NCBI RefSeq assembly: GCF_963583255.1
Contig: NC_084815.1
Location: forward strand, 8,727,724-8,791,723
Reading direction: 5' to 3'
Origin: Pyrus communis
Lineage: Eukaryota; Streptophyta; Magnoliopsida; Rosales; Rosaceae
Length of the DNA stretch: 64,000 bases
Of the stretch, positions 1 to 64,000 are shown in pieces. The notes beneath the pieces were generated by a model. That model ran no database searches and had not been told where the DNA came from. It was given only the letters and a program-made list of their open reading frames with translations. The translations under genes and the position numbers were made by a program. The number at the start of each line of letters is the position of its first letter. Within the stretch, counting starts at the first letter, position 1.

Positions 1-314
1 TTTGATTCAATTTATTACACAAATTCGTCCAAATTCACCAAAGTGCTCAAAACTGCCCAGAAAGTGTTTTTAAGGCAGTTTTGAGTGTTTTGGGTGATGT
101 TTGAGTCTTTTGGTTTGTTTTAGTGTTTTAAGCGTTTAGTTTCGCATTCTTTGAGTCTAGTTTAGTGTTTTAAACTTTATTTTACGTTTTAGAGTCAGTT
201 TCCAAGTGATTTGCAATCCCTCCTAATCCCCGGTTAAGAATGATCCCTACTTACATACTTACTACAATTTGACAAAAAGAGGGTTTAATTTGTGTGCGTA
301 TAATTCTCGCATCA
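1..314 (+). repeat. 3' end of an Athila-type LTR (truncated by window start)
   Basis: The sequence matches the last ~300 bases of the LTR ending at 49127: the same alternating 'gttttgagtc' runs, then 'aatccccggtta', 'gatccctacttaca', and a terminal 'cgcatca'. In the intact element this end is followed by a tRNA-Asp primer site; here it is followed at once by an unrelated LTR piece, so the element body is gone. Orientation is plus. Confidence 0.7.
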
Positions 315-1119
315 ACATGTCTACCAAGATTAAGCATGATGTGTACTATAACCTTGATCAAATAATTTGTAAGTAGCCCTAATGGTGATCAAACATTAAG
401 ATAAAGAAACAAATTGAACTATAAAATTAGTGAATGAAACAAGAAAACAGATTGATGAATTGCATACTTTAACTTAATAACATAGAGTAGGTTTGCAAGG
501 CTACATCGAATTCCCTAGTTATGAACTTAATCACACAACATGATTACAAAATATATAAATATCAAGAACAACATGAGTGAAATTAAAGTTCATAGAAGAA
601 ACCCCCTTGAAGCAATTTTGATGTTGAACTTCTCCAAGAACAGTGCGGTTGCGTGGTTTCTTCGGTGGCAGCGGATTGTGAAGGGAAATAGTGTTTTGTT
701 TCTGGTAGAAAGGCTAAAGAAAGAGAAGAGAGAAAGAGCTATGGGCATCCACAAGGGGAAGCTTTTGTAAAAGTGGCTAAAACTCTCAGTTTTATAACGT
801 TAAAGAGGCTGTTACAGATTGCCAATACATCCCAGTAATTGGGCATTTAATTCCCACATTTTTTGTTGTTATGGGTCTTATAAAGAGCCATATTCATCAC
901 CATATTCAGTTTCCACTGTTAATTCTTTGTCTACATCAGCATCCTTATTCAATTCTCCACTTTTAGCACCATTTTGCCTTATTTATCCTCAACTAAGCTC
1001 CAAAATACGATTAGCTGCACACTAACACAAAGGAGGGTAAATGCAACTAGTTTAACTCAAAAATATCACAAAGGAACTAGGAATGGATGGTATAAATGTA
1101 TGAAATATATGAGTTATCA
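315..1119 (-). repeat. Fragment of the young-Athila LTR family (diverged copy)
   Basis: This stretch follows, with many mismatches and indels, the 53470-54945 part of the LTR of the minus-strand element at 52961-64000. Shared landmarks include 'ctaccaagatta', 'gcatgatgtgt', 'gatcaaacatta', 'gcaactagttta' and the terminal 'ttatca' at 1119. The part equivalent to 52961-53470 is absent. It is an old truncated copy fused to the plus-strand LTR end at 314/315. A few short frames inside it are not genes. Confidence 0.65.
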
Positions 1120-1898
1120 GTCAATCAATCATGCTAACATCCATTAACATAAGTATAACAAGCAGGAAATATACTAGCATCAACTAGTTCAACTCAATAC
1201 CAGTAATAATCATCAACCCTAGCATCCACTGGAACAAATATAACCTACAAACAAATCTATGGCCGAAGATAGCTATACAACTCATCACATAATGACTATG
1301 CGGTGAAAATAGACCACAAATGATCTAAAGATATTCTCAATATCTTCACAAGTATCATCCAAGACTAACATAGTAATATGCATCCACATATTTAGCATAT
1401 ATAAGCATGTATGTATCATAAAAACATTTTAGTTTTTCGAAGGGGTCCACTCGCAGGTAAGCAGAGCGTCCTTCGCAAATAGGCTATTTACCTGTATCCT
1501 TCTGATCCTCAATCAACCTTGTGAATATCAATAAAAGCTAAGATAAGCTTATATCATTATCTTACAAACTAGAAGGTTCAGATCATTGAAGTTCAATGTG
1601 GGATGGGTCCCACATCTAATTCCATTTTTTTGAATAAAATGGGGATGTCTTTCCTTAAATGGCCTATATATTTATATATCTTCTATATATATAAAGTGAG
1701 AAGCTCAAATAGGTGAAGCTTTCAATATTTCAATTATGTCCTGACTTTGATAGAAAAAATAATTAACAACTAACCAATAAAATAGGGATAAAACAGTAAT
1801 ATTGTACCTTATGGAAATACAAACGTGGAAGAGACAAATTCCACTACTTTTGATGCAAATCAGTTTTCACTCAATAATCTATATATCTTTAATCTTCA
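1120..1898. other. Non-coding AT-rich sequence, unassigned
   Basis: No reading frame of note and no recognisable element ends. A short GC-richer patch near 1436-1500 resembles pieces of gypsy LTRs, but I cannot place it. From about 1600 the composition becomes the A-rich, purine-tract style of the local repeat family that follows. Confidence 0.5.
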
Positions 1899-3575
1899 AT
1901 ATTAGAAAGGCAGAAGGAGAGTTTGGTGTCTTAAGGCTTCACCAAAAAGTTTTGGACTAAAAAGCCCCCCAAACAAAAAAAAATCAAAACTGAGGGAAAA
2001 AATACATATAAAAACGCCAAGGGTAATTATGTCAGAAACAGAAATTCATATTTCATTTTATTAGAAAAAAGGAGATAAAAAAGAGGACGTGACCAACTCC
2101 ACTCCTCCATTTTCAGAGAGAGAGAGAGAGGGACTAATATCTCATAGAAATATTGTTAAAAAAAAACAAAACTTAAAATTTGTTTTATTGAAAAAAGAAA
2201 AAAAAAAAAGCAACGTGCTGAACCCCTCAAAATAAATTAGAAGTGGAATCTGGATAAACTGCAACGCGTTCAAAATAAAGCAGTTTCTTCAAACTGAATT
2301 GCCAATATATCATTCCATCAATATTCTCCCTGAACTACGTTGAAAGCCTTTGATTCGTGGAGAAAGGAAAGAAAATTAAGGAGACTATTCACTGCTGCAG
2401 ATAGAATGCTATTGGAGTAAAGCCATGCCAAATCGATAGAACGCCAAATGAAAATATAATAAAGCCAGAAATTTCAGGGCAAAAATATATTAAAAAAATA
2501 TCTAAGAAATTTATATCAAACAAAAACAATGTAATTGCTATGACATCCCACATTGCCTAGGGGAGTGATCCTTAAATGTATATTCCCATCCCTACCTAGC
2601 ACGAGGCTTTTTGGGAGCTCACTGGCTTCGGGTTCCATGGGAACTCCGAAGTTAAGCGAGAGGGGGGCTAGAGCAATCCCATGATGGGTGACCCACTGGG
2701 AAGTTGCTCGTGAGTTCCCAAAAACAAAACCGTGAGGGAATGGTAAGCCCAAAGCGGACAATATCGTGCTACTGTGGTGAAGCGGGCCAGGGAAGTGATC
2801 CGCCCCGGGCCGGGATGTGAGAATTACACTCCATTTTAAGAGAGATATATTAAACAAAGAATTAACATTTGTTTTATTGGAAAAAAGGGAAAAAGAAAAA
2901 AGGGAAAAAAAAACAAGAACATGAACGTATCTCCTCCATTTTAGGAGGAGATATTAATATCTAACAAAATTATACAAATATATATATAAAGAAACAAAGT
3001 GGGAGAAAAAGGGTAGAGGTTGTTGTCAGTTTAAAAAAAACGGTGAAGTTCTCCCACTACCAAGCAGTACCTTCCCAGTTCCCATGCACATTTCGATTTT
3101 CTCTGTTTTGGCTACAATATTATTATATGTACTCCCCATCTCCTCCGACTTTAATATTAGAAAGCTAGAAGGAGAGTTTGGTGTCTCAAAGTTTCACCAA
3201 AAAATTTTGGAATAAAAAGCCCCCTAAACAAAAAAATTCAAAACTGAGCGAAAAAGTACATATAAAAACCCCAAGGGTAATTCTGTCAGAAACAGAAATT
3301 TATATTTCATTTTATTAGAAACAAAAAAGATATAAAAAAGGGGACGTGACCAACTCCACTCCTCATCCATTTTCGGAGAGAAAGGGACCAATATCTATAG
3401 CAATATTGTTAAAAAAAAACCGAAACTTAAAATTTGTTTTATTGAAAAAAAAAAAAAAAAAAAAAACAGGGAACGTGCTGAACCCCTCAAAAAAAATTAG
3501 AATGTGGATACTGGATAAACCACAACACGTTCAAAATAAAGCAGTTTCTTCAAATTGAACTGCCAATATATCCTT
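1899..3575. repeat. Local diverged repeat family, left block
   Basis: Two imperfect direct copies of a ~410-bp unit lie at about 1899-2310 and 3152-3575, sharing 'agaaggagagtttggtgtct', 'gacgtgaccaactccactcc' and 'ttaaaatttgttttattg'. A second module at 2335-2535 recurs at 16140-16330, and a third at 2849-3152 recurs at 17766-18335. The modules are non-coding and A-rich. They flank the large compound insertion on both sides, so they are the ancestral landing site. Poly-A, (GA)n and (GT)n runs near 2116, 3440 and 3727 add length variation. Confidence 0.7.
2539..2822 (+). mobile_element. Cassandra TRIM solo LTR with 5S rRNA-like core
   Basis: A 284-bp LTR, the same length as the two Cassandra LTRs at 4011 and 6571. 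It carries a 5S rRNA-derived core with the internal RNA polymerase III promoter: a box A-like 'aagttaagcga' and a box C-like 'gatgggtgacccactgg'. Ends have decayed (TA...GA instead of TG...CA). Flanking 5-mers ATTGC (2534-2538) and ATTAC (2823-2827) are a target duplication with one transition. No internal domain remains, so it is a solo LTR. The pol III signal is sense to the LTR. The minus-strand reading frame across it is a by-product. Confidence 0.88.
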
Positions 3576-4005
3576 CCATAAATATTCTCCCTCAACTTCT
3601 TTAAGTTTTAAATTTCTAATTTCTTTTATGATCAACTTTTAGCTTTTTGTTTAAAGTTTTAGCTTGCAGACGATCGTATTATTGTGGAGCAATTGAGGGA
3701 TAGGGTTTTCGATTTCGTCATTTATGCGTGTGTGTGTGTGTGTATGGAATGAGAGCCCCAAAACAGGGTAATTAAAATATAAAAAAATCAAGAAAATTAT
3801 CCTCTAAAAATTAGCAGTTATGGAGAGGAGAGAGAGATAAATGATAAAGGCAACTAAAACAAATTAAACAAATTAAAACAAATTAAAACAAAAAGAACGG
3901 AATAACTTCTCCTCCATTTTAAGAGGAAATATTAATCTAACAAAATTATATTAAAAAAATATCTAAGAAATTTATATTAAATAAGAACAACGTAATTGCT
4001 CTCCA
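3576..4005. other. Non-coding local repeat sequence
   Basis: A-rich sequence with a (GT)n run near 3727-3742 and another partial copy of the 'tccattttaagagg' module at about 3903-4010. The last copy is the target of the compound insertion: its 'ctccatttta' is cut at 4010 and resumes as 'ttttaggagag' at 15723. Nothing coding is visible. Confidence 0.55.
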
Positions 4006-4010
4006 TTTTA
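4006..4010. repeat. Left target-site duplication TTTTA of the compound element
   Basis: The 5-mer TTTTA abuts the left end of the compound and is repeated at 15723-15727 immediately after its right end. Joining the flanks across one copy rebuilds the 'ccattttaggagag' module found uninterrupted nearby, so the duplication is real and not a chance AT-rich match. Confidence 0.85.
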
Positions 4011-4294
4011 TGTCACATCCCGGCCCGGGGCGGATCACTTTCCGGACCCGTTCCAACACCGTAGCACGATATTGTCCGATTTGGGCTTACCATTCCCTCA
4101 CGGTTTTGTTTTTGGGAACTCACGAGCAACTTCCCAGTGGGTCACCTATCATGGGATTGCTCTAGCCCCCTTCTCGCTTAACTTCGGAATTCCTACGGAA
4201 CCCGAAGCCAGTGAGCTCCCAAAAGGCCTCGTGCTAGGTAGGGATTGGAATATACATTTAAGGATCACTCCCCTGGGCGATGTGGGATGTCACA
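4011..4294 (-). mobile_element. Cassandra LTR, minus orientation (3' LTR of left half)
   Basis: 284 bp with perfect TG...CA ends (TGTGACATCCC... read on the minus strand). The 5S-like core is present, but the box C-like motif has a G-to-A change (gatAggtgacc). It differs from the 6571 copy at about seven positions by eye. Both share variants not in the 2539 solo copy, so they look like the two LTRs of one Cassandra insertion. Confidence 0.88.
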
Positions 4295-4365
4295 TTCCAC
4301 CCCCCTTAGGGGCCCGACGTCCTTGTCGGCACATTTCCGGCCAGGGATTGGCTCTGATACCAAAC
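4295..4365 (-). mobile_element. Cassandra internal domain: PPT and tRNA-iMet primer site
   Basis: Read on the minus strand, a primer site TGGTATCAGAGCCA (4349-4362) lies three bases after the chromovirus LTR end. A short non-coding spacer containing 'ggacgtcgggcccc' follows, then a polypurine tract 'taaggggggtggaa' (4295-4308) directly before the Cassandra LTR. It codes for nothing, as expected of a TRIM, which depends on another element's proteins. The primer site is complementary to the 3' end of initiator methionine tRNA and is shared with the neighbouring chromovirus. Confidence 0.85.
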
Positions 4366-6566
4366 TGACACACCCCGACCGAGATCAGGGCGTGCTGACC
4401 GTCACACGAATGTGACATAGCCATGTGCACGTGCGGAAGCTAATAGAACAGTAATATATAAAAATACGAATAATTAAAAACTAGCATACAAAGTACTAAA
4501 CAAGTGCTAGCATAGTGAGATACAAATTCAGAGCAAGACTACAGCAGTCCAAAAGAAAAGTTGCGACAAAAGTACACCCGAAGGTGACCCTACGCTGGTG
4601 AGTATCTGTCAGAAAAACCGGAAGAACCCTCTGGGAGACCACCGAAACTGCTAAGCAACTAGAACCTGGAGGGGCGCAAAACAAAAGCGTGAGTGGGCAA
4701 AAACAAATCTTTCTAAAACCATTTAGCAAAATACTTTCTAACCCCTCTCCGTAAAACCTGTATACTTCCCAGAAAAATAAACATATATACGTATGTATAG
4801 ATATGCCAAACATGCTCAAGGGTATGCCAATCATGCTCAATAATATGCCATGTCGGAACCTCATAATGAAATGCAAGTGCTCAGGTATAAATCACATCAA
4901 TAGCATAACATCTGGCAGCCGGAGTCACCTAACGTGACCTGTACGGCTGCATATAGAGCTCAAATCTCAACTCAATAACTAAACCTGCCCACGAGTCGGA
5001 ACCACCTATAGTGGTCTGTACGACAGGCCTCGGTGTAATACATATGTACGCTTTAGTGCTACGATCACGTGAAGACTGTGCGAATAATCGCGGGTCACCT
5101 ACAAGTCGGAACCACCTAAAGTGGTCTGTACGACAGGACTGTGCACCTAACTTGGATCCAAGCTGAGCGTGTGGTGCGGGAGGTGAACATCACGTGAAGG
5201 GCTGTGCCCTACTCTGGGCGGGAGCACTAACACCGGGGGTGCAGGTTATGAGCTCTCTAAGCATCTCAATCCACTACTGAATATAAACATGTATACCACT
5301 TACCTGGCATTTACCTGTGCATCCACAGCACCAAATATGCATAATTATATGTATGCCACTACTAATGAATGCAATGATGCATAAACGATAATAATATGGT
5401 GCATGGCATAAGTCAAATAATCCTTTTTAATCAATTTCTGGGAATATAATTGTATATAGATATATACGGAAAACAAAAGTCCACTCACTGGTATGTGGAA
5501 GGGTCGTAGCCCCCCCTGCCTCGAGTGACCATGCTCGTCCTCGGGGTACGTGTCACCTATATGCGAAACAACTATAAAAACATTAACTTTAAAGCACAAA
5601 ACCAACTTCTCGTAATAACTTCTCATACATTGCTCAAAATGGACAAATGAATATACCAACATGCTCTACTCAACCTCAGGATCACAACCATATTTTTAGA
5701 AAATTGTTCCTCCGCCGCACGCGCCCCCACGCGCCGGCCAAGGCACGGCCACATACGCAGGCACGTGCGGTGCACACGGACGGCGTCAACTGACGCCGTT
5801 AGGAATATTCCGTTATTTCTAACGGATTCCGTCAACGGCGTCAGGAATATTCCGTCAACTTTGACGGAATATTCCGTCACCTTCTCCGTTCAATCTCCGG
5901 TGCCGTCGCCGGTGCCGGAAAACAGGAAAACCTACAACTCGAGTTTTCTCACTCGTTTCTCAGCCGTTTTTCGTGATTTTTAAACCAAAATGAAGCCCTA
6001 GACTAGTAGAACACATCCATACAAGTTTTGAGGGCTAAAACTCACGGGATCATACCTGTGCAAACTATCCAAAACCGGCCAACTTCGAACAGAACGATCC
6101 CGACGTCCAAATTCGTCCAACGAAGCACTCCGAGGCTCCTTGGGACCTCACTAAGACACCTACGAGCTTCAAAATTCCAAAAACATGCTAGATTAATGTT
6201 TGCATGAACAGTACACAAAACTGCCATTGTCGAATCGACGTGAAAACGATGTATTTCTCACCTGAAAATGGTATGGTTGCACTCGCACGAGCTTCACGAG
6301 TTCAACTGTGCCCTTGGTTTCCTCGATCTGCAAAGGTTTGAGGAGTTGTGTGTGTGTCCGTACGTATTAAGGTGAACGGGAAGGGAGAGGGAGATGAGAG
6401 ACAGAGACAGAGAAAGGGCAGAGAGAGACAGTGAGTGTGAATGTGTGTGTGTGTGGCCCAGCACATGCCACAACACACAAAACAACCAATAATGTCAAAG
6501 AAACGAACTAGGGGTAAAGTTGACAATTCACACGTGCGTTTCGATATTTCCGGGAGGGATGTCACA
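4366..6566 (-). repeat. Chromovirus LTR, minus orientation (2,201 bp)
   Basis: An inverted copy of the LTR at 13697-15722, with ends TGTGACATCC and GGTGTGTCA read on the minus strand. Divergence in a 124-base sample at the U5 end is three substitutions. It is ~175 bp longer than its partner because it keeps a segment near 6060-6250 that the partner lost between two 'atcgtt' repeats. It contains several tandem-like GC-rich motifs and a (GT)/(GA) tract near 6390-6450. The reading frames inside are LTR shadows. Confidence 0.88.
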
Positions 6567-6570
6567 ACAT
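6567..6570. other. U3-U3 junction tetranucleotide ACAT
   Basis: Four bases separate the U3 end of the inverted chromovirus LTR from the U3 end of the Cassandra LTR. AC is the complement of the GT that precedes the chromovirus 3' LTR at 13695-13696. AT resembles the bases that precede a Cassandra 3' LTR (AA in the copy here). This is what end-joining of two unprocessed linear cDNAs would leave. Confidence 0.6.
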
Positions 6571-6854
6571 TGTGACATCCCACATCGCCCAGGGGAGTGA
6601 TCCTTAAATGTATATTCCAATCCCTACCTAGCACGAGGCCTTTTGGGAGCTCACTGGCTTCGGGTTCCGTAGGAACTCCAAAGTTAAGCGAGAAGGGGGC
6701 TAGAGCAATCCCATGATGGGTGACCCACTGGGAAGTTGCTCGTGAGTTCCCAAAAACAAAACCGTGAGGGAATGGTAAGCCCAAATCGGACAATATCGTG
6801 CTACGGTGGTGGAACGGGCCCGGGAAGTGATCCACCCCGGGCCGGGATGTGACA
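6571..6854 (+). mobile_element. Cassandra LTR, plus orientation, acting as 5' LTR of gag-pol
   Basis: 284 bp with perfect TGTGACATCC...GATGTGACA ends. The 5S-like core runs from about 6628 to 6750. The pol III box A-like and box C-like motifs (gatgggtgacccactgg) are intact. It stands where the chromovirus 5' LTR should be, three bases before the gag-pol primer site, so any pol II transcript of the downstream gag-pol would start from a foreign TRIM promoter. Confidence 0.88.
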
Positions 6855-6857
6855 AAT

Positions 6858-6869
6858 TGGTATCAGAGC
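6858..6869 (+). other. Primer-binding site (initiator Met tRNA) of the chromovirus
   Basis: TGGTATCAGAGC, complementary to the CCA end of plant initiator methionine tRNA, begins three bases after the Cassandra LTR. The match to the Cassandra primer site (4349-4362) is exact over these 12 bases. This is the boundary at which the two elements changed partners. Confidence 0.88.
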
Positions 6870-6933
6870 TTAGGTTTGGCAGTCCTGTGTCCTTGTGAGT
6901 ATTCTAATGGTTTTGGTGTCTTCTGTCAGAAAT

Positions 6934-9900
6934 ATGCCGCCTCGTCGGGAACCACGTCGTTCTTCTGAGTCTAGCTTCCCCGATGTTGCTCAGTTGGTGG
7001 AAGTTATTGCTACAGCCCTTCAGTCTGTGATGCGCCCTCCCCAGAGGACTCCTCTGGAGACTATGTACAATCTGAAGTTGGATAAGTTCAAAGGTAGTGA
7101 GGGCCACGAGGGCGCAGAGCGGTGGTTAGAACACATTGAAAAGACTTTCCGTGTGTTGCATAATCAGGGGAACCTTCCTATGGAGAGGTGGGTCGAGACG
7201 ACCTCATGGTTTCTGGATACGGAGTCTGCTGCCTGGTGGGAGCAGGAGCTTCGTAGGTTGACTCCAGCTTAGAGGACTGATTGGAATGTTTTTACGGATT
7301 TGTTCAAGAGGAGGTATGTGCCCCCTGAGTACATTGATCGGAAGAAGCAGGAGTTCACTAAGCTGAAACAGCGGAAGATGTCGGCTAATGAGTACTACCG
7401 CAAGTTTACTGATCTGTCCCGCTACCATCCTGATGTTGCTGGTAATCCAGCGGAGATGCTCCGTCGTTTCCGTTTGGGCACCAGGAAGAGGTGGCGTTCT
7501 ATGGCGACTACTACACACTGCGAGTCCTACCAGGATTTCTACGAGATTTTGTTGAGGATTAAGGACTTAGAGAATATGTCGAGCGACAGCGATGAAGAGA
7601 AGGACGGCAATCAGAAGAAAGATGATAAGGGTAAGGGTCAAGCGTCGCTCAGGCCCCGTCAGACTCAGAACTTCAAGAGGGGTGGTGCTAGTTCGAGTTC
7701 TTCTAGTGGTGGTTTCAGTGCCACTGGGCAGGGTCGTGGAGGTAGATTTTCTGGTGGTGCTAGAGGCCAGAGGCAGGGCGATGGTGGTCGAGGCAGAGCC
7801 CCTGTTTGCCGCAGGTGTAACAATCAGCATTTCGGCGAGTGTAGGCGTGGCAGCAGTGGGTGCTTCACGTGTGGACAGGTGGGACATAGAGCTGGGAATT
7901 GTCCCCAGGGTCAGCCGCAGAAACCGCAGCAGACTTGTTGGAAATATGCCCTGAAAGTCAATCTTTGGAAGAAACCTTTCAGGACAATGAATTGATGTAT
8001 AGATGATTCTTTTACATCGGAAGGCAAAGATACTAATTAGGACTATCTCAATAAACGAAATATGTCCTAAATAGTGAATCCATGGACAATGGATCGATGG
8101 AAGAAGTAACCTAATGATGTTAGATTACAGAGACCTTCTTCTCATAACCATCATGTCCAAAAAGGTTTCTGGTCATAGGATTGTCGGAGGGATACTGACA
8201 ATCCATAGACCGGTACATACTATGTCCACTTCAATTGGAAGGATGGAAAGTCTCATCCCATTCGTGTAGTGACACTAAGACAAGTATGTAGGTGCTCATT
8301 AAGGGAATGAGTTCACTGAACACAATCGAACAAGAGTACTTGCATGGAGGTCTACTCACATGTCAAGCAAGTAACTCTAATGGTTGGAATAATGTAAGTA
8401 ATCCTTTGACCTGAGGCATCGTCGTTGTCTTGTGGTTAAGTACTTAATCTTTGATTATGTTAAAGTCATTCCGTTCGCGAGTGTCTAAGGCATCGTTGGG
8501 GTTAAGCCACTTAGCCATGAAGGCAAGTGAATGCGCAACAAGGAATCTCTAATCCTCGATAAGAGAGGATGAATACTCTAAGATATGATTCGGGAATCTT
8601 CGGCCGAAGTATCGAGCGTAATAAAGGAAAGCGTTCCTATACGTCTCAAATGAATCATATAAGAAGGAATAATCACATTAGGGGTTTGACATTATAAATC
8701 CATACCCTAGTAATGTGATTGAGAGTATTGTTTTAGAGAATGATCGAATTACATTGTAATTCCAACTGAATAGGTTCTCCGAATAACTTTTACATTAGCT
8801 TGGGTAGCCATGATATATGGTTAGATGTCACTCATGGCTTGTGAGTTCTTCTAGATGATTAAATGTAGTCATCAAAAGGAAGGTGAATTAAAAGTAAGTT
8901 TTAATTCACTAAGTGATTGGATAATCAATTGGATTGGTGCCAATCACCTCACTGCCTTGCTAATTAGAACCTAAAAGATTGTTCACCAATACACTCTTGT
9001 AGTGAGTAACTAATGGATGAAGGAAATAATTAATTGGATTAATTAAGTGTTTTGATTAATTTAGAAAGTCTAAAGAAATCATAAAAGCGATAAAGATCGT
9101 TTTGGGCTTAAAGAAACGTTCGGGTTTAATTAGGCCCATTGGGCCAAAACCCATTGGGCTTTTATTCAAGCATTGGATGACTTGAAATAATTAAAAGCCC
9201 AAAGCCCAAACCAAACACATATGGCCGGCCACCAAGGGAGAGATAGGTCAAAATGTTGACTTGTTTCTTTTGTCTATAAAAGGAACTTTATAACACAAAG
9301 TTCATTAGGGTTTTATGTGTTCTAAAAACAACAAAAGAGAAAAGAAAAGCTCTCTCTCTTGAACACAAAGGGTCGGCCACCAAGGGGGTGATTTAACTAA
9401 TCATCTATACACCCTTTTGGTTATTCCTTCATCTTTCTCATTACAAAGTGGGTGAGGATCTTTAGAGGTTTTCATATCTTTGGAAACTTGAAGAGAACCT
9501 AGGAGCACTTACTTTACAAAGTGGAGGAAGCAAGGAGGGAGGCTAGGCTCAAGGAGTTTGAGGAGCAAAGAGCTTGAAGGTGGTCCATCCTTGGTCTAAG
9601 ATCTAGATCAAGAGGTATAAAACTAAACCTCTAGTTTGTTCTTCTTCTAAATTTTGTTTTGATGCATCTTATATAAACCTATGCATCTTGAAGGGGATTT
9701 GCATGACTATAGCTTTGATAAAATGTATGACATGCTTCCGTTGCTTTCGTATATAAATTTTGAATTGTATATGCATGCTAGTCACTAGAAATCCCACATG
9801 AATCTCATAGATTTCCCTTCAAGACTTTTATGCCACCACCTGCACCGCTCCAGCAGATCCAGGGTCCGACTAGCTACGGCCAGACTGGTCGAGGTGGTGC

Positions 9901-12900
9901 TTACCACTATCAGGGTGATGCTGTCCCTTATGCTCCGGGGCAGTATCAGTATCCCCAGGATCCCTATTCCCAGGGTGGCTATCCTCAGTATTCGGGCGGC
10001 TATATGCCGTATCCTCCAGCTCCAGTAGGTGGCTCTCAGTGGTATCAGGGAGGACAGTATCAGCAGGGTGAGATTGCCACTAGCAGTGCAGGGTCTTCGA
10101 GACAGTCGGGTCAGCCCAGTCAGGGGCGTGGTGCTTAGGGACGCGGTGTTCAGGCGAGCAGAGGCTGCGGTGGACGTCAGCAGGGCCAGGGGCGTCTTCA
10201 CAATATTTCCCTGCAGGACGCTCATAACAACCCAGACTTGATTATGGGTACGTTAAACATTCTTGGTTGTTTTGCTAGAGTCTTAATTGATTGTGGAGCT
10301 ACACATTCCGTGATTTCTCATACATTTGCTCAAGTGACGCAACCTCGCCCCACACCTCTAGGGTACGATTTAGAGTTCGCTATGCCTAGAGGAGAGAGAC
10401 ATGTCGTAGATTGTGTGTACCCAGGATGTCCAGTGATTGTAGAGGGTGTTGCTTTGTCAGCCGATCTTATCCCGTTAGATATTGTTGACTTTGATGTGAT
10501 TCTGGGCACGGATTGGTTACATTTCTATCATGCCAACATCGATTGTTACGGGAAAGTAGTTACGTTTCACCGACCTGGACTACCTGTGGTTACTTTTGTG
10601 GGTGAGCAGAGTGGGGTGAGACACGACGTTATTTCGGCGTTGCGAGCGAAAAAGTTGTTGTCTAAGGGTTGTCAGGGGTATCTAGCTCATGTGGTGCTAG
10701 ATGAGGCTGTTCCTAACAGAGTTGAGGACGTGAGAGTGGTCAGACACTTTCCTGATGTTTTCCCCGAGGATTTACCTGGTCTACCCCTAGATCGAGACGT
10801 GGAGTTCACTATTGAGTTGCTTCCAGGTACTAATCCTATTTCTTTAACTCCTTATCATATGGCTCCCGCGGAGTTAAGGGAATTGAAAGTTCAGTTGCAG
10901 GAGTTAATGGATAAGGGATTCATTCAACTTAGTACTTCGCCTTGGGGCGTTCCAGTTTTGTTTGTGAGGAAGAAGGATGGAACTTTGAGGCTGTGTATCG
11001 ACTACAGGCAATTGAATCGGGTGATGATTAAAAACCGTTATCCATTGCCTCGTATCGATGATTTGTTTGACCAGCTGAGAGGTGCTTGTGTGTTCTCTAA
11101 GATAGACTTGAGGTCTGGGTACTATCAGCTGAAGATCAGTAGGGATGATGTCCCTAAGACGGCGTTCAGGACTCGTTATGGTCATTACGAGTTTCTGGTT
11201 ATGCCATTTGGGTTGACGAATGCACCAGCCGCCTTCATGGATTTAATGAATCGGGTGTTCCAACCTTACTTGGATAGATTTGTTATTGTCTTCATCGACG
11301 ATATTCTGGTGTATTCTAAGTCGAAGGCAGAGCATGTTCGACATCTTACTTTGGTGTTGAAGAGGTTGAGGGAACACCAATTATATGCTAAGTTTAGCAA
11401 GTGCCAGTTCTGGTTAGATCAAGTTGCGTTCTTGGGGCACATCATTTCTGCTCAGGGTATTTTGGTAGACCCTCAGAAGGTCGCAGCTGTGGAGAGTTGG
11501 GAGCAACCGCGAACCGTCACCGAGGTGAGAAGTTTCCTTGGTTTGGCGGGGTATTATCGGAGATTCGTTAAGGATTTTTCGATGATTGCCTTGCCACTGA
11601 CAAGATTAACGAGGAAGGATGTTAAATTTGAGTGGGATGATAGGTGTGAATAGAGTTTCCAGTAGTTGAAGCATTGTCTCACTCATGCACCTGTTTTGGC
11701 ACTCCCAGACGATAGTGGTGATTTCGAGGTTTATAGCGATGCTTCCTTGAATGGTCTGGGATGTGTGTTGATGCAGCATGGTAGGGTGATTGCTTATGCT
11801 TCGCGGCAGTTGAAACCCCATGAGTTGAATTACCCTACACATGATTTGGAGTTGGCTGCTATTATCTTTGCGTTGAAGTTGTGGAGACACTACCTTTACG
11901 GGGAGAAATGTAGGATCTTTACAGATCACAAGAGTCTCCAATATCTCTTTACTCAGAAGGAACTTAATCTTCGTTAACGGAGGTGGTTGGAGTTGCTCAG
12001 CGATTACGATTGCACGATTGATTATCATCCTGGTCGTGCAAACGTAGTGGCTGATCCACTTAGCAGGAAGTCATAGGGCCGTATTAATGCGTTGTACGCT
12101 AGTCGTATTCCTCTTTTGGTGGACTTGCGTGCTACGGGAGTGAGGTTAGAAGCAGAAGATCGAGAAGTGGCGTTACTTGCTAATTTCCAAGTTAGGCCGA
12201 TACTTGTTGATCGGGTGCTTGAGGCTCAGGTAGCTGACCAGGAGACTCAAGAACTAATTCAAGCTCGAGATCAAGGAAGGAGGCGATACCTCAGAGTTCG
12301 TGATTCGGATGACATGTTGATGCAAGAGGGTAGGATGTTCGTGCCTAATATTGTGGATTTGAAGAAAGAAATTCTCGATGAAGCACATATCTCGACTTAC
12401 GCCATGCATCCAGGAACTACTAAAATGTATCATACCATTCGACCATTTTATTATTGGCCGGGTATGAAGAGGGAGATAGCCGAGTATGTGAGCAGGTGTG
12501 CTGTTTGTCAGCAGGTTAAAGCAAAAAGGAAGAAGCCGTTTGGGTTGTTGCAGCCGCTTCCCGTTCCAGAGTGGAAATGGGAAAATATTACTATGGATTT
12601 TGTGTACAAGTTGCCGCATACACAAAATGGCTTTGACGGCATTTGGGTGATCGTTGATCGGCTCACTAAATCAGCACATTTTATTCCAGTGAGAGAGAAG
12701 TATTCTTTGAGCCGTTTAGCGGAGTTGTTTATCTTGAAGGTTGTGAAGTATCATGGTGTCCCAATGAGTATTGTCTCGGATCGTGATCCACGATTTACAT
12801 CGAAGTTCTGGGTGGCTTTTCAGGAAGCTTTGGGCACGAGACTACTTTACAGTACGGTGTATCATCCACAGACAGACGGACAGTCAGAGAGAACTATTCA

Positions 12901-13639
12901 GACTTTGGAGGATATGTTACGAGCTTCGGTGTTGCAGTTTGGTGATGCTTGGCACCGGCGGTTAGATTTGATGGAATTTGCCTACAACAACAATTTCCAT
13001 TCGAGCATCGGCATGGCGCCATTTGAGGCATTGTATGGTACAGCTTGTCGCACACCATTGTGTTGGTCAGAGGTTGGTGAGAGAGTTTTAGTGGGTCCAG
13101 AGATTGTTGAGGAGACTACTCAGAATGTTCAGGTAATTAAGTCTAACGTGAAAGCAGCTCAGGACAGGCAGAAGAGTTTAGCGGATCAGCATGCTACGGA
13201 CAGAGTGTATGAGGTCGGAGACTGGGTATTTCTGAAGCTTTCACCATGGAGAGGTGTTGTGCGGTTTGGAAAGAATGGGAAGTTGAGCCCCAGGTACATC
13301 GGACCATACATGGTCACAGAACGAGTTGGTGAGGTAGCTTACAGGTTGAAGTTGCCTTCGGAGTTAGCTAGAGTGCATAACGTTTTTCACGTGTCTATGC
13401 TCCGACATTATGTTGCTGATCCATCTCATGTGATACCTCCTCAACCGTTAGAGATTAATCCAGATTTGACGTATGACGAGGAACCGGTAACGATCATCGA
13501 TTGGAAAGAGAAGGTTCTGAGGAATAAGACAGTGAACTTAGTGAAAGTTTTGTGGAGGAATCATTCAGTCGAGGAAGCTACATGGGAGACAGAAGATCGG
13601 ATGAGGGATTTGTATCCTAGATTGTTCTTTGACCACTAG
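6934..13639 (+). pseudogene. Ty3/gypsy chromovirus gag-pol (Tekay/Del-like), inactivated
   Basis: One continuous frame holds all retrotransposon domains. Gag runs from the ATG at 6934; its zinc knuckle CFTCGQVGHRAGNC is at 7861-7902, preceded by a second cysteine cluster. The protease motif LIDCGATHS is near 10282 (canonical D-S-G, here D-C-G). Reverse transcriptase carries FIDDILVYS at 11291, and RNase H (YSDAS) is at 11666-11977. Integrase has the HHCC finger near 12408-12520 and a D,D,E core (VSDRDP; TDGQSERT). A C-terminal chromodomain-like segment (EEATWETEDRM) is at 13470-13630. Six in-frame stops (7270, 10136, 11651, 11663, 11975, 12074) and a solo LTR at 7936-9821 break it. After removing the insertion and one target duplication the frame is unchanged, so no frameshift is needed. 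The chromodomain type and LTR ends fit the Tekay/Del lineage. Confidence 0.92.
7936..9821 (+). mobile_element. Solo LTR inserted in gag (probable Ty1/copia, 1,886 bp)
   Basis: Starts TGTTGGAAATATG and ends TTTCCCTTCA. It is flanked by perfect 5-bp duplications AGACT (7931-7935 and 9822-9826). Gag codons continue on both sides in frame once the insert and one AGACT are removed. A TATA box (TATAAAAG, 9275-9282) with a transcribed-looking downstream part suggests the promoter lies in the 3' third. There is no primer site, gag or pol, so the element was reduced by LTR-LTR recombination. Assignment to copia rests on the TGTTGG... start and is tentative. Confidence 0.85.
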
Positions 13640-13680
13640 GGGTTGCTGCTTGGTTATTTTGAATTTCGAGACGAAATTCT

Positions 13681-13696
13681 ATTAAGGTGGGTAGGT
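13681..13696 (+). other. Polypurine tract of the chromovirus
   Basis: 'attaaggtgggtaggt' directly precedes the TGTGACATCC start of the 3' LTR. This is the plus-strand priming site for cDNA synthesis, with the usual position and purine content for this lineage. Confidence 0.8.
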
Positions 13697-15722
13697 TGTG
13701 ACATCCTGTCCCGGAAATATCGAAACGCACGTGTGAATTGTCAACTTTACCCCTAGTTCGTTTCTTTGACATTATTGGTTGTTTTGTGTGTTGTGGCATG
13801 TGCTGGGCCACACACACACACATTCACACTCACTATCTCTCTCTGCCCTTTCTCTGTCTCTATCTCTCATCTCCCTCTCCCTTCCCGTTCACCTTAATAC
13901 GTACGGACACACACACAACTCCTCAAACCTTTGCAGATCGAGGAAACCAAGGGCATAGTTGAACTCGTGAAGCTCGTGCGAATGCAACCATACCATTTTC
14001 AGGTGAGAAATACATCGTTCTGTTCGAAGTTGGCCGGTTTTGGATAGTTTGCACAGGTATGATCCCGTGAGTTTTAGCCCTCAAAACTTGTATGGATGTG
14101 TTCTACTAGTCTAGGGCTTCATTTTGGTTTAAAAATCACGAAAAACGGCTGAGAAACGAGTGAGAACACTCGAGTTGCAGGTTTCCCAGTTTTCCGGCGC
14201 CGGTGACGGCACCGGAGATTGAACAGAGAAGGTGACGGAATATTCCGTTAGAGTTGACGGAATATTCCTGACGCCGTTGACGGAATTCGTTAGAAATAAC
14301 GGAATATTCCTAACGGCGTCAGTTGACGCCGTCCGTGTGCACCGCACGTGCCTGCGCGTGGCCGGCGCGTGCGGCGGAGGAAATTTTTTCTAAAAATATG
14401 GTTGTGATCCTGAGGTTGAGTAGAGCATGTTGGTATATTCATTTGTCCATTTTGAGCAATGTATGAGAAGTTATTACGAGAAGTTGGTTTTGTGCTTTAA
14501 AGTTAATGTTTTTATAGTTGTTTCGCATATAGGTGACACGTACCCCGAGGACGAGCGTGGTCACTCGAGGCAGGGGGGCTACGACCCTTCCACATACCAG
14601 TGAGTGGGCTTTTGTTTTCCGTATATACCTATATACAATTATATTCCCAGAAATTGATTAAAAAGGATTATTTGACTTATGCCATGCACCATATTATTAT
14701 CGTTTATGCATCATTGCATTCATTAGTAGTGGCATACATATAATTATGCATATTTGGTGCTGTGGACGCACAGGTAAGTGCCAGGTAAGTGGTATACATG
14801 TTTATATTCAGTAGTGGATTGAGATGCTTAGAGAGCTCATAACCTGCACCCCCGGTGTCAGTGCTCCCACCCAGAGTAGGGCACAGTCCTTCACGTGATG
14901 TTCACCTCCCGCACCACACGCTCAGCTTGGATCCAAGTTAGGTGCACAGTCCTGTCGTACAGACCACTTTAGGTGGTTCCGACTCGTAGGTGACCCGCGA
15001 TTATTCGCACAGTCTTCACGTGATCGTAGCACTAGAGCGTACATATGTATTACACCCAGGCCTGTCGTACAGACCACTATAGGTGGTTCTGACTCGTGGG
15101 CAGGTTCAGTTATTGAGTTGAGATTTGAGCTCTATATGCAGCCGTACAGGTCACGTTAGGTGACTCCGGCTGCCAGATGTTATGCTATTGATGTGATTTA
15201 TACCTGAGCACTTGCATTTCATTATGAGGTTCCGACATGGCATATTATTGAGCATGATTGGCATACCCTTGAGCATGTTTGGCATATCTATACATACGTA
15301 TATATGTTTATTTTTCTGGGAAGTATACAGGTTTTACGGAGAGGGGTTAGAAAGTATTTTGCTAAATGGTTTTAGAAAGATTTGTTTTTGCCCACTAACG
15401 CTTTTGTTTTGCGCCCCTGCAGGTTCTAGTTGCTTAGTAGTTTCGGTGGTCTCCCAGAGGGTTCTTCCGGTTTTTCTGACAGATACTCACCAGCGTAGGG
15501 TCACCTTCGGGTGTACTTTTGTCTCAACTTTTCTTTTGGACTGCTGTAGTCTTGCTCTGAATTTGTATCTCACTATGCTAGCACTTGTTTAGTACTTTGT
15601 ATGCTAGTTTTTAATTATTCGTATTTTTATATATTACTGTTCTATTAGCTTCCGCACGTGCACATGGCTACGTCACATTCGTGTGACGGCCAGCACGCCC
15701 TAATCTCGGTCGGGGTGTGTCA
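13697..15722 (+). repeat. Chromovirus 3' LTR, plus orientation (2,026 bp)
   Basis: Starts TGTGACATCC after the polypurine tract and ends GGGGTGTGTCA, followed by the TTTTA duplication. It is the inverted partner of 4366-6566, at about 2% divergence by eye, and lacks ~175 bp near 14017. It includes a (CA)n run and a CT-rich tract near 13810-13880. In a normal element the 5' LTR would be a direct, not inverted, repeat of this one. Confidence 0.9.
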
Positions 15723-15727
15723 TTTTA
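15723..15727. repeat. Right target-site duplication TTTTA of the compound element
   Basis: Matches 4006-4010. The flank that follows ('ggagagagatattg') continues the local repeat module that was cut at 4010. Confidence 0.85.
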
Positions 15728-16353
15728 GGAGAGAGATATTGAACAGAGAATTAAAATTTGTTTTATTGGAGGAAAAAAAAAAAAAAGAACATGAACGTAT
15801 CTCGTCCATTTTAGGAGGAGATATTAATATGTAACAAAATTATATTAAAGAAAATAAGAAATGAATTTTTTGAGAGAAAATGAAGTTAAAACTTCATAAA
15901 TATTAGGAATTTGCATGAAAAGTTGAAGGCCTTTGATTCATGGAGAAAGGAAAGAATTAAACACAGAATTAAAATTGTTTCATTGGAAGAAAAAAAAAGG
16001 AAAAAAAAAAAAAGAACATGAATGTATCTCCTCCATTTTAGGAGGAGATATTAATATCTAACAAAATTATATTAAATAAAATGAACTTTTTTTTAGAGAA
16101 AATGAAGTTAAAACTTCATAAATATTAGGAACTTGTATGAAACGTTGGAAGCCTTTGATTTGTGGAGAAAGGAAAGAAAATTAAAGAGCCTATGCGCTGC
16201 TGCACATAGAATGCTATTGGAGTAAAGCCAAGCCAAATCGATAGAACGCCAAATGAAAATATAATAAAGCCGGAAATTTCAGGGCAAAATTATATCTAAG
16301 AAATTTATATGAAACAAAAACAACGTAATGGCCCTTCATTTTAAGAGAGATAT
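15728..16353. repeat. Local diverged repeat family, right block
   Basis: Two copies of the 'gaacatgaacgtatctc..tccattttaggaggag' module (about 15735-15845 and 15965-16080), each followed by a shared 'aaaacttcataaatattagga' segment. The part from about 16140 to 16330 matches 2335-2535. Non-coding; ends in the GATAT target duplication of the next insertion. Confidence 0.7.
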
Positions 16354-17760
16354 TGTTGACCTTAAAAACTACCAAGCCTACGTGGCGCGCATGCCGAGTA
16401 ATTAATAAGCTAACTACATCCTTTAATTGTATGCGGGGCGTGCCAACTTGTCGGCCGAGCTCGGCCAATGAGTAAAATGTGTTGACGTTGCATTGAGAAC
16501 GCTGCTGACTTCTTGATCTTGCGACTGCGGCTGAGGAAGGAACACACCTCGGCCTTCGAGTTCTAGAGCCTGAAGACAAGGCTGCTAGTCCTGTGAAGTT
16601 CAATATCAAATTTGGCTTTCAATGTACTGAATGTAGTAAGCTGTAACACCTCACTTCGTCGAGATGGCTAATGAGATGACCTCTGCCAATAAGGATTTGA
16701 AAATCCTTCTAGACCGAGACTTGGATATATATCCAGTTGGCCTCGACGCAGTGCTGTTTATCGAAACTGAAAGTGCTCCAGGAACGGCTGATTCTACGGT
16801 AACAGTGCTGTTTATCCAAACTAAAGATGTCACCAGTTGCCTTCACAGTGCTGTTTATCCAAACTGAAAGTCTGTTGGCGGAAAAAAAAAATAAAAAAAT
16901 CTCAAGATGTTTGAGAGGTTTGAACAGGGCAATTTATGTGTTGGATTGGAGAGAGCTTTTCATGTTGCACGACCTCTTGCATTTATAGTGTCTGTGTGTT
17001 TAGTAGCCAACCCGTGTAATTCCAGTCGAAAGCATAACACTTTTCCTGAGATAATTATCACGAAATCCCTTGCCATCATCTTGATATTCAAACTAGATAC
17101 ACTAGCCACTTGATAAGGCTCGTATTTCGAGTTGTTGTTAACTTCAAATTTCCATGCACCACGTGCCATATCCTATCACCAACTCACCAGATCATCATCA
17201 TGATTATTCCAACTTAAACAGGAATATGCCATTGCTAGCAAACTGAAGAGTGCGGCATCTCCTTTATTTTTGCTCAGAAGCATCCATGCATGCAACGCAA
17301 CTTGCAATTTAATTACATCAATATTTACTTGTTTTATCCCATCTTTCTTTCCAATTAAATGCAAACCATGCATTATCAAAAAATTCAACCAGATCACATC
17401 TCCCATTTCTGCATGCTGTTTTATCTTTAGATTCTGATAAGTAGCACTTTTCCATGTTGATCAGGATGTGAACCAACCAAGCTGCACAATGCGTAACCAC
17501 ATGGAGTCCTTGTACAATTGTTACTTCTTTCATTTATTTGACCCTCACGTCGCAACTGTAAGATAATTCTCATTTTAATAAATTCCTAATAAAATGGTAA
17601 TATCAATTATGTCCTCCTTCATCCAACGACTTAAAGTATTTGGGCTGAGTGCGTACAAAATCATGGCCTCTTAATATTCTTAGTCATCCGACGGTCCAGA
17701 ATTTTGCTCATTCAACAACCTAGATTACTCGGGCCGATAGTGTAAAATCGGGTCCAAACA
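16354..17760 (+). mobile_element. Solo LTR, 1,407 bp, with perfect GATAT duplication
   Basis: Begins TGTTGACCTTAAAAAC and ends GGGTCCAAACA. GATAT at 16349-16353 and 17761-17765 flanks it exactly. Removing it restores the 'gagagatattaaac' module of the local repeat. Three partial repeats of 'cagtgctgtttatc' lie at 16751-16866. No coding capacity. Orientation cannot be fixed without an internal domain; plus is assumed because both ends read TG...CA either way. The family is unidentified, but the start resembles a common plant LTR class. Confidence 0.78.
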
Positions 17761-17778
17761 GATATATTAAACGGAGAA

Positions 17779-18335
17779 TTAAAATTTGTTTTATTGGAAA
17801 AAAGAAAAAAAAAAGAAAGGAACATGAACGTATCTCCTCCATTTTAGGAGGAGATATTAATATATAACATAATTATTTATAAAAACATAAAATAAGAAAG
17901 AACGTGGGAGAAAAAGGGTAGAGGTTGTATCAGTTTAAAAAAAAAACTATGAAGTTCTCCCACTACCAAGCAGTAACTTCCCAATTCCCATGTACATTCC
18001 CATTTTTTCTGTTTTGGCTACAATATTATTATATGTACTCCCCATCTCCTCCGATTATTAAAATTTGTTTTATTGGAAAAAAGAAAAAAAAAGAAAGGAA
18101 CATGAACGTATCTCCTCCATTTTAGGAGGAGATATTAATATATAACATAATTATTTATAAAAACATAAAATAAGAAAGAACGTGGGAGAAAAAGGGTAGA
18201 GGTTGTATCAGTTTAAAAAAAAAACTATGAAGTTCTCCCACTACCAAGCAGTAACTTCCCAATTCCCATGTACATTCCCATTTTTTCTGTTTTGGCTACA
18301 ATATTATTATATGTACTCCCCATCTCCTCCGATTA
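17779..18335. repeat. Near-perfect tandem duplication, units of 279 and 278 bp
   Basis: Unit 1 is 17779-18057 and unit 2 is 18058-18335. As far as I can read them, they differ only by one A in a homopolymer near 17805/18085. The unit also has a diverged relative at 2849-3152. The high identity means either a very recent duplication or an assembly collapse/expansion error. No coding sequence. Confidence 0.85.
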
Positions 18336-20276
18336 TGTGGCCGAATCTTATTCTCCCCATCATTTTGCTTTGCCTTCTTCACATGTGATGTTGTTTGAAT
18401 TAATTTGGTGAGATTCTTGACTCAAAAGGCTTTTGCCAACCATTCACATCCATCTTCTGTGAAATCTTCGTGCTTTTTATTTCAATTTTCTTATTCTTTC
18501 TCTCTCCTTTTTGTTATAGGGTCAAGACGATTCTATTAGGCTCCAAAGTTCAAAGGTTTGAGTAACTTTGGGTAATCTCAATCTAAATTTACCTTTTCAG
18601 TTTTTAGGTTTTTTTTTTACGGTTTATCTTTTAGGTGATGAATTTGATGTGCTATGCTGCAGCTTTGAGGATGTATATATGAGTTTGTATTTAGTATTTC
18701 TAAGTCAATTTTAGTTTTTTTAACTTCTTCCTTTGAAATCTTCATTGCACGGTTTTTAAATTTTGGTCAGATTATGAGTTTCAATTTTGATTATCTTAAT
18801 GCGCTATACATGTGCTATGGTAATTAAAAAAAATTATTTGTTTTCGTTCTCAGGATATTTACAAGAATACCCACAAAAAATAAAGAAGGAACTGCATATT
18901 GATAAGATCCCAAACAGATGTGTCTCTATTTTTACACCTGGTTGGGAGACATCTGTCGGAGTAAAAGCTACTGATCTAAGTCAACTGATTCTCAAATAGT
19001 GGAAAAAGAAGAAGCATAAGCAGTAAGATATGAATCCTTTTAGTTTTCGACTAACCTTAATGGTGGGCGTCGTCGGAATCGTCAGAAAATTCGAATCCAA
19101 TGTTGATGTGAAATTCAACATGCAAAGGGTGAAGGAGAGGAATTTCAACTGGAAAGATCTGGAGCACGATGGCTGTTTTATGAGGAGAAGTAGCTCCAGA
19201 AGGTTTTCGAATGGAATTCGATGATGGGGAACTCTGAGTATCATTGGTTTTAGATGATCGATGAGGGGGAGGAAATTGAGAGCGAAGGAGGGCTTGTTCA
19301 AAAGGGACATAAGCAGAGATTTTTGTGAGAGAGAGAGAAGTGGAAACCGAAAGAAAAATCGAGAAGATGCTGTCGAAGCAGAGGCTTCAATGATAATAGA
19401 CGCATTGTCAAGATGGACAAAACTGTCATTTCGCTATACCAACGAGGCAAGAGAATGGGGAACAGAGAAGAAGCCAAGGGCATTTCCGCCCGCACACTAT
19501 AGATCAACAGTGCCAATCCAAAACTAAGTTTTAGTATATATAATTTATTTTACCTGTATTTCACATATAAATATAGTAGGTAAATTATTTATGCAGACTA
19601 AATTAAGTACCTACTTGAATATAAAGGCCTCTTGATTACTTACTAGAACAATTATAAAGTATAATGCACCTACGTGGTGAATGTTATTGAGATATGTAAA
19701 ATTCTGACTTCTGCGTTGTTAATTTGATGTATTGAATCTACTCTGCAGCTTCTGTGCTTTATTTGAAGATATTTTAAAACAAAATCATTCAATTTGCATG
19801 ATTAAATTATGTCAAAATGAATAATTTTTTTAGAGATATCTTTAGACAATAATAAAAAGAGTAACCAATTCTAATTGTAACGTGCGTACCATAAAATAAC
19901 ATGATGCCATGAGGGAGTGAGGACGGCTCGAACCATTTACTGTCCTTTGAGAATTTGGGGTTCGTAAGCACTGCATCCAATTCTCTTTCACTTTGACTTT
20001 TTCTCGTTAAAGAGAACACAAAATGCCTTACTGTTATTTAAATCACCTCTTTTTGAAGTAACGCTCGTATATGTTTTTTGCTATCTCTCTTTATGTTGTT
20101 AGAAAGCTCTTATTCACTCTTCTCCAATGAAGTTATCTGCTCATATATTTGCATTGTTGAGGTAATTAACATGCATAATCTGTCCTGTAAACTTTATTTC
20201 GTTGTATAATTAAAACACAAACAAGGAGTGGGCTGACCTGATCGTGAAGTAATAGCCATTGGATACCAAGCGAAGA
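18336..20276. other. Unassigned sequence, possible old exon remnants
   Basis: No element ends were found. At 18850-18999 a frame after a splice-acceptor-like 'ttctcag' reads ~50 residues ending before a stop (contains KKELHIDKIPNRCVSIFTPG) that I do not recognise. On the minus strand, 19400-19040 reads as a CT-rich leader followed by a Ser-rich open frame that meets a GT splice-donor-like site near 19060. Neither is enough to call a gene. From 19540 to 20220 it is AT-rich and blank. Confidence 0.3.
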
Positions 20277-20637
20277 TGATGTAGGATGTGGCAACACCAA
20301 AGTCTTCTACAATGCACCTAGCCGGATACAACTACTTTATGGGAAGCGTTTGCTGTGTATCTAGGGTTTGCAGGGACCTTAGTATTTATACTGGCTAAGG
20401 CATTAAGGTTTTGTCCATAAAGGAATCCCAAATCCCACTTTTTTAGACTATCAGTTAGGTATCATAATCACATAAAATCAAGGACTTTGTCAATCTTACT
20501 TGTATTACAAGACACCTAATATAAGATTGATATCTTTAGGAGATCAAATCACAGTATCTATATTAATCTCCAAAATTACATTCCTATTATATATTGTAGA
20601 CCATTTAAGGTTGATTTAAATTGGAATAAATCAAACA
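20277..20637 (-). repeat. Copia-type LTR, minus orientation
   Basis: Read on the minus strand: a PPT-like 'agtgggagaa' (20638-20647) is followed by TGTTTGATTTATTCC. The promoter and start region 'agtataaatactaaggtccc' is shared with the solo LTR at 27745-28228. The end is at 'cctacatca'. A degenerate iMet-like primer site (TGGTATCC) and an ATGGCTATTACTTCA open start follow toward lower coordinates. Having PPT on one side and primer site on the other is unusual for a single LTR and may reflect a tandem or recombined copy. Confidence 0.5.
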
Positions 20638-21221
20638 TTCTCCCACTGGTCTACAAATATAATATTTATGTTTATACTTGAGATTGCAAATTAATGTCAC
20701 TTTAATGGCATGTAGTTGTGATAACATCCTATCCTTGATACAAGTTTCTGTCAAATAAGTCTTTCAACATGGAACTAACAAGGATGTAAGATTTACACAC
20801 GCTAAAATCCTCATTCACATGAAACACCATCAAATTATGAGCTGATAATGAAAAAACTAACAAGTGATCATTTCATTTTTCACTTTTATTCTACTTTTGA
20901 ATTGATAAAATTGACCCAAAAAGGAGGAGAATCAAATGCACTTGCTTGGGCTTGTAAATCAGAGAGGATGAGAATGAAATGCACTTGTTTGGGCTTGTAT
21001 GTCATCCAAATCTCTGAAATCAGTAATGTGTAGGTTCAAGATCTGAGTAATTGAAGTTCTAGCATCACGGGAATAATGGAATATGCACTCAGTCTATCAG
21101 ATATGTTTAAAACCAAGAGATCGTAAGATTTTGTGTCGAAGTTGTAAGCGATCGTTGAACACTAAGGCTATGTGTAGAGTCTAAATATATTGGAATATGG
21201 TGTTAGAGAGCCAATTGGATA
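20638..21221. other. Non-coding debris beside the copia LTR
   Basis: Presumably the 3' untranslated part of the copia element (it abuts the PPT), but no pol frame is left. Around 20930-21000 a ~55-bp imperfect duplication of 'aaatgcacttgyttgggctt' is visible. Nothing else is recognisable. Confidence 0.4.
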
Positions 21222-23689
21222 CATTATCAGAAATTTGAGGTTGCCCTACGAATTTTTAGGCGACGGACAAAATTTCGTCGAGCGACCTTCACTTACACGA
21301 CAGACATTGTCAGTGGTAAGGCAAAATAAGTCAACAACATTGGTTGACTAAAAGGTCTTACACGACGAACACAGTTTGTAGGCAATGAGAGCATTCGTCA
21401 GATAAAAAATTTGGCACCAAACAGGAAATGATTTAGCCGGTGGAGATGTATCTTGTTGTGATAAATAAATTTACCCGACGGAGGTATTTTTCAAGAAACT
21501 TTTCCCGTGGTGGTCAAACTTCATTTGCCACATGTCAAAAATGTCCACCGACCAAAATATTAGCCGACGCGTGTCTAGGTTTACCTGATGGAGTTGTTCA
21601 TCGGTTAAACCTTTAGTTGCAATTTATAAGTCCTTGCCTCCCTTCATTTTTCTCATCCATATTTCACACATTCATTTTCCTCTACCATCTCCTGATTCTT
21701 CTCCCATCCTAAACCCTCAACACAAGTTTTAAAAAAAGCCTTATTAGCAAACGCATGTCTGTTATGGTTAGTGATCTAGAGAGTTCATGAAGATGATACC
21801 ACCATAATATGCAAGAACATAGAGAAGATACCACTATAATGTTGAAGGCAGTGGTGAACACAGTCAAAGACGGAGGTGAACACGGTCGAAGACGGTGGTG
21901 ACCAAAAGTTACTTGGATGTTTTGCATGTGGAAGAACATGGAAAAGATACTATCGTAATGGGCAAAACACCCTAAAGAGCAAGGCTGGGCCGTTTAAGAA
22001 AAAAGGCTCAGCCCTGTTTGTGAAGCTTAGGTAGAATCAGAGGCGTATTTGATTGGCCAAGACTCACAACATTTCTGCTTGGTCAAGAATTAGAGCGTCT
22101 CTGAGTGGGCAAGATTTCTGTGTAGGCAAGAATCAAAGCGTATCTGAGTGGCCAAGATTGAGTATTTCTGAGTGGTTCAAGAATCAGAGGATTGGGAGAT
22201 ATTATGTAAACTTTTTTATATTTTCAGTATTGTTTAATAGTTTGTAGAGTTGTAAATTGTGAGGTTGAGTTTTTATTCATAGAAATTTGCATTATACTTA
22301 ATGAAAGGGGAAAACAAATTCGTTGAAACTATTTTTACCAAATGTTTTCGTGTTATGGTATCTAGTTCTACAAAATATGGAACATCGTAACGTAAAAGTT
22401 GTAGAAATTGAAAATTTTATGTTTTGATGATATTGAAAAAAAGTTTGTAAGTGTAAGTAGAATTAATTCATAATATTTGGTCAAAAGTACACATTTCAAA
22501 GTGTCCCAAATACCCAAGGGAATGTGGGAAATGAACTTTTATTAGTTTACCCGATGAAATTCCGTCAGTTTATCGTTCAACGGTCAAAACCTTCACATTA
22601 GCAAGTTGTCACATAAATACGAACACATGTGTTATGAATCTAATTACAAATCCTTTCCCGACGAAGATCCTTCGGGTAGAACTTAAACGGTAAAAAATTC
22701 AATGCTAATATTTCCAAAGTGTCACAGATACCCAGTCGTGGGCATGTGAATCAATTGACACGAGAACATTACCAGACGAACCTTCGTTGGGCAAAAGCTG
22801 TAATGTCAATCAATGGGCTACTTATATCAAGTCACAGGCCAGTGGAATCTACTGACACTGCATTTACCCGACAGACCTTAGTTGGGTACAATTAGTCAAA
22901 AGTTGAATTTCACTTTTCAACATATGACAGATATTCACCTCACATCTGAACAAATTCCACCGACAAAACACTTAACCAACAAAGGTTTGTCGGGTAAATA
23001 TATATGCATCCACTATAAATATCTTCTTTGTTATTCATTTTTCAAATGTTTCCTCCTACCAGTCACACTCATTGTACGAAACTAGTGTGCATGATCGAAC
23101 AGTGAAAAATGTTTGCATAAACTTGGAGATCACATATGCAAAAAATTACAAAAATAAAATAAAATTGGGGATTAGTAAATAGATTGCAAACTTTCGACGG
23201 TTAGAAATAAAATTTCACGATTTAATGGTCGTTCTAGGTTCGATTAGGATCATTTTTTGCAAATACAATTGTTAACCCCATAAGATTAAAATCAACGTTC
23301 CCGATGATGCATCAATTATTTTAGGAAAAGTGGAGCCAACAAGAACCTTATATTATATATTTTCAATATTTGACTTTAACCGATGGAATTCTGTCGGCTA
23401 AAGATCAAAAACAAAAAACTATTGTACATTTCGTTTAAAAATCAAAACTTTCCAAAATTTAGATTTAACTGACGGAATTTCTTTTATTTCGTGGGGCAAA
23501 TTCATTTCCCACCATTTTCCCCAACCAAAATGTTTGAATTTTCGGGAAAATTTACATGACGACGTTTAACTTAGCCGGCAAAATATTAGGTTAACAAACA
23601 CGTGTTGCCTTTTTTAAATAATCCGACACGCCGAACCTCCGTCAAGTAAAGCTTTAAAGATCTTATAACCCAAAAGCTTCTTCTTTCTT

Positions 23690-23709
23690 CCTCCTCGCAC
23701 CGTTTCACT

Positions 23710-23748
<39 letters not shown>

Positions 23749-26430
23749 ACTCTCACTCTCTCACGCTCACACCATCACCCTCACTCTCAGGCCGTCCTCT
23801 TTACTCGCACTCAGGCCATCCTCCTCACTCAGATCGTCCCCCTCAGTTTCACTCTTCCTGTGTAAGTATTAATTTTTTTATTTTAGTTTCTTGATTTTGG
23901 ATTTCGATTTGATGATTTATAATTTAGATTTGGATTATAATTTGTGAATTGGCGGTTGAATATGTGATATTTAGGTTATGTTTGTATCTGTTGAATCTGT
24001 GATGTATAAAGTTAGAGTTTTAATTTTTTGAATTTGTGATGTTTAGGGTTTTAATTTGTTGAACTTGTGATATTGAATATGTGAATATATGTGTTTTGTG
24101 AAATTTTTAATCTGTTGAATATGTGAAGAAATTGTGAAATTTTTAATCTGTTGAATTCATGAAGATATTGTGAAGATTTGTGTTTTGTTGAATCTGTGAA
24201 GATATGGGTTTTAATTGGTAAGTTTGTTAGTTTTTTAATTCGGTTAATTTATTTTGTGAAAATGGCTGGCTCCCCCATTGATCACAAGCGGTCGCCGCTC
24301 TGCTTCCTTTTCGGCTTAAAGTGAGTCATCGGCCCCCAATGGGATCCAGGCCCCGACTACAGAGTCGGTAGCGAGGACAAGTTCCACCACCCCATTACCC
24401 CCCGTTCCACAATCTGCCGGGTGACTGAGGAGCACCCGTTGCTGCCGCCTGCCCCACCACCCCCCAATCACATCACCGACGACTGGCAACGTGGAGGTCA
24501 AATCGACCCCCGTGAAGGGAGGGGAGGCAGAGGGACAACTCCCTGAAAACATATTGGATCACTCGGACCACCCAGGCCTCGATTTGAATTGTCTACCTCC
24601 CCAACCACTGCCGAGTGTCCACCAATGTCAACAATTTGTTGACCCATGACTACGGGCCCCTGATCTAGAACAAATACCCCATGGACACTTATTGATGGAT
24701 TTCCCATCAACAAGAAGTTCGGGACGCGATACACACCCAGCTTTCGGTAGTCTACAACTAACGATTAAGATCATCTTTTAAAAATATTTTTTAAAATTTT
24801 GTTTTTAATTCATTGTTTGTTTCTGGTTAATGAAAATGTGCAGACCAACTTTGGTTAGAATGAGCGAGACAAAGTATGTGAGGATTACATCAACTAGGCC
24901 TGGAGTGGACGGTACAAGAAGTGGAAGTACAAGTTCCCCCAGTACTATGACTCTTGTCCGACACCAGAGGCAGCATGGGCGGACCCTCCTAAGGAGTTCC
25001 TGGGGAGGGTGCACGAGTGGCATTGGGTTTGCACTCACTTTGAGAGTGCAAAGTTCTAGGGAATAATTTGTTTGTTTATTATATTGAGAGAGCTACTAGA
25101 TCCATCCCATTGTTTTATTTTTCCACCCACGTTATAATCACATCCTTTTATAACATCCTTTTTTAAAAGTTAAAAAATTAAAATGCTATTTCTCCACCAA
25201 CTATTATTCCAAAATAACCTTTAATATATACATACATATGAAATTATAAAATTGTGTCTTAAAAAATATAACAATAATATGTAAATGAAAACCATTAAGG
25301 TCTGCAAATTCAAATGGAAACGACAGAGGTATCCAAATTCAAAAGAATTCGACAACAACGAATTTAAACATATGATGAACAAATTCAAATGACCTACACA
25401 TAAATTATTCTTCTAGCATTTCAATGGAAACATAATCTTCTACCTATTCAATGAAAGTCATCTTCGAAGTCCATTGCTATTTTTTATTTCTCTGAATGAA
25501 AGGAGATGAAAATATGAGTTAGGGTTTAAGGTAGATAAATTGTCTTCCATGCCCAACCTTTTTTATTTTTTTATTTTTTTATTTTTTTATTTTTTTTATT
25601 TTTTTATTTTTTTATTTAAGCAAAAAAAGATAATTAATGTCTTTTATTAGTCTTTTTGTAAATGGACAAATTTATAATTAAAAAATTCATTAAAATGAGG
25701 GTGGGAAGATAAGACATTGGGGGTGGAAATAACATCACTCTTTTATTTGATTTGTATTGTATTGTTTTTTTTTATTATTTTTATTTTTATTTTTATCTTC
25801 ATTTAAACTAATATTGTTTAATGTACAAAAAAAAAAAAAAAAAAAAATCAGCAGCCAATAAGGGAAACTGGGAGCAGAAGGCGTACGAGCACCACTTAGG
25901 TTCCTAACCTCTATCTTACCGGATCGAGGAACAGCAGGATGCTGGGGAGAAGTTCCTAGAGGTGGTGGTATGGGGGGAGACCAATGCCACTTATGGCAAC
26001 GAATCGCGGATGGGATTTATGTAAGTATTCTTCCATAACTTAGTATTTTATTTTTAAAGGCTTTAATTAAGTTTTAAATTCCAATTGATCTAACTTCGTA
26101 TTGTTTGTATTTTTTTAGGCTTCAATAGTATAAAAGAAGGACGAGGTCCTCGTCACTCTCCCAGAAGCATCCCAACATGCCTATGGAGGAGTTGATACCT
26201 GACCTAGAGGTGTGGTGCCGATCGACGGGGTTGGCCAAAGAAAAGGCAAGGAAATCTGCGGCCTCGGAGCAAGTCGGGTTCGGAAAATTGTGTCTTATTC
26301 TTCGTCGAGTTCTACTACAGCAATAGAGACCGACTCTCAACTTCAGCAAGTGGAGGAAGAGCTAGCACGTCAAATGGGATTAGCCCGCCAGTACGTCATG
26401 GTTGTATCCTAGAGCTTATCAGCTTCTGGC
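23690..26430 (+). pseudogene. En/Spm transposase-family gene remnant (Ptta/Transposase_24-like)
   Basis: A CT-rich leader ((CT)n at 23711-23748) is followed by a splice-donor-like 'gtaagt' near 23862. A Pro-rich exon remnant (about 24260-24760) comes next. A further exon reads KWKYKFPQYYDSC...HEWHWVCTHFESAKF (about 24905-25062). It continues after an AT-rich insertion as NKGNWEQKAYEHH and GEKFLEVVVWGETNATYG (about 25845-26000), and ends with a short exon containing KGKEICGLGASR (about 26113-26410). The 'CxHFES.KF' and 'K..R.YGLG' spacing is that of the plant Ptta/En/Spm accessory protein. Several stops and frame changes make it non-functional. The catalytic TNP2-type transposase was not seen. 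Confidence 0.6.
25066..25845. repeat. AT-rich insertion within the transposase remnant
   Basis: The coding match stops after 'gagtgcaaagttcta' and resumes at 'cagcagccaataagg' about 780 bp later. The insert is AT-rich. It has 'tttttccaccca' near its left end and 'ggggtggaaataa' near its right end, and it contains an ~8-bp minisatellite (T6-7AT) at 25557-25617 and a poly-A run at 25829-25849. A MITE is possible, but I could not pair exact terminal repeats or a target duplication. Confidence 0.4.
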
Positions 26431-26566
26431 ATTACGATTCCATCATTGCTGTCTGAGCTTGTGCTGCCATCTTAGGAGCCTCCCCAAAAGCTGTCCTAGT
26501 TGCCCCTCGTGCAACCACCCAATGAGTTGCCCTAGCAATGATCATGACCTCTCCTAGTTTACAGTT

Positions 26567-26599
<33 letters not shown>

Positions 26600-27473
26600 G
26601 GAACTGTTATGAGGACTCCAAAAATCTCATTCTACACTCCTCACAAGTATATTGTATTTTTCTTTTTAATTATAGAAAGTTTGGAGTATAAAATGAAATT
26701 TTTGGAGTGCCAATAACAATTCTCTTTATATATATATATATTTTATTTTTTGTAATATGTTTGAACAAACAAATTTTTTTAGTTGTATATATTTTTGTTT
26801 CAATTGGATGATATATTTTTTCTAGGTTGTAATAAAAAATTTTAATTTTCGTAGTTCATGTTTTTATCTGCAATTATCTTTTTACATAATAATTTTTTTT
26901 TTTAATATCAGAGTTACTTACTCGTCAGAAATGTTGTTGGTTTAGAATATTTTAATCGACAGAACGTTTGTTGGAATATATTGCTATTTTATTTTAAAAT
27001 AAAACAACGACCAGGAGTTGTTTGTCGTTTCAAATTATGTTCGTCGCGTAACATGAATGCTACACGACGATGGTTGGCTAAGTTGAAACTTAACCGACGG
27101 AAATGAAAGTCCATCGAGTAAAATTCTACGCAACGATCCCTACAAAACTTGGTAGATGAAAAGCGTTTTCGTCTCGTAATAAATTTTTTTTTTCTTGTAG
27201 TGTTAACAAATGCTACAGATTTTGAATCGGTTGGTATTTATTTCCAGTGATAGAGATAACTAATCCTTGTTGGGATTCTATTATCTAAAGCATTAACACA
27301 GTAAATTTATTTCAAGCCTGAGTGATGCAATTAAAATGAAATGATGGAGCTCTACAAGCTCATTAGAGAAATTGTAGGAAAAGCTACCTTTCCTTGTACA
27401 AACATCTACTTTCTCCTTCAACTCCATGGCCCTCACACTCATTTCCTTCCCATCGTCATCTAAGTTTTTGAAT

Positions 27474-27474
<1 letters not shown>

Positions 27475-27532
<58 letters not shown>

Positions 27533-27540
27533 CCTCTCTC
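27475..27540. repeat. (TC)n microsatellite inside the UGT pseudogene
   Basis: About 27 TC dinucleotides, then an interrupted CTCC variant. It lies just after the LERGE codons of the UGT remnant, where GAGAGA-type codons probably seeded the expansion. It adds an Arg-Glu run if read through. Likely polymorphic. Confidence 0.9.
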
Positions 27541-27744
27541 TAACTTATCCTCCAATTGAAACCCTACTCTCCAAACTTGGTTCACATACCTTGCATGCAC
27601 CTTTCGATCGCTAAAACACGGCTGGCATAATGTTTCCGATAAACTTTCTAGGGTTGAGTTCCAACCACAACGGCTCCAAAACACACCCACCGTGGCATGA
27701 ACCAAAACTTCCCTTTGTGGTTCCCATTACACAATGCGACCTCT

Positions 27745-28228
27745 TGTTGGATGTTGGACTCTAATTCAATGGCTAACAGATAAATATAGTTAATAAGGAT
27801 TGACATGGAATGTAAGTAGGATTAGGGTTTAGTTATAATCTATAACTTGGATTCCAAGTAAAGTATATATTCTGGTTATATTTGGAGAATAAGGGCTCCT
27901 GATACTATCCTATTTGGATTGAGATTTGGTAGATTGTATCCTTATACAATAAGGAATCCTAATGACATTATTATGTGAAGATGAATTAGGGTTATGTTAG
28001 TATAAATACTAACGCTAGGTCCCTGCACATACCACCGAATCCAACACTCAGAAAACACCCCATAGGTTTGAGTTATACAGTTGTGGTGAATGTGCAGAAG
28101 GCCTTGCTTGTGATCTTAGGGTGCTCGAGTGTTTGCTGCTGTGTGTAACTTGCTGTGCCTTCGAAGATGTCTTCTCAAGGTTAGTATTACTTGGTATTTC
28201 AACTCACATGAACATATTAAGTCTAACA
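27745..28228 (+). mobile_element. Solo copia-type LTR (484 bp) inside the UGT pseudogene
   Basis: Starts TGTTGGATGTTGG and ends AAGTCTAACA. It is flanked by perfect CCTCT duplications (27740-27744 and 28229-28233). UGT codons (GERG | RGRIV) run up to both sides. The TATA-like 'agtataaatactaacgc' near 27998 and the following 'ggtccctgca' match the LTR at 20277-20637, so both belong to one copia superfamily group. Confidence 0.85.
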
Positions 28229-28565
28229 CCTCTTTCTCCTATAGCTTCTGCGAAACCTTGAGGCATTAGGTCGATCCAATCGGAACCACAAATTGAGCCA
28301 GATCTAATGACATACAAGAAAGGTTGCTTGCCGTTAGCTAATCTCCAAGCCATTTTTTACGCTAGTTCTTTGTCACTAACAGATGCTAGACTCCCTAAGC
28401 TTACATAGATAACTGAGTTATGGGATTGCTTGTCAGGCCACGCAATGCAGCAAGTGTCCTCATTTAATAAACTGCTGGAAGCTGCAGTTGCAATCTTGCG
28501 AAGAGGACCTATTGTGAGATTGGAACTTGACATCGTTGCTGGATCTGTGCTAGTGATGATCGTCC

Positions 28566-29150
28566 TCCGAGTTTGAATGTCCTTAAACACACAAAAATGA
28601 GGCTAAAAACAATCAAACAATTTAAGGTAATGGTTATTTGAACCACCGAAAAAAGATTATAAGCAAGTGACGAAACCATGAGAACAGTATCAAGGTTGGT
28701 ATTGTTAGTAAGGGATACCGTACCCTCTCCCAGAATAGTGGAGGCACCACCATCAGCCGTGGTAACATCAGTCTAAGTAGATGTTAGATGTTCTTATGTT
28801 TCCAACAAGTTTAGAATCAAATGTCATATGTGCAATAGCACCGGAGTCAATTATCCAAATATTATTAACAACAGAAATCAGAAACTTTTAAAGCCTTACC
28901 TTCGTTACCCGTAGAGATGATCAAGGCCGTGACTTGCTCAGCCACAAGTTCCTGTTCATCCACCGTCTCAGCAATGGCAGCACGTTGTATGTTACCGACA
29001 ACCATCAGTTCAGTCTTCTCCCCTTCACCCTTCATAGCATCCTTCCTGTCTGACCCGCAGCGTACGTAGACATAGGATGCTTGGAGGCTCAAGGTATGTT
29101 GGACCAACTATCAAGGCCTCCCAGGAAAAGGTAAACTTAGGCCCTTCCCA
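28566..29150 (-). pseudogene. Copia gag-protease fragment fused to the UGT piece
   Basis: Minus-strand frames read GNEGKALKVS, then IWIIDSGAIAHMTFDSKL (the copia protease/linker signature W-I-I-D-S-G-A). Next come GEGTVSLTNNTNLDTVL...AYNLFSV and FKDIQTRRTI, the block just before the integrase zinc finger in Ty1/copia polyproteins. Frame changes and stops are present. At about 28560 the reading passes without a recognisable LTR end into UGT codons in the same orientation. This could be an element truncated by rearrangement or a transduction of host gene sequence; the sequence alone cannot decide. Confidence 0.65.
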
Positions 29151-29494
29151 ACCACCCCCAACCCTTTTTACACATTTCGATCTTTACGTTTAACCACAAA
29201 AAGAAAAGGAGAGTGTAACCAAAACACACGTTTTCTATCACTTTGAGTACATTTCCGTGTCGTGAAGCTCCGAACTTTTATTAATTATCACATTATATAA
29301 AACCCTAACTATATAGGTTTTCTTAGTCATGAGTGTAACATGTGTGCAAAAATAGATCGGACCATTTGATATCGTAACAGCCCGAGTTGTCTATGTTTGT
29401 TGGTCAGAAAAAGCTACATTAGCATACAAACGTTTATTGCATCCAACGTAGTAAACCTGGCATTTGTGTCATGTTTTTCGTGTTTGTGTCTCAT

Positions 29495-29580
29495 TCTCTC
29501 CTCTCTCTATCTCATTCTCCAATTGTAAGCCTATTTTCCAAGCTTGGCTGAGATACCTTGCATGTACCTTCTGATCAATA
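29495..29580 (-). pseudogene. Second UGT fragment (post-PSPG segment)
   Basis: Read on the minus strand: DQKVHARYLSQAWKIGLQ, then LENEIERGE. This is the same segment as [16 protein letters not shown] of the pseudogene at 27320-28560, but clearly diverged. It is followed by a short CT-rich tract in the same relative place as the (TC)n above. It implies a former tandem UGT pair or duplication of the region. The rest of the gene is not visible. Confidence 0.6.
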
Positions 29581-29584
29581 GAAA

Positions 29585-29984
29585 AAGGCTTGCCCAGAAA
29601 GATCTAGTAAGCAGAAACATTGAACCAACATTGAAAATCTTGCAAACCAAGCATATGAGTTCAGAAATCAGTATGTAAAGCAAGAGAAACCAGATCTGTA
29701 AAGCCCAAGGACTTATATGTTACAGTTTGTATGGAGCATATATAGCATAGAGCATTCCATTGTATGCTCACTGTGATGTCCTACAAATCTTTGAGGTTGT
29801 ATCCAAACATATTTCAAAATTAGAAGATAAGATATACGGAGATAACATCCATAAGTAGGCATCCTAAAGAATCATATACCTTCTTATCTCTGTTTAGTAA
29901 AATCTTAGATAAATAGAACACACCTCAAACTGCATTAAACATTAGAAAAGCGTAAAGCCTGTAACCGAAGACATTTAGATATTT
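29585..29984 (-). other. Probable 3' UTR and downstream flank of the small membrane protein gene
   Basis: AT-rich, non-coding, no element ends. It directly follows the stop codon at 29985-29987 in the sense of the minus-strand gene. The transcript end is not determined. Confidence 0.4.
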
Positions 29985-32510
29985 CTATCTTGATGTAAGG
30001 CCATTTGCTATGGTAGCCTCACGTTCCTGACGATGCCGTTCTCTCTGCAAAGAAGAAAAAGGATACGAGATGAGTGCAACCAACTCACTGACTCAATCCA
30101 TTCCAATCCAATCCAATCAAAATGGTTTAAACTTCAATATTTAATCAAATGGTAGATGACAAAGAAAATATATTTAAAAGTGAAAAACTAAGAACATAAC
30201 ACCTTGCAATTAGAATTTGATAAGAATAACATCTTAGCAATTCATCTATCATGACAGAAGGTTTGATTGGTTATTGAAGATTTCAAAATTGACATTGATA
30301 ACCTTCACCAATATCGACCAGTTCAAACCATGCACACAAAAAGCTTTCCCTTCAATATTATACAACCCCATAAAACATGCATGTAATCAAGTTTTCACAG
30401 CCACAAGTACTGTGGTTGGCATGCATTTTGTTGAACAGTCTGGCTAGTGCAAACAAGACAAAGTACAACAGGCATGGGAACAAAATACAGAAAGCAAATT
30501 GACCATTTGCATAGCATATCATGAACAGGAGATATGGTTTTCAGATTTCAGAAAAGTGTGGTTTAGATTGGGTATGCATTGCATAGACTGGTTTATAAAC
30601 ATCATCCCAATACATTAAGAAAGGCCATAAAATCTGTGCTGCAGCTAGCTGAAACACATTCTAAATATATAATAAATAAAATTCTTGTATTCTTTTTTTG
30701 CGGCCTGAAATTTTCCTCATATTAGTACTTAGTACCTACAACATAACACAAAAATTCCTAGGTCACTTAGGCTTTCCTCCCAGCAGAAATCGAAGAGAAC
30801 TTATCTCTGTTATGCAGATGTTAAATAGTCATTTCTTTTATCAATTACACAGGGGGACAACAGTACCACATGACTCGTATCTTTGAATTTATAACCAAGA
30901 AGTGTAGTTCTTAGTATAGCTCACTGCAAGTCTACAAGTTAAAAAAGCTGGAGAAATCTAGTGAATTCATAGCATTCTTTCTAGGCTCAAACTGCATCTT
31001 TTAGTTTTATACACTTAGGGAAAACAATAATAAAGATCCTTCACCAATTATGGGGCTTTTTGTTAACTATTTCGTTTTAGTTTTTTCTTCTCGATTAGTA
31101 ATAACGAGGAAATACAGGGGAGAAGAGATGGCATGAATAAGGATAGAAGAAGGGTGATGGGAATGATGTGGAAGAAAGAATGGAATGTTACAGAACATGA
31201 AAACCAAAAAACAAAAACAATTAAGTAGGTATGGTTTCTAGTCTTTAGTTTTCATTTTTTATGCCATTCCATGTGCATTTCTCCTTCCTCCTTCCTACCA
31301 CTCCCTCTACAATATTCATCCATCCTTCCATGTACTCTCTCTCTCTTAAAAAAATGAAAGTTAAAAACAAAATGGTCATAAAACAGGCATTTATAAGGGT
31401 TTAAACCTAATGGAAAAAGGACACTAGACCTAATCCAAGAAAGAAATTCTAATAGAAAGTTTAAAACAGAAATAGAAAAGCAAAATCTAATCCTAATCCT
31501 TATAAAAGTAAGGAACTAAGAAAAGGTCTTGTCGGAATACAGTTGTTTATTCCCAAGTCCATTCTCACAATGGAGAGCCTATTAATAATTTTGTGCCTAG
31601 TCAAGGCTTAAAGAATATGTTTAATGTTGGAATAAATCATATTTTGGTCAAGTTTTCTGCCACTTTTTCTCAAAAAAGATTGTTTGATGGGACTCGTATG
31701 TTTTACAAGTGTTAGTTGGGTCAAGAACTTAAGATTTCCAAAAGTATTTCCTTTTCTCATTTTTAGAACACACCAGCTACTAAAATTTTATTTCTCATTC
31801 TAGAAGTTTGCTTCCCACCCACAGGAGAACACCATTGAAATTAATAGCTTGCATATCCCAAACTTAAGTTGGTCAAGCAAGAACTTGCGGACAAGCCTTC
31901 CTCTGGGTATGTGGAAAAGAACAGAAAAACTTGTGTAATCATCCAACTATAATAAGTGAGCATTTTCTAATTTCCCAAATTCATTCCAATAATGCCACCA
32001 TTAGTTTTTAGATATACTTTCGTGATGACACTAGAAAGCTTCAATCAACAAAACTATCCCTATGCTGAACACACAATAAAACCAAAAATGATATTTAGGT
32101 TTGACAACTTTCACCTCACCGGTACAAACCCATTAAGATGAAGATATTATTAATGCTGTAAATGAATATAATAACATCAAGTACAACAGTACAAGCAAAC
32201 ATAGTTATACAATATCAAGTAAGCCATCGACTATACTTTATTTTAAGTTGCATGCTGTATGTGTATGCTGAACATTGTTGATGATGTTAGGAAGATCCAG
32301 TGATCATCTAACCTAAAGAAAGTTCAATGCCAATTTCTTTTTCCTCTGGAAGATGGTTTGCTTCACAAGCAACAAATGAAAACTTACCCTTCTTTCCCAA
32401 TACGGAAGGAAGCAGACGAAATCATAGACTGGAGTAATGGTTGAAACCAGTACAATATTCAGTCCAGTAAACACCAAGAGCGCAGTCATTGGCCGAGTTC
32501 TATGCGGCAT
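29985..32510 (-). CDS. Conserved small plant membrane protein, 60 residues, two coding exons
   Basis: Exon 1 (32510-32388) encodes 41 residues and exon 2 (30044-29985) encodes 19 plus TAG. The intron is 2,343 bp with GTAAGTT donor and TTTGCAG acceptor, phase 0. The protein begins MPHRTRPMTA, has one hydrophobic span about residues 9-27 (LLVFTGLNIVLVSTITPVYD), then FVCFLPYWERR, and a charged tail RERHRQEREAT. An exon boundary between the two Arg-rich halves joins them smoothly as ERR-RERHRQ, which supports the splice. I recognise it only as a family of very short single-pass proteins in plants with no known function to me. It is the only intact host-type gene in the window. No codon damage is seen. 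A 5' UTR intron is likely. Confidence 0.75.
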
Positions 32511-33110
32511 CTTTCTTCAGTATTAAGATGTTTTTAGCTCTGTAATCAAAACCACAAAGTTCAGAAACTCTTTCCAGAAAGCAACATAAACATGCACACA
32601 ATAGTCATAGGTAAACGCAGCTCAAACATGCCCAGTTGGTCCTTATGGTTGAGTTTTCGAACTGAGCCGTAACAATGGAGCAAAAAATACAATAACACAA
32701 ACAGTAAGCAATAAGGGCACACACAGCATGAATAAATTAATAACAAACTTTAAACATGTTTGAATCATTGAGCTCAACCAGTTGCATAATACAATTTGAA
32801 CGGCCACCAAAAAGAGGAAAAACATGATTCATAGATACCCAATTGAAATTAAGAGATTGACAGACGCATTTCGTCAAACAGGTGGTAGGTGAGGTAGGTT
32901 TCATATGTATTTCATCACAAATTGAAATATAATCCAGCAACACTGTTGAAGCTTTGGGAGATTACCTTCAATAACTGTTAAGTGAAACGCGTTTCAGTGA
33001 TTGTTTAAAGGGAAGCTCGAAGGCGTGGGAGCGGGTTTGGAGGAAGAAGGGGGGCTTTGCCGTTGTATAACGTATGCCGAGGGAGACCGGGCCCAAAGAC
33101 GGTGGATTGA
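32511..33110 (-). promoter_or_regulatory. 5' UTR with intron and promoter-proximal region of the small gene
   Basis: Upstream of the ATG an acceptor (TTACAG at 32540-32545, minus strand) leaves 29 bases of leader in the coding exon. A donor GTAATCT (32959-32965) would end a leading non-coding exon of about 33110-32966, which is the only GC-rich stretch nearby (contains 'gggcccggtctccctcgg' on the minus strand). The 424-bp leader intron is inferred from splice signals alone. The start of transcription is unknown. Transposon sequence begins at about 33120, so the promoter space is short. Confidence 0.5.
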
Positions 33111-33129
33111 ATTTTGGAGTTTTTTTTTT

Positions 33130-33240
33130 TTTTTAACACATTATTTGTACAAAGTGAAATTCGTTTTGGCGAGAATTGAACTTAAGACCTCTCTCACTTA
33201 TAAGTAAAGAATAACACTACTAGACCATTTACTAAGTGGG
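33130..33240. repeat. Dispersed repeat fragment (also at 38315-38410)
   Basis: The segment with 'cgagaattgaacttaagacc', 'tctcactt' and 'actagacca' recurs in diverged form at 38315-38410 ('gagaatagaacttaaaacct'). It is flanked by T-runs here. A common dispersed plant repeat, family not assigned. Confidence 0.45.
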
Positions 33241-33292
33241 TTTTTTTTTTTTTTTTTCATTTTTTCTAAACAAACAATATTATCTACACTAA

Positions 33293-34223
33293 GAGCAGTT
33301 TCACCATGGGAAAGGCTCCCCTAGGCACTATACTATGTTATCCATCCAGTGAACAATAAATGCCCTTAATGAATAGTAACCGTCTTTTGCATCTCCACCG
33401 TTGCACTTCAATAGCCCTATCAATAGACAATAAAATATTATTATTTTTTTATTTATAAAATAATATAAAATAATTTTTAATTTTTTTTCCTGTTCCTTTT
33501 CCTTTTCATTTTTTTTTCCAGAACACTCTCTTTGTCCCTTTCATTTGACCAGTTCCCTCACCTACCCTCTCTCATTTCCCTTACACTTTCTCTCTCTCTC
33601 TACCAACGCCCTTTCTCTCTCATTTCTGAAACCTCTCTCTCTTTAATCTCTCTCATTCTCTTTCTCCAGCTCCGAGAGCTCTATCATTCTTCTTCTTTGA
33701 AACTGAAGCAAATCAAACTAACAAACTTTGAAATCTCAATCCTGTGGATGAGAGGAACTCGAATATATCCTTGCATGCATCATCAGAGCACCATTTGGGT
33801 GATCCACCATTGAAGCCGAGAGCTTCAAACTTCCATTGCTCAAACCCAGATGATGTTATTACCCTACTTCAATTGCTTAAGTTATTCTCTGGTTTTTGAT
33901 GTGTTTCGAGTTGAAACCCTTGGGTTTAGTCTCTGCCATTTGTCTGTGGGTGTATCATCAGCCTCGGCGACGAACTCCAGCGAGAGCTGTTAAGTTCGAA
34001 GCCTAGGTTTTAATTTTTTTTAATTTTATATTGTGGCTGAGGTCGCACTGACGTCAGCCGACATCATACTCCCTTCAAGCGCTTGGGCCGGCACAAATCG
34101 TCGAGCCTCTCCCTCGGGCTTGCTCAGGCTCGCTCACCAGCACATGCTGGGCTTCATCACTCGAGCATTCAAGCCCTGTTCCTGAGCCTGTCCCTGGGGC
34201 TGGAGCACACGATGGAAGTGCTC
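33293..34223. mobile_element. Probable PIF/Harbinger-type non-autonomous element, 931 bp
   Basis: TAA trinucleotides flank it (33290-33292 and 34224-34226). Ends are imperfect inverted repeats, GAGCAGTTTCACCATGGG against GAGCACTTCCATCGTGTG. The interior has CT-rich tracts and a GC-rich right part with short palindromes; no transposase. TAA target duplications and GAGCA.. termini fit PIF/Harbinger derivatives. With only ~12 of 18 end positions matching, the call is moderate. Confidence 0.5.
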
Positions 34224-34973
34224 TAAAGAAAATGGGGAGTGGGTGTAGCCTCACTATTGAGATAAAAAAAATCCACCCGAAAAATTAAATTGGGCTTCGT
34301 TCCAAGAAAAAAAAAAAACATTGATGCCTAATGCCCAAACATCAAGTAGCTAAAGTCCAAATATGGATTAAAGCCCTTTTCTGATAAAAAATAAGTGGAT
34401 AAAAACTACAATAGATAGTGGAGGTGGTTCCAATTCCACTACCCACACCCACTTTCCTTCATCCAAACCATCAAGAAAAAGTCTATAAAAGACTTGTCTT
34501 TGTCGAGGAAAATGGGAGGATAAAGACAGAAAAAATAGACATACGGGAGAGACGGCAAACGACTGTGAGATAGAAGAGAGGAGCAGTGAAAGGAAAACCA
34601 AAACTCTGCTGAAATTCAAGAAGGTTTCCAGAAGACAAAGTGCGCAGGAAGTGAGAAGTGAGCAAGAATCTCTCTCAGTCATAAACGAAGACGAAGAACT
34701 CCAAGTGAAGGAACAGAAAAGTACAGAGGAGAGGTGGACGACAAAAAGGAAAAGCAAGGAATCAAAAGGTATAAATCCATTTTTTGGGTTAATCTTTCCG
34801 TTGTGTTTTGTTTTGTTTCTCTTTACTTTGCAGGAAAAAAAAAAAAGCAATTTGCTTCTTTAACCTCTCCTATTCCTTTGAACCAAAACTGGAGGTGGTT
34901 GTCGTAAATTTTTAAGTGGTCCAGACCACCCGACGGAGCTTGAGACGAAACTCTATGGCCAGACGCTCTCTGC
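34224..34973. other. Unassigned non-coding sequence with TATA-like site
   Basis: 'tctataaaagacttg' at 34481 is TATA-like and is followed by ~350 bp that looks like a transcribed leader, with an acceptor-like 'ctttgcag' at 34826. This could be an LTR promoter region. A ~70-codon plus-strand frame (34651-34863, Lys/Glu-rich) has no recognisable relative. No element ends identified. Confidence 0.3.
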
Positions 34974-36100
34974 TCCTTGTCACTGCCGTTAGTCCTATGA
35001 ATTTCTTGTGGGCGGTCTAAACCACCCTGTGAAGTTCCAATGAAATCTAAGTAATCGATGCTCTTCATCATCCATGCTCTATCCCGAGAAAGAAGCCGTC
35101 TGCGGTCCTCCACTTCCACCACAACCTAGCTCCTTATCACTGCCGTTAGTCCCATGAATTTCTTTGGGGTGGTCTAAATCACCTCGTGAAGTTCCAACCA
35201 AGTTTAGGCTGATTTGGTATTGCTGTGCTTTGAAAAAAAGCTGATTCTGCTGTGATGTGAGAATAAGCGGTTGTGAAATGAAGCAGCAGAGTGTTTGATA
35301 AGGGAAGAAGCGGACGTTCATAACCATTCTCTTACTTTCTTCGACGAAGTTAAGGAATCACCTTAGCTTGCCCTACTTATAAGTTCTAAGGATAAGGGAA
35401 GGGTTTTTCTATTCTATCTAGTAGGACTTTTCTTTTCCTTAGAGTGAAAGGATTGAATAAGATAACATGAATCTCAGAGCTTCTTCTACTCCTCTTCGAA
35501 TTGCTTCAAGCTCGTGCACAAGGATGGAGAAAGGAGGACACCTGACTGTAATCGCGACTTTCGGCTGCCCGGCATGGTCTTTTAAGAAGGTAAATTTACT
35601 CGACTTACTTCGCAACTTAACAACTAGCTATCAGACTAGGTACCTGATTCAGGCATCTCGAAATGAAGAAGAAAGCACTAAAAGACTATGCTCTTGGAGG
35701 AGGACAGGCATTTGGGACCGTTGTCGCTGGAGATTGAACTTAGTGCTAGTGCTTTTGAAAAAAAAACAGTATTATAGTGTTTGATAAACTTTTATGTAAA
35801 ACAGATGTGAAAAAAACCGATTTTTCAAAGTTGGATTTTGCAGCTTCTTGTTTTTGGCTTTTTTTTCATTCAAAACTGTGAAAAAAAACTGAAACTGAAT
35901 GTTTACCAAACACAAAAACAGCTCCCCGCTTTTTTTGATACCAGCTTTTTTCAGAATCACGTCATTACCAAACAGGTCTTACCCGTTCCCAGCCGTTGCT
36001 ATCAACTCCATGAATTTCTTGTGGGTGGTCTCAACTACCCCGTGAAGTTCCAACCCCCCTGTGAAGTTCCAACCAAGTCTAAATAATCACTGCACCTGCA
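34974..36100. repeat. ~157-bp degenerate tandem repeat, interrupted by a MITE
   Basis: The module 'atgaatttcttgtgggyggtct..gtgaagttccaa' occurs at about 34996, 35153, 36009 and, partially, 36057. The first two are 157 bp apart. Read on the minus strand each copy stays open and gives similar peptides (GTSQGGLDRPQEIH and GTSRGDLDHPKEIHGTNGSD), so the unit may derive from coding or from LTR leader sequence. A MITE at 35207-35978 splits copies two and three. Confidence 0.6.
35207..35978. mobile_element. Tourist-like MITE carrying a 449-bp foreign insertion
   Basis: Same family as 37060-37401: GGCTGATTTGGTATTGC at the left, ATTACCAAACAGGTC at the right, and TTA duplications on both sides (35204-35206 and 35979-35981). 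At 35302-35750 about 16 bp of the MITE have been replaced by 449 bp of unrelated, less AT-rich DNA with a 105-codon open frame of no recognised family. Confidence 0.65.
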
Positions 36101-37056
36101 GCCGCCGATCACCATCATTTGCAGCAACAACAAATCTGAACCTACAGAGGATGAAGACAAAGAAAGCAACTCATCCCGTTGTCCGTGCTCACATATGCAG
36201 CAGCCCTTCAACAAACGCTCTCCAAAATAAGATCATCAAGGTTTCTACCGGTGATTGTAGCATTTCGGCATGGGAGAACAAAAAGTGGTCCTTGCTTATT
36301 AAAGAAACTTCGAAAATGGTGAACAAGAGAAAAGACGAAGCAAGCGATAAACCTGCAATGGAAAACTAAAGAAAGCATCCCCATCATCGCCGTCTCGGAG
36401 TCCAAAAGAAACCGAAGTTGATGCCGGCATTGAAGAAGAAAGCAGGTGCAAAGAAAAATAATGCAGGTTGTGGCCTGCGTCACCAGCGGAAAATGAGGTT
36501 GTTTAAGTCATTGACGGGGAAGAACGGTGCATAAAAGAAACGCACAAGGGCTTCTCAGAGCACCAGAGAAACGCAAAGCAACAAAAATTCCTTCATATCC
36601 TCTGCAAAAGCACAAATCTTCGCCCAAGTCTACATGTTACCTGCAAAAGATCAGGTCTCTACACAAAAGCTATGCTGCTGTCGAAAGAATGCAGAGATAA
36701 AGAAAGTAATTTTAATAAATTTGACTTGCCATATTTATTATAATAAATTAAAGGACTGGTGGAGACAAAGAGAAGGTGCAAGAGGATTTATGGGATCCTA
36801 ATCCCGTGAAGAGACCTGTTTAAGTTGAACTCAGAAGGGAAGAAAAAGCCAACAAAACTTTAGTGCCCTTCTGCCTTTATTTTGCTGACTTATGTAGGAT
36901 TCCAATTCTATAAGAAGGCATGCCAATTCAAAACTTGGCACCACAAATAAGAACACAAAACTTGCTTGCTATAGAACAAATCAAATGAGAAAGATCACGT
37001 GGAGATCAATGGAGATTTTATGTGGTCACGAGGGACAAAATTTCTTTATGTCAGTC
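35979..37056. other. Unassigned non-coding sequence
   Basis: After the last tandem-repeat copies the region has only short frames; one of about 100 codons (36061-36369) is Lys/Ser/Thr-rich without known motifs. Nothing resembles pol. It may be part of the same LTR-like unit as the minisatellite downstream, but no ends were found. Confidence 0.3.
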
Positions 37057-37059
37057 TAA

Positions 37060-37401
37060 GGGCTGGTTTGGTATTGCTGTGCTTTGAAAAAAAGCTGATT
37101 CTGCTGTGCTGTGAGAATAAGTGGCTGTGAAATAAAGCAGCAGAGTGTTTGGTAAACTTTTTTGTAAAAGTGCTTTTGAAAAAAAAAACAGTATTATAGT
37201 GTTTAGTAAACTTTTATGTAAAACAGATATGAAAAAAAGTCGATTTTTCAAAGCTGGGTTTTGCAGCTTCTTGTTTTTGGCTTTTTTTCACCCAAAACTG
37301 TGAAAAAAAGCTGAAGCTGAATGTTTACCAAACACAAAAACAGCTCCCAGCTTTTTTTGATACCAGCTTTTTTCAGAATCACCTCAGTACCAAACCAGGT
37401 C
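37060..37401. mobile_element. Tourist-like MITE, 342 bp
   Basis: Ends GGGCTGGTTTGGTA and TACCAAACCAGGTC form inverted repeats (one end mismatched at the outer bases). TAA flanks both sides (37057-37059 and 37402-37404). The interior is rich in 'aaaaaaagctg' and its complement, giving strong self-pairing. It has no coding potential. PIF/Harbinger enzymes are the usual source of TWA-duplicating Tourist elements. Confidence 0.75.
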
Positions 37402-37571
37402 TAAATTGTGCCATTTCAAATTAGATCCCATTCTTTTCAAACCATTAAAGAGTCTAACACGGCAAGATATACAATCTCAATTTGGGCCTTATAAAATATA
37501 ACTTTGGGCCAAAATAAATGGGCAGGAGCCCAATAGCGTGATGAAGGCGCAAAGCTTGATGAATTCACCAC

Positions 37572-37970
37572 CTCAAATTAGTGGACTTAAGCCGCATCAA
37601 ATCTCAAATGGCACAAAACCGCTACAAATGGCACAAAGCTGCGACAAGACTCAAATGGCACGAAACCGTGACAAGACTCAAATGGCACAAAGCCACATCA
37701 AGTCTCAAATGGCATGAAGCTGCACTAGGCTCCAATGGCTCAAAGTCCTCACCCGCATGAGCTAAAACTGCATAAGGCACCAAAAGCTCCAATGGCTCAA
37801 AGTCCTCGCCCGCACGAGCTAAAACTGCACAAGGCATCAATAACTCTAAGTGACTTAAAGTCTTCGCCTGCAAGAGCCTAAACTGCACAAGGCATCAATA
37901 GCTCCAAGTGACTCAAAGTCCTCGCCTGCAAGAGCCTAAACTGCACAAGGCATCAAGTACTCCTTGCCTA
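37572..37970. repeat. Minisatellites: ~30-bp units then four 57-bp units
   Basis: 37617-37720 carries several copies of 'actcaaatggcacaaagc..'. From 37729 a 57-bp unit ('gctccaatggctcaaagtcc', ending 'gcacaaggcatcaata') repeats at 37786, about 37843 and about 37901, then degenerates. On the minus strand two units keep an open frame with the peptide VLARAGEDFEPLE. A following 'gggtacgtaggcaatctagg' (38044-38063) is typical of long gypsy (Tat/Ogre-like) LTRs. Confidence 0.75.
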
Positions 37971-38472
37971 CATGAGTTGAAACTACACAAGGCATCAAAC
38001 CTCAACAAATTCATGAACTACGAGTGACTTGATCCCTCAAGAGGGTACGTAGGCAATCTAGGGTTCGACCTAGGTGCAGTCGCAAAATCAAACAAACACC
38101 CTAATCCTCAAGTTATGATTTATTCATATTGGAATCAAAGGATTTTTCCTTTTTAATAAGGATTGTAATTAATAGACACATAGTCTAGAATAGGTCGAAC
38201 TCAAATTAATAAAACTCTCTTCGAAAAATGAACGAGGGTGAAATCGTGTCGAGTGAATTATTTGTTTACATATTGTGTACAATTTTTGCTCAACACTTAC
38301 AATGGGTTAGCAATAATGTAGTTCCAATTTGCCTTTGGTGAGAGAATAGAACTTAAAACCTCTCATTGACGAGTGAAGAGAAATACAACTTGACCGTAGT
38401 ACTAAATATCTATTTTTGAAGATTTAATTTACGACTCTTACACCATTAGACTTACTAAATTAGATTAAGTAC
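37971..38472. other. Probable end of a Tat/Ogre-like LTR, then unassigned spacer
   Basis: The 'ggtacgtaggcaatcta' motif and a possible LTR end '..gctcaaca' at 38295 suggest the 3' part of a long gypsy LTR, but no matching 5' end or target duplication was found. 38315-38410 is a copy of the dispersed repeat also seen at 33130-33240. Confidence 0.35.
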
Positions 38473-39246
38473 GGATTAAATGAGTTTTTTTTTTCTTTTT
38501 GGAACAAAGGTAAATTTCCATTACCAACAACCCAAATTTACACAACAAAGGTCCAAAGACAAATAAGCACAAGCAAAATTGGACCAGCTAAGTTAAACAA
38601 AAAGGAGCCCAAATACGAATCCAGGCCCAAACCAAAAACTAGCAAAAGAAACCCTAGATGTTTACTTCCACCACCTCTGCTATAGTGCACCAACAAGATC
38701 TGCAAGATCCCAGGCCTCCAATCGATGAATACCACGCCAATTGCATCAACCAGACGCAAACAACTTTTCAAACGCAACCACAAAGGAAAAAACCAATCAC
38801 TAAGTGAAAAAAGCCCATGGCAGTACACGTGCAATGCTACTGACAAAGGCAACAGCCAGAGAGAAAGTAGTGGTGTTGTGAACACCCGAGCCGGTGGGAG
38901 CATCAGAGCTCTACACACTTTCTCGATAAGTCGCAACAAATCGCTATAAATAGTGACTGCAGATCGAAGTGGAGATGGTCGAAGATGACAGACGCCATTG
39001 TAGTGTGAGGGACAAGCCGAATCGAGGTGGAGAGTAAGGGAAAAGCAACATCTGAGAAGAAAAAAGGAGACAAAGGACATGAGGAATGGACTGCCACCAA
39101 CCGTAACCATAGCTAAGGTTAGCGGCTTCAAAATTTATCGAAATTAGATACACCCACACAACCGATGAGAAGAGACTCCCAGATAGAGAGAAAGTCTCTC
39201 ACGAGGGAGAGAAGTCGAACCGCACGCCCACGGATTAAATGAGTTT
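38473..39246 (-). mobile_element. Short LINE-like retroposon with 15-bp target duplications
   Basis: A 744-bp insert (38488-39231) is bounded by perfect 15-mers 'ggattaaatgagttt' (38473-38487 and 39232-39246). Next to the left copy lies a T-run ('ttttttttcttttt'), which is a poly(A) tail on the minus strand, so this is target-primed retrotransposition in minus orientation. The 3' end 'cctttgttcc' plus A-tail is like plant L1 LINEs. The minus strand has a 197-codon open frame without endonuclease or reverse transcriptase motifs. It may be a non-autonomous LINE derivative or a 5'-truncated copy. Confidence 0.75.
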
Positions 39247-41538
39247 TGGTATGGATTAGATAGGATGCATTGTATAATTTTTTTTTTTTTTGGTCAAAAA
39301 ATAAGAGATGGCCTAACCGTGTTCGAAAAACTAAAAGGCATTAGAAGGAGGAAAAATAAACAACCTACAAACCCAATCATGTCTCAAAGCTCAATTGCTG
39401 TGGAAGCGTCACAAGCCAAGCTTAAATCCATGCATAAAGCACGAAATGAGGACTATGCAAATTTACAATCATGCTATGCCAATAAAATTATAGTTTATTT
39501 GACGCCAAGCCCATGCAAATCACGCATATTTATCATGTAATAATATTAATAAATTAATATTAGTGATACGAGTCATGCCATGCTTAAATAAGCCCAAGCC
39601 ATTTAACGGGCCTTGCATAGTGGTTCATGGAGTGAATGGTTATGGAAGTTCAGTGGGCTTACGTGGAATCAGAATTATGAAAGACTTTTAGGTTGGTTAG
39701 GAGCACCAAAAGTCCAAGCCCATAATTTTGGCCTCACGTGGGAGGGCTTGAGAGAGAATTCCCTTACAAACCAACTAGAATAATTAAGAAGCAACCAAGA
39801 CCCAAAGATGTGCTAACCAAATCAAAACCAAATCACATGCTTATCTAAAGTTGCGCGCCCTTTTTATTGTGTAGAAAGAATCCTTCATTTCCAAGCTCAC
39901 ATAGGAAAAAGAAGAAAGAAAGTAAGGAGGAGCGTTACTAAAGATGGACGCATGCTGTGGGACTTCCAGGTTGGGCAATGTGCTCAAACATGTTTCATAA
40001 GGCTTCTAGCCTCTGCAGTGTTATACCAAAATGGAAACTTGTTGCTACAACCATTAAAAGATGAAGGAAGATTTAGCTAATTTAGAAGAGGAGCAGAAAC
40101 CAAGAGATTCTCCAGTTGGAGCCTAAAAGGATCCTTGCTTTTATAAATAGAATGCATCAGTACATTGTAAATGGGAGAGAGAGAGAACCACGTGAGGCAA
40201 GAATGCACCACGCAGAGCAAGCTTTCTCTAAGTGCAGGAAGCCATAGTTCTTCAGAGATAAGTGTGGAGCCAAAAATAATCACAAGGCAACACATGGATT
40301 TTTGGGTTAAAAGGACAAAATTACCCTCGAGGCACATAGAGATTCCTACGCGCGAGTAGTGGGCAATCATCCATCAACCAAGTCAAAAGTGCCCAAAATA
40401 GGTAATAATTCAAAACCTATTTCATCCATCCTCATCAAATCCTCTCCACAAGGTAACTCCCAAATCATTCGTCTTTTATTATATTAATTAGATAATCAGT
40501 TAGGAAATTAATTAGCTAATTAATTGATTTATTATTCAATTATTCCTAATTAGCTACAAATCATGAACCTCACCCAAAATACCAACCAAGTGGCCGGTCC
40601 TCCTCCTCCTAAAAGGGCCAACCACACCTCTATAAATACTACATTATTCTCTCCAAAACTTAATTCCAATTCTCTTGCCAAAACTCTCTAAATTCTCCAA
40701 ACACTTTTCTTTCAAAATTCTAACTTTGGCATCGGAGGTTCTTCGGCCAAAGCCCCCTATTCATCGTGGATGCGTGAGGGTATTGGCCTTGACCTAAGGT
40801 GTTATTTGTTTTGTAGGTGCAATTTTGTCCAATATCAAGGAGGAAGAAATTTGCATCCACAATAAGCTTTTCTTTCATCTCGAGCCTTCTAATAATCTTC
40901 CTTAACTCTTGCAAAACCACCAAACCATTAGAAACCCTAGATTAGCTACTTTGAAACCACATAGCCAAGAACAACCTCTCTCGTGTCAAACTAGTCGGCT
41001 TTTAGCTTCCACACCATGCATCATTTGTGCAAGCCATAACTTATTATGATTACTTATTCATTTCAAGTGTTTGTTAGTTTAACAAATACACCTCAAAGCC
41101 TCCAGACTTAGCTTAAGAAACACCCATCAATGACTAAGGAAGCATTCGCCAACGCTGAGGAAAACACTATTTCAGCGCTAAAGGAAATACGTCATCAACA
41201 CCAAGGGAAAACACTCGTCAATGCAAAGGGAAAACGCTACTTTAGCACCCAATGAGGCACTTCGTCAGCACCCAAAGAAACAAAGATCAGCATCTAAGGA
41301 AACACTCCATTAGCGTCGAGGGAAACATTTCATCAGCACCTAAGGAAGCATCTCATCAACACTGGAAGCACTCAAGGTAACACCAGACCCAACATCCAGG
41401 AACTACTAGGAGAAGAACAAAGCATTCCTAGAACTTGCTTTTCCTTCAGGATGCTTTAGGCCTAGTCTTTGCTAACTCATAAACGGAGGACATGAAGGTT
41501 TTGGCTTGTCTCTTTACAACACAAACCCATCACAGCCT
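39247..41538. other. LTR-like debris (probable Tat/Ogre-type) and degenerate 30-bp repeats
   Basis: No gene. 'ctctataaatactac' near 40630 followed by 'actttggcatcggaggttct' (40723-40742) is the TATA plus transcribed-leader arrangement of Tat/Ogre-type LTRs in plus orientation. From about 41130 to 41400 a ~30-bp motif ('caacaccaagggaaaacact' and variants) repeats about ten times with heavy decay. LTR boundaries and primer site were not found. Confidence 0.4.
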
Positions 41539-43244
41539 TGATAGGAGCATATTTATACGACTTAGTTAGCTTGTTTTCTTGCATTTACATAGCTAACTTC
41601 TACTTGTTAGAGTGTTTTAAGCTATTTTCGTGTGTTTTCAGGTTCAATTGATAAAGTTGGCAAGAAATTGCAATTTGGAGCATTTTAGAGCAGTTTTGGG
41701 CTTGGAATGGATTGCACATGCATGGAGCAAGGTGGATGGACGAATTTGAAGATCAAGAGAGGCTAGGAATGTGATTAACATCTGGAAAAATTAAATTGAA
41801 GACTTGGAAGATAAGGAATCAGCTACAAAGAAGGAATATTATCCAAATTACCTTATCTTATCTTATCCTATCCTAATTTTTTCCTACCTTAATTCCAGCT
41901 TCAAAGAGGACTCATTTTCACATTAAATCATCAAAATATCAGGTTCTAGAAGCCCTATTTTCGTGCCCTAAGTTTATGCCACATGTAATCCTTCTAGAAG
42001 TTCTAGAATCTGCCACAAGGACCATTCCTTGTCCTCCTTGGAATCTGATTGAAACTGTCCTTGTTCTTTGGTGATTTGGAGTCCTAATTCCTCTCATTTT
42101 CAGCCCAATTTCGTGCCTTCCCTTCACCTTATAAGTACATGATGCTGCAACACTCATAAACCACCACCCTCTACCACAATTTCACACCACACCATCCACC
42201 ACACCTAGAGCCTGCTTGCCATTCAAAACGTTGGATTGTTGGAGTGTTTTTAGGTGTATTCTATTCTTTGTTTTCAATGTTTAAATTTAATTATCTTTGT
42301 TTTGCGAACATGAGAAACTAAATTCGTTTTAGTTAGAGGTGAATTCAAAGCCATGAACATATATGTGATATGAATTGATTTCATCCAATTATTGTTTAAT
42401 AAATCATGAATGTGATTTACTTATCTGTTTGATTGATAACTTATTCTTGTATGTTGATCAAGGAGGCCTACGTAGTTTACATGCGTGAATTTGATGCTAG
42501 AATATAAGGGAGTTTCATGTAATAGTTATTCACTTATATTCACAAGTAGTGGAAGTCACTAGTCATGATTGTGTTAAGTGAATCCTTGGTAGGAGTCTCA
42601 TGCGTTTCATAGTGATGAATGCCTTGTCATGCGTTTCATATAGGGAACTTGAGAAAGATAATTTGGTTGTAATGCGTGTTCATTCAATTCAATGAAATAA
42701 GGAAAATCTAATGGTTAGTTGTGCGATGCAATTAACTTGGGGCATTGTCATTCATGGTTTAAATGAATAATGATTGGAAATCGATTTGTATGCATATGTG
42801 TCATGTGTGGTGATGAACCCTCTAGCTAGCCATTCACCCATATTTCACCCAATTTCGTCCAAGTTGTTCAGAGTATTTACAATCTGCTTGTTTTTACCTT
42901 AATTTCGTCAAAAATCCAATCCCCTTTACTTGGTTGTGTCTTTTAGTTAGAATCTGTCCAAATTTTTGTTTTTAAGTGTTTTGAGTCAAAGTTAAGTTAG
43001 AATTCGTCCAAATCACCCTTTAGAGTCTAGTTTGAGTCTATTTGATTGTTTTGTGCTGTTTTGAGTCTTTTTAGTTTGTTTTGAGTCATATAAGTCTTGT
43101 TAAGTGTTTTTAAGTTTATTTTTGTGTTTTTAAGTCAGTTTAGAGTAGATTAGCATCCCTTCTAATTTCCGGCCTAAAACGATCCCTACTTTCATATACT
43201 ACAATCATAGGGTTTTAATTTGAGTGTTAGAATATTTCACATCA
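41539..43244 (+). repeat. Athila-type LTR of the deleted element (5' LTR, 1,706 bp)
   Basis: Starts TGATAGGAGCATATTTATAC and ends TTTCACATCA, followed by a tRNA-Asp primer site. It aligns along its length with the LTR at 46625-49127 but is diverged and lacks the ~800-bp 'cacatgcattcac'-rich middle of that copy. The 5-mer before it is AGCCT; no matching duplication is available because the tandem partner follows directly. Confidence 0.8.
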
Positions 43245-43249
43245 AATTT

Positions 43250-43267
43250 TGGCGCCGTTGCTGGGGA
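43250..43267 (+). other. Primer-binding site (tRNA-Asp), one mismatch
   Basis: TGGCGCCGTTGCTGGGGA, five bases after the LTR end; the 3' end of plant tRNA-Asp predicts TGGCGCCGTTGCCGGGGA. Use of tRNA-Asp is characteristic of Athila-type elements. Confidence 0.85.
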
Positions 43268-43634
43268 TTAGTAAAATTGCTAATCCCTTTGTTTGTTTGT
43301 TTATTTTTTCTTTTGATATTTGATTTAGTTTATTTCTTTGATTTCAGGTACTAGAGAAGCAAGACATGGCAATTGCTAATCTTCAAGCTCAAATATTGAA
43401 TCTTAATTCTCAGTTGTCACAGTATGCCGAAGGGTCCACAATGCAAAGTGTACCTACATTTGGTGCTTCTTATAGGCAAGAATATGAAGCAAATCAATCT
43501 CCACAAAAAGGTTAGGAGAATGTCAATACCTGGGGTTATCAAGATCATAATCAATCAGGGAACAATTTGTTTTCCAACATGTACAATTCAGATTAGAGTG
43601 ATCATTCAAACTCTAAGTGGTGGGAATCTCAACA

Positions 43635-43985
43635 AGTTCAACACGAAGGATACTGGCAGCCATATGAGGAGTTCTATTCAAGACATGTGTAGCCACCATA
43701 ACCTCATATACAATATGTCCAACCAAACTCAGGTTTGTCAATAGATTGTGATCAAATTTTTGATGAATTAATTTGTTTAGCGCAGGGCTCACAAAATCAA
43801 GCCAAGGAGGCTCAACAAGGAGAATATTGGCAACCATATGAAGAGTTCTATACAACGCCTATGCAGCCACCACAGTCTGCCCCACAACAATTCCAACCAA
43901 ATTCAAGTTCGTCAATAGATTGTGCTCAAATTCCTGATGTACTAACTTCTTTGACGCAGGAATTACAAAATCAAGCCCAAGTGAT
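43635..43985 (+). repeat. ~175-bp duplication inside the gag remnant
   Basis: Two successive copies (about 43635-43805 and 43812-43985) both encode GYWQPYEEFY or EYWQPYEEFY, then PPxxxxxQFQPNS-like and SIDCxQI segments. The first copy has stops, the second does not. It is an in-frame expansion of the Gln/Tyr-rich gag tail. Confidence 0.65.
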
Positions 43986-46609
43986 GAGCGAATTGAAGAA
44001 TCAATGGGAGAGATCACAGAATTCATAGGGCACATGCAAGAACAAAGTGAACTATCCGACTCAACTGTTGAAATTGCTCAAGCTATCATCTTGGAAAATG
44101 GCATGGAGGTTGGAGATGAACCCAAGACGTCCAAACCAAGCCAAAACATTGATGAACAACTGCTGCACGATGAAGATGAAGATACCAAGTCAAAACATTG
44201 ATGAAGAACCACCCTTGCCGCAGCCCTATATGCCCTCTATGTCGTCCACTACAACTAAGGTAAGCCCAAATTCAATTCGTCTTGACCCCGTTCCACCAAA
44301 TATCCCTATTCCTTGCAGGATCATGCAATACAAGGAAGAAGAGGGTGAGAAAGGCATCTTCGAAACCTTTCCAAAGAATCAAGAGCAAGAAGTGGTTGGG
44401 GAATGTCTAGAATTCATCAAAGAGGATATACTTGAGACAACAATTCCCAAAGAAGTTGGATTTTATGACACGGGACAAGTCATAACTCTCAAAACACCAA
44501 ATCTGGCTGAATTTTCTAGTCATACAACCTTCAAAGGGGTGTTTATTCTTGAGTTCATGTTGGAGCACACAGGTAAGCCACCTCCCCGAATTTCAATTTT
44601 GTTTTATACCAATATGTTGTTAATGATCCAGGCACCCACTCTAGAATTTAAACCATTACGAGATCATATAAGTATCACCTCCCATTCAAAGATCAATTCC
44701 ATGTCATGGGACTTAGGGAAGCATAAAAGGAGGTATCGTCCGGCTGGAAGACGTTAAAGCAAGCGCTTCTTGGGAGGCAACCCATGCGTTCAAATAAAAA
44801 GACCTAGGAATCTCCAACACTTCACAACCAGATTTACGTTCCTAAACCCTACTCTTTATTGCTTTTACTTTGCCATGATTGTCATGTTTGTTAGTTGTGT
44901 TATTTGTTTGTTTGTTTGTAAGTCTATGCTTAAAACATTGAGGACAATGTTTGGTTTAAGTGGGGGGGGGGGGGAGGGTGAGTAAACAAGCTGTTTTTGC
45001 ATAATTTTCGTGGGATTTTATCACCTACCACTTCTAATGTTGTTACTCACTGTTTTTAAGTGTTTTTAGTGTGTTTTGGAGTGTTTTTATGTGTCTTAAA
45101 CAGAAATCTAAAAATTAAAAAAAAAAAAAAATCAAAAAAGAGTGTTTTAAAAACCCAAAAAGAGTTGTTTTTAGAGTCGTTTTTGTTTGTGTCTTAGGGT
45201 ACCTTCCAACACAATGATGAGGATTTGGTTTTTAATTGCATGACTATTAAAGAAAGTTACAAACATGGATGGAAGTTTGATATGCTCTTTGGTTTATGCT
45301 TAGTTATAGTTGACATTTACAAATTCACATGTAATCGCAAAGGGAAAAAATCAGTTTTTGTAACATGCTTAAATGAAGAAACTCAAACTAACACTACAAC
45401 CCTGAGAGACTTGAGCCTAAACTTTATTTGGACAGTTATTAATCTTGATGTTCTTGTTTTCTAAAGTCGTTGCATGATCTCATTATTTCTTTGCTTGGTT
45501 GCTACTTAGAATGCGTTTCATCACTATAGTTCCAAATACTAGAACTCATACCCATTTCATTCAAAGCATAAAATTGAGTGCATAACATATAACAAGATGA
45601 AGTTGTTTAGTTAAAACCAGAGCCAAAAAGCCTTACCATTTGCATAAGTATTGTAGGTTTAACCCCTTTGAGCCTTATTTAGCCTATTTTCTTTGTTAGC
45701 CATATTATCCTTACCTAGCCTAGAATAGGACTATCCGTACCCATGTTCTTAAAGAATAGTGGAGCATGACTTAGAGGGAATTCCTTTTGATCTACAATTT
45801 GCAGAAAAACAAGTGTGGGGGAAGGATATGTCGTTGGAATTCTATGAAGGAGTACGTTTTGTGTGCCAAAGAAAAAGAATAGGGCACGGAAAAAAAAACG
45901 TGACAAAGAAAAAAAGAAGAGGAAAAAGTTGAAGAAAAGAAAGAAAAAAAGAGTTGAAAATAAGTGAGAATGAACTCACAAGTATTGGTTGTTGAAGAAA
46001 TGGTCTAAAAGTTTGAATCTGGCCCTAAGTGTTGTGTGAATCTTCCTTTCGTGTTTCAAGTTGGTTTCTGCATTCAAAAGTGAATTCTAAATGCTTATTT
46101 CATTACTTTGCTTACTATTGCTTTAAGAACTTTTGTTTATCCTTACCTTTCTTTGTTAGCCAATATCCTAGCCCCGTTACTGATAGGAGCATATTCATGC
46201 CCCCTTAACTCCAGAAATTGCGTTCTTTGTGATACATATATGTGAGTGTTCGTTTTCATGTTACATCAATCTTCTCACATATGACTAGATTAGGGTGTGT
46301 AGTTAGAAATTCTGAGTGAAAATCGAGTGCATATCTTGTAAGGAATTGAGCAAATTCTCTAAGGCATGTTACTACATTCAAAACATGGTTTTAAATGCTT
46401 AATTGTGAACTAGTATATGGTGACTATGATTAAGAATGTACTTAAGTGTGAAGATGACTAAAATCTGTGAGAATGATGATTTTTAACATGTCATGTGCAT
46501 TGGAAATCCCTAAGACGGTTGTTGGAAGGTTTAGGTTGTGTTTTACGTGTTTTGAGTCGTTTTTGTTTATTTGTTTTTATTCTGTTTTGCTCGAGGACTA
46601 GCAAAAGAT

Positions 46610-46624
46610 AAGTGTGGGGGAGTT
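46610..46624 (+). other. Polypurine tract of the deleted Athila element
   Basis: 'aagtgtgggggagtt' ends exactly where the LTR at 46625 starts (TGATAGGAGC). This shows that the 46625 LTR is in the 3' LTR position for the upstream internal region. Confidence 0.8.
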
Positions 46625-49127
46625 TGATAGGAGCATATTCATGCGACTTAAATGGCTTGTTCTCATGCATTTACGTTATGTTTCTCTAGTTATTTTAGTC
46701 CTTTATGCTTCTTTTGTGTGTTTTCAGGTTCTAAGGGCTTAGGGAGCAAGAAAGTGCATTTTGAGGCTATTTGGGGCACTTTTGGGCATGGTTTGGATAG
46801 CTTAATCATGGAGCAAAGAGGATGGACGAAATTGAAGCCTTGTATGCTCTTTGGGGACATAAAACAAAGGGCCTAGCCCAATCAAACAAATCTTTTGAGC
46901 CATGGAAAACCTCTAGCCCAAATCAAACATTCTATGCCATGCATACCAACCTATTTTAGGCCCATTCTATGTACTTAAACCCTAGCCCTTTAAACTAGCC
47001 ATATTATGATTTATTCACTTCCATACTCTTCTTTATTCCACATGCATTCACACACATGCACATCATTCACTCACATTTCCTAGCCATGCATCACTTTAAC
47101 CCACATTTTCACCCATTTACACACACATGCACTCACATGCATTCACATGCATTTCAAGCACCAATTGCCGAGCACTTCCCTTTCATTTCAGCATTTCCCC
47201 TTTGCATTTCCACCTTCCCACTTCATCATTTCACCACAAATCAACCACATGCCCTTATTCCTCCATAATTGCACAACATTGTAACCACATGCACCCTTTA
47301 ATTCATTTTCAGCACAAATATACACCCAATGCCGTGCATCCCCCCTAACATTTCCAGCTTTTCTTCATCATTGCAGCCACCATTTCCTTCATCATTTCCA
47401 CCCCCACATGTCCCTTTAATCATTCAAACATGCACCCTTGATTCTTTCATTAATTAAACCATTCATCCATAATCATTCAACAACAACACCTTGCCGTGCA
47501 TAACCCACATTTGTTCCAGCTTTCTCCCTTGAAATTCCACATGTATACCCTCAATCTTTAATCATTAATTCACATGCATTCATCATAATTCAAACATATC
47601 AACCCTACATGCATTCACTCTTCATAATTCATCATCAATCTCCCTTCATTGCCGTGGCTTTCCCATTCCATTTTCAGCACACTCCACATGCAATTCCAGC
47701 TTTCCAACCTAGCCACATTCACATGCATTCAATCATAATCATTCACCAAAATTGCAGCCACATTTCCACCTATTCCTAGCTGTCATGTTCCCTCTCATTT
47801 ACCTATAAATAAGCATGCATTGCAGCCACATGGGGAATCATCTCATTTCATACACTTCACACAACACAAACACAACCCTTGTGCCACAAATCCCCTTCCA
47901 TTTCTGTGCAGTTTTTCTCCTCCATTGCAGCCACTATCCAACCACTTCCCATCCCTCCAAAACACTTCACATAATCCCCAAAGCTCACTTAGACCTTGTG
48001 CTACAACAACGAGGAAGAAAAGAGTGCCTAAACGTTCATACAATTCAAGTTTGAGTTGTTGGAATTTTTAGGTGTTTCTTTGATTTCAAAGTTTAAATTT
48101 AATTCTCTTTGTTTTGTACGTATGAGAATGGAAGAGAAGAGTGCCTAAACGTTCATACAATTCAAGTTTGAGTTGTTGGAATGTTTAGGGGTTTCTTTGA
48201 TTTCAAAGTTATGAGGAACTAAACCCCCTTTAGCTAGGGGGTGATTCGAAACTATGTTTATATTTGCAATATGAATTGATTACTTTTGGTTGGAATTTCA
48301 TAAGTTGTGGATTCAATTCGTTTAACTGTTTGATTGATAACTTATTTATGTATGTTCATTGAGATTGCAAGCTTAATTTTCATGCATGAATATGACGCTA
48401 GAATATAAGTGAGTTTCACCTAATCGTTATGAACTTATATTCACAAGTAGTGGAGGTTGCTTATTTAATCGCGTTAAACGAATTCTTGGCATAAGTTTCA
48501 TGCGTATTCCATAGTAACGAATGCCTCGTCAACACTTATAATTTTCATTGAACTTAATGATCTTTGTTGAATGTCTCTATCATGCGTATTCCATAGTTAG
48601 GGACTTTGATTAAGAATAATTTGGTTGTAATGCGTATTCCATTCAATCCAACGAATTTAGGGAAATCTGAAAGTTAATCTAAGCGGACCTAATTAACTTG
48701 GAGCATTGAGTTTCACAACTTATCGAAAGACCAACTGAGAATCAATTTTGTATGCAAGTGTAACATGTGTGGAGAAGAACCCCTTGGCTATTCCATCATT
48801 CATATTTTCATCACATTCATATTTACGTTTTGCCTTTAATTACAATTTGTCCATTTAATTTAATCTCGTCCAACCACAATCACCCCCCTTATTTTGTTAA
48901 GTCTTATTCATTTGATTTGTCTTATTTTATGTTTTTGAGTATTTGGAGTCTTTTAAACTTGTTTTGATTCTTTTGGTTTGTCTTAGTGTTTTAAAAGTTA
49001 GTTTTATTTATTTGAGTCAAGTATTTAGCATCCCTAGTTAATCCCCGGTTAGAACGATCCCTACTTACATCATTACTACAATTGTCACAAATAGGGTTTA
49101 GTTTGTGTGCGTATAAATATCGCATCA
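46625..49127 (+). repeat. Athila-type LTR shared by two internal regions (2,503 bp)
   Basis: Begins TGATAGGAGCATATTCATGC after a PPT and ends AATATCGCATCA before a primer site. It thus serves as 3' LTR of the upstream region and 5' LTR of the downstream one. A TATA box (TATAAATA, 47804-47811) lies after a ~750-bp C-rich tract of 'cacatgcattca' variants (47040-47780). A 117-bp tandem duplication lies at about 48014-48215. The latter two features explain why it is ~800 bp longer than its partner at 41539. Confidence 0.82.
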
Positions 49128-49132
49128 AATTT

Positions 49133-49150
49133 TGGCGCCGTTGCCGGGGA
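49133..49150 (+). other. Primer-binding site (tRNA-Asp), perfect
   Basis: TGGCGCCGTTGCCGGGGA is an exact complement of the 3' end of plant tRNA-Asp, five bases after the LTR. Confidence 0.9.
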
Positions 49151-49256
49151 TTAGCAACTTTGCTAATCCTTTGTCTTTATTTTTATATTTTGTTTTTCGT
49201 GCATTCTTATTTCAGATTCTTAGTTTGTTTGTTTCCTTGTTTTTTAGGTACTGTGT

Positions 49257-52200
49257 ATGACTCGTAGCTCTCGGCCTATTATAGAGAACATCTCCGACTT
49301 TGACGGTGATTTTGAACGCACTTTGAGGAGAACGAGGAGTCAACAAGAGCCACCACAACCTCCACCAAAACTTGGGCTTGAAGAAGACAAAGTAGGAGTA
49401 GAAGAAAAGCCCACGGATCAGATTTTTGAAGAAGAACAAGCCATGGCAGCAGATAATAGAACCATCAAGGAGCTTTCGGCCTCGGGTTTGGCCAATGCAG
49501 CCCCTCTTTGCATTCAATACCCCGCGGCTGCCCAAGGCAAGACAGATGAATTTGAACTCAAATCCAGTTTGTTACACCATATTCCGAAGTTCCATGGCTT
49601 GTCTATGGAAGACCCCAACAAACACTTGAAGGAGTTCGAGGTGGTTTGTTCGAGCATGACCCCCATCACTGTGGATGGGAGTATATTGAAGATGAAGGCC
49701 TTTCCATTTTCACTTATGGACAAGGCCAAAGATTGGCTCTACGAACTAGCCCCGGGAACTGTGACTTCGTGGGAGAGTATGAAGCGTGCTTTCTTGGAGA
49801 AATTCTTCCCTACTTCGAGAGTGATTCTCCTACGGAAGAAAATTAGTGGTATTCAACAGAATCATGGTGAGACATTCCCGGCTTATTATGAGCGCTTCAA
49901 GGGCCTTGTAGCTTCATGTCCTCAACATCAAATGAAGGAGGAACTTCTCCTTCAATATTTCTATGAGGGCCTCCTTCCTATCGAACATCAAATGCTTGAT
50001 GCATCAGCGGGAGGAGCATTGGTGGACAAAACACCAAGGGATGCCAAGATTCTCATAGCCAACCGAGCGCTCAACGCTCAACAATATGAAGGAGTGGGCC
50101 AAAGGGAAGCCCCACGGCAACAAAGTGTAAATGAGGTGAGTGCTATTTCTGAAATTCAATCACAACTTGCTAATCTTACTTCTCTTGTTTCTCAGGTTGT
50201 GATTGGTCCAAAAGCACAAGAACACCAAGTTTGTGGCGTGTGCTCAATTCAAGGGCATCCATCCGACAAGTGCCCTCAACTAATCGAGAATGGTGGGTGG
50301 GAATCTGCCAATGCAATTGGTTTCCAAGGACAAAATCAAAACAACCCATACTCGAACACTTACAATGCCGGATAGAGGGACCATCCAAACTTCAAATGGA
50401 GGGAGCCGCAACAAGCTGCCCAACAAGGAGGATTTAGGCCAAACCCCCTTGGTTTTTATTCCAAGCCGTATGCACCCCAACAACCCCAACAACCCCAACA
50501 ACCTTCGGCATCATCTCATTTAGGTACGTCCTTGGAAAGTGATCAAGCTATGCAATTACTAACCTCTATTTCGCAAGGATTGCAAAATCAAAACAACCAG
50601 ATATCAAATAACGAGAAGGAGTAATGGATATGAAGAAACAAATAGGGCAGATTTCTGAGTTCCTTGGACAGATTAGAGAGCAAGGAAAGCTTCCTAGCTC
50701 AACCACAGTCAATCCAAAGGGAGGATTTGAATCCGCCAAGGCCATCACCCTAAGGGGTGGAAAAGAAGTTGGGACCGAGCCAAACAATCCCAAATCTGCC
50801 CAGAAAGTAGATGAAGAGACGACACAACCTGAGGCAGATCACCCTAACTCGGCCAAATCAGGTAATTTAAGTTCAAATTCATGTACTTCACGTCCTAATC
50901 TGCCCAATGTACCTTTTCCTAGCAGGTTCATGCAAGAAAAAAAGGAAGAAAGCGAGAAGGACATTCTTGAAACGTTCCGGAAGGTGCAAGTGAACATACC
51001 ACTTCTCGATGCAATCAAACAAGTTCCAAAGTATGCTAAATTCCTCAAGGACCTATGCAATACAAAGAGAAGAAGGGCAAACAAAGAGGTAGTGAAGGTA
51101 AGCGAGAATGTGTCCGCTGTTTTGCAACGTAAACTGCCTACCAAGTGCAAAGACCCCGGTAGTTTCACGATTCCTTGTGTGATTGGACATAATCGTTTTG
51201 AACATGCCATGCTTGATTTAGGTGCATCCATAAATGTCATCTATGAATTTGGGTGAATTAAAACAAGATGGTGTAATTATACAATTGGCCGATCGTTCTA
51301 ACGCGTATCCAAAAGGAGTTTTGGAAGATGTGCTTGTGCAGGTGAACCATTTAATTTTTCCGGCTGATTTCTACGTCCTAGACATGGAGGATTCAGCCCA
51401 TTCTACATCTTTGCCGATTCTCCTTGGTAGGCCATTCATGAAGACGGCCCGAACGAAGATTGATGTATACAAAGGCACCTTGACAATGGAATTCGATGGG
51501 GAAGTGATTTATTTTAATATTTCTGAAACTATGAGATATCCCGTTGATGACCATTCTTGTTTTTCCATTGATGTTATCGATTCTTTGGCGCAGGTATACC
51601 TTGAAGAATTGAACGAGGACGCCCTGGAAACAACCATCACTAAGGCCATAGAGCGCAAAAATGAAGGATTTGGGCCAATGCAAGGCCACGGCAAGGAGGA
51701 GGAATTCTTTGCAATGGGTTCTAGTGAAGAAATAATTGAGGTTGTGGCAGCCCTTGAGTCATTGCCACAACAATATGGTAAGGTTCCACTCTCACTTTCA
51801 AATTCAGTTTCCACTAAGATGCTACCTTCTGTTGTTCAGGCACCATCGCTTGAACTTAAGCCGTTGCCGGACCATTTGAAGTATGTGTTTTTGGGAAAAG
51901 GTGAAACATTGCCCGTCATCATTTCATCAAGTCTCACGGCAATGGAGGAGGAGAAGCTTGTGAGGGTGCTGCAAGAGCACAAAACGGCCATAGGGTGGAG
52001 TTTGGCCGACATTAAAGGAATAAGCCCTACCACATGCATGCACCGTATACTTCTTGAGGAGGGGGCTAAACCAACTCGAGAGGCTCAGCGCCATCTCAAC
52101 CCTCCAATGATGGAAGTTGTGAAAAAGGAGATTATCAAACTTCTTGATTGTGGAGTGATTTATCCGATCTCTGATAGTCGTTGGGTGTCACCGGTGCAAT

Positions 52201-52960
52201 GTGTTCCAAAGAAGTCCGGAGTGACAGTGGTGAAGAATGCTGAGAATGAGCTTGTGCCAACCCGCATTCAAACAGGTTGGTGAGTATGTATCGATTACCG
52301 GAAGCTAAATGCCATGACTAGGAAAGATCACTTTCCTTTGCCATTCATCGACCAGATGCTCGAAAGGTTAGCCGGTCATGCTTTTTACTGTTTTCTTGAT
52401 GGATACTCTGGATATAACCAAATTGTGATAGCCCCGGATGATCAAGAGAAGACCACATTCACATGTCCCTTTGGAACATTTGCTTATCGTCGCATGCCAT
52501 TTGGCTTATGCAACGCACCGGCCACTTTCCAAAGGTGTATGGTAAGTATATTTTCCGATTTTGTTGAAAAGATCATTGAGGTTTTCATGGATGATTTTAG
52601 TGTATTTGGGAGTTCATTTGATAATTGCTTGGATAATCTGACCTTAATTTTGAAACGATGTGTTGAAACTAACCTTGTCTTGAATTGGGAGAAATGTCAT
52701 TTTATGGTGAAACAAGGTATAGTTTTAGGACATATTGTTTCAGAAAAAGGAATTGAAGTAGATAAATCGAAAATAGACCTTGTACGTCACTTACCCTCTC
52801 CTACTTCGGTTAGAGAGGTACGTTCGTTTCTTGGCCATGCAGGTTTCTATAGGCATTTTATCAAGGACTTCTCCAAGATGTCCAACCCTCTTTGCCGATT
52901 GCTTCAAAAAGATGTGCCATTCAAGTTTGATGAAGAGTGTAATTCGGCATTTAACCAACT
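49257..52960 (+). pseudogene. Athila-type gag-pol, broken and cut by the young element
   Basis: Gag (49257-50375) has the zinc knuckle CGVCSIQGHPSDKC and ends at a TAG where relatives have Trp. A frame change precedes 50624. The protease ([10 protein letters not shown], about 51208) is followed by a small deletion and frame change at 51240. The pre-RT and RT start is at 51234-52283, with a TGA before VCIDYRKLN where relatives have Arg. RT proper (52314-52960) has MPFGLCNAPATFQ and FMDDFSVFG. The match stops at the start of RNase H (NSAFNQL), exactly at the LTR of the minus-strand element. The rest of pol and a 3' LTR should lie beyond 64000. Athila proteins package and reverse transcribe element RNA; here at least two stops and two frame changes prevent that. 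Confidence 0.88.
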
Positions 52961-54945
52961 TGTTGATGTATAATTCCTTCCTAATGCTAGAATATATTTA
53001 GTATAATGGCATAAGTAAGGGTGTCGAATCCACAGGGACTAATTGGACCTATGTAATTACTTGTTTGCAAGAACTTCTATGAAATGAACCAAACTAATCA
53101 AATTGAGCAGATTTGTTGTTGTTTCTTAAAAGCATAAATAAAAGAAGTAAACACAACTAAATGAATCAACAACTAATAGAATAGGATAGTATCAATGGAA
53201 ATGAAACTAGGGATTCGATTTCACCATTGCTCAATTAAATCCATGTTCATTAAGTTGGTTTATACTCATTCATCTACCTATTTCTTGAGTTTGTTTCACT
53301 TGGATATGATCAACCATATGATGTGTGGATTTGATCAAATGTCTCTAATCATGAACCTAATTGTGATGTGCAACTTTGGTTCATAATCAAGATTATGTAA
53401 TGTACAAGAAACTTTCATAAAACTAAAGGGAATAACTCGGCAGGATGTGTGCTAAACACTCCCTTCATTCATTCACATATCTACCAAGATTATGCATGAT
53501 GTGTGTTCTAATCTTGGCTACACAACTTTGTGATTAATTCAAATGATGATCAAACATTAAAATCAACACACAAAGTCACCATTAAAACAGAAAATGAAAC
53601 AAGAAATAGATGGACAAAATGAGCATTATAACTTAATTACATGGCAAATTTTGCAAGGTTACATCGAATCCCTAGAGGAGGATTAGTTACAATTCATGTT
53701 TACAAAAGATCTATCATAAAAATATAAAACATGAATGAACATAGAATTAATAAGAATAAACCCTTGAAGCAAAACTGGTGTTGAAGTCCTTGAAGAGTTC
53801 CTTGGTGTTGCTTCTCCAAATGTGGTGCGGATGAAGGTATGTTGGTTATGGTTGAATGGTTTCTGCCCTTAGGAGAATGAAATGGTCAGAGATGGAGTGG
53901 TATGGAGTGTTTTTGGGTGTGTAATGGACTGGATGATGAATAAGACTTGCGGATGGGAAAGGGAGAGAATATGGACAGTTTCTGTCAAAGGAAAAGAATG
54001 TGTAATGCAATGGTATGGAGAGGGAGATTTTGTGTAATGGCATGAATTCCGAGAGAGAGGAAGAGTGGAATGAGTCCCTTGGTGAATTTCTGAATAAGGT
54101 TAATGATGGAGAGACAATCAGATTGGATCTACCATTTGTTTACTCAGATGGCAGTGCATAGGTGATGGAATGATGGGTTTCTGAGGTAGTGGAAGCATGG
54201 CATGGACAAGATCTGCAAGTATGTGTTTTGTTTAATCAAAATGCATGTGTCTTTGCTGCAACAAGTGAGTGGAATCTGCCAAAAGTGAATTGTTTGTACA
54301 AATTCTGGAAATGTGAAATGGGCACACGACATGGATAAAGGGATGAGTGAATTTCTGGAACAAAGGATGCAAGGAATGGACATAATCTGCAGGTATATGG
54401 ATATTTAATCCAAGATACATGTGCAAAGTCTGCCACAAGGGAGTGGACAATCTGAAACTGTTAGAATAATCTGGAATTGGGTATGGAAGTGCACGGAATG
54501 GACATGAAAGAGATGGAAATGCAAAGGTGATGTGTAGAAATGTAATGGAGTGCACGGAATGGATGTTTGTGTTTGTTGGTGTCAAAATGGCTGAAATGAA
54601 TTAAGTGATGGAAATGGGATTGTGAGGAATCTGATTTGGTGCTAGAATTGCATCAAATGATGGGATGATATGGGAACACACGGCCAAGGTTGTGACATGC
54701 ATGTGAATGCATGTTTTTGCCTTGTTTAGAATCACCCAATGTGGTCGAATTGCACCACTTTCTGTTTAGAACCATCCAATGTGGTTGAATTGCACCACAT
54801 TCCTTCATTTGCTTTCCAATTGATCTTATTACACACTTGGCTGCACACTAACACAAAACAATGTAAAACGCAACTAGTTTAATCCAAAACATCACAAAGA
54901 CGCAAAATAAGGAAGATATAGATGCATGCAAAATGTGACTTATCA
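52961..54945 (-). repeat. 3' LTR of the young Athila-type element (1,985 bp)
   Basis: Read on the minus strand it starts TGATAAGTCACATT after the polypurine tract 'aggtttgggggtatt' and ends ATACATCAACA at 52961. It is identical to 62791-64000 over the shared length. The host 5-mer next to it is CAACT (52956-52960), which should reappear beyond the other LTR. Short frames inside are shadows. Confidence 0.92.
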
Positions 54946-56660
54946 AATACCCCCAAACCTGGTTTTTGCTAGTCCTCGAGCAAACTTAAAACTAAAACAC
55001 ACAAAACACAAACATCTAACTAAACCACTTTCGCTGGCCAAACGATTGCACTGAGCATGTGCAACAAGCCTTTGAACCCCTAGGTGTCCCTAGTTGGAGG
55101 AGTTGTGTCTCCTGAGGGTTTACAGTGATGACACCCACAAACATTTACAAAATCTGCAAACAACTTGGTTAAAACATGCTTTAAACAAACTAATAAGAAC
55201 CAATGAAGATGTTGTCATTCATTCAACTCAAAAGATTTCCAATTCAAAGAATCGTATCAATTGTAACGTATAAAGATATTTCTCCATGTCTTACGACTTC
55301 AAGGTCACCATACCCAAATGCTTCAGATAGAATTCGCCTCAACTTTACTCCTCACAGAATCCACTCAAGTTTTCACTCAGATCTTAAGGTTTAGTCTCTC
55401 AACAACATATATGAGTGAAATTATGTAAAGGGAATCAAAATTCTCACATATGAAATCTGAAATGAAAGCACAATTTCTGAGTAGATCTCATGAAATGAAT
55501 CAAACGCTAAGAATATAGATAACACACACATTTACCATCACCCATGAATACATCCTCAATGATCAGCTAGGTCTTTCTCAAGATTGTAATGTAAGGCTTA
55601 GGTTATAGGTTATGAGAGAAGTGATATGAAATACTAGTGCTTGGGGTATACCAAAGTGTTCTTGAGGATCATGCTCTTCACTTGCATTTGTTTTCTTTCT
55701 TCTTTCTTTTTGGCATCCAGGCCCTATGTCTTATAATGAGGAGATTTGGAACTTGTATCCATTTTAATTCTCTTTTTTTTTTTTTTTTTTTTTTTTATAA
55801 CCCCTTTTTTTTTTTTTTAGAAGCATCTTCAACATAGGTGCCCTCGGTACATGCCACAATCTTGTTCTAAGCTCAATTTACCTTTAGTCTTCATCACCTT
55901 GGTATTCCCCAAACTATAAGGTATGGATTGTAATGGGCTAGAATGGGTAGAGTATGGTGTGGGTGATGAAAGAATTGGGCTAAAGTGTTTGGCTGCAACG
56001 AGGGTGAATGGAGCACACAAATGGGTAGGATTTAAGCCTTTTAGTAGTTAAACATGCATAGCCTAACATCATCTCATTGAGTTCATCCACGAATGATACT
56101 AAACACATGGTATCTGCAAAGAGAGTAATTCTTAGTATCCAATCAAAATAGAAGTAATGAGATCATTTAAAGTGAAATTGAAAGAAAGAAATAGGAGTAG
56201 AAACGCTTTAAACCCTCTCAAAGAAGCAAATAGGCTCAAAATAACTCACTAGGGTAGTCTCCACTATTCTTCTTCCAGAATTTGAGTATGGTACCTCCAT
56301 GATCATAATTTCAAGAGTTATAACTTTATAAATGACAATAAGATGCAACTTTTTTCCATAGCAACCCAATCGTTTGTTTCAAACATAGTCCTCATATACA
56401 TTCGTATTAGCATGCAAAAACACTCTTAACCAAAACTAACACCTCAAACAAACACAAACACAAAACAAAACTTCCACCCCACACCCCCAAACCTATCCTA
56501 AACATTGTCCTCGATGTTTTAAAATTGTATGCAATGTAAGTAGGCAAAGAATATGGAATGGTAACAACAAAAACACAACATAAAGAAAGAACACAAACCA
56601 CACTAGGTTGCCTCCTAGTAAGCGCTTTATTTAATGTCTAGGCAAGACATGGTAGCTTGT
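54946..56660 (-). other. Post-pol region of the young Athila-type element
   Basis: About 1.7 kb between the gag-pol stop and the 3' LTR. It contains a G-rich 'ggtttgggggtgtggggtgg' block (minus strand, about 56475-56494), long T/A runs near 55771-55820, and the PPT at its end. Many Athila relatives carry an envelope-like frame here. The longest minus-strand frames are only ~64 codons, so no such gene is present. Confidence 0.6.
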
Positions 56661-59600
56661 TCATGGTGTTGAAAATTCAAGAACATCCACGACTTGATAC
56701 ACTTGCTCTTCATCCACTTTATCCAAATATGGTTTCAATCGCTGCCCATTGACTTTAAAAGAAGTGCCATTCTTCATGTTCTCTATCTCCACAGCTCCGT
56801 GGGGAAATGTTTGCAAGACTTTGAATGGTCCCACCCACCTAGACTTCAATTTTCCTGGAAAAAGTCTCAAACGTGAGTCAAACAAAAGTACTTTCATACC
56901 TTGGTGAAACTCCTTCCTTAGGATGGCCTTGTCATGATAGAGCTTAGTCCGTTCCTTGTAGATTTTGGCATTCTCATATGCCTCATTTCTAAGTTCTTCC
57001 AACTCATTAAGTTGGAGCTTCCTTGCTACTCCAGCATCCTTGTAATCAAAGTTGAACTTCTTGATGGCCCAATATGCACGGTGTTCAAGCTCCATTGGCA
57101 AATGACAAGCTTTCCCAAACACAAGGCGATAAGGACTCATGCCAATGGGGGTCTTGTATGCTGTTCTATATGCCCATAGTGCATCATTTAACCTCAATGA
57201 CCAATCCTTCCTTGTAGGGCTCACAGTTTTCATCAAAATGTTCTTGATCTCCCTATTGCTAATCTCCACTTGTCCTGAGGTCTGAGGATGGTACGGGGTT
57301 GCCACTTTGTGGTTGATGTTGTACTTCTTCATTAAGGATTCAAAGGGTTTGTTGCAGAAATGGCTGCCACCATCACTAATAATAGCTCTTGGGGTTCCAA
57401 ACCTACAAAAAATCACATCTTTAATAAAACTCAACACAACCTTATGATCATTAGTTCTTGTAGCAATGGCTTCAACCCATTTGGATACGTAATCCACTGC
57501 CACTAATATGTATAAGTAGCCAAAAGAGGATGGAAATGGTCCCATGAAATCGATTCCCCAAACATCAAAGAGTTCCACCACCAAAATGTTGTTCAATGGC
57601 ATCTCATTCCTTCGGCTAATGTTCCCCATTTTCTGGCACCTATCACATTTAGAGCAAAAATCAAAAGCATCTTTGAATAAAGTAGGCCAAAAGAAACCAG
57701 ATTGTAAAACCTTTAGAGATGTCTTTTTGGCACCAAAATGGCCTCCACATGCCAATGTGTGGCTAAACGTTAGAATGCTTTGTTGCTCACTCTCTGGGAC
57801 ACATCTCCTAATGATTTGATCAGGGCAATATTTAAACAAATATGGTTCGTCCCAAACGTAGTGCTTTACAATGGCAAGGAACTTCTTTCTTTCCTGAAAA
57901 GAAAGGTCATTTCTCATTATACCACACGCAAGATAATTCACAAAGTCCGCATACCATGGTTCTTTTTCTTGAACAACAAAGAGTTGTTCATCTGGAAATG
58001 ATTCATTTAGGGGCAAAGGTTGTCCCACTCCATAGTTTTCATTAAGCCTGGACAAATGGTCAGCCACAACATTATCACTGCCCTTCTTATCTCGAATTTC
58101 CAAGTCAAACTCTTGTAGTAAGAGTATCCATCTAATCAAGCGTGGTTTAGCATCTTTCTTTGTCATCAAATACCTAATGGCTGCATGATCAGAAAACACA
58201 ATAACTTTAGATCCCACAAGATTTGACCTAAACTTTTCTAAGGTAAAAACAACAGCAAGCAACTCCTTTTCAGTTGTGGAATAGTTAAGTTGAGCATCAT
58301 GCAGAGTCCGGCTTGCATAGTAGATCACATGTGGAAGCTTGTTCACCCTTTGCCCTAAAACTGCACCAATAGCATAGTCAGAGGCATCACACATTAATTC
58401 AAAAGGTAATGACCAATCTGGTGCCATAATAATAGGGGCCGAGGTTAGTTCATTTTTCAAAGTATTGAATGCATCCATACAAGCCTTATCAAAATGAAAA
58501 ACAACATCTTTAGCTAACAGATTACATAATGGACGAGTGATCATTGAAAAGTTCTTAATGAAACGACGATAGAAACCCGCATGGCCCAAAAAACTTCTTA
58601 CTCCCTTCACAGTGGTGGGGGCTACCATATTGGTGATGACGTCGATTTTGGCTTTATCCACCTCCATTCCTTTGCTAGAGATTACATGCCCCAACACAAT
58701 TCCTTGTTTCACCATAAATTGGCACTTTTCCCAATTAAGAACCAAATTTGTTTCCTGACATCTTTGAAGTACTAAAGAGAGAGGGTTAAGACATTCATCA
58801 AAAGAGGAACCAAATACTGAGAAATCATCCATAAATACCTCAATGAATCTTTCTACCATGTCAGAAAAGATGGCCAACATGCATCTTTGGAATGTTGCTG
58901 AAGCATTGCAAAGTTCAAAAGGCATTCTCCGGTATGTAAATGTGCCAAAGGGGCAAGTAAAGGTTGTTTTCTCTTGATCTTCCGGAGCGATTGCAATTTG
59001 ATTGTAACCTGAGTATCCATCCAGAAAACAATAATGTGAGTAACCTGCCAATCTCTCAAGCATTTGATCTATGAAAGGCATAGGAAAGTAATCTTTTCTA
59101 GTGCTAGAATTCAACTTCCTGTAATCGGTGCAAACACGCCAACTGGCCGTGGGCTTTGTGGGCACAAGCTCATTGTTTTCATTCCTCATCACAGTGATTC
59201 CCACCTTCTTAGGCACCACCTGAATAGCACTCACCCATTTGCTATCAGAAATGGGATATATGATCCCCACATCTAACAATTTCAACACCTCATTCCGAAC
59301 AACTTCCTTCATGTGTGGATTGAGCCTTCTTTGTGGCTCACGGCTTGTTTTTGCTCCTTCCTCCAAAAGGATCCTATGCATGCACATGGTAGGGCTTATT
59401 CCCTTGATATCTGCAATAGACCAACCAAAAGCTGATTTAAACTCTTTTAACACCCTAATTAGTTTATCTTCTTCAACTGGGGTGAGGTCAGAAGCTATGA
59501 TAACTGGAAGAGTTTCAAATTCAGCTAGATATGCATATTTTAGATGTGGTGGAAGTGGCTTAAGTTCAAGTTTTGGTGCTTTAACAGTAGAAGGAGTTAG

Positions 59601-62039
59601 ATGTGACATTGATGATTCTAAAGGCTCAAAACGAGGTGAAACATTGAAAGGATACAATGCTAATGCTTCCAAAGCAGCTACTTCTTCCATGAGTACATCT
59701 TCCTCATCAAACTCATCTTGAGATTGACTCAAAACAGTTTGCAATGGTTCATTCGATTGTGTCTGCAAGAACTTAGAGAATACAAGTGAATCAAGCACAT
59801 CAATGGCATAACAATCAAGAGATGACGAAAGATGAGAAAGAGATTCAAACACTTTGAATTGAACTGTCTCTCCTAACACTGTCATAGTGAGGAGTCCATT
59901 TTGCACATCAATGATGGTCTTGGCCGTGGCCATGAAAGGTCTCCCAAGCAATATTGGCAACTCACGATCATGTATAGGAGCTTCTTCCATGTCCAACACT
60001 ACAAAATCTGCAGGCAAGATTAGTTTATCAACTTGAACTAGAATATCTTCTACTATACCTCTTGGATATTTCACGGATCTGTCTGCAAGTTGTAATGAAA
60101 TGGTGGTGGCTTTCAAATCTCCCAAACCTAGTTGAAGGTACACTGAATAAGGCATTAAGTTGATGCTAGCACCCAAATCAAGCATTGCCTTCTCTACTTT
60201 CTTGTCCCCTATGGTGATGTTGATAGAGAAACTGCCTGGATCCTTGAGCTTTGGTGGAAGTTTTCTTTGCAAAACTGCACTCACATTCTCAGACACCACT
60301 ACCTTCTCATGTGGTCCATACTTCCTTTTGTAGCTGTTTAACTCCTTGAAGAACTTCCCATATGCCGACATGTTCCTAATGACATCAAGCAAAGGTAAGT
60401 TAACATTCACTTTGCTTAGTATATCAAAAATTTCTTTGAATGACTTATCCTGCTTGCTCTTGGCAAGTCTTCCAGGGAATGGTATTGGTGGAGTGTATGG
60501 TTTCTCGGCCTTGTGAAGATTTGGTGCTTCTAGCGAGGAAGTGGCATGGCTTGGTTCCTCAATTGATTTCTCATTGTCTCCTTGAGTGACACCTGCATTC
60601 ACATGATCATATTCATTAGTAACTTCATTGCCAACTCTATTATCAATAACCTTACCACTTCTAAGTATAGTGATTGCTTTGGCTTGCTCTTGATTCCTTT
60701 GGAGTATCACGGGTTGGCTTGGAAACTTCCCAACCTCTCTTTGGTTCAAGGCATCTGCAATCTGCCCCAATTGCGTCTCCATTTTGGTTAGGGCGGCTGA
60801 ATGTTGTTGGAGTGCGCTATTGGTGGAATGTTGGAATTGCAAGGTGTTTTGGGCTAACAATTTAACCGTGTCCTCAAGGGTAGTGGCAGGTTTTGGTTGG
60901 AAATTTTGGGTTGGATTGTTGTTCTTCCATGAAAAATTGGGACGATCTCTCCAACTCGGGTTATATGTATTGGAATACATATCATTCCTTGGTCTTTGGT
61001 TGTAAGAATTCATGAGGTTCACTTGTTCTTGAACATACTCGGGGTAAGCTTCCCTAGATGGGCATTGGTGAGTAGGATGGCTTGGTATGTTGCAAATGGC
61101 ACACACTTCATTAGCTTTTGGCACCATGTTGAGCACGGATTCAAGCTTCCTTTCTAGGTTAGCTACCTGCAACAAAAGCTCATGATTAGAACTTGTTTCA
61201 TAAACTCCAACTTTCTTACCCCTTAAATCTTTGTGTTGAGCATTAGACCCCAACATCTCATAAATGTTATATGATTCTTGAGCATTCTTTTTCTTCAATG
61301 CTCCACCTGCTGCATTATCCACAGTTGATTGACAATTTTGGGTTAGTCCATCATAGAAAATTTGCATTTGTAAATGAAAAGGTAACCCATGGTGTGGACA
61401 TTGTATCAAGAGGCCTTTAAAACCCTCCCAACACTCATTGAAAGGTTCTCCATCATCTTGTTTGAAGTTGAAGATTTGTCCCCTTAATGTGGCTGTCTTT
61501 TGAGTGGAAAAGAACTTCTCCAAGAACTTCTTAGCCACGGCATCCCATGTAGTGAGGGAACCTGGTGTTAGAGTCATCAACCAACTCTTGGCCCTATCTT
61601 TCAAGGTGTAAGGAAACACTCTCATCCTCAAATTAGCTTCACTCACTCCCTGCAAAGGTAAACCACTCACAACATTGTAAAACTCTTTAATATGAGCTAA
61701 AGGGTCTTCATTAGGTAAGCCATAAAATGAAGGAAACATATGGAAATGTGAAGATTTGAGATCATAGTTTCTAGCTTCTGTGGGCAGCAAGATGCATGAA
61801 GGTGAATTTGGTATGATTGGTTGAGCAAAGTCCTCCAAAGCTCGAAGTTCATCTTCGTTGCCCGCCATCTCTTCCTCTCTTGCCCAATCAAATTGCTCAG
61901 ATTCTTTACTTGTTGAATTAGGTGAATTCCCTTCCTCTTCCTCACGGTTAAAGGATGAACTTGATGGCACAAAGTTGTCCAAAGTGTGGCCCTTTAATCT
62001 TTCAATTCTTTGGCCTAACTCAACAAGTTTATTTGACAT
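56661..62039 (-). CDS. Intact Athila-type gag-pol polyprotein, 1,792 residues
   Basis: One frame without stops. Gag core is about residues 100-240, with the zinc knuckle [14 protein letters not shown] at 313-326. The protease DLGAS is at 621 (the D-L-G form usual in this lineage). RT has FMDDFSVFG at 1069; RNase H has CDAS at 1217. The integrase finger has H1427, H1434 and CSKCDRC, and its core residues D1497, D1556 and E1592 keep a D-35-E spacing. It reverse transcribes and integrates element cDNA from cytoplasmic particles. Odd points: the strongly conserved RT block MPFGLCNAPATFQ reads [13 protein letters not shown] (G-to-E at 1042, P-to-S at 1047), which may weaken the enzyme even though the frame is whole. 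The start is the first ATG after the leader. Identical LTRs agree with a young copy. Confidence 0.93.
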
Positions 62040-62768
62040 ATACTACCTGAAACAAAGTAACACAAGTGTGAATGAAAATCAAGAAGCAAACAACAATGAA
62101 AAGAACAAAAATAAACTTAAAAAAGTTTGAAAAGACTCAAGGGATGTGGAACTAAACGTTTAGAACACTTAAACAATCCTAAAACCCAAAACAGCAACTA
62201 GAAGACTCAAAATTGCCTAAAAACCACTTTCTGGGCAGTTTTGAGCACCTACACTAATTTGGACGAAATTGGATGGAAACTTGAATCAAAACACTTATAA
62301 ACACAAATCAAAACACTTTCTAACTAATTTGGACAAAACAAAGTCTCAAAGGACTCAAAACAGATTCACAAGACTCAAAACAAGCTAAAAACTCTCAAAA
62401 CTGCCTAAAAACACAAACTGGGCAGTTTTGACACTAAACTCAATTTTGGACGAAAATTAGGTTTGAGCTTGACTCAAAATGCTTCAAAACACAAGATAAA
62501 ACAGATTCTAAGCCTAAAACTTAACAAAATATGGGGGAAATTGTATTTGGACGAAATGCAATTAAATGGTCAGATTATAACAAAAGCAGATTGTAAAGCA
62601 AGTTGATGTAAACCAATGGATAATGGAATGGCTAAGGGATTCTTTTCCACACCTGAAATGTATGCAACTTAAATCAACTTCCAATTATCAAATCGACAAG
62701 TTATGAACCTTGACACTAATCAAAATAGCAAACAAGCAAACAAGCAATTACAAGGGACTGAAATCAGT
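62040..62768 (-). other. 5' leader of the young Athila-type element
   Basis: About 730 bases between primer site and gag start. It is filled with repeats such as 'aaaactgcc..gggcagtttt' and 'aatttggacgaaa', motifs also present in the LTR end at 1-314. It probably holds packaging and dimerisation signals. No gene. Confidence 0.6.
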
Positions 62769-62786
62769 TCCCCGGCAACGGGGCCA
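62769..62786 (-). other. Primer-binding site (tRNA-Asp), one mismatch
   Basis: Minus strand TGGCCCCGTTGCCGGGGA, four bases inside the 5' LTR. It differs from the tRNA-Asp complement at the fifth base (C for G). Confidence 0.85.
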
Positions 62787-62790
62787 TTTT

Positions 62791-64000
62791 TGTTGATGTA
62801 TAATTCCTTCCTAATGCTAGAATATATTTAGTATAATGGCATAAGTAAGGGTGTCGAATCCACAGGGACTAATTGGACCTATGTAATTACTTGTTTGCAA
62901 GAACTTCTATGAAATGAACCAAACTAATCAAATTGAGCAGATTTGTTGTTGTTTCTTAAAAGCATAAATAAAAGAAGTAAACACAACTAAATGAATCAAC
63001 AACTAATAGAATAGGATAGTATCAATGGAAATGAAACTAGGGATTCGATTTCACCATTGCTCAATTAAATCCATGTTCATTAAGTTGGTTTATACTCATT
63101 CATCTACCTATTTCTTGAGTTTGTTTCACTTGGATATGATCAACCATATGATGTGTGGATTTGATCAAATGTCTCTAATCATGAACCTAATTGTGATGTG
63201 CAACTTTGGTTCATAATCAAGATTATGTAATGTACAAGAAACTTTCATAAAACTAAAGGGAATAACTCGGCAGGATGTGTGCTAAACACTCCCTTCATTC
63301 ATTCACATATCTACCAAGATTATGCATGATGTGTGTTCTAATCTTGGCTACACAACTTTGTGATTAATTCAAATGATGATCAAACATTAAAATCAACACA
63401 CAAAGTCACCATTAAAACAGAAAATGAAACAAGAAATAGATGGACAAAATGAGCATTATAACTTAATTACATGGCAAATTTTGCAAGGTTACATCGAATC
63501 CCTAGAGGAGGATTAGTTACAATTCATGTTTACAAAAGATCTATCATAAAAATATAAAACATGAATGAACATAGAATTAATAAGAATAAACCCTTGAAGC
63601 AAAACTGGTGTTGAAGTCCTTGAAGAGTTCCTTGGTGTTGCTTCTCCAAATGTGGTGCGGATGAAGGTATGTTGGTTATGGTTGAATGGTTTCTGCCCTT
63701 AGGAGAATGAAATGGTCAGAGATGGAGTGGTATGGAGTGTTTTTGGGTGTGTAATGGACTGGATGATGAATAAGACTTGCGGATGGGAAAGGGAGAGAAT
63801 ATGGACAGTTTCTGTCAAAGGAAAAGAATGTGTAATGCAATGGTATGGAGAGGGAGATTTTGTGTAATGGCATGAATTCCGAGAGAGAGGAAGAGTGGAA
63901 TGAGTCCCTTGGTGAATTTCTGAATAAGGTTAATGATGGAGAGACAATCAGATTGGATCTACCATTTGTTTACTCAGATGGCAGTGCATAGGTGATGGAA
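62791..64000 (-). repeat. 5' LTR of the young Athila-type element, truncated by window end
   Basis: Repeats 52961-54170 without any difference that I can find, block for block. About 775 further bases are expected outside the window. Confidence 0.93.

Follow-up and report, generated by a model that had tools for sequence, protein, structure and literature searches.

Insertions in which two LTR retrotransposon bodies lie within one 5-bp target-site duplication (TSD) have been described as complex insertions and explained by reverse transcription that switched abnormally from one RNA template to another (Sabot and Schulman, 2007; PMC1950507). Cassandra is known to form tandem arrays, multimers with shared LTRs for which template switching is one of the routes offered, and its autonomous partner is called unknown in the same report (Kalendar, 2020; PMC7215508). 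Tandem LTR retrotransposons with one TSD have been described as multi-body insertions that arose as single events (Mob DNA, 2025; PMC11899658), and longer related elements have been sought as helpers of TRIMs and found for 11 of 289 TRIM subfamilies (Gao, 2016; PMC4717578). What is said here of these four reports refers to excerpts of their text.

The locus described here lies in a window of 64,000 nucleotides (the whole stretch of Pyrus communis DNA that was analysed), and it joins a Cassandra element and a chromovirus head to head with exchanged LTRs (Table 1). From 4011 to 15722 the order is Cassandra LTR, Cassandra internal domain, primer-binding site (PBS) and chromovirus LTR, all reverse-complemented, then ACAT, and then Cassandra LTR, PBS, gag-pol and chromovirus LTR. 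An earlier note, made from the sequence alone, had read the left half on the minus strand as chromovirus LTR, iMet primer site, Cassandra internal domain, polypurine tract (PPT) and Cassandra LTR, and the right half on the plus strand as Cassandra LTR, iMet primer site, gag-pol, PPT and chromovirus LTR; all of these parts were located. As it had also stated, the duplication TTTTA is found on the outer U5 ends only, bounding the whole composite, and no inner TSD was seen. The halves do meet U3 to U3, but with four intervening bases, ACAT, which had been overlooked. Both changes of family occur at the shared iMet-type primer site. A nested insertion is ruled out, since ACAT alone separates the U3 ends and there is no visible inner TSD.

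Table 1. Features of the composite and of the related empty sites (positions in the window).
Feature	Position	Strand	Remark
Left TSD TTTTA	4006-4010
Cassandra LTR, 3' LTR of Cassandra-body hybrid	4011-4294	-	outer end is U5
Cassandra internal domain	4295-4365	-	PPT rc 4295-4309; iMet-type PBS rc 4351-4362; spacer GTT rc 4363-4365
Chromovirus LTR serving as 5' LTR of Cassandra-body hybrid	4366-6566	-	inverted copy of 13697-15722
ACAT linker at U3-U3 joint	6567-6570
Cassandra LTR serving as 5' LTR of chromovirus-body hybrid	6571-6854	+	5S rRNA-like at 6643-6754
Cassandra-type spacer AAT and iMet-type PBS TGGTATCAGAGC, then chromovirus leader	6855-6869	+
gag	6874-7935	+	Pfam; stop at 7270-7272 breaks frame
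Later solo-LTR insertion, outside composite event	7936-9821		TSD AGACT 7931-7935 and 9822-9826
Protease and reverse transcriptase	10139-11653	+	Pfam
RNase H	11666-11977	+	Pfam
Integrase and C-terminal chromodomain-like stretch	12077-13639	+	Pfam: H2C2 above cut-off, rve below
PPT and two pre-LTR bases GT	13684-13696	+
Chromovirus LTR, 3' LTR	13697-15722	+	outer end is U5
Right TSD TTTTA	15723-15727
Paralogous empty site	2822-2974	+	spans joined flanks, 17 bases left and 117 right of join; TTTTA once
Second paralogous empty site	16286-16355	+	58 bases left and 14 right of join; 2-base gap at join

The two Cassandra LTRs, each of 284 bp, differ at 7 positions and contain the 5S rRNA-like sequence with pol III boxes that is typical of this family. 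RF00001 (5S rRNA) matches over its full length with 24.9 bits (E 0.0041), under the Rfam gathering score of 38, and boxes A and C agree with the consensus excerpted from PMC7215508 at 11 of 12 and 12 of 13 bases, respectively. The PBS just inside the LTR is the same as the Cassandra PBS given there, and the internal domain is short (71 bp) and non-coding, as expected of a TRIM; it resembles those of the loci L006 (98%) and L007 (95%). Internal sequence beginning GCATATG or GCATAAG, which follows some Cassandra LTRs (L035, L040, L045), contains no long reading frame.

The right-hand body has the domain order of a Ty3/gypsy chromovirus: gag, protease, reverse transcriptase, RNase H and integrase were recognized in Pfam in that order when the pieces were searched apart. 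Retrotrans_gag and zf-CCHC fall in the gag piece downstream of the stop, and the Pfam search of the piece upstream of it returned no match. The integrase core rve scored 26.6 bits against a cut-off of 32.6. A chromodomain was absent from the Pfam listing for the whole 520-aa integrase frame at E 0.001; searched alone, the last 86 aa matched PF00385 (E 1.6e-4, 22.0 bits, below the cut-off of 25.1) and, in the PDB, 2m2l (E 2.8e-4) and CLR4 (E 0.029). The gag-pol region is interrupted by stops and by the 1.9-kb solo LTR, which the first reading had missed.

The linker resembles two unprocessed cDNA ends, AC being the reversed 2 nt that precede the chromovirus LTR and AT the 2 nt found before the 3' LTR of the L006 and C1 Cassandras. 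In the Cassandra arm of the window itself these two bases are AA, a one-base misfit that counts against co-copying of the two elements. At the right-hand switch the Cassandra LTR and its AAT spacer continue into the chromovirus leader, and AAT in this position was seen in the window only, among the 100 sites listed. At the left-hand switch the chromovirus LTR is followed by GTT, the PBS and the Cassandra internal domain; this spacer is weak evidence, because GTT is likewise found after certain ordinary Cassandra LTRs (C1:18208585 and 18208877) and is present at the Cassandra LTR-gag junctions of C6 and C9.

Both LTR pairs have diverged about equally, by 2.46 +/- 0.92% for Cassandra and 2.08 +/- 0.32% for the chromovirus (42 differences over 2024 aligned sites, 6 gaps). 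The two Cassandra LTRs have three rare variants in common, one of which is absent from all 76 of the other distinct copies compared. Against co-copying, the right LTR is nearer to those of L006 (98.2%) and L007 (97.9%) than to its partner (97.5%). The flanks around the composite are rich in repeats, and two local repeat copies represent the empty sites. The claim that an LTR-exchanged, joined molecule integrated once is supported by the one TSD, the similar pair divergence, the private Cassandra-LTR variant and the paralogous empty sites.

We propose, with a probability of roughly three in four and on the basis of one assembly, that Cassandra and chromovirus RNAs were co-copied, exchanged strands at the shared primer site, were joined as cDNA ends and integrated once. 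The two RNAs would have been reverse transcribed together, most simply inside one chromovirus particle. Because both elements use the same iMet-type primer site, the plus-strand strong-stop DNA of each (U3-R-U5-PBS) could anneal to the primer-site complement on the minus strand of the other. Such transfer in trans would yield reciprocal hybrids, chromovirus LTR-Cassandra body-Cassandra LTR and Cassandra LTR-chromovirus body-chromovirus LTR, whose U3 ends would be joined with the terminal bases normally trimmed by 3' processing still in place. Integrase would insert the two outer U5 ends as a single event, generating the 5-bp duplication; the U3 ends may have been joined before or after this step. 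In principle, both RNAs might instead have been copied in a particle belonging to some third element, which counts against the proposal.

The search suggested in the earlier note, for Cassandra LTRs upstream of chromovirus gag or chromovirus LTRs upstream of a Cassandra domain, uncovered further copies. The composite is not unique, since the genome contains other Cassandra LTR-PBS-gag junctions, and its architecture is beyond chance, because the layout recurs with its own duplications. Four loci (the window, C1, C13 and C17) are head to head, with different sequences and different TSDs. C1 is a second full copy of the architecture with a different chromovirus (TSD GTTTA). It includes a Cassandra dimer, and the Cassandra LTR of its chromovirus arm differs by 3.5% from the dimer's outer (3') LTR vs 7.75% from the inner one. 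At C13 (7.734-7.744 Mb, TSD TTTTT) the Cassandra arm has a chromovirus LTR and the chromovirus arm has no 5' LTR; the two LTRs of this locus differ at 11 of 735 bases. At C17 a complete Cassandra faces an LTR of another family head to head (TSD TATAA). Single TSDs also flank direct hybrids at C2, C10 and C9, those of the first two being perfect: C10 is a stand-alone chromovirus LTR-Cassandra body-Cassandra LTR (ATTTA) and C2 a stand-alone Cassandra LTR-internal-LTR-gag-pol-chromovirus LTR (TTTCT). The pattern made from the LTR end, the PBS and the Cassandra internal domain has 22 exact sites in the genome (reversed control, 0), and a chromovirus LTR was recognizable at the junction in 11 of the 20 stretches examined from these.

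Several observations count against the proposal. At C1, divergence is higher in the Cassandra pair (3.5 +/- 1.1%) than in the chromovirus pair (1.8 +/- 0.3%), suggesting greater age for the former; the two values lie within about 1.5 standard errors of each other. No matching TSD was found for the C5 and C3 composites, and those of C6 and three U5-palindrome loci agree at 4 of 5 bases. The TSD of C13 is a run of T, that of C17 requires the last CA of the Cassandra LTR to be read as TA, and at C2 the Cassandra LTR ahead of gag is without its last bases. A rule that U5 always lies outermost is weakened by four U5-U5 joints and by L070, where a Cassandra U3 end is on the outside. Three of these four joints (L082-L084) speak for the proposal: their bases match spacer sequence located beyond U5 in unintegrated DNA. 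A search for chromovirus U3-U3 joints gave one site, C2:27025116. Left uncounted were C4:15146148 (a Cassandra inverted array beside an apparently plain flank), C7:18474188 (a long match that proved to be a Cassandra array without gag) and C3:7366497, where a tRNA-copied tail was suspected (PBS followed by CAGGTTTGG) but a single base decides.

The same switches could have arisen if finished cDNAs were cut, rejoined at the PBS by microhomology-mediated repair in the nucleus and then integrated. The PBS offers 12 bp of microhomology, and the U3-U3 and U5-U5 joints call for host end-joining anyway; repair would nevertheless not predict that switches repeatedly fall at the PBS, nor U5 palindromes, nor a chromovirus arm that stops at the PBS without an LTR, and we regard it as unlikely. 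Slightly less likely still is a single integration of ordinary, complete Cassandra and chromovirus cDNAs linked through their U3 ends, with a later flip of the segment between the inverted primer sites that swapped the 5' LTRs. The final order and TSD would be the same at the window and C1, and C17 does have a complete Cassandra in a U3-U3 joint, but recombination at inverted sites of about 12 bp would be required at both the window and C1. Strand transfer and later inversion had both been offered as routes of exchange; we favour strand transfer, because the direct hybrids C10 and C2, with their perfect TSDs, formed without inversion, and C13 has no chromovirus 5' LTR to invert. Two adjacent insertions followed by rearrangement or loss of duplications, for which the repeat-rich flanks might speak, are very improbable given one perfect TSD, ACAT alone between the arms, similarly diverged LTR pairs, empty-site paralogues with a single TTTTA and the recurrence of the layout; equally improbable is an assembly error, although the window layout rests on one assembly, in view of four head-to-head loci of differing sequence and TSD, a linker that fits cDNA ends and the private variant in both Cassandra LTRs.

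Co-copying with strong-stop transfer in trans and a single integration would make chromoviruses a well-supported candidate helper of Cassandra. Recurrence at other loci strengthens the suggestion that Cassandra can be mobilised by a chromovirus, and we infer that chromovirus proteins normally do this. On balance we think it probable that in this genome iMet-primed chromoviruses act as the helper for Cassandra and for at least one further TRIM, that strong-stop DNA is regularly exchanged in mixed particles containing a single Cassandra RNA together with a single chromovirus RNA, and that ends from two different cDNAs can be inserted by integrase. If so, joined hybrid pairs record, like fossils, which element mobilises which. 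PBS-joined Cassandra/chromovirus hybrids that integrated together would be physical traces of shared reverse transcription, and primer-site hybrid junctions may more generally indicate which helper serves an LTR element that encodes no protein.

In retroviral two-LTR joints, the joined cDNA ends retain bases that 3' processing would remove. The composite is like them in this respect and unlike them in that two different molecules would have been joined and then integrated with a TSD. Our literature search found no published report of such hybrids; the Cassandra recombination studies in pear (2014) and beet (2021) may describe some of this. The helper search of Gao (2016), as excerpted, relied on sequence likeness of elements, whereas the evidence here consists of hybrid insertions. 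The Cassandra arrays of Kalendar (2020) are matched by the dimer within C1 and, in the excerpt, differ in being head to tail and composed of Cassandra only. The tandems of PMC11899658 likewise comprise several bodies inserted as one event, but in the excerpted text they alternate LTRs and internal regions, with no TRIM-autonomous hybrid described. The insertions of Sabot and Schulman (2007) share with the window two bodies within a single TSD (here TTTTA); as excerpted, they consist of two like elements in the same orientation with three LTRs, the outer ones alike, whereas the window combines a TRIM and a chromovirus in opposite orientation, with exchanged LTRs, a U3-U3 joint and outermost LTRs of different families, Cassandra and chromovirus. 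Template-switched complex insertions are already known; inverted, cross-family, LTR-exchanged ones are a novel form of them.

An earlier note on this DNA had proposed that the Cassandra TRIM and a chromovirus were joined head to head with exchanged LTRs and then integrated once. The single TTTTA target-site duplication (TSD) at the outer ends was confirmed, and the empty-site check, run on local repeats, points to the same reading. The AT-rich repeat units around the composite are the source of the empty-site paralogues: when the flanks are joined with one TTTTA, they align across the join with two repeat copies, one of which (2822-2974) spans it with 17 bases on the left and 117 on the right, and the other (16286-16355) with 58 bases on the left and 14 on the right, with a 2-base gap at the join. 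These two copies are paralogous empty sites.

Layout of the window composite in plus-strand order (from repeat analysis, direct reading and segment mapping), neighbouring features, and related loci on other contigs (C) or stretches (L) of the same genome
Feature	Position	Strand	TSD, linker or joint
Left TSD	4006-4010		TTTTA
Cassandra LTR	4011-4294	minus	
Cassandra internal domain	4295-4365	minus	
Chromovirus LTR	4366-6566	minus	
Linker	6567-6570		ACAT
Cassandra LTR	6571-6854	plus	
Primer site (PBS)	6858-6869		
gag-pol	between PBS and 3' chromovirus LTR	plus	
Solo LTR in chromovirus body, later insertion	7936-9821		TSD AGACT
Chromovirus LTR	13697-15722	plus	
Right TSD	15723-15727		TTTTA
AT-rich local repeat units flanking the composite	2822-2974, 3291-4010, 15728-16355, 17760-18177		
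Plant C/D snoRNA R71 (RF00097), 53.4 bits	61384-61494		
C1 composite	16545401-16556069		TSD GTTTA; 2-nt linker
C13 composite	about 7.734-7.744 Mb		TSD TTTTT, low complexity
C17 composite	about 3.9987-4.0024 Mb		TSD TATAA, provided the Cassandra LTR's last CA is read TA
C10 direct hybrid, chromovirus LTR-Cassandra body-Cassandra LTR			TSD ATTTA
C2 direct hybrid, Cassandra LTR-internal-LTR-gag-pol-chromovirus LTR			TSD TTTCT
C9 hybrid, rearranged			TSD TAGAG
C6 hybrid, chromovirus LTR-Cassandra body-Cassandra LTR-gag-pol-chromovirus LTR			flanks AAAAG/AAAAA
L082, complete Cassandra tail to tail with chromovirus LTR			joint AAC
L083, second TRIM family tail to tail with chromovirus LTR			joint ATTTAGC
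L084, second TRIM family tail to tail with chromovirus LTR			joint ATTAAGC
L085, Cassandra with another LTR			joint ATTATC

The Cassandra LTR contains a full-length 5S rRNA-like stretch (E 0.0041, under the Rfam cut-off). The gag-pol, interrupted by stops, has Pfam matches to gag, zinc knuckle, protease, RT, RNase H and integrase pieces; the chromodomain match is weak, being absent at E 0.001 with the whole frame as query and reaching E 1.6e-4, under the cut-off, when the last 86 residues are searched alone. The solo LTR within this body reads 5' TGTTGGAAATATGCCC, 3' CCCTTCA.

The spacers next to the PBS also bear on a single event behind the two halves. On the right side the Cassandra LTR is followed by AAT, as in L006 and L007, two young Cassandra elements, and then by the chromovirus leader, a combination seen in the window only among the 100 matches listed of 469. 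On the left side GTT comes after the chromovirus LTR, ahead of the PBS and the Cassandra internal domain. GTT is the usual spacer of this chromovirus (GCT and, once, ATT are also seen), but it is weaker evidence, since it is found after certain ordinary Cassandra LTRs too and stands at the Cassandra LTR-gag junctions of C6 and C9. The paired LTRs differ at 7/284 bases for Cassandra and at 42/2024 for the chromovirus. Among 78 distinct Cassandra LTR sequences compared, the two in the window have three rare variants in common, one of them found in 0 of the 76 others, and the left LTR has the right one as its nearest sequence; against this evidence counts that the right LTR is nearer to L006 (98.2%) and L007 (97.9%) than to its own partner (97.5%). 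The linker ACAT consists of AC, the two bases preceding the chromovirus LTR, reversed, and AT, which precedes the 3' LTR in L006 and C1; in the window the Cassandra arm itself has AA at this place. Unprocessed cDNA ends are expected to leave a 2+2 pattern, as in retroviral two-LTR joints, and ACAT shows this pattern.

The searched assembly (487 Mb, 29 contigs; matches listed on C1-C17) contains five exact U3-U3 joints with Cassandra, namely the window, C1, C17, C5 and C4, the last being left out of the composite count. The minus-strand part of C1 is a Cassandra dimer followed by a chromovirus LTR, and its plus-strand part is a Cassandra LTR, gag, pol and the LTR of another chromovirus, which compares with that of the window at 69% in gag and 78-80% in pol. 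Divergence is 1.8 +/- 0.3% for its chromovirus LTR pair, 3.5 +/- 1.1% for its outer and right Cassandra LTRs and 7.75% for the inner one. C13 is one-sided: the minus arm comprises Cassandra LTR, internal domain and chromovirus LTR, and the chromovirus arm begins at its own PBS without a 5' LTR; its two chromovirus LTRs differ at 11/735 compared bases. In C17 a different long LTR (minus) is linked through AT to a complete Cassandra, and C5 (about 25.78 Mb) resembles it, with LTR pieces 89% and 96% identical to the C17 LTR, and showed no matching TSD at its two ends. The sole chromovirus U3-U3 joint found, with 2 nt in between, lies at C2:27025116. At L041 (C8:9736713) two Cassandra LTRs stand head to head, and a PBS and a 115-base gag remnant come after the second.

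The search suggested earlier, for a chromovirus LTR upstream of a Cassandra domain or a Cassandra LTR before gag, was successful (C10, C6, C2). In C2 the LTR preceding gag is without its last bases; C6 is recent, as its LTRs differ at only 4/2099 bases. A junction pattern made of the 14-base chromovirus LTR end, the PBS and the start of the Cassandra internal domain had 22 exact sites in the genome and 0 in the reversed control; with up to 2 mismatches there were 236 matches, with ordinary Cassandra in number among the first places listed. We examined 20 stretches representing 21 of the 22 exact sites, the remaining one being the window. All 20 have Cassandra LTR sequence after the internal domain; in L070 this LTR sequence is inverted and comes after 30 bases of the chromovirus LTR end, likewise inverted. 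On the upstream side the junction is reached by a match to the window or C1 chromovirus LTR in 11/20, and 8/20 have no such match there (short palindromes, or an LTR of another family that ends alike); L062 (1/20, two of the 22 sites) was rejected as a hybrid, its upstream LTR being itself Cassandra-like. Such patterns detect exact or near-exact junctions in one assembly, so that older hybrids are missed, and ages are expressed as divergence only.

Eight of the 20 stretches have as 5' end a palindrome of a chromovirus-type U5 end. In L054, L056, L060 and L070 its loop is 6 bases long and lies at a GTCAC/GTGAC hairpin, in L057-L059 it is short and lies elsewhere in U5, and in L065 it is long. 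We infer minus-strand fold-back following a switch to chromovirus U5. Their TSDs are perfect in five (L056, L057, L059, L060, L070) and match at 4/5 bases in three (L054, L058, L065). Among the 18 composites with both ends read, the TSD is perfect in 12 (window, C1, C13, C17, C2, C10, C9 and these five), matches at 4/5 bases in four (C6 and these three) and shows no match in two (C5, C3:7366497); L023, L027, L041, L047, L051, L055, L063, L069, L082-L085 and others, with ends unread, stand outside this tally. A single perfect 5-mer would be expected by chance about once in 1000 cases, and more often in AT-rich flanks.

The reciprocal pattern (LTR end, PBS and window chromovirus leader, up to 3 mismatches) gave 469 sites. 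Among the 100 listed, seven carry the Cassandra-type end (ATGTGACA), five exactly (C6, C8, C9, C13 twice) and two further at C3:10522346 and C2:32194813. Inspection of six of the seven revealed a Cassandra LTR at C6, C9, the window, C13:13147190 and C3, and the LTR of a second TRIM at C8. The remaining 93 have the TGTGTCA end that this chromovirus should carry, and hybrids are thus a minority product. At C8 an array of the second TRIM is joined at the PBS directly upstream of chromovirus gag (L051, C8:11501000-11503500); the internal domain of this TRIM resembles that of Cassandra (81-83% in L051), but its short LTR is a different one. U5-U5 joints occur at four sites, and the joint bases of L082, L083 and L084 are consistent with U5-PBS spacers. 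In L035, L040 and L045 a Cassandra LTR leads into a PBS and then into an internal sequence that begins with GCATATG or GCATAAG and has no long reading frames, perhaps a larger non-autonomous element bearing Cassandra LTRs.

These structures probably arose by transfer of strong-stop DNA in trans at the common PBS. Two strong-stop DNAs meeting two acceptors would give the reciprocal LTR exchange; in C13 one would have gone to Cassandra, leaving none for the chromovirus, and transfer in trans would likewise explain why the LTR of the C1 arm resembles the outer Cassandra LTR. Unprocessed cDNA ends would then be joined, leaving the linkers, and integrase would act once, producing the 5-bp duplications. 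Alternatively, integrase may take U5 ends from two cDNAs that are still separate, with the free U3 ends joined afterwards to close the break; the data fit both orders.

Within the portions of the literature covered by our search, no report of Cassandra/chromovirus hybrids was found, and direct hybrids may already be described; two papers call Cassandra's partner unknown. Tandem complex insertions are known in rice (PMC11899658). Complex insertions that arose by template switching and have one TSD are known as well (PMC1950507), but those described there combine like elements in the same orientation, in contrast to the head-to-head Cassandra-chromovirus composite of the window.
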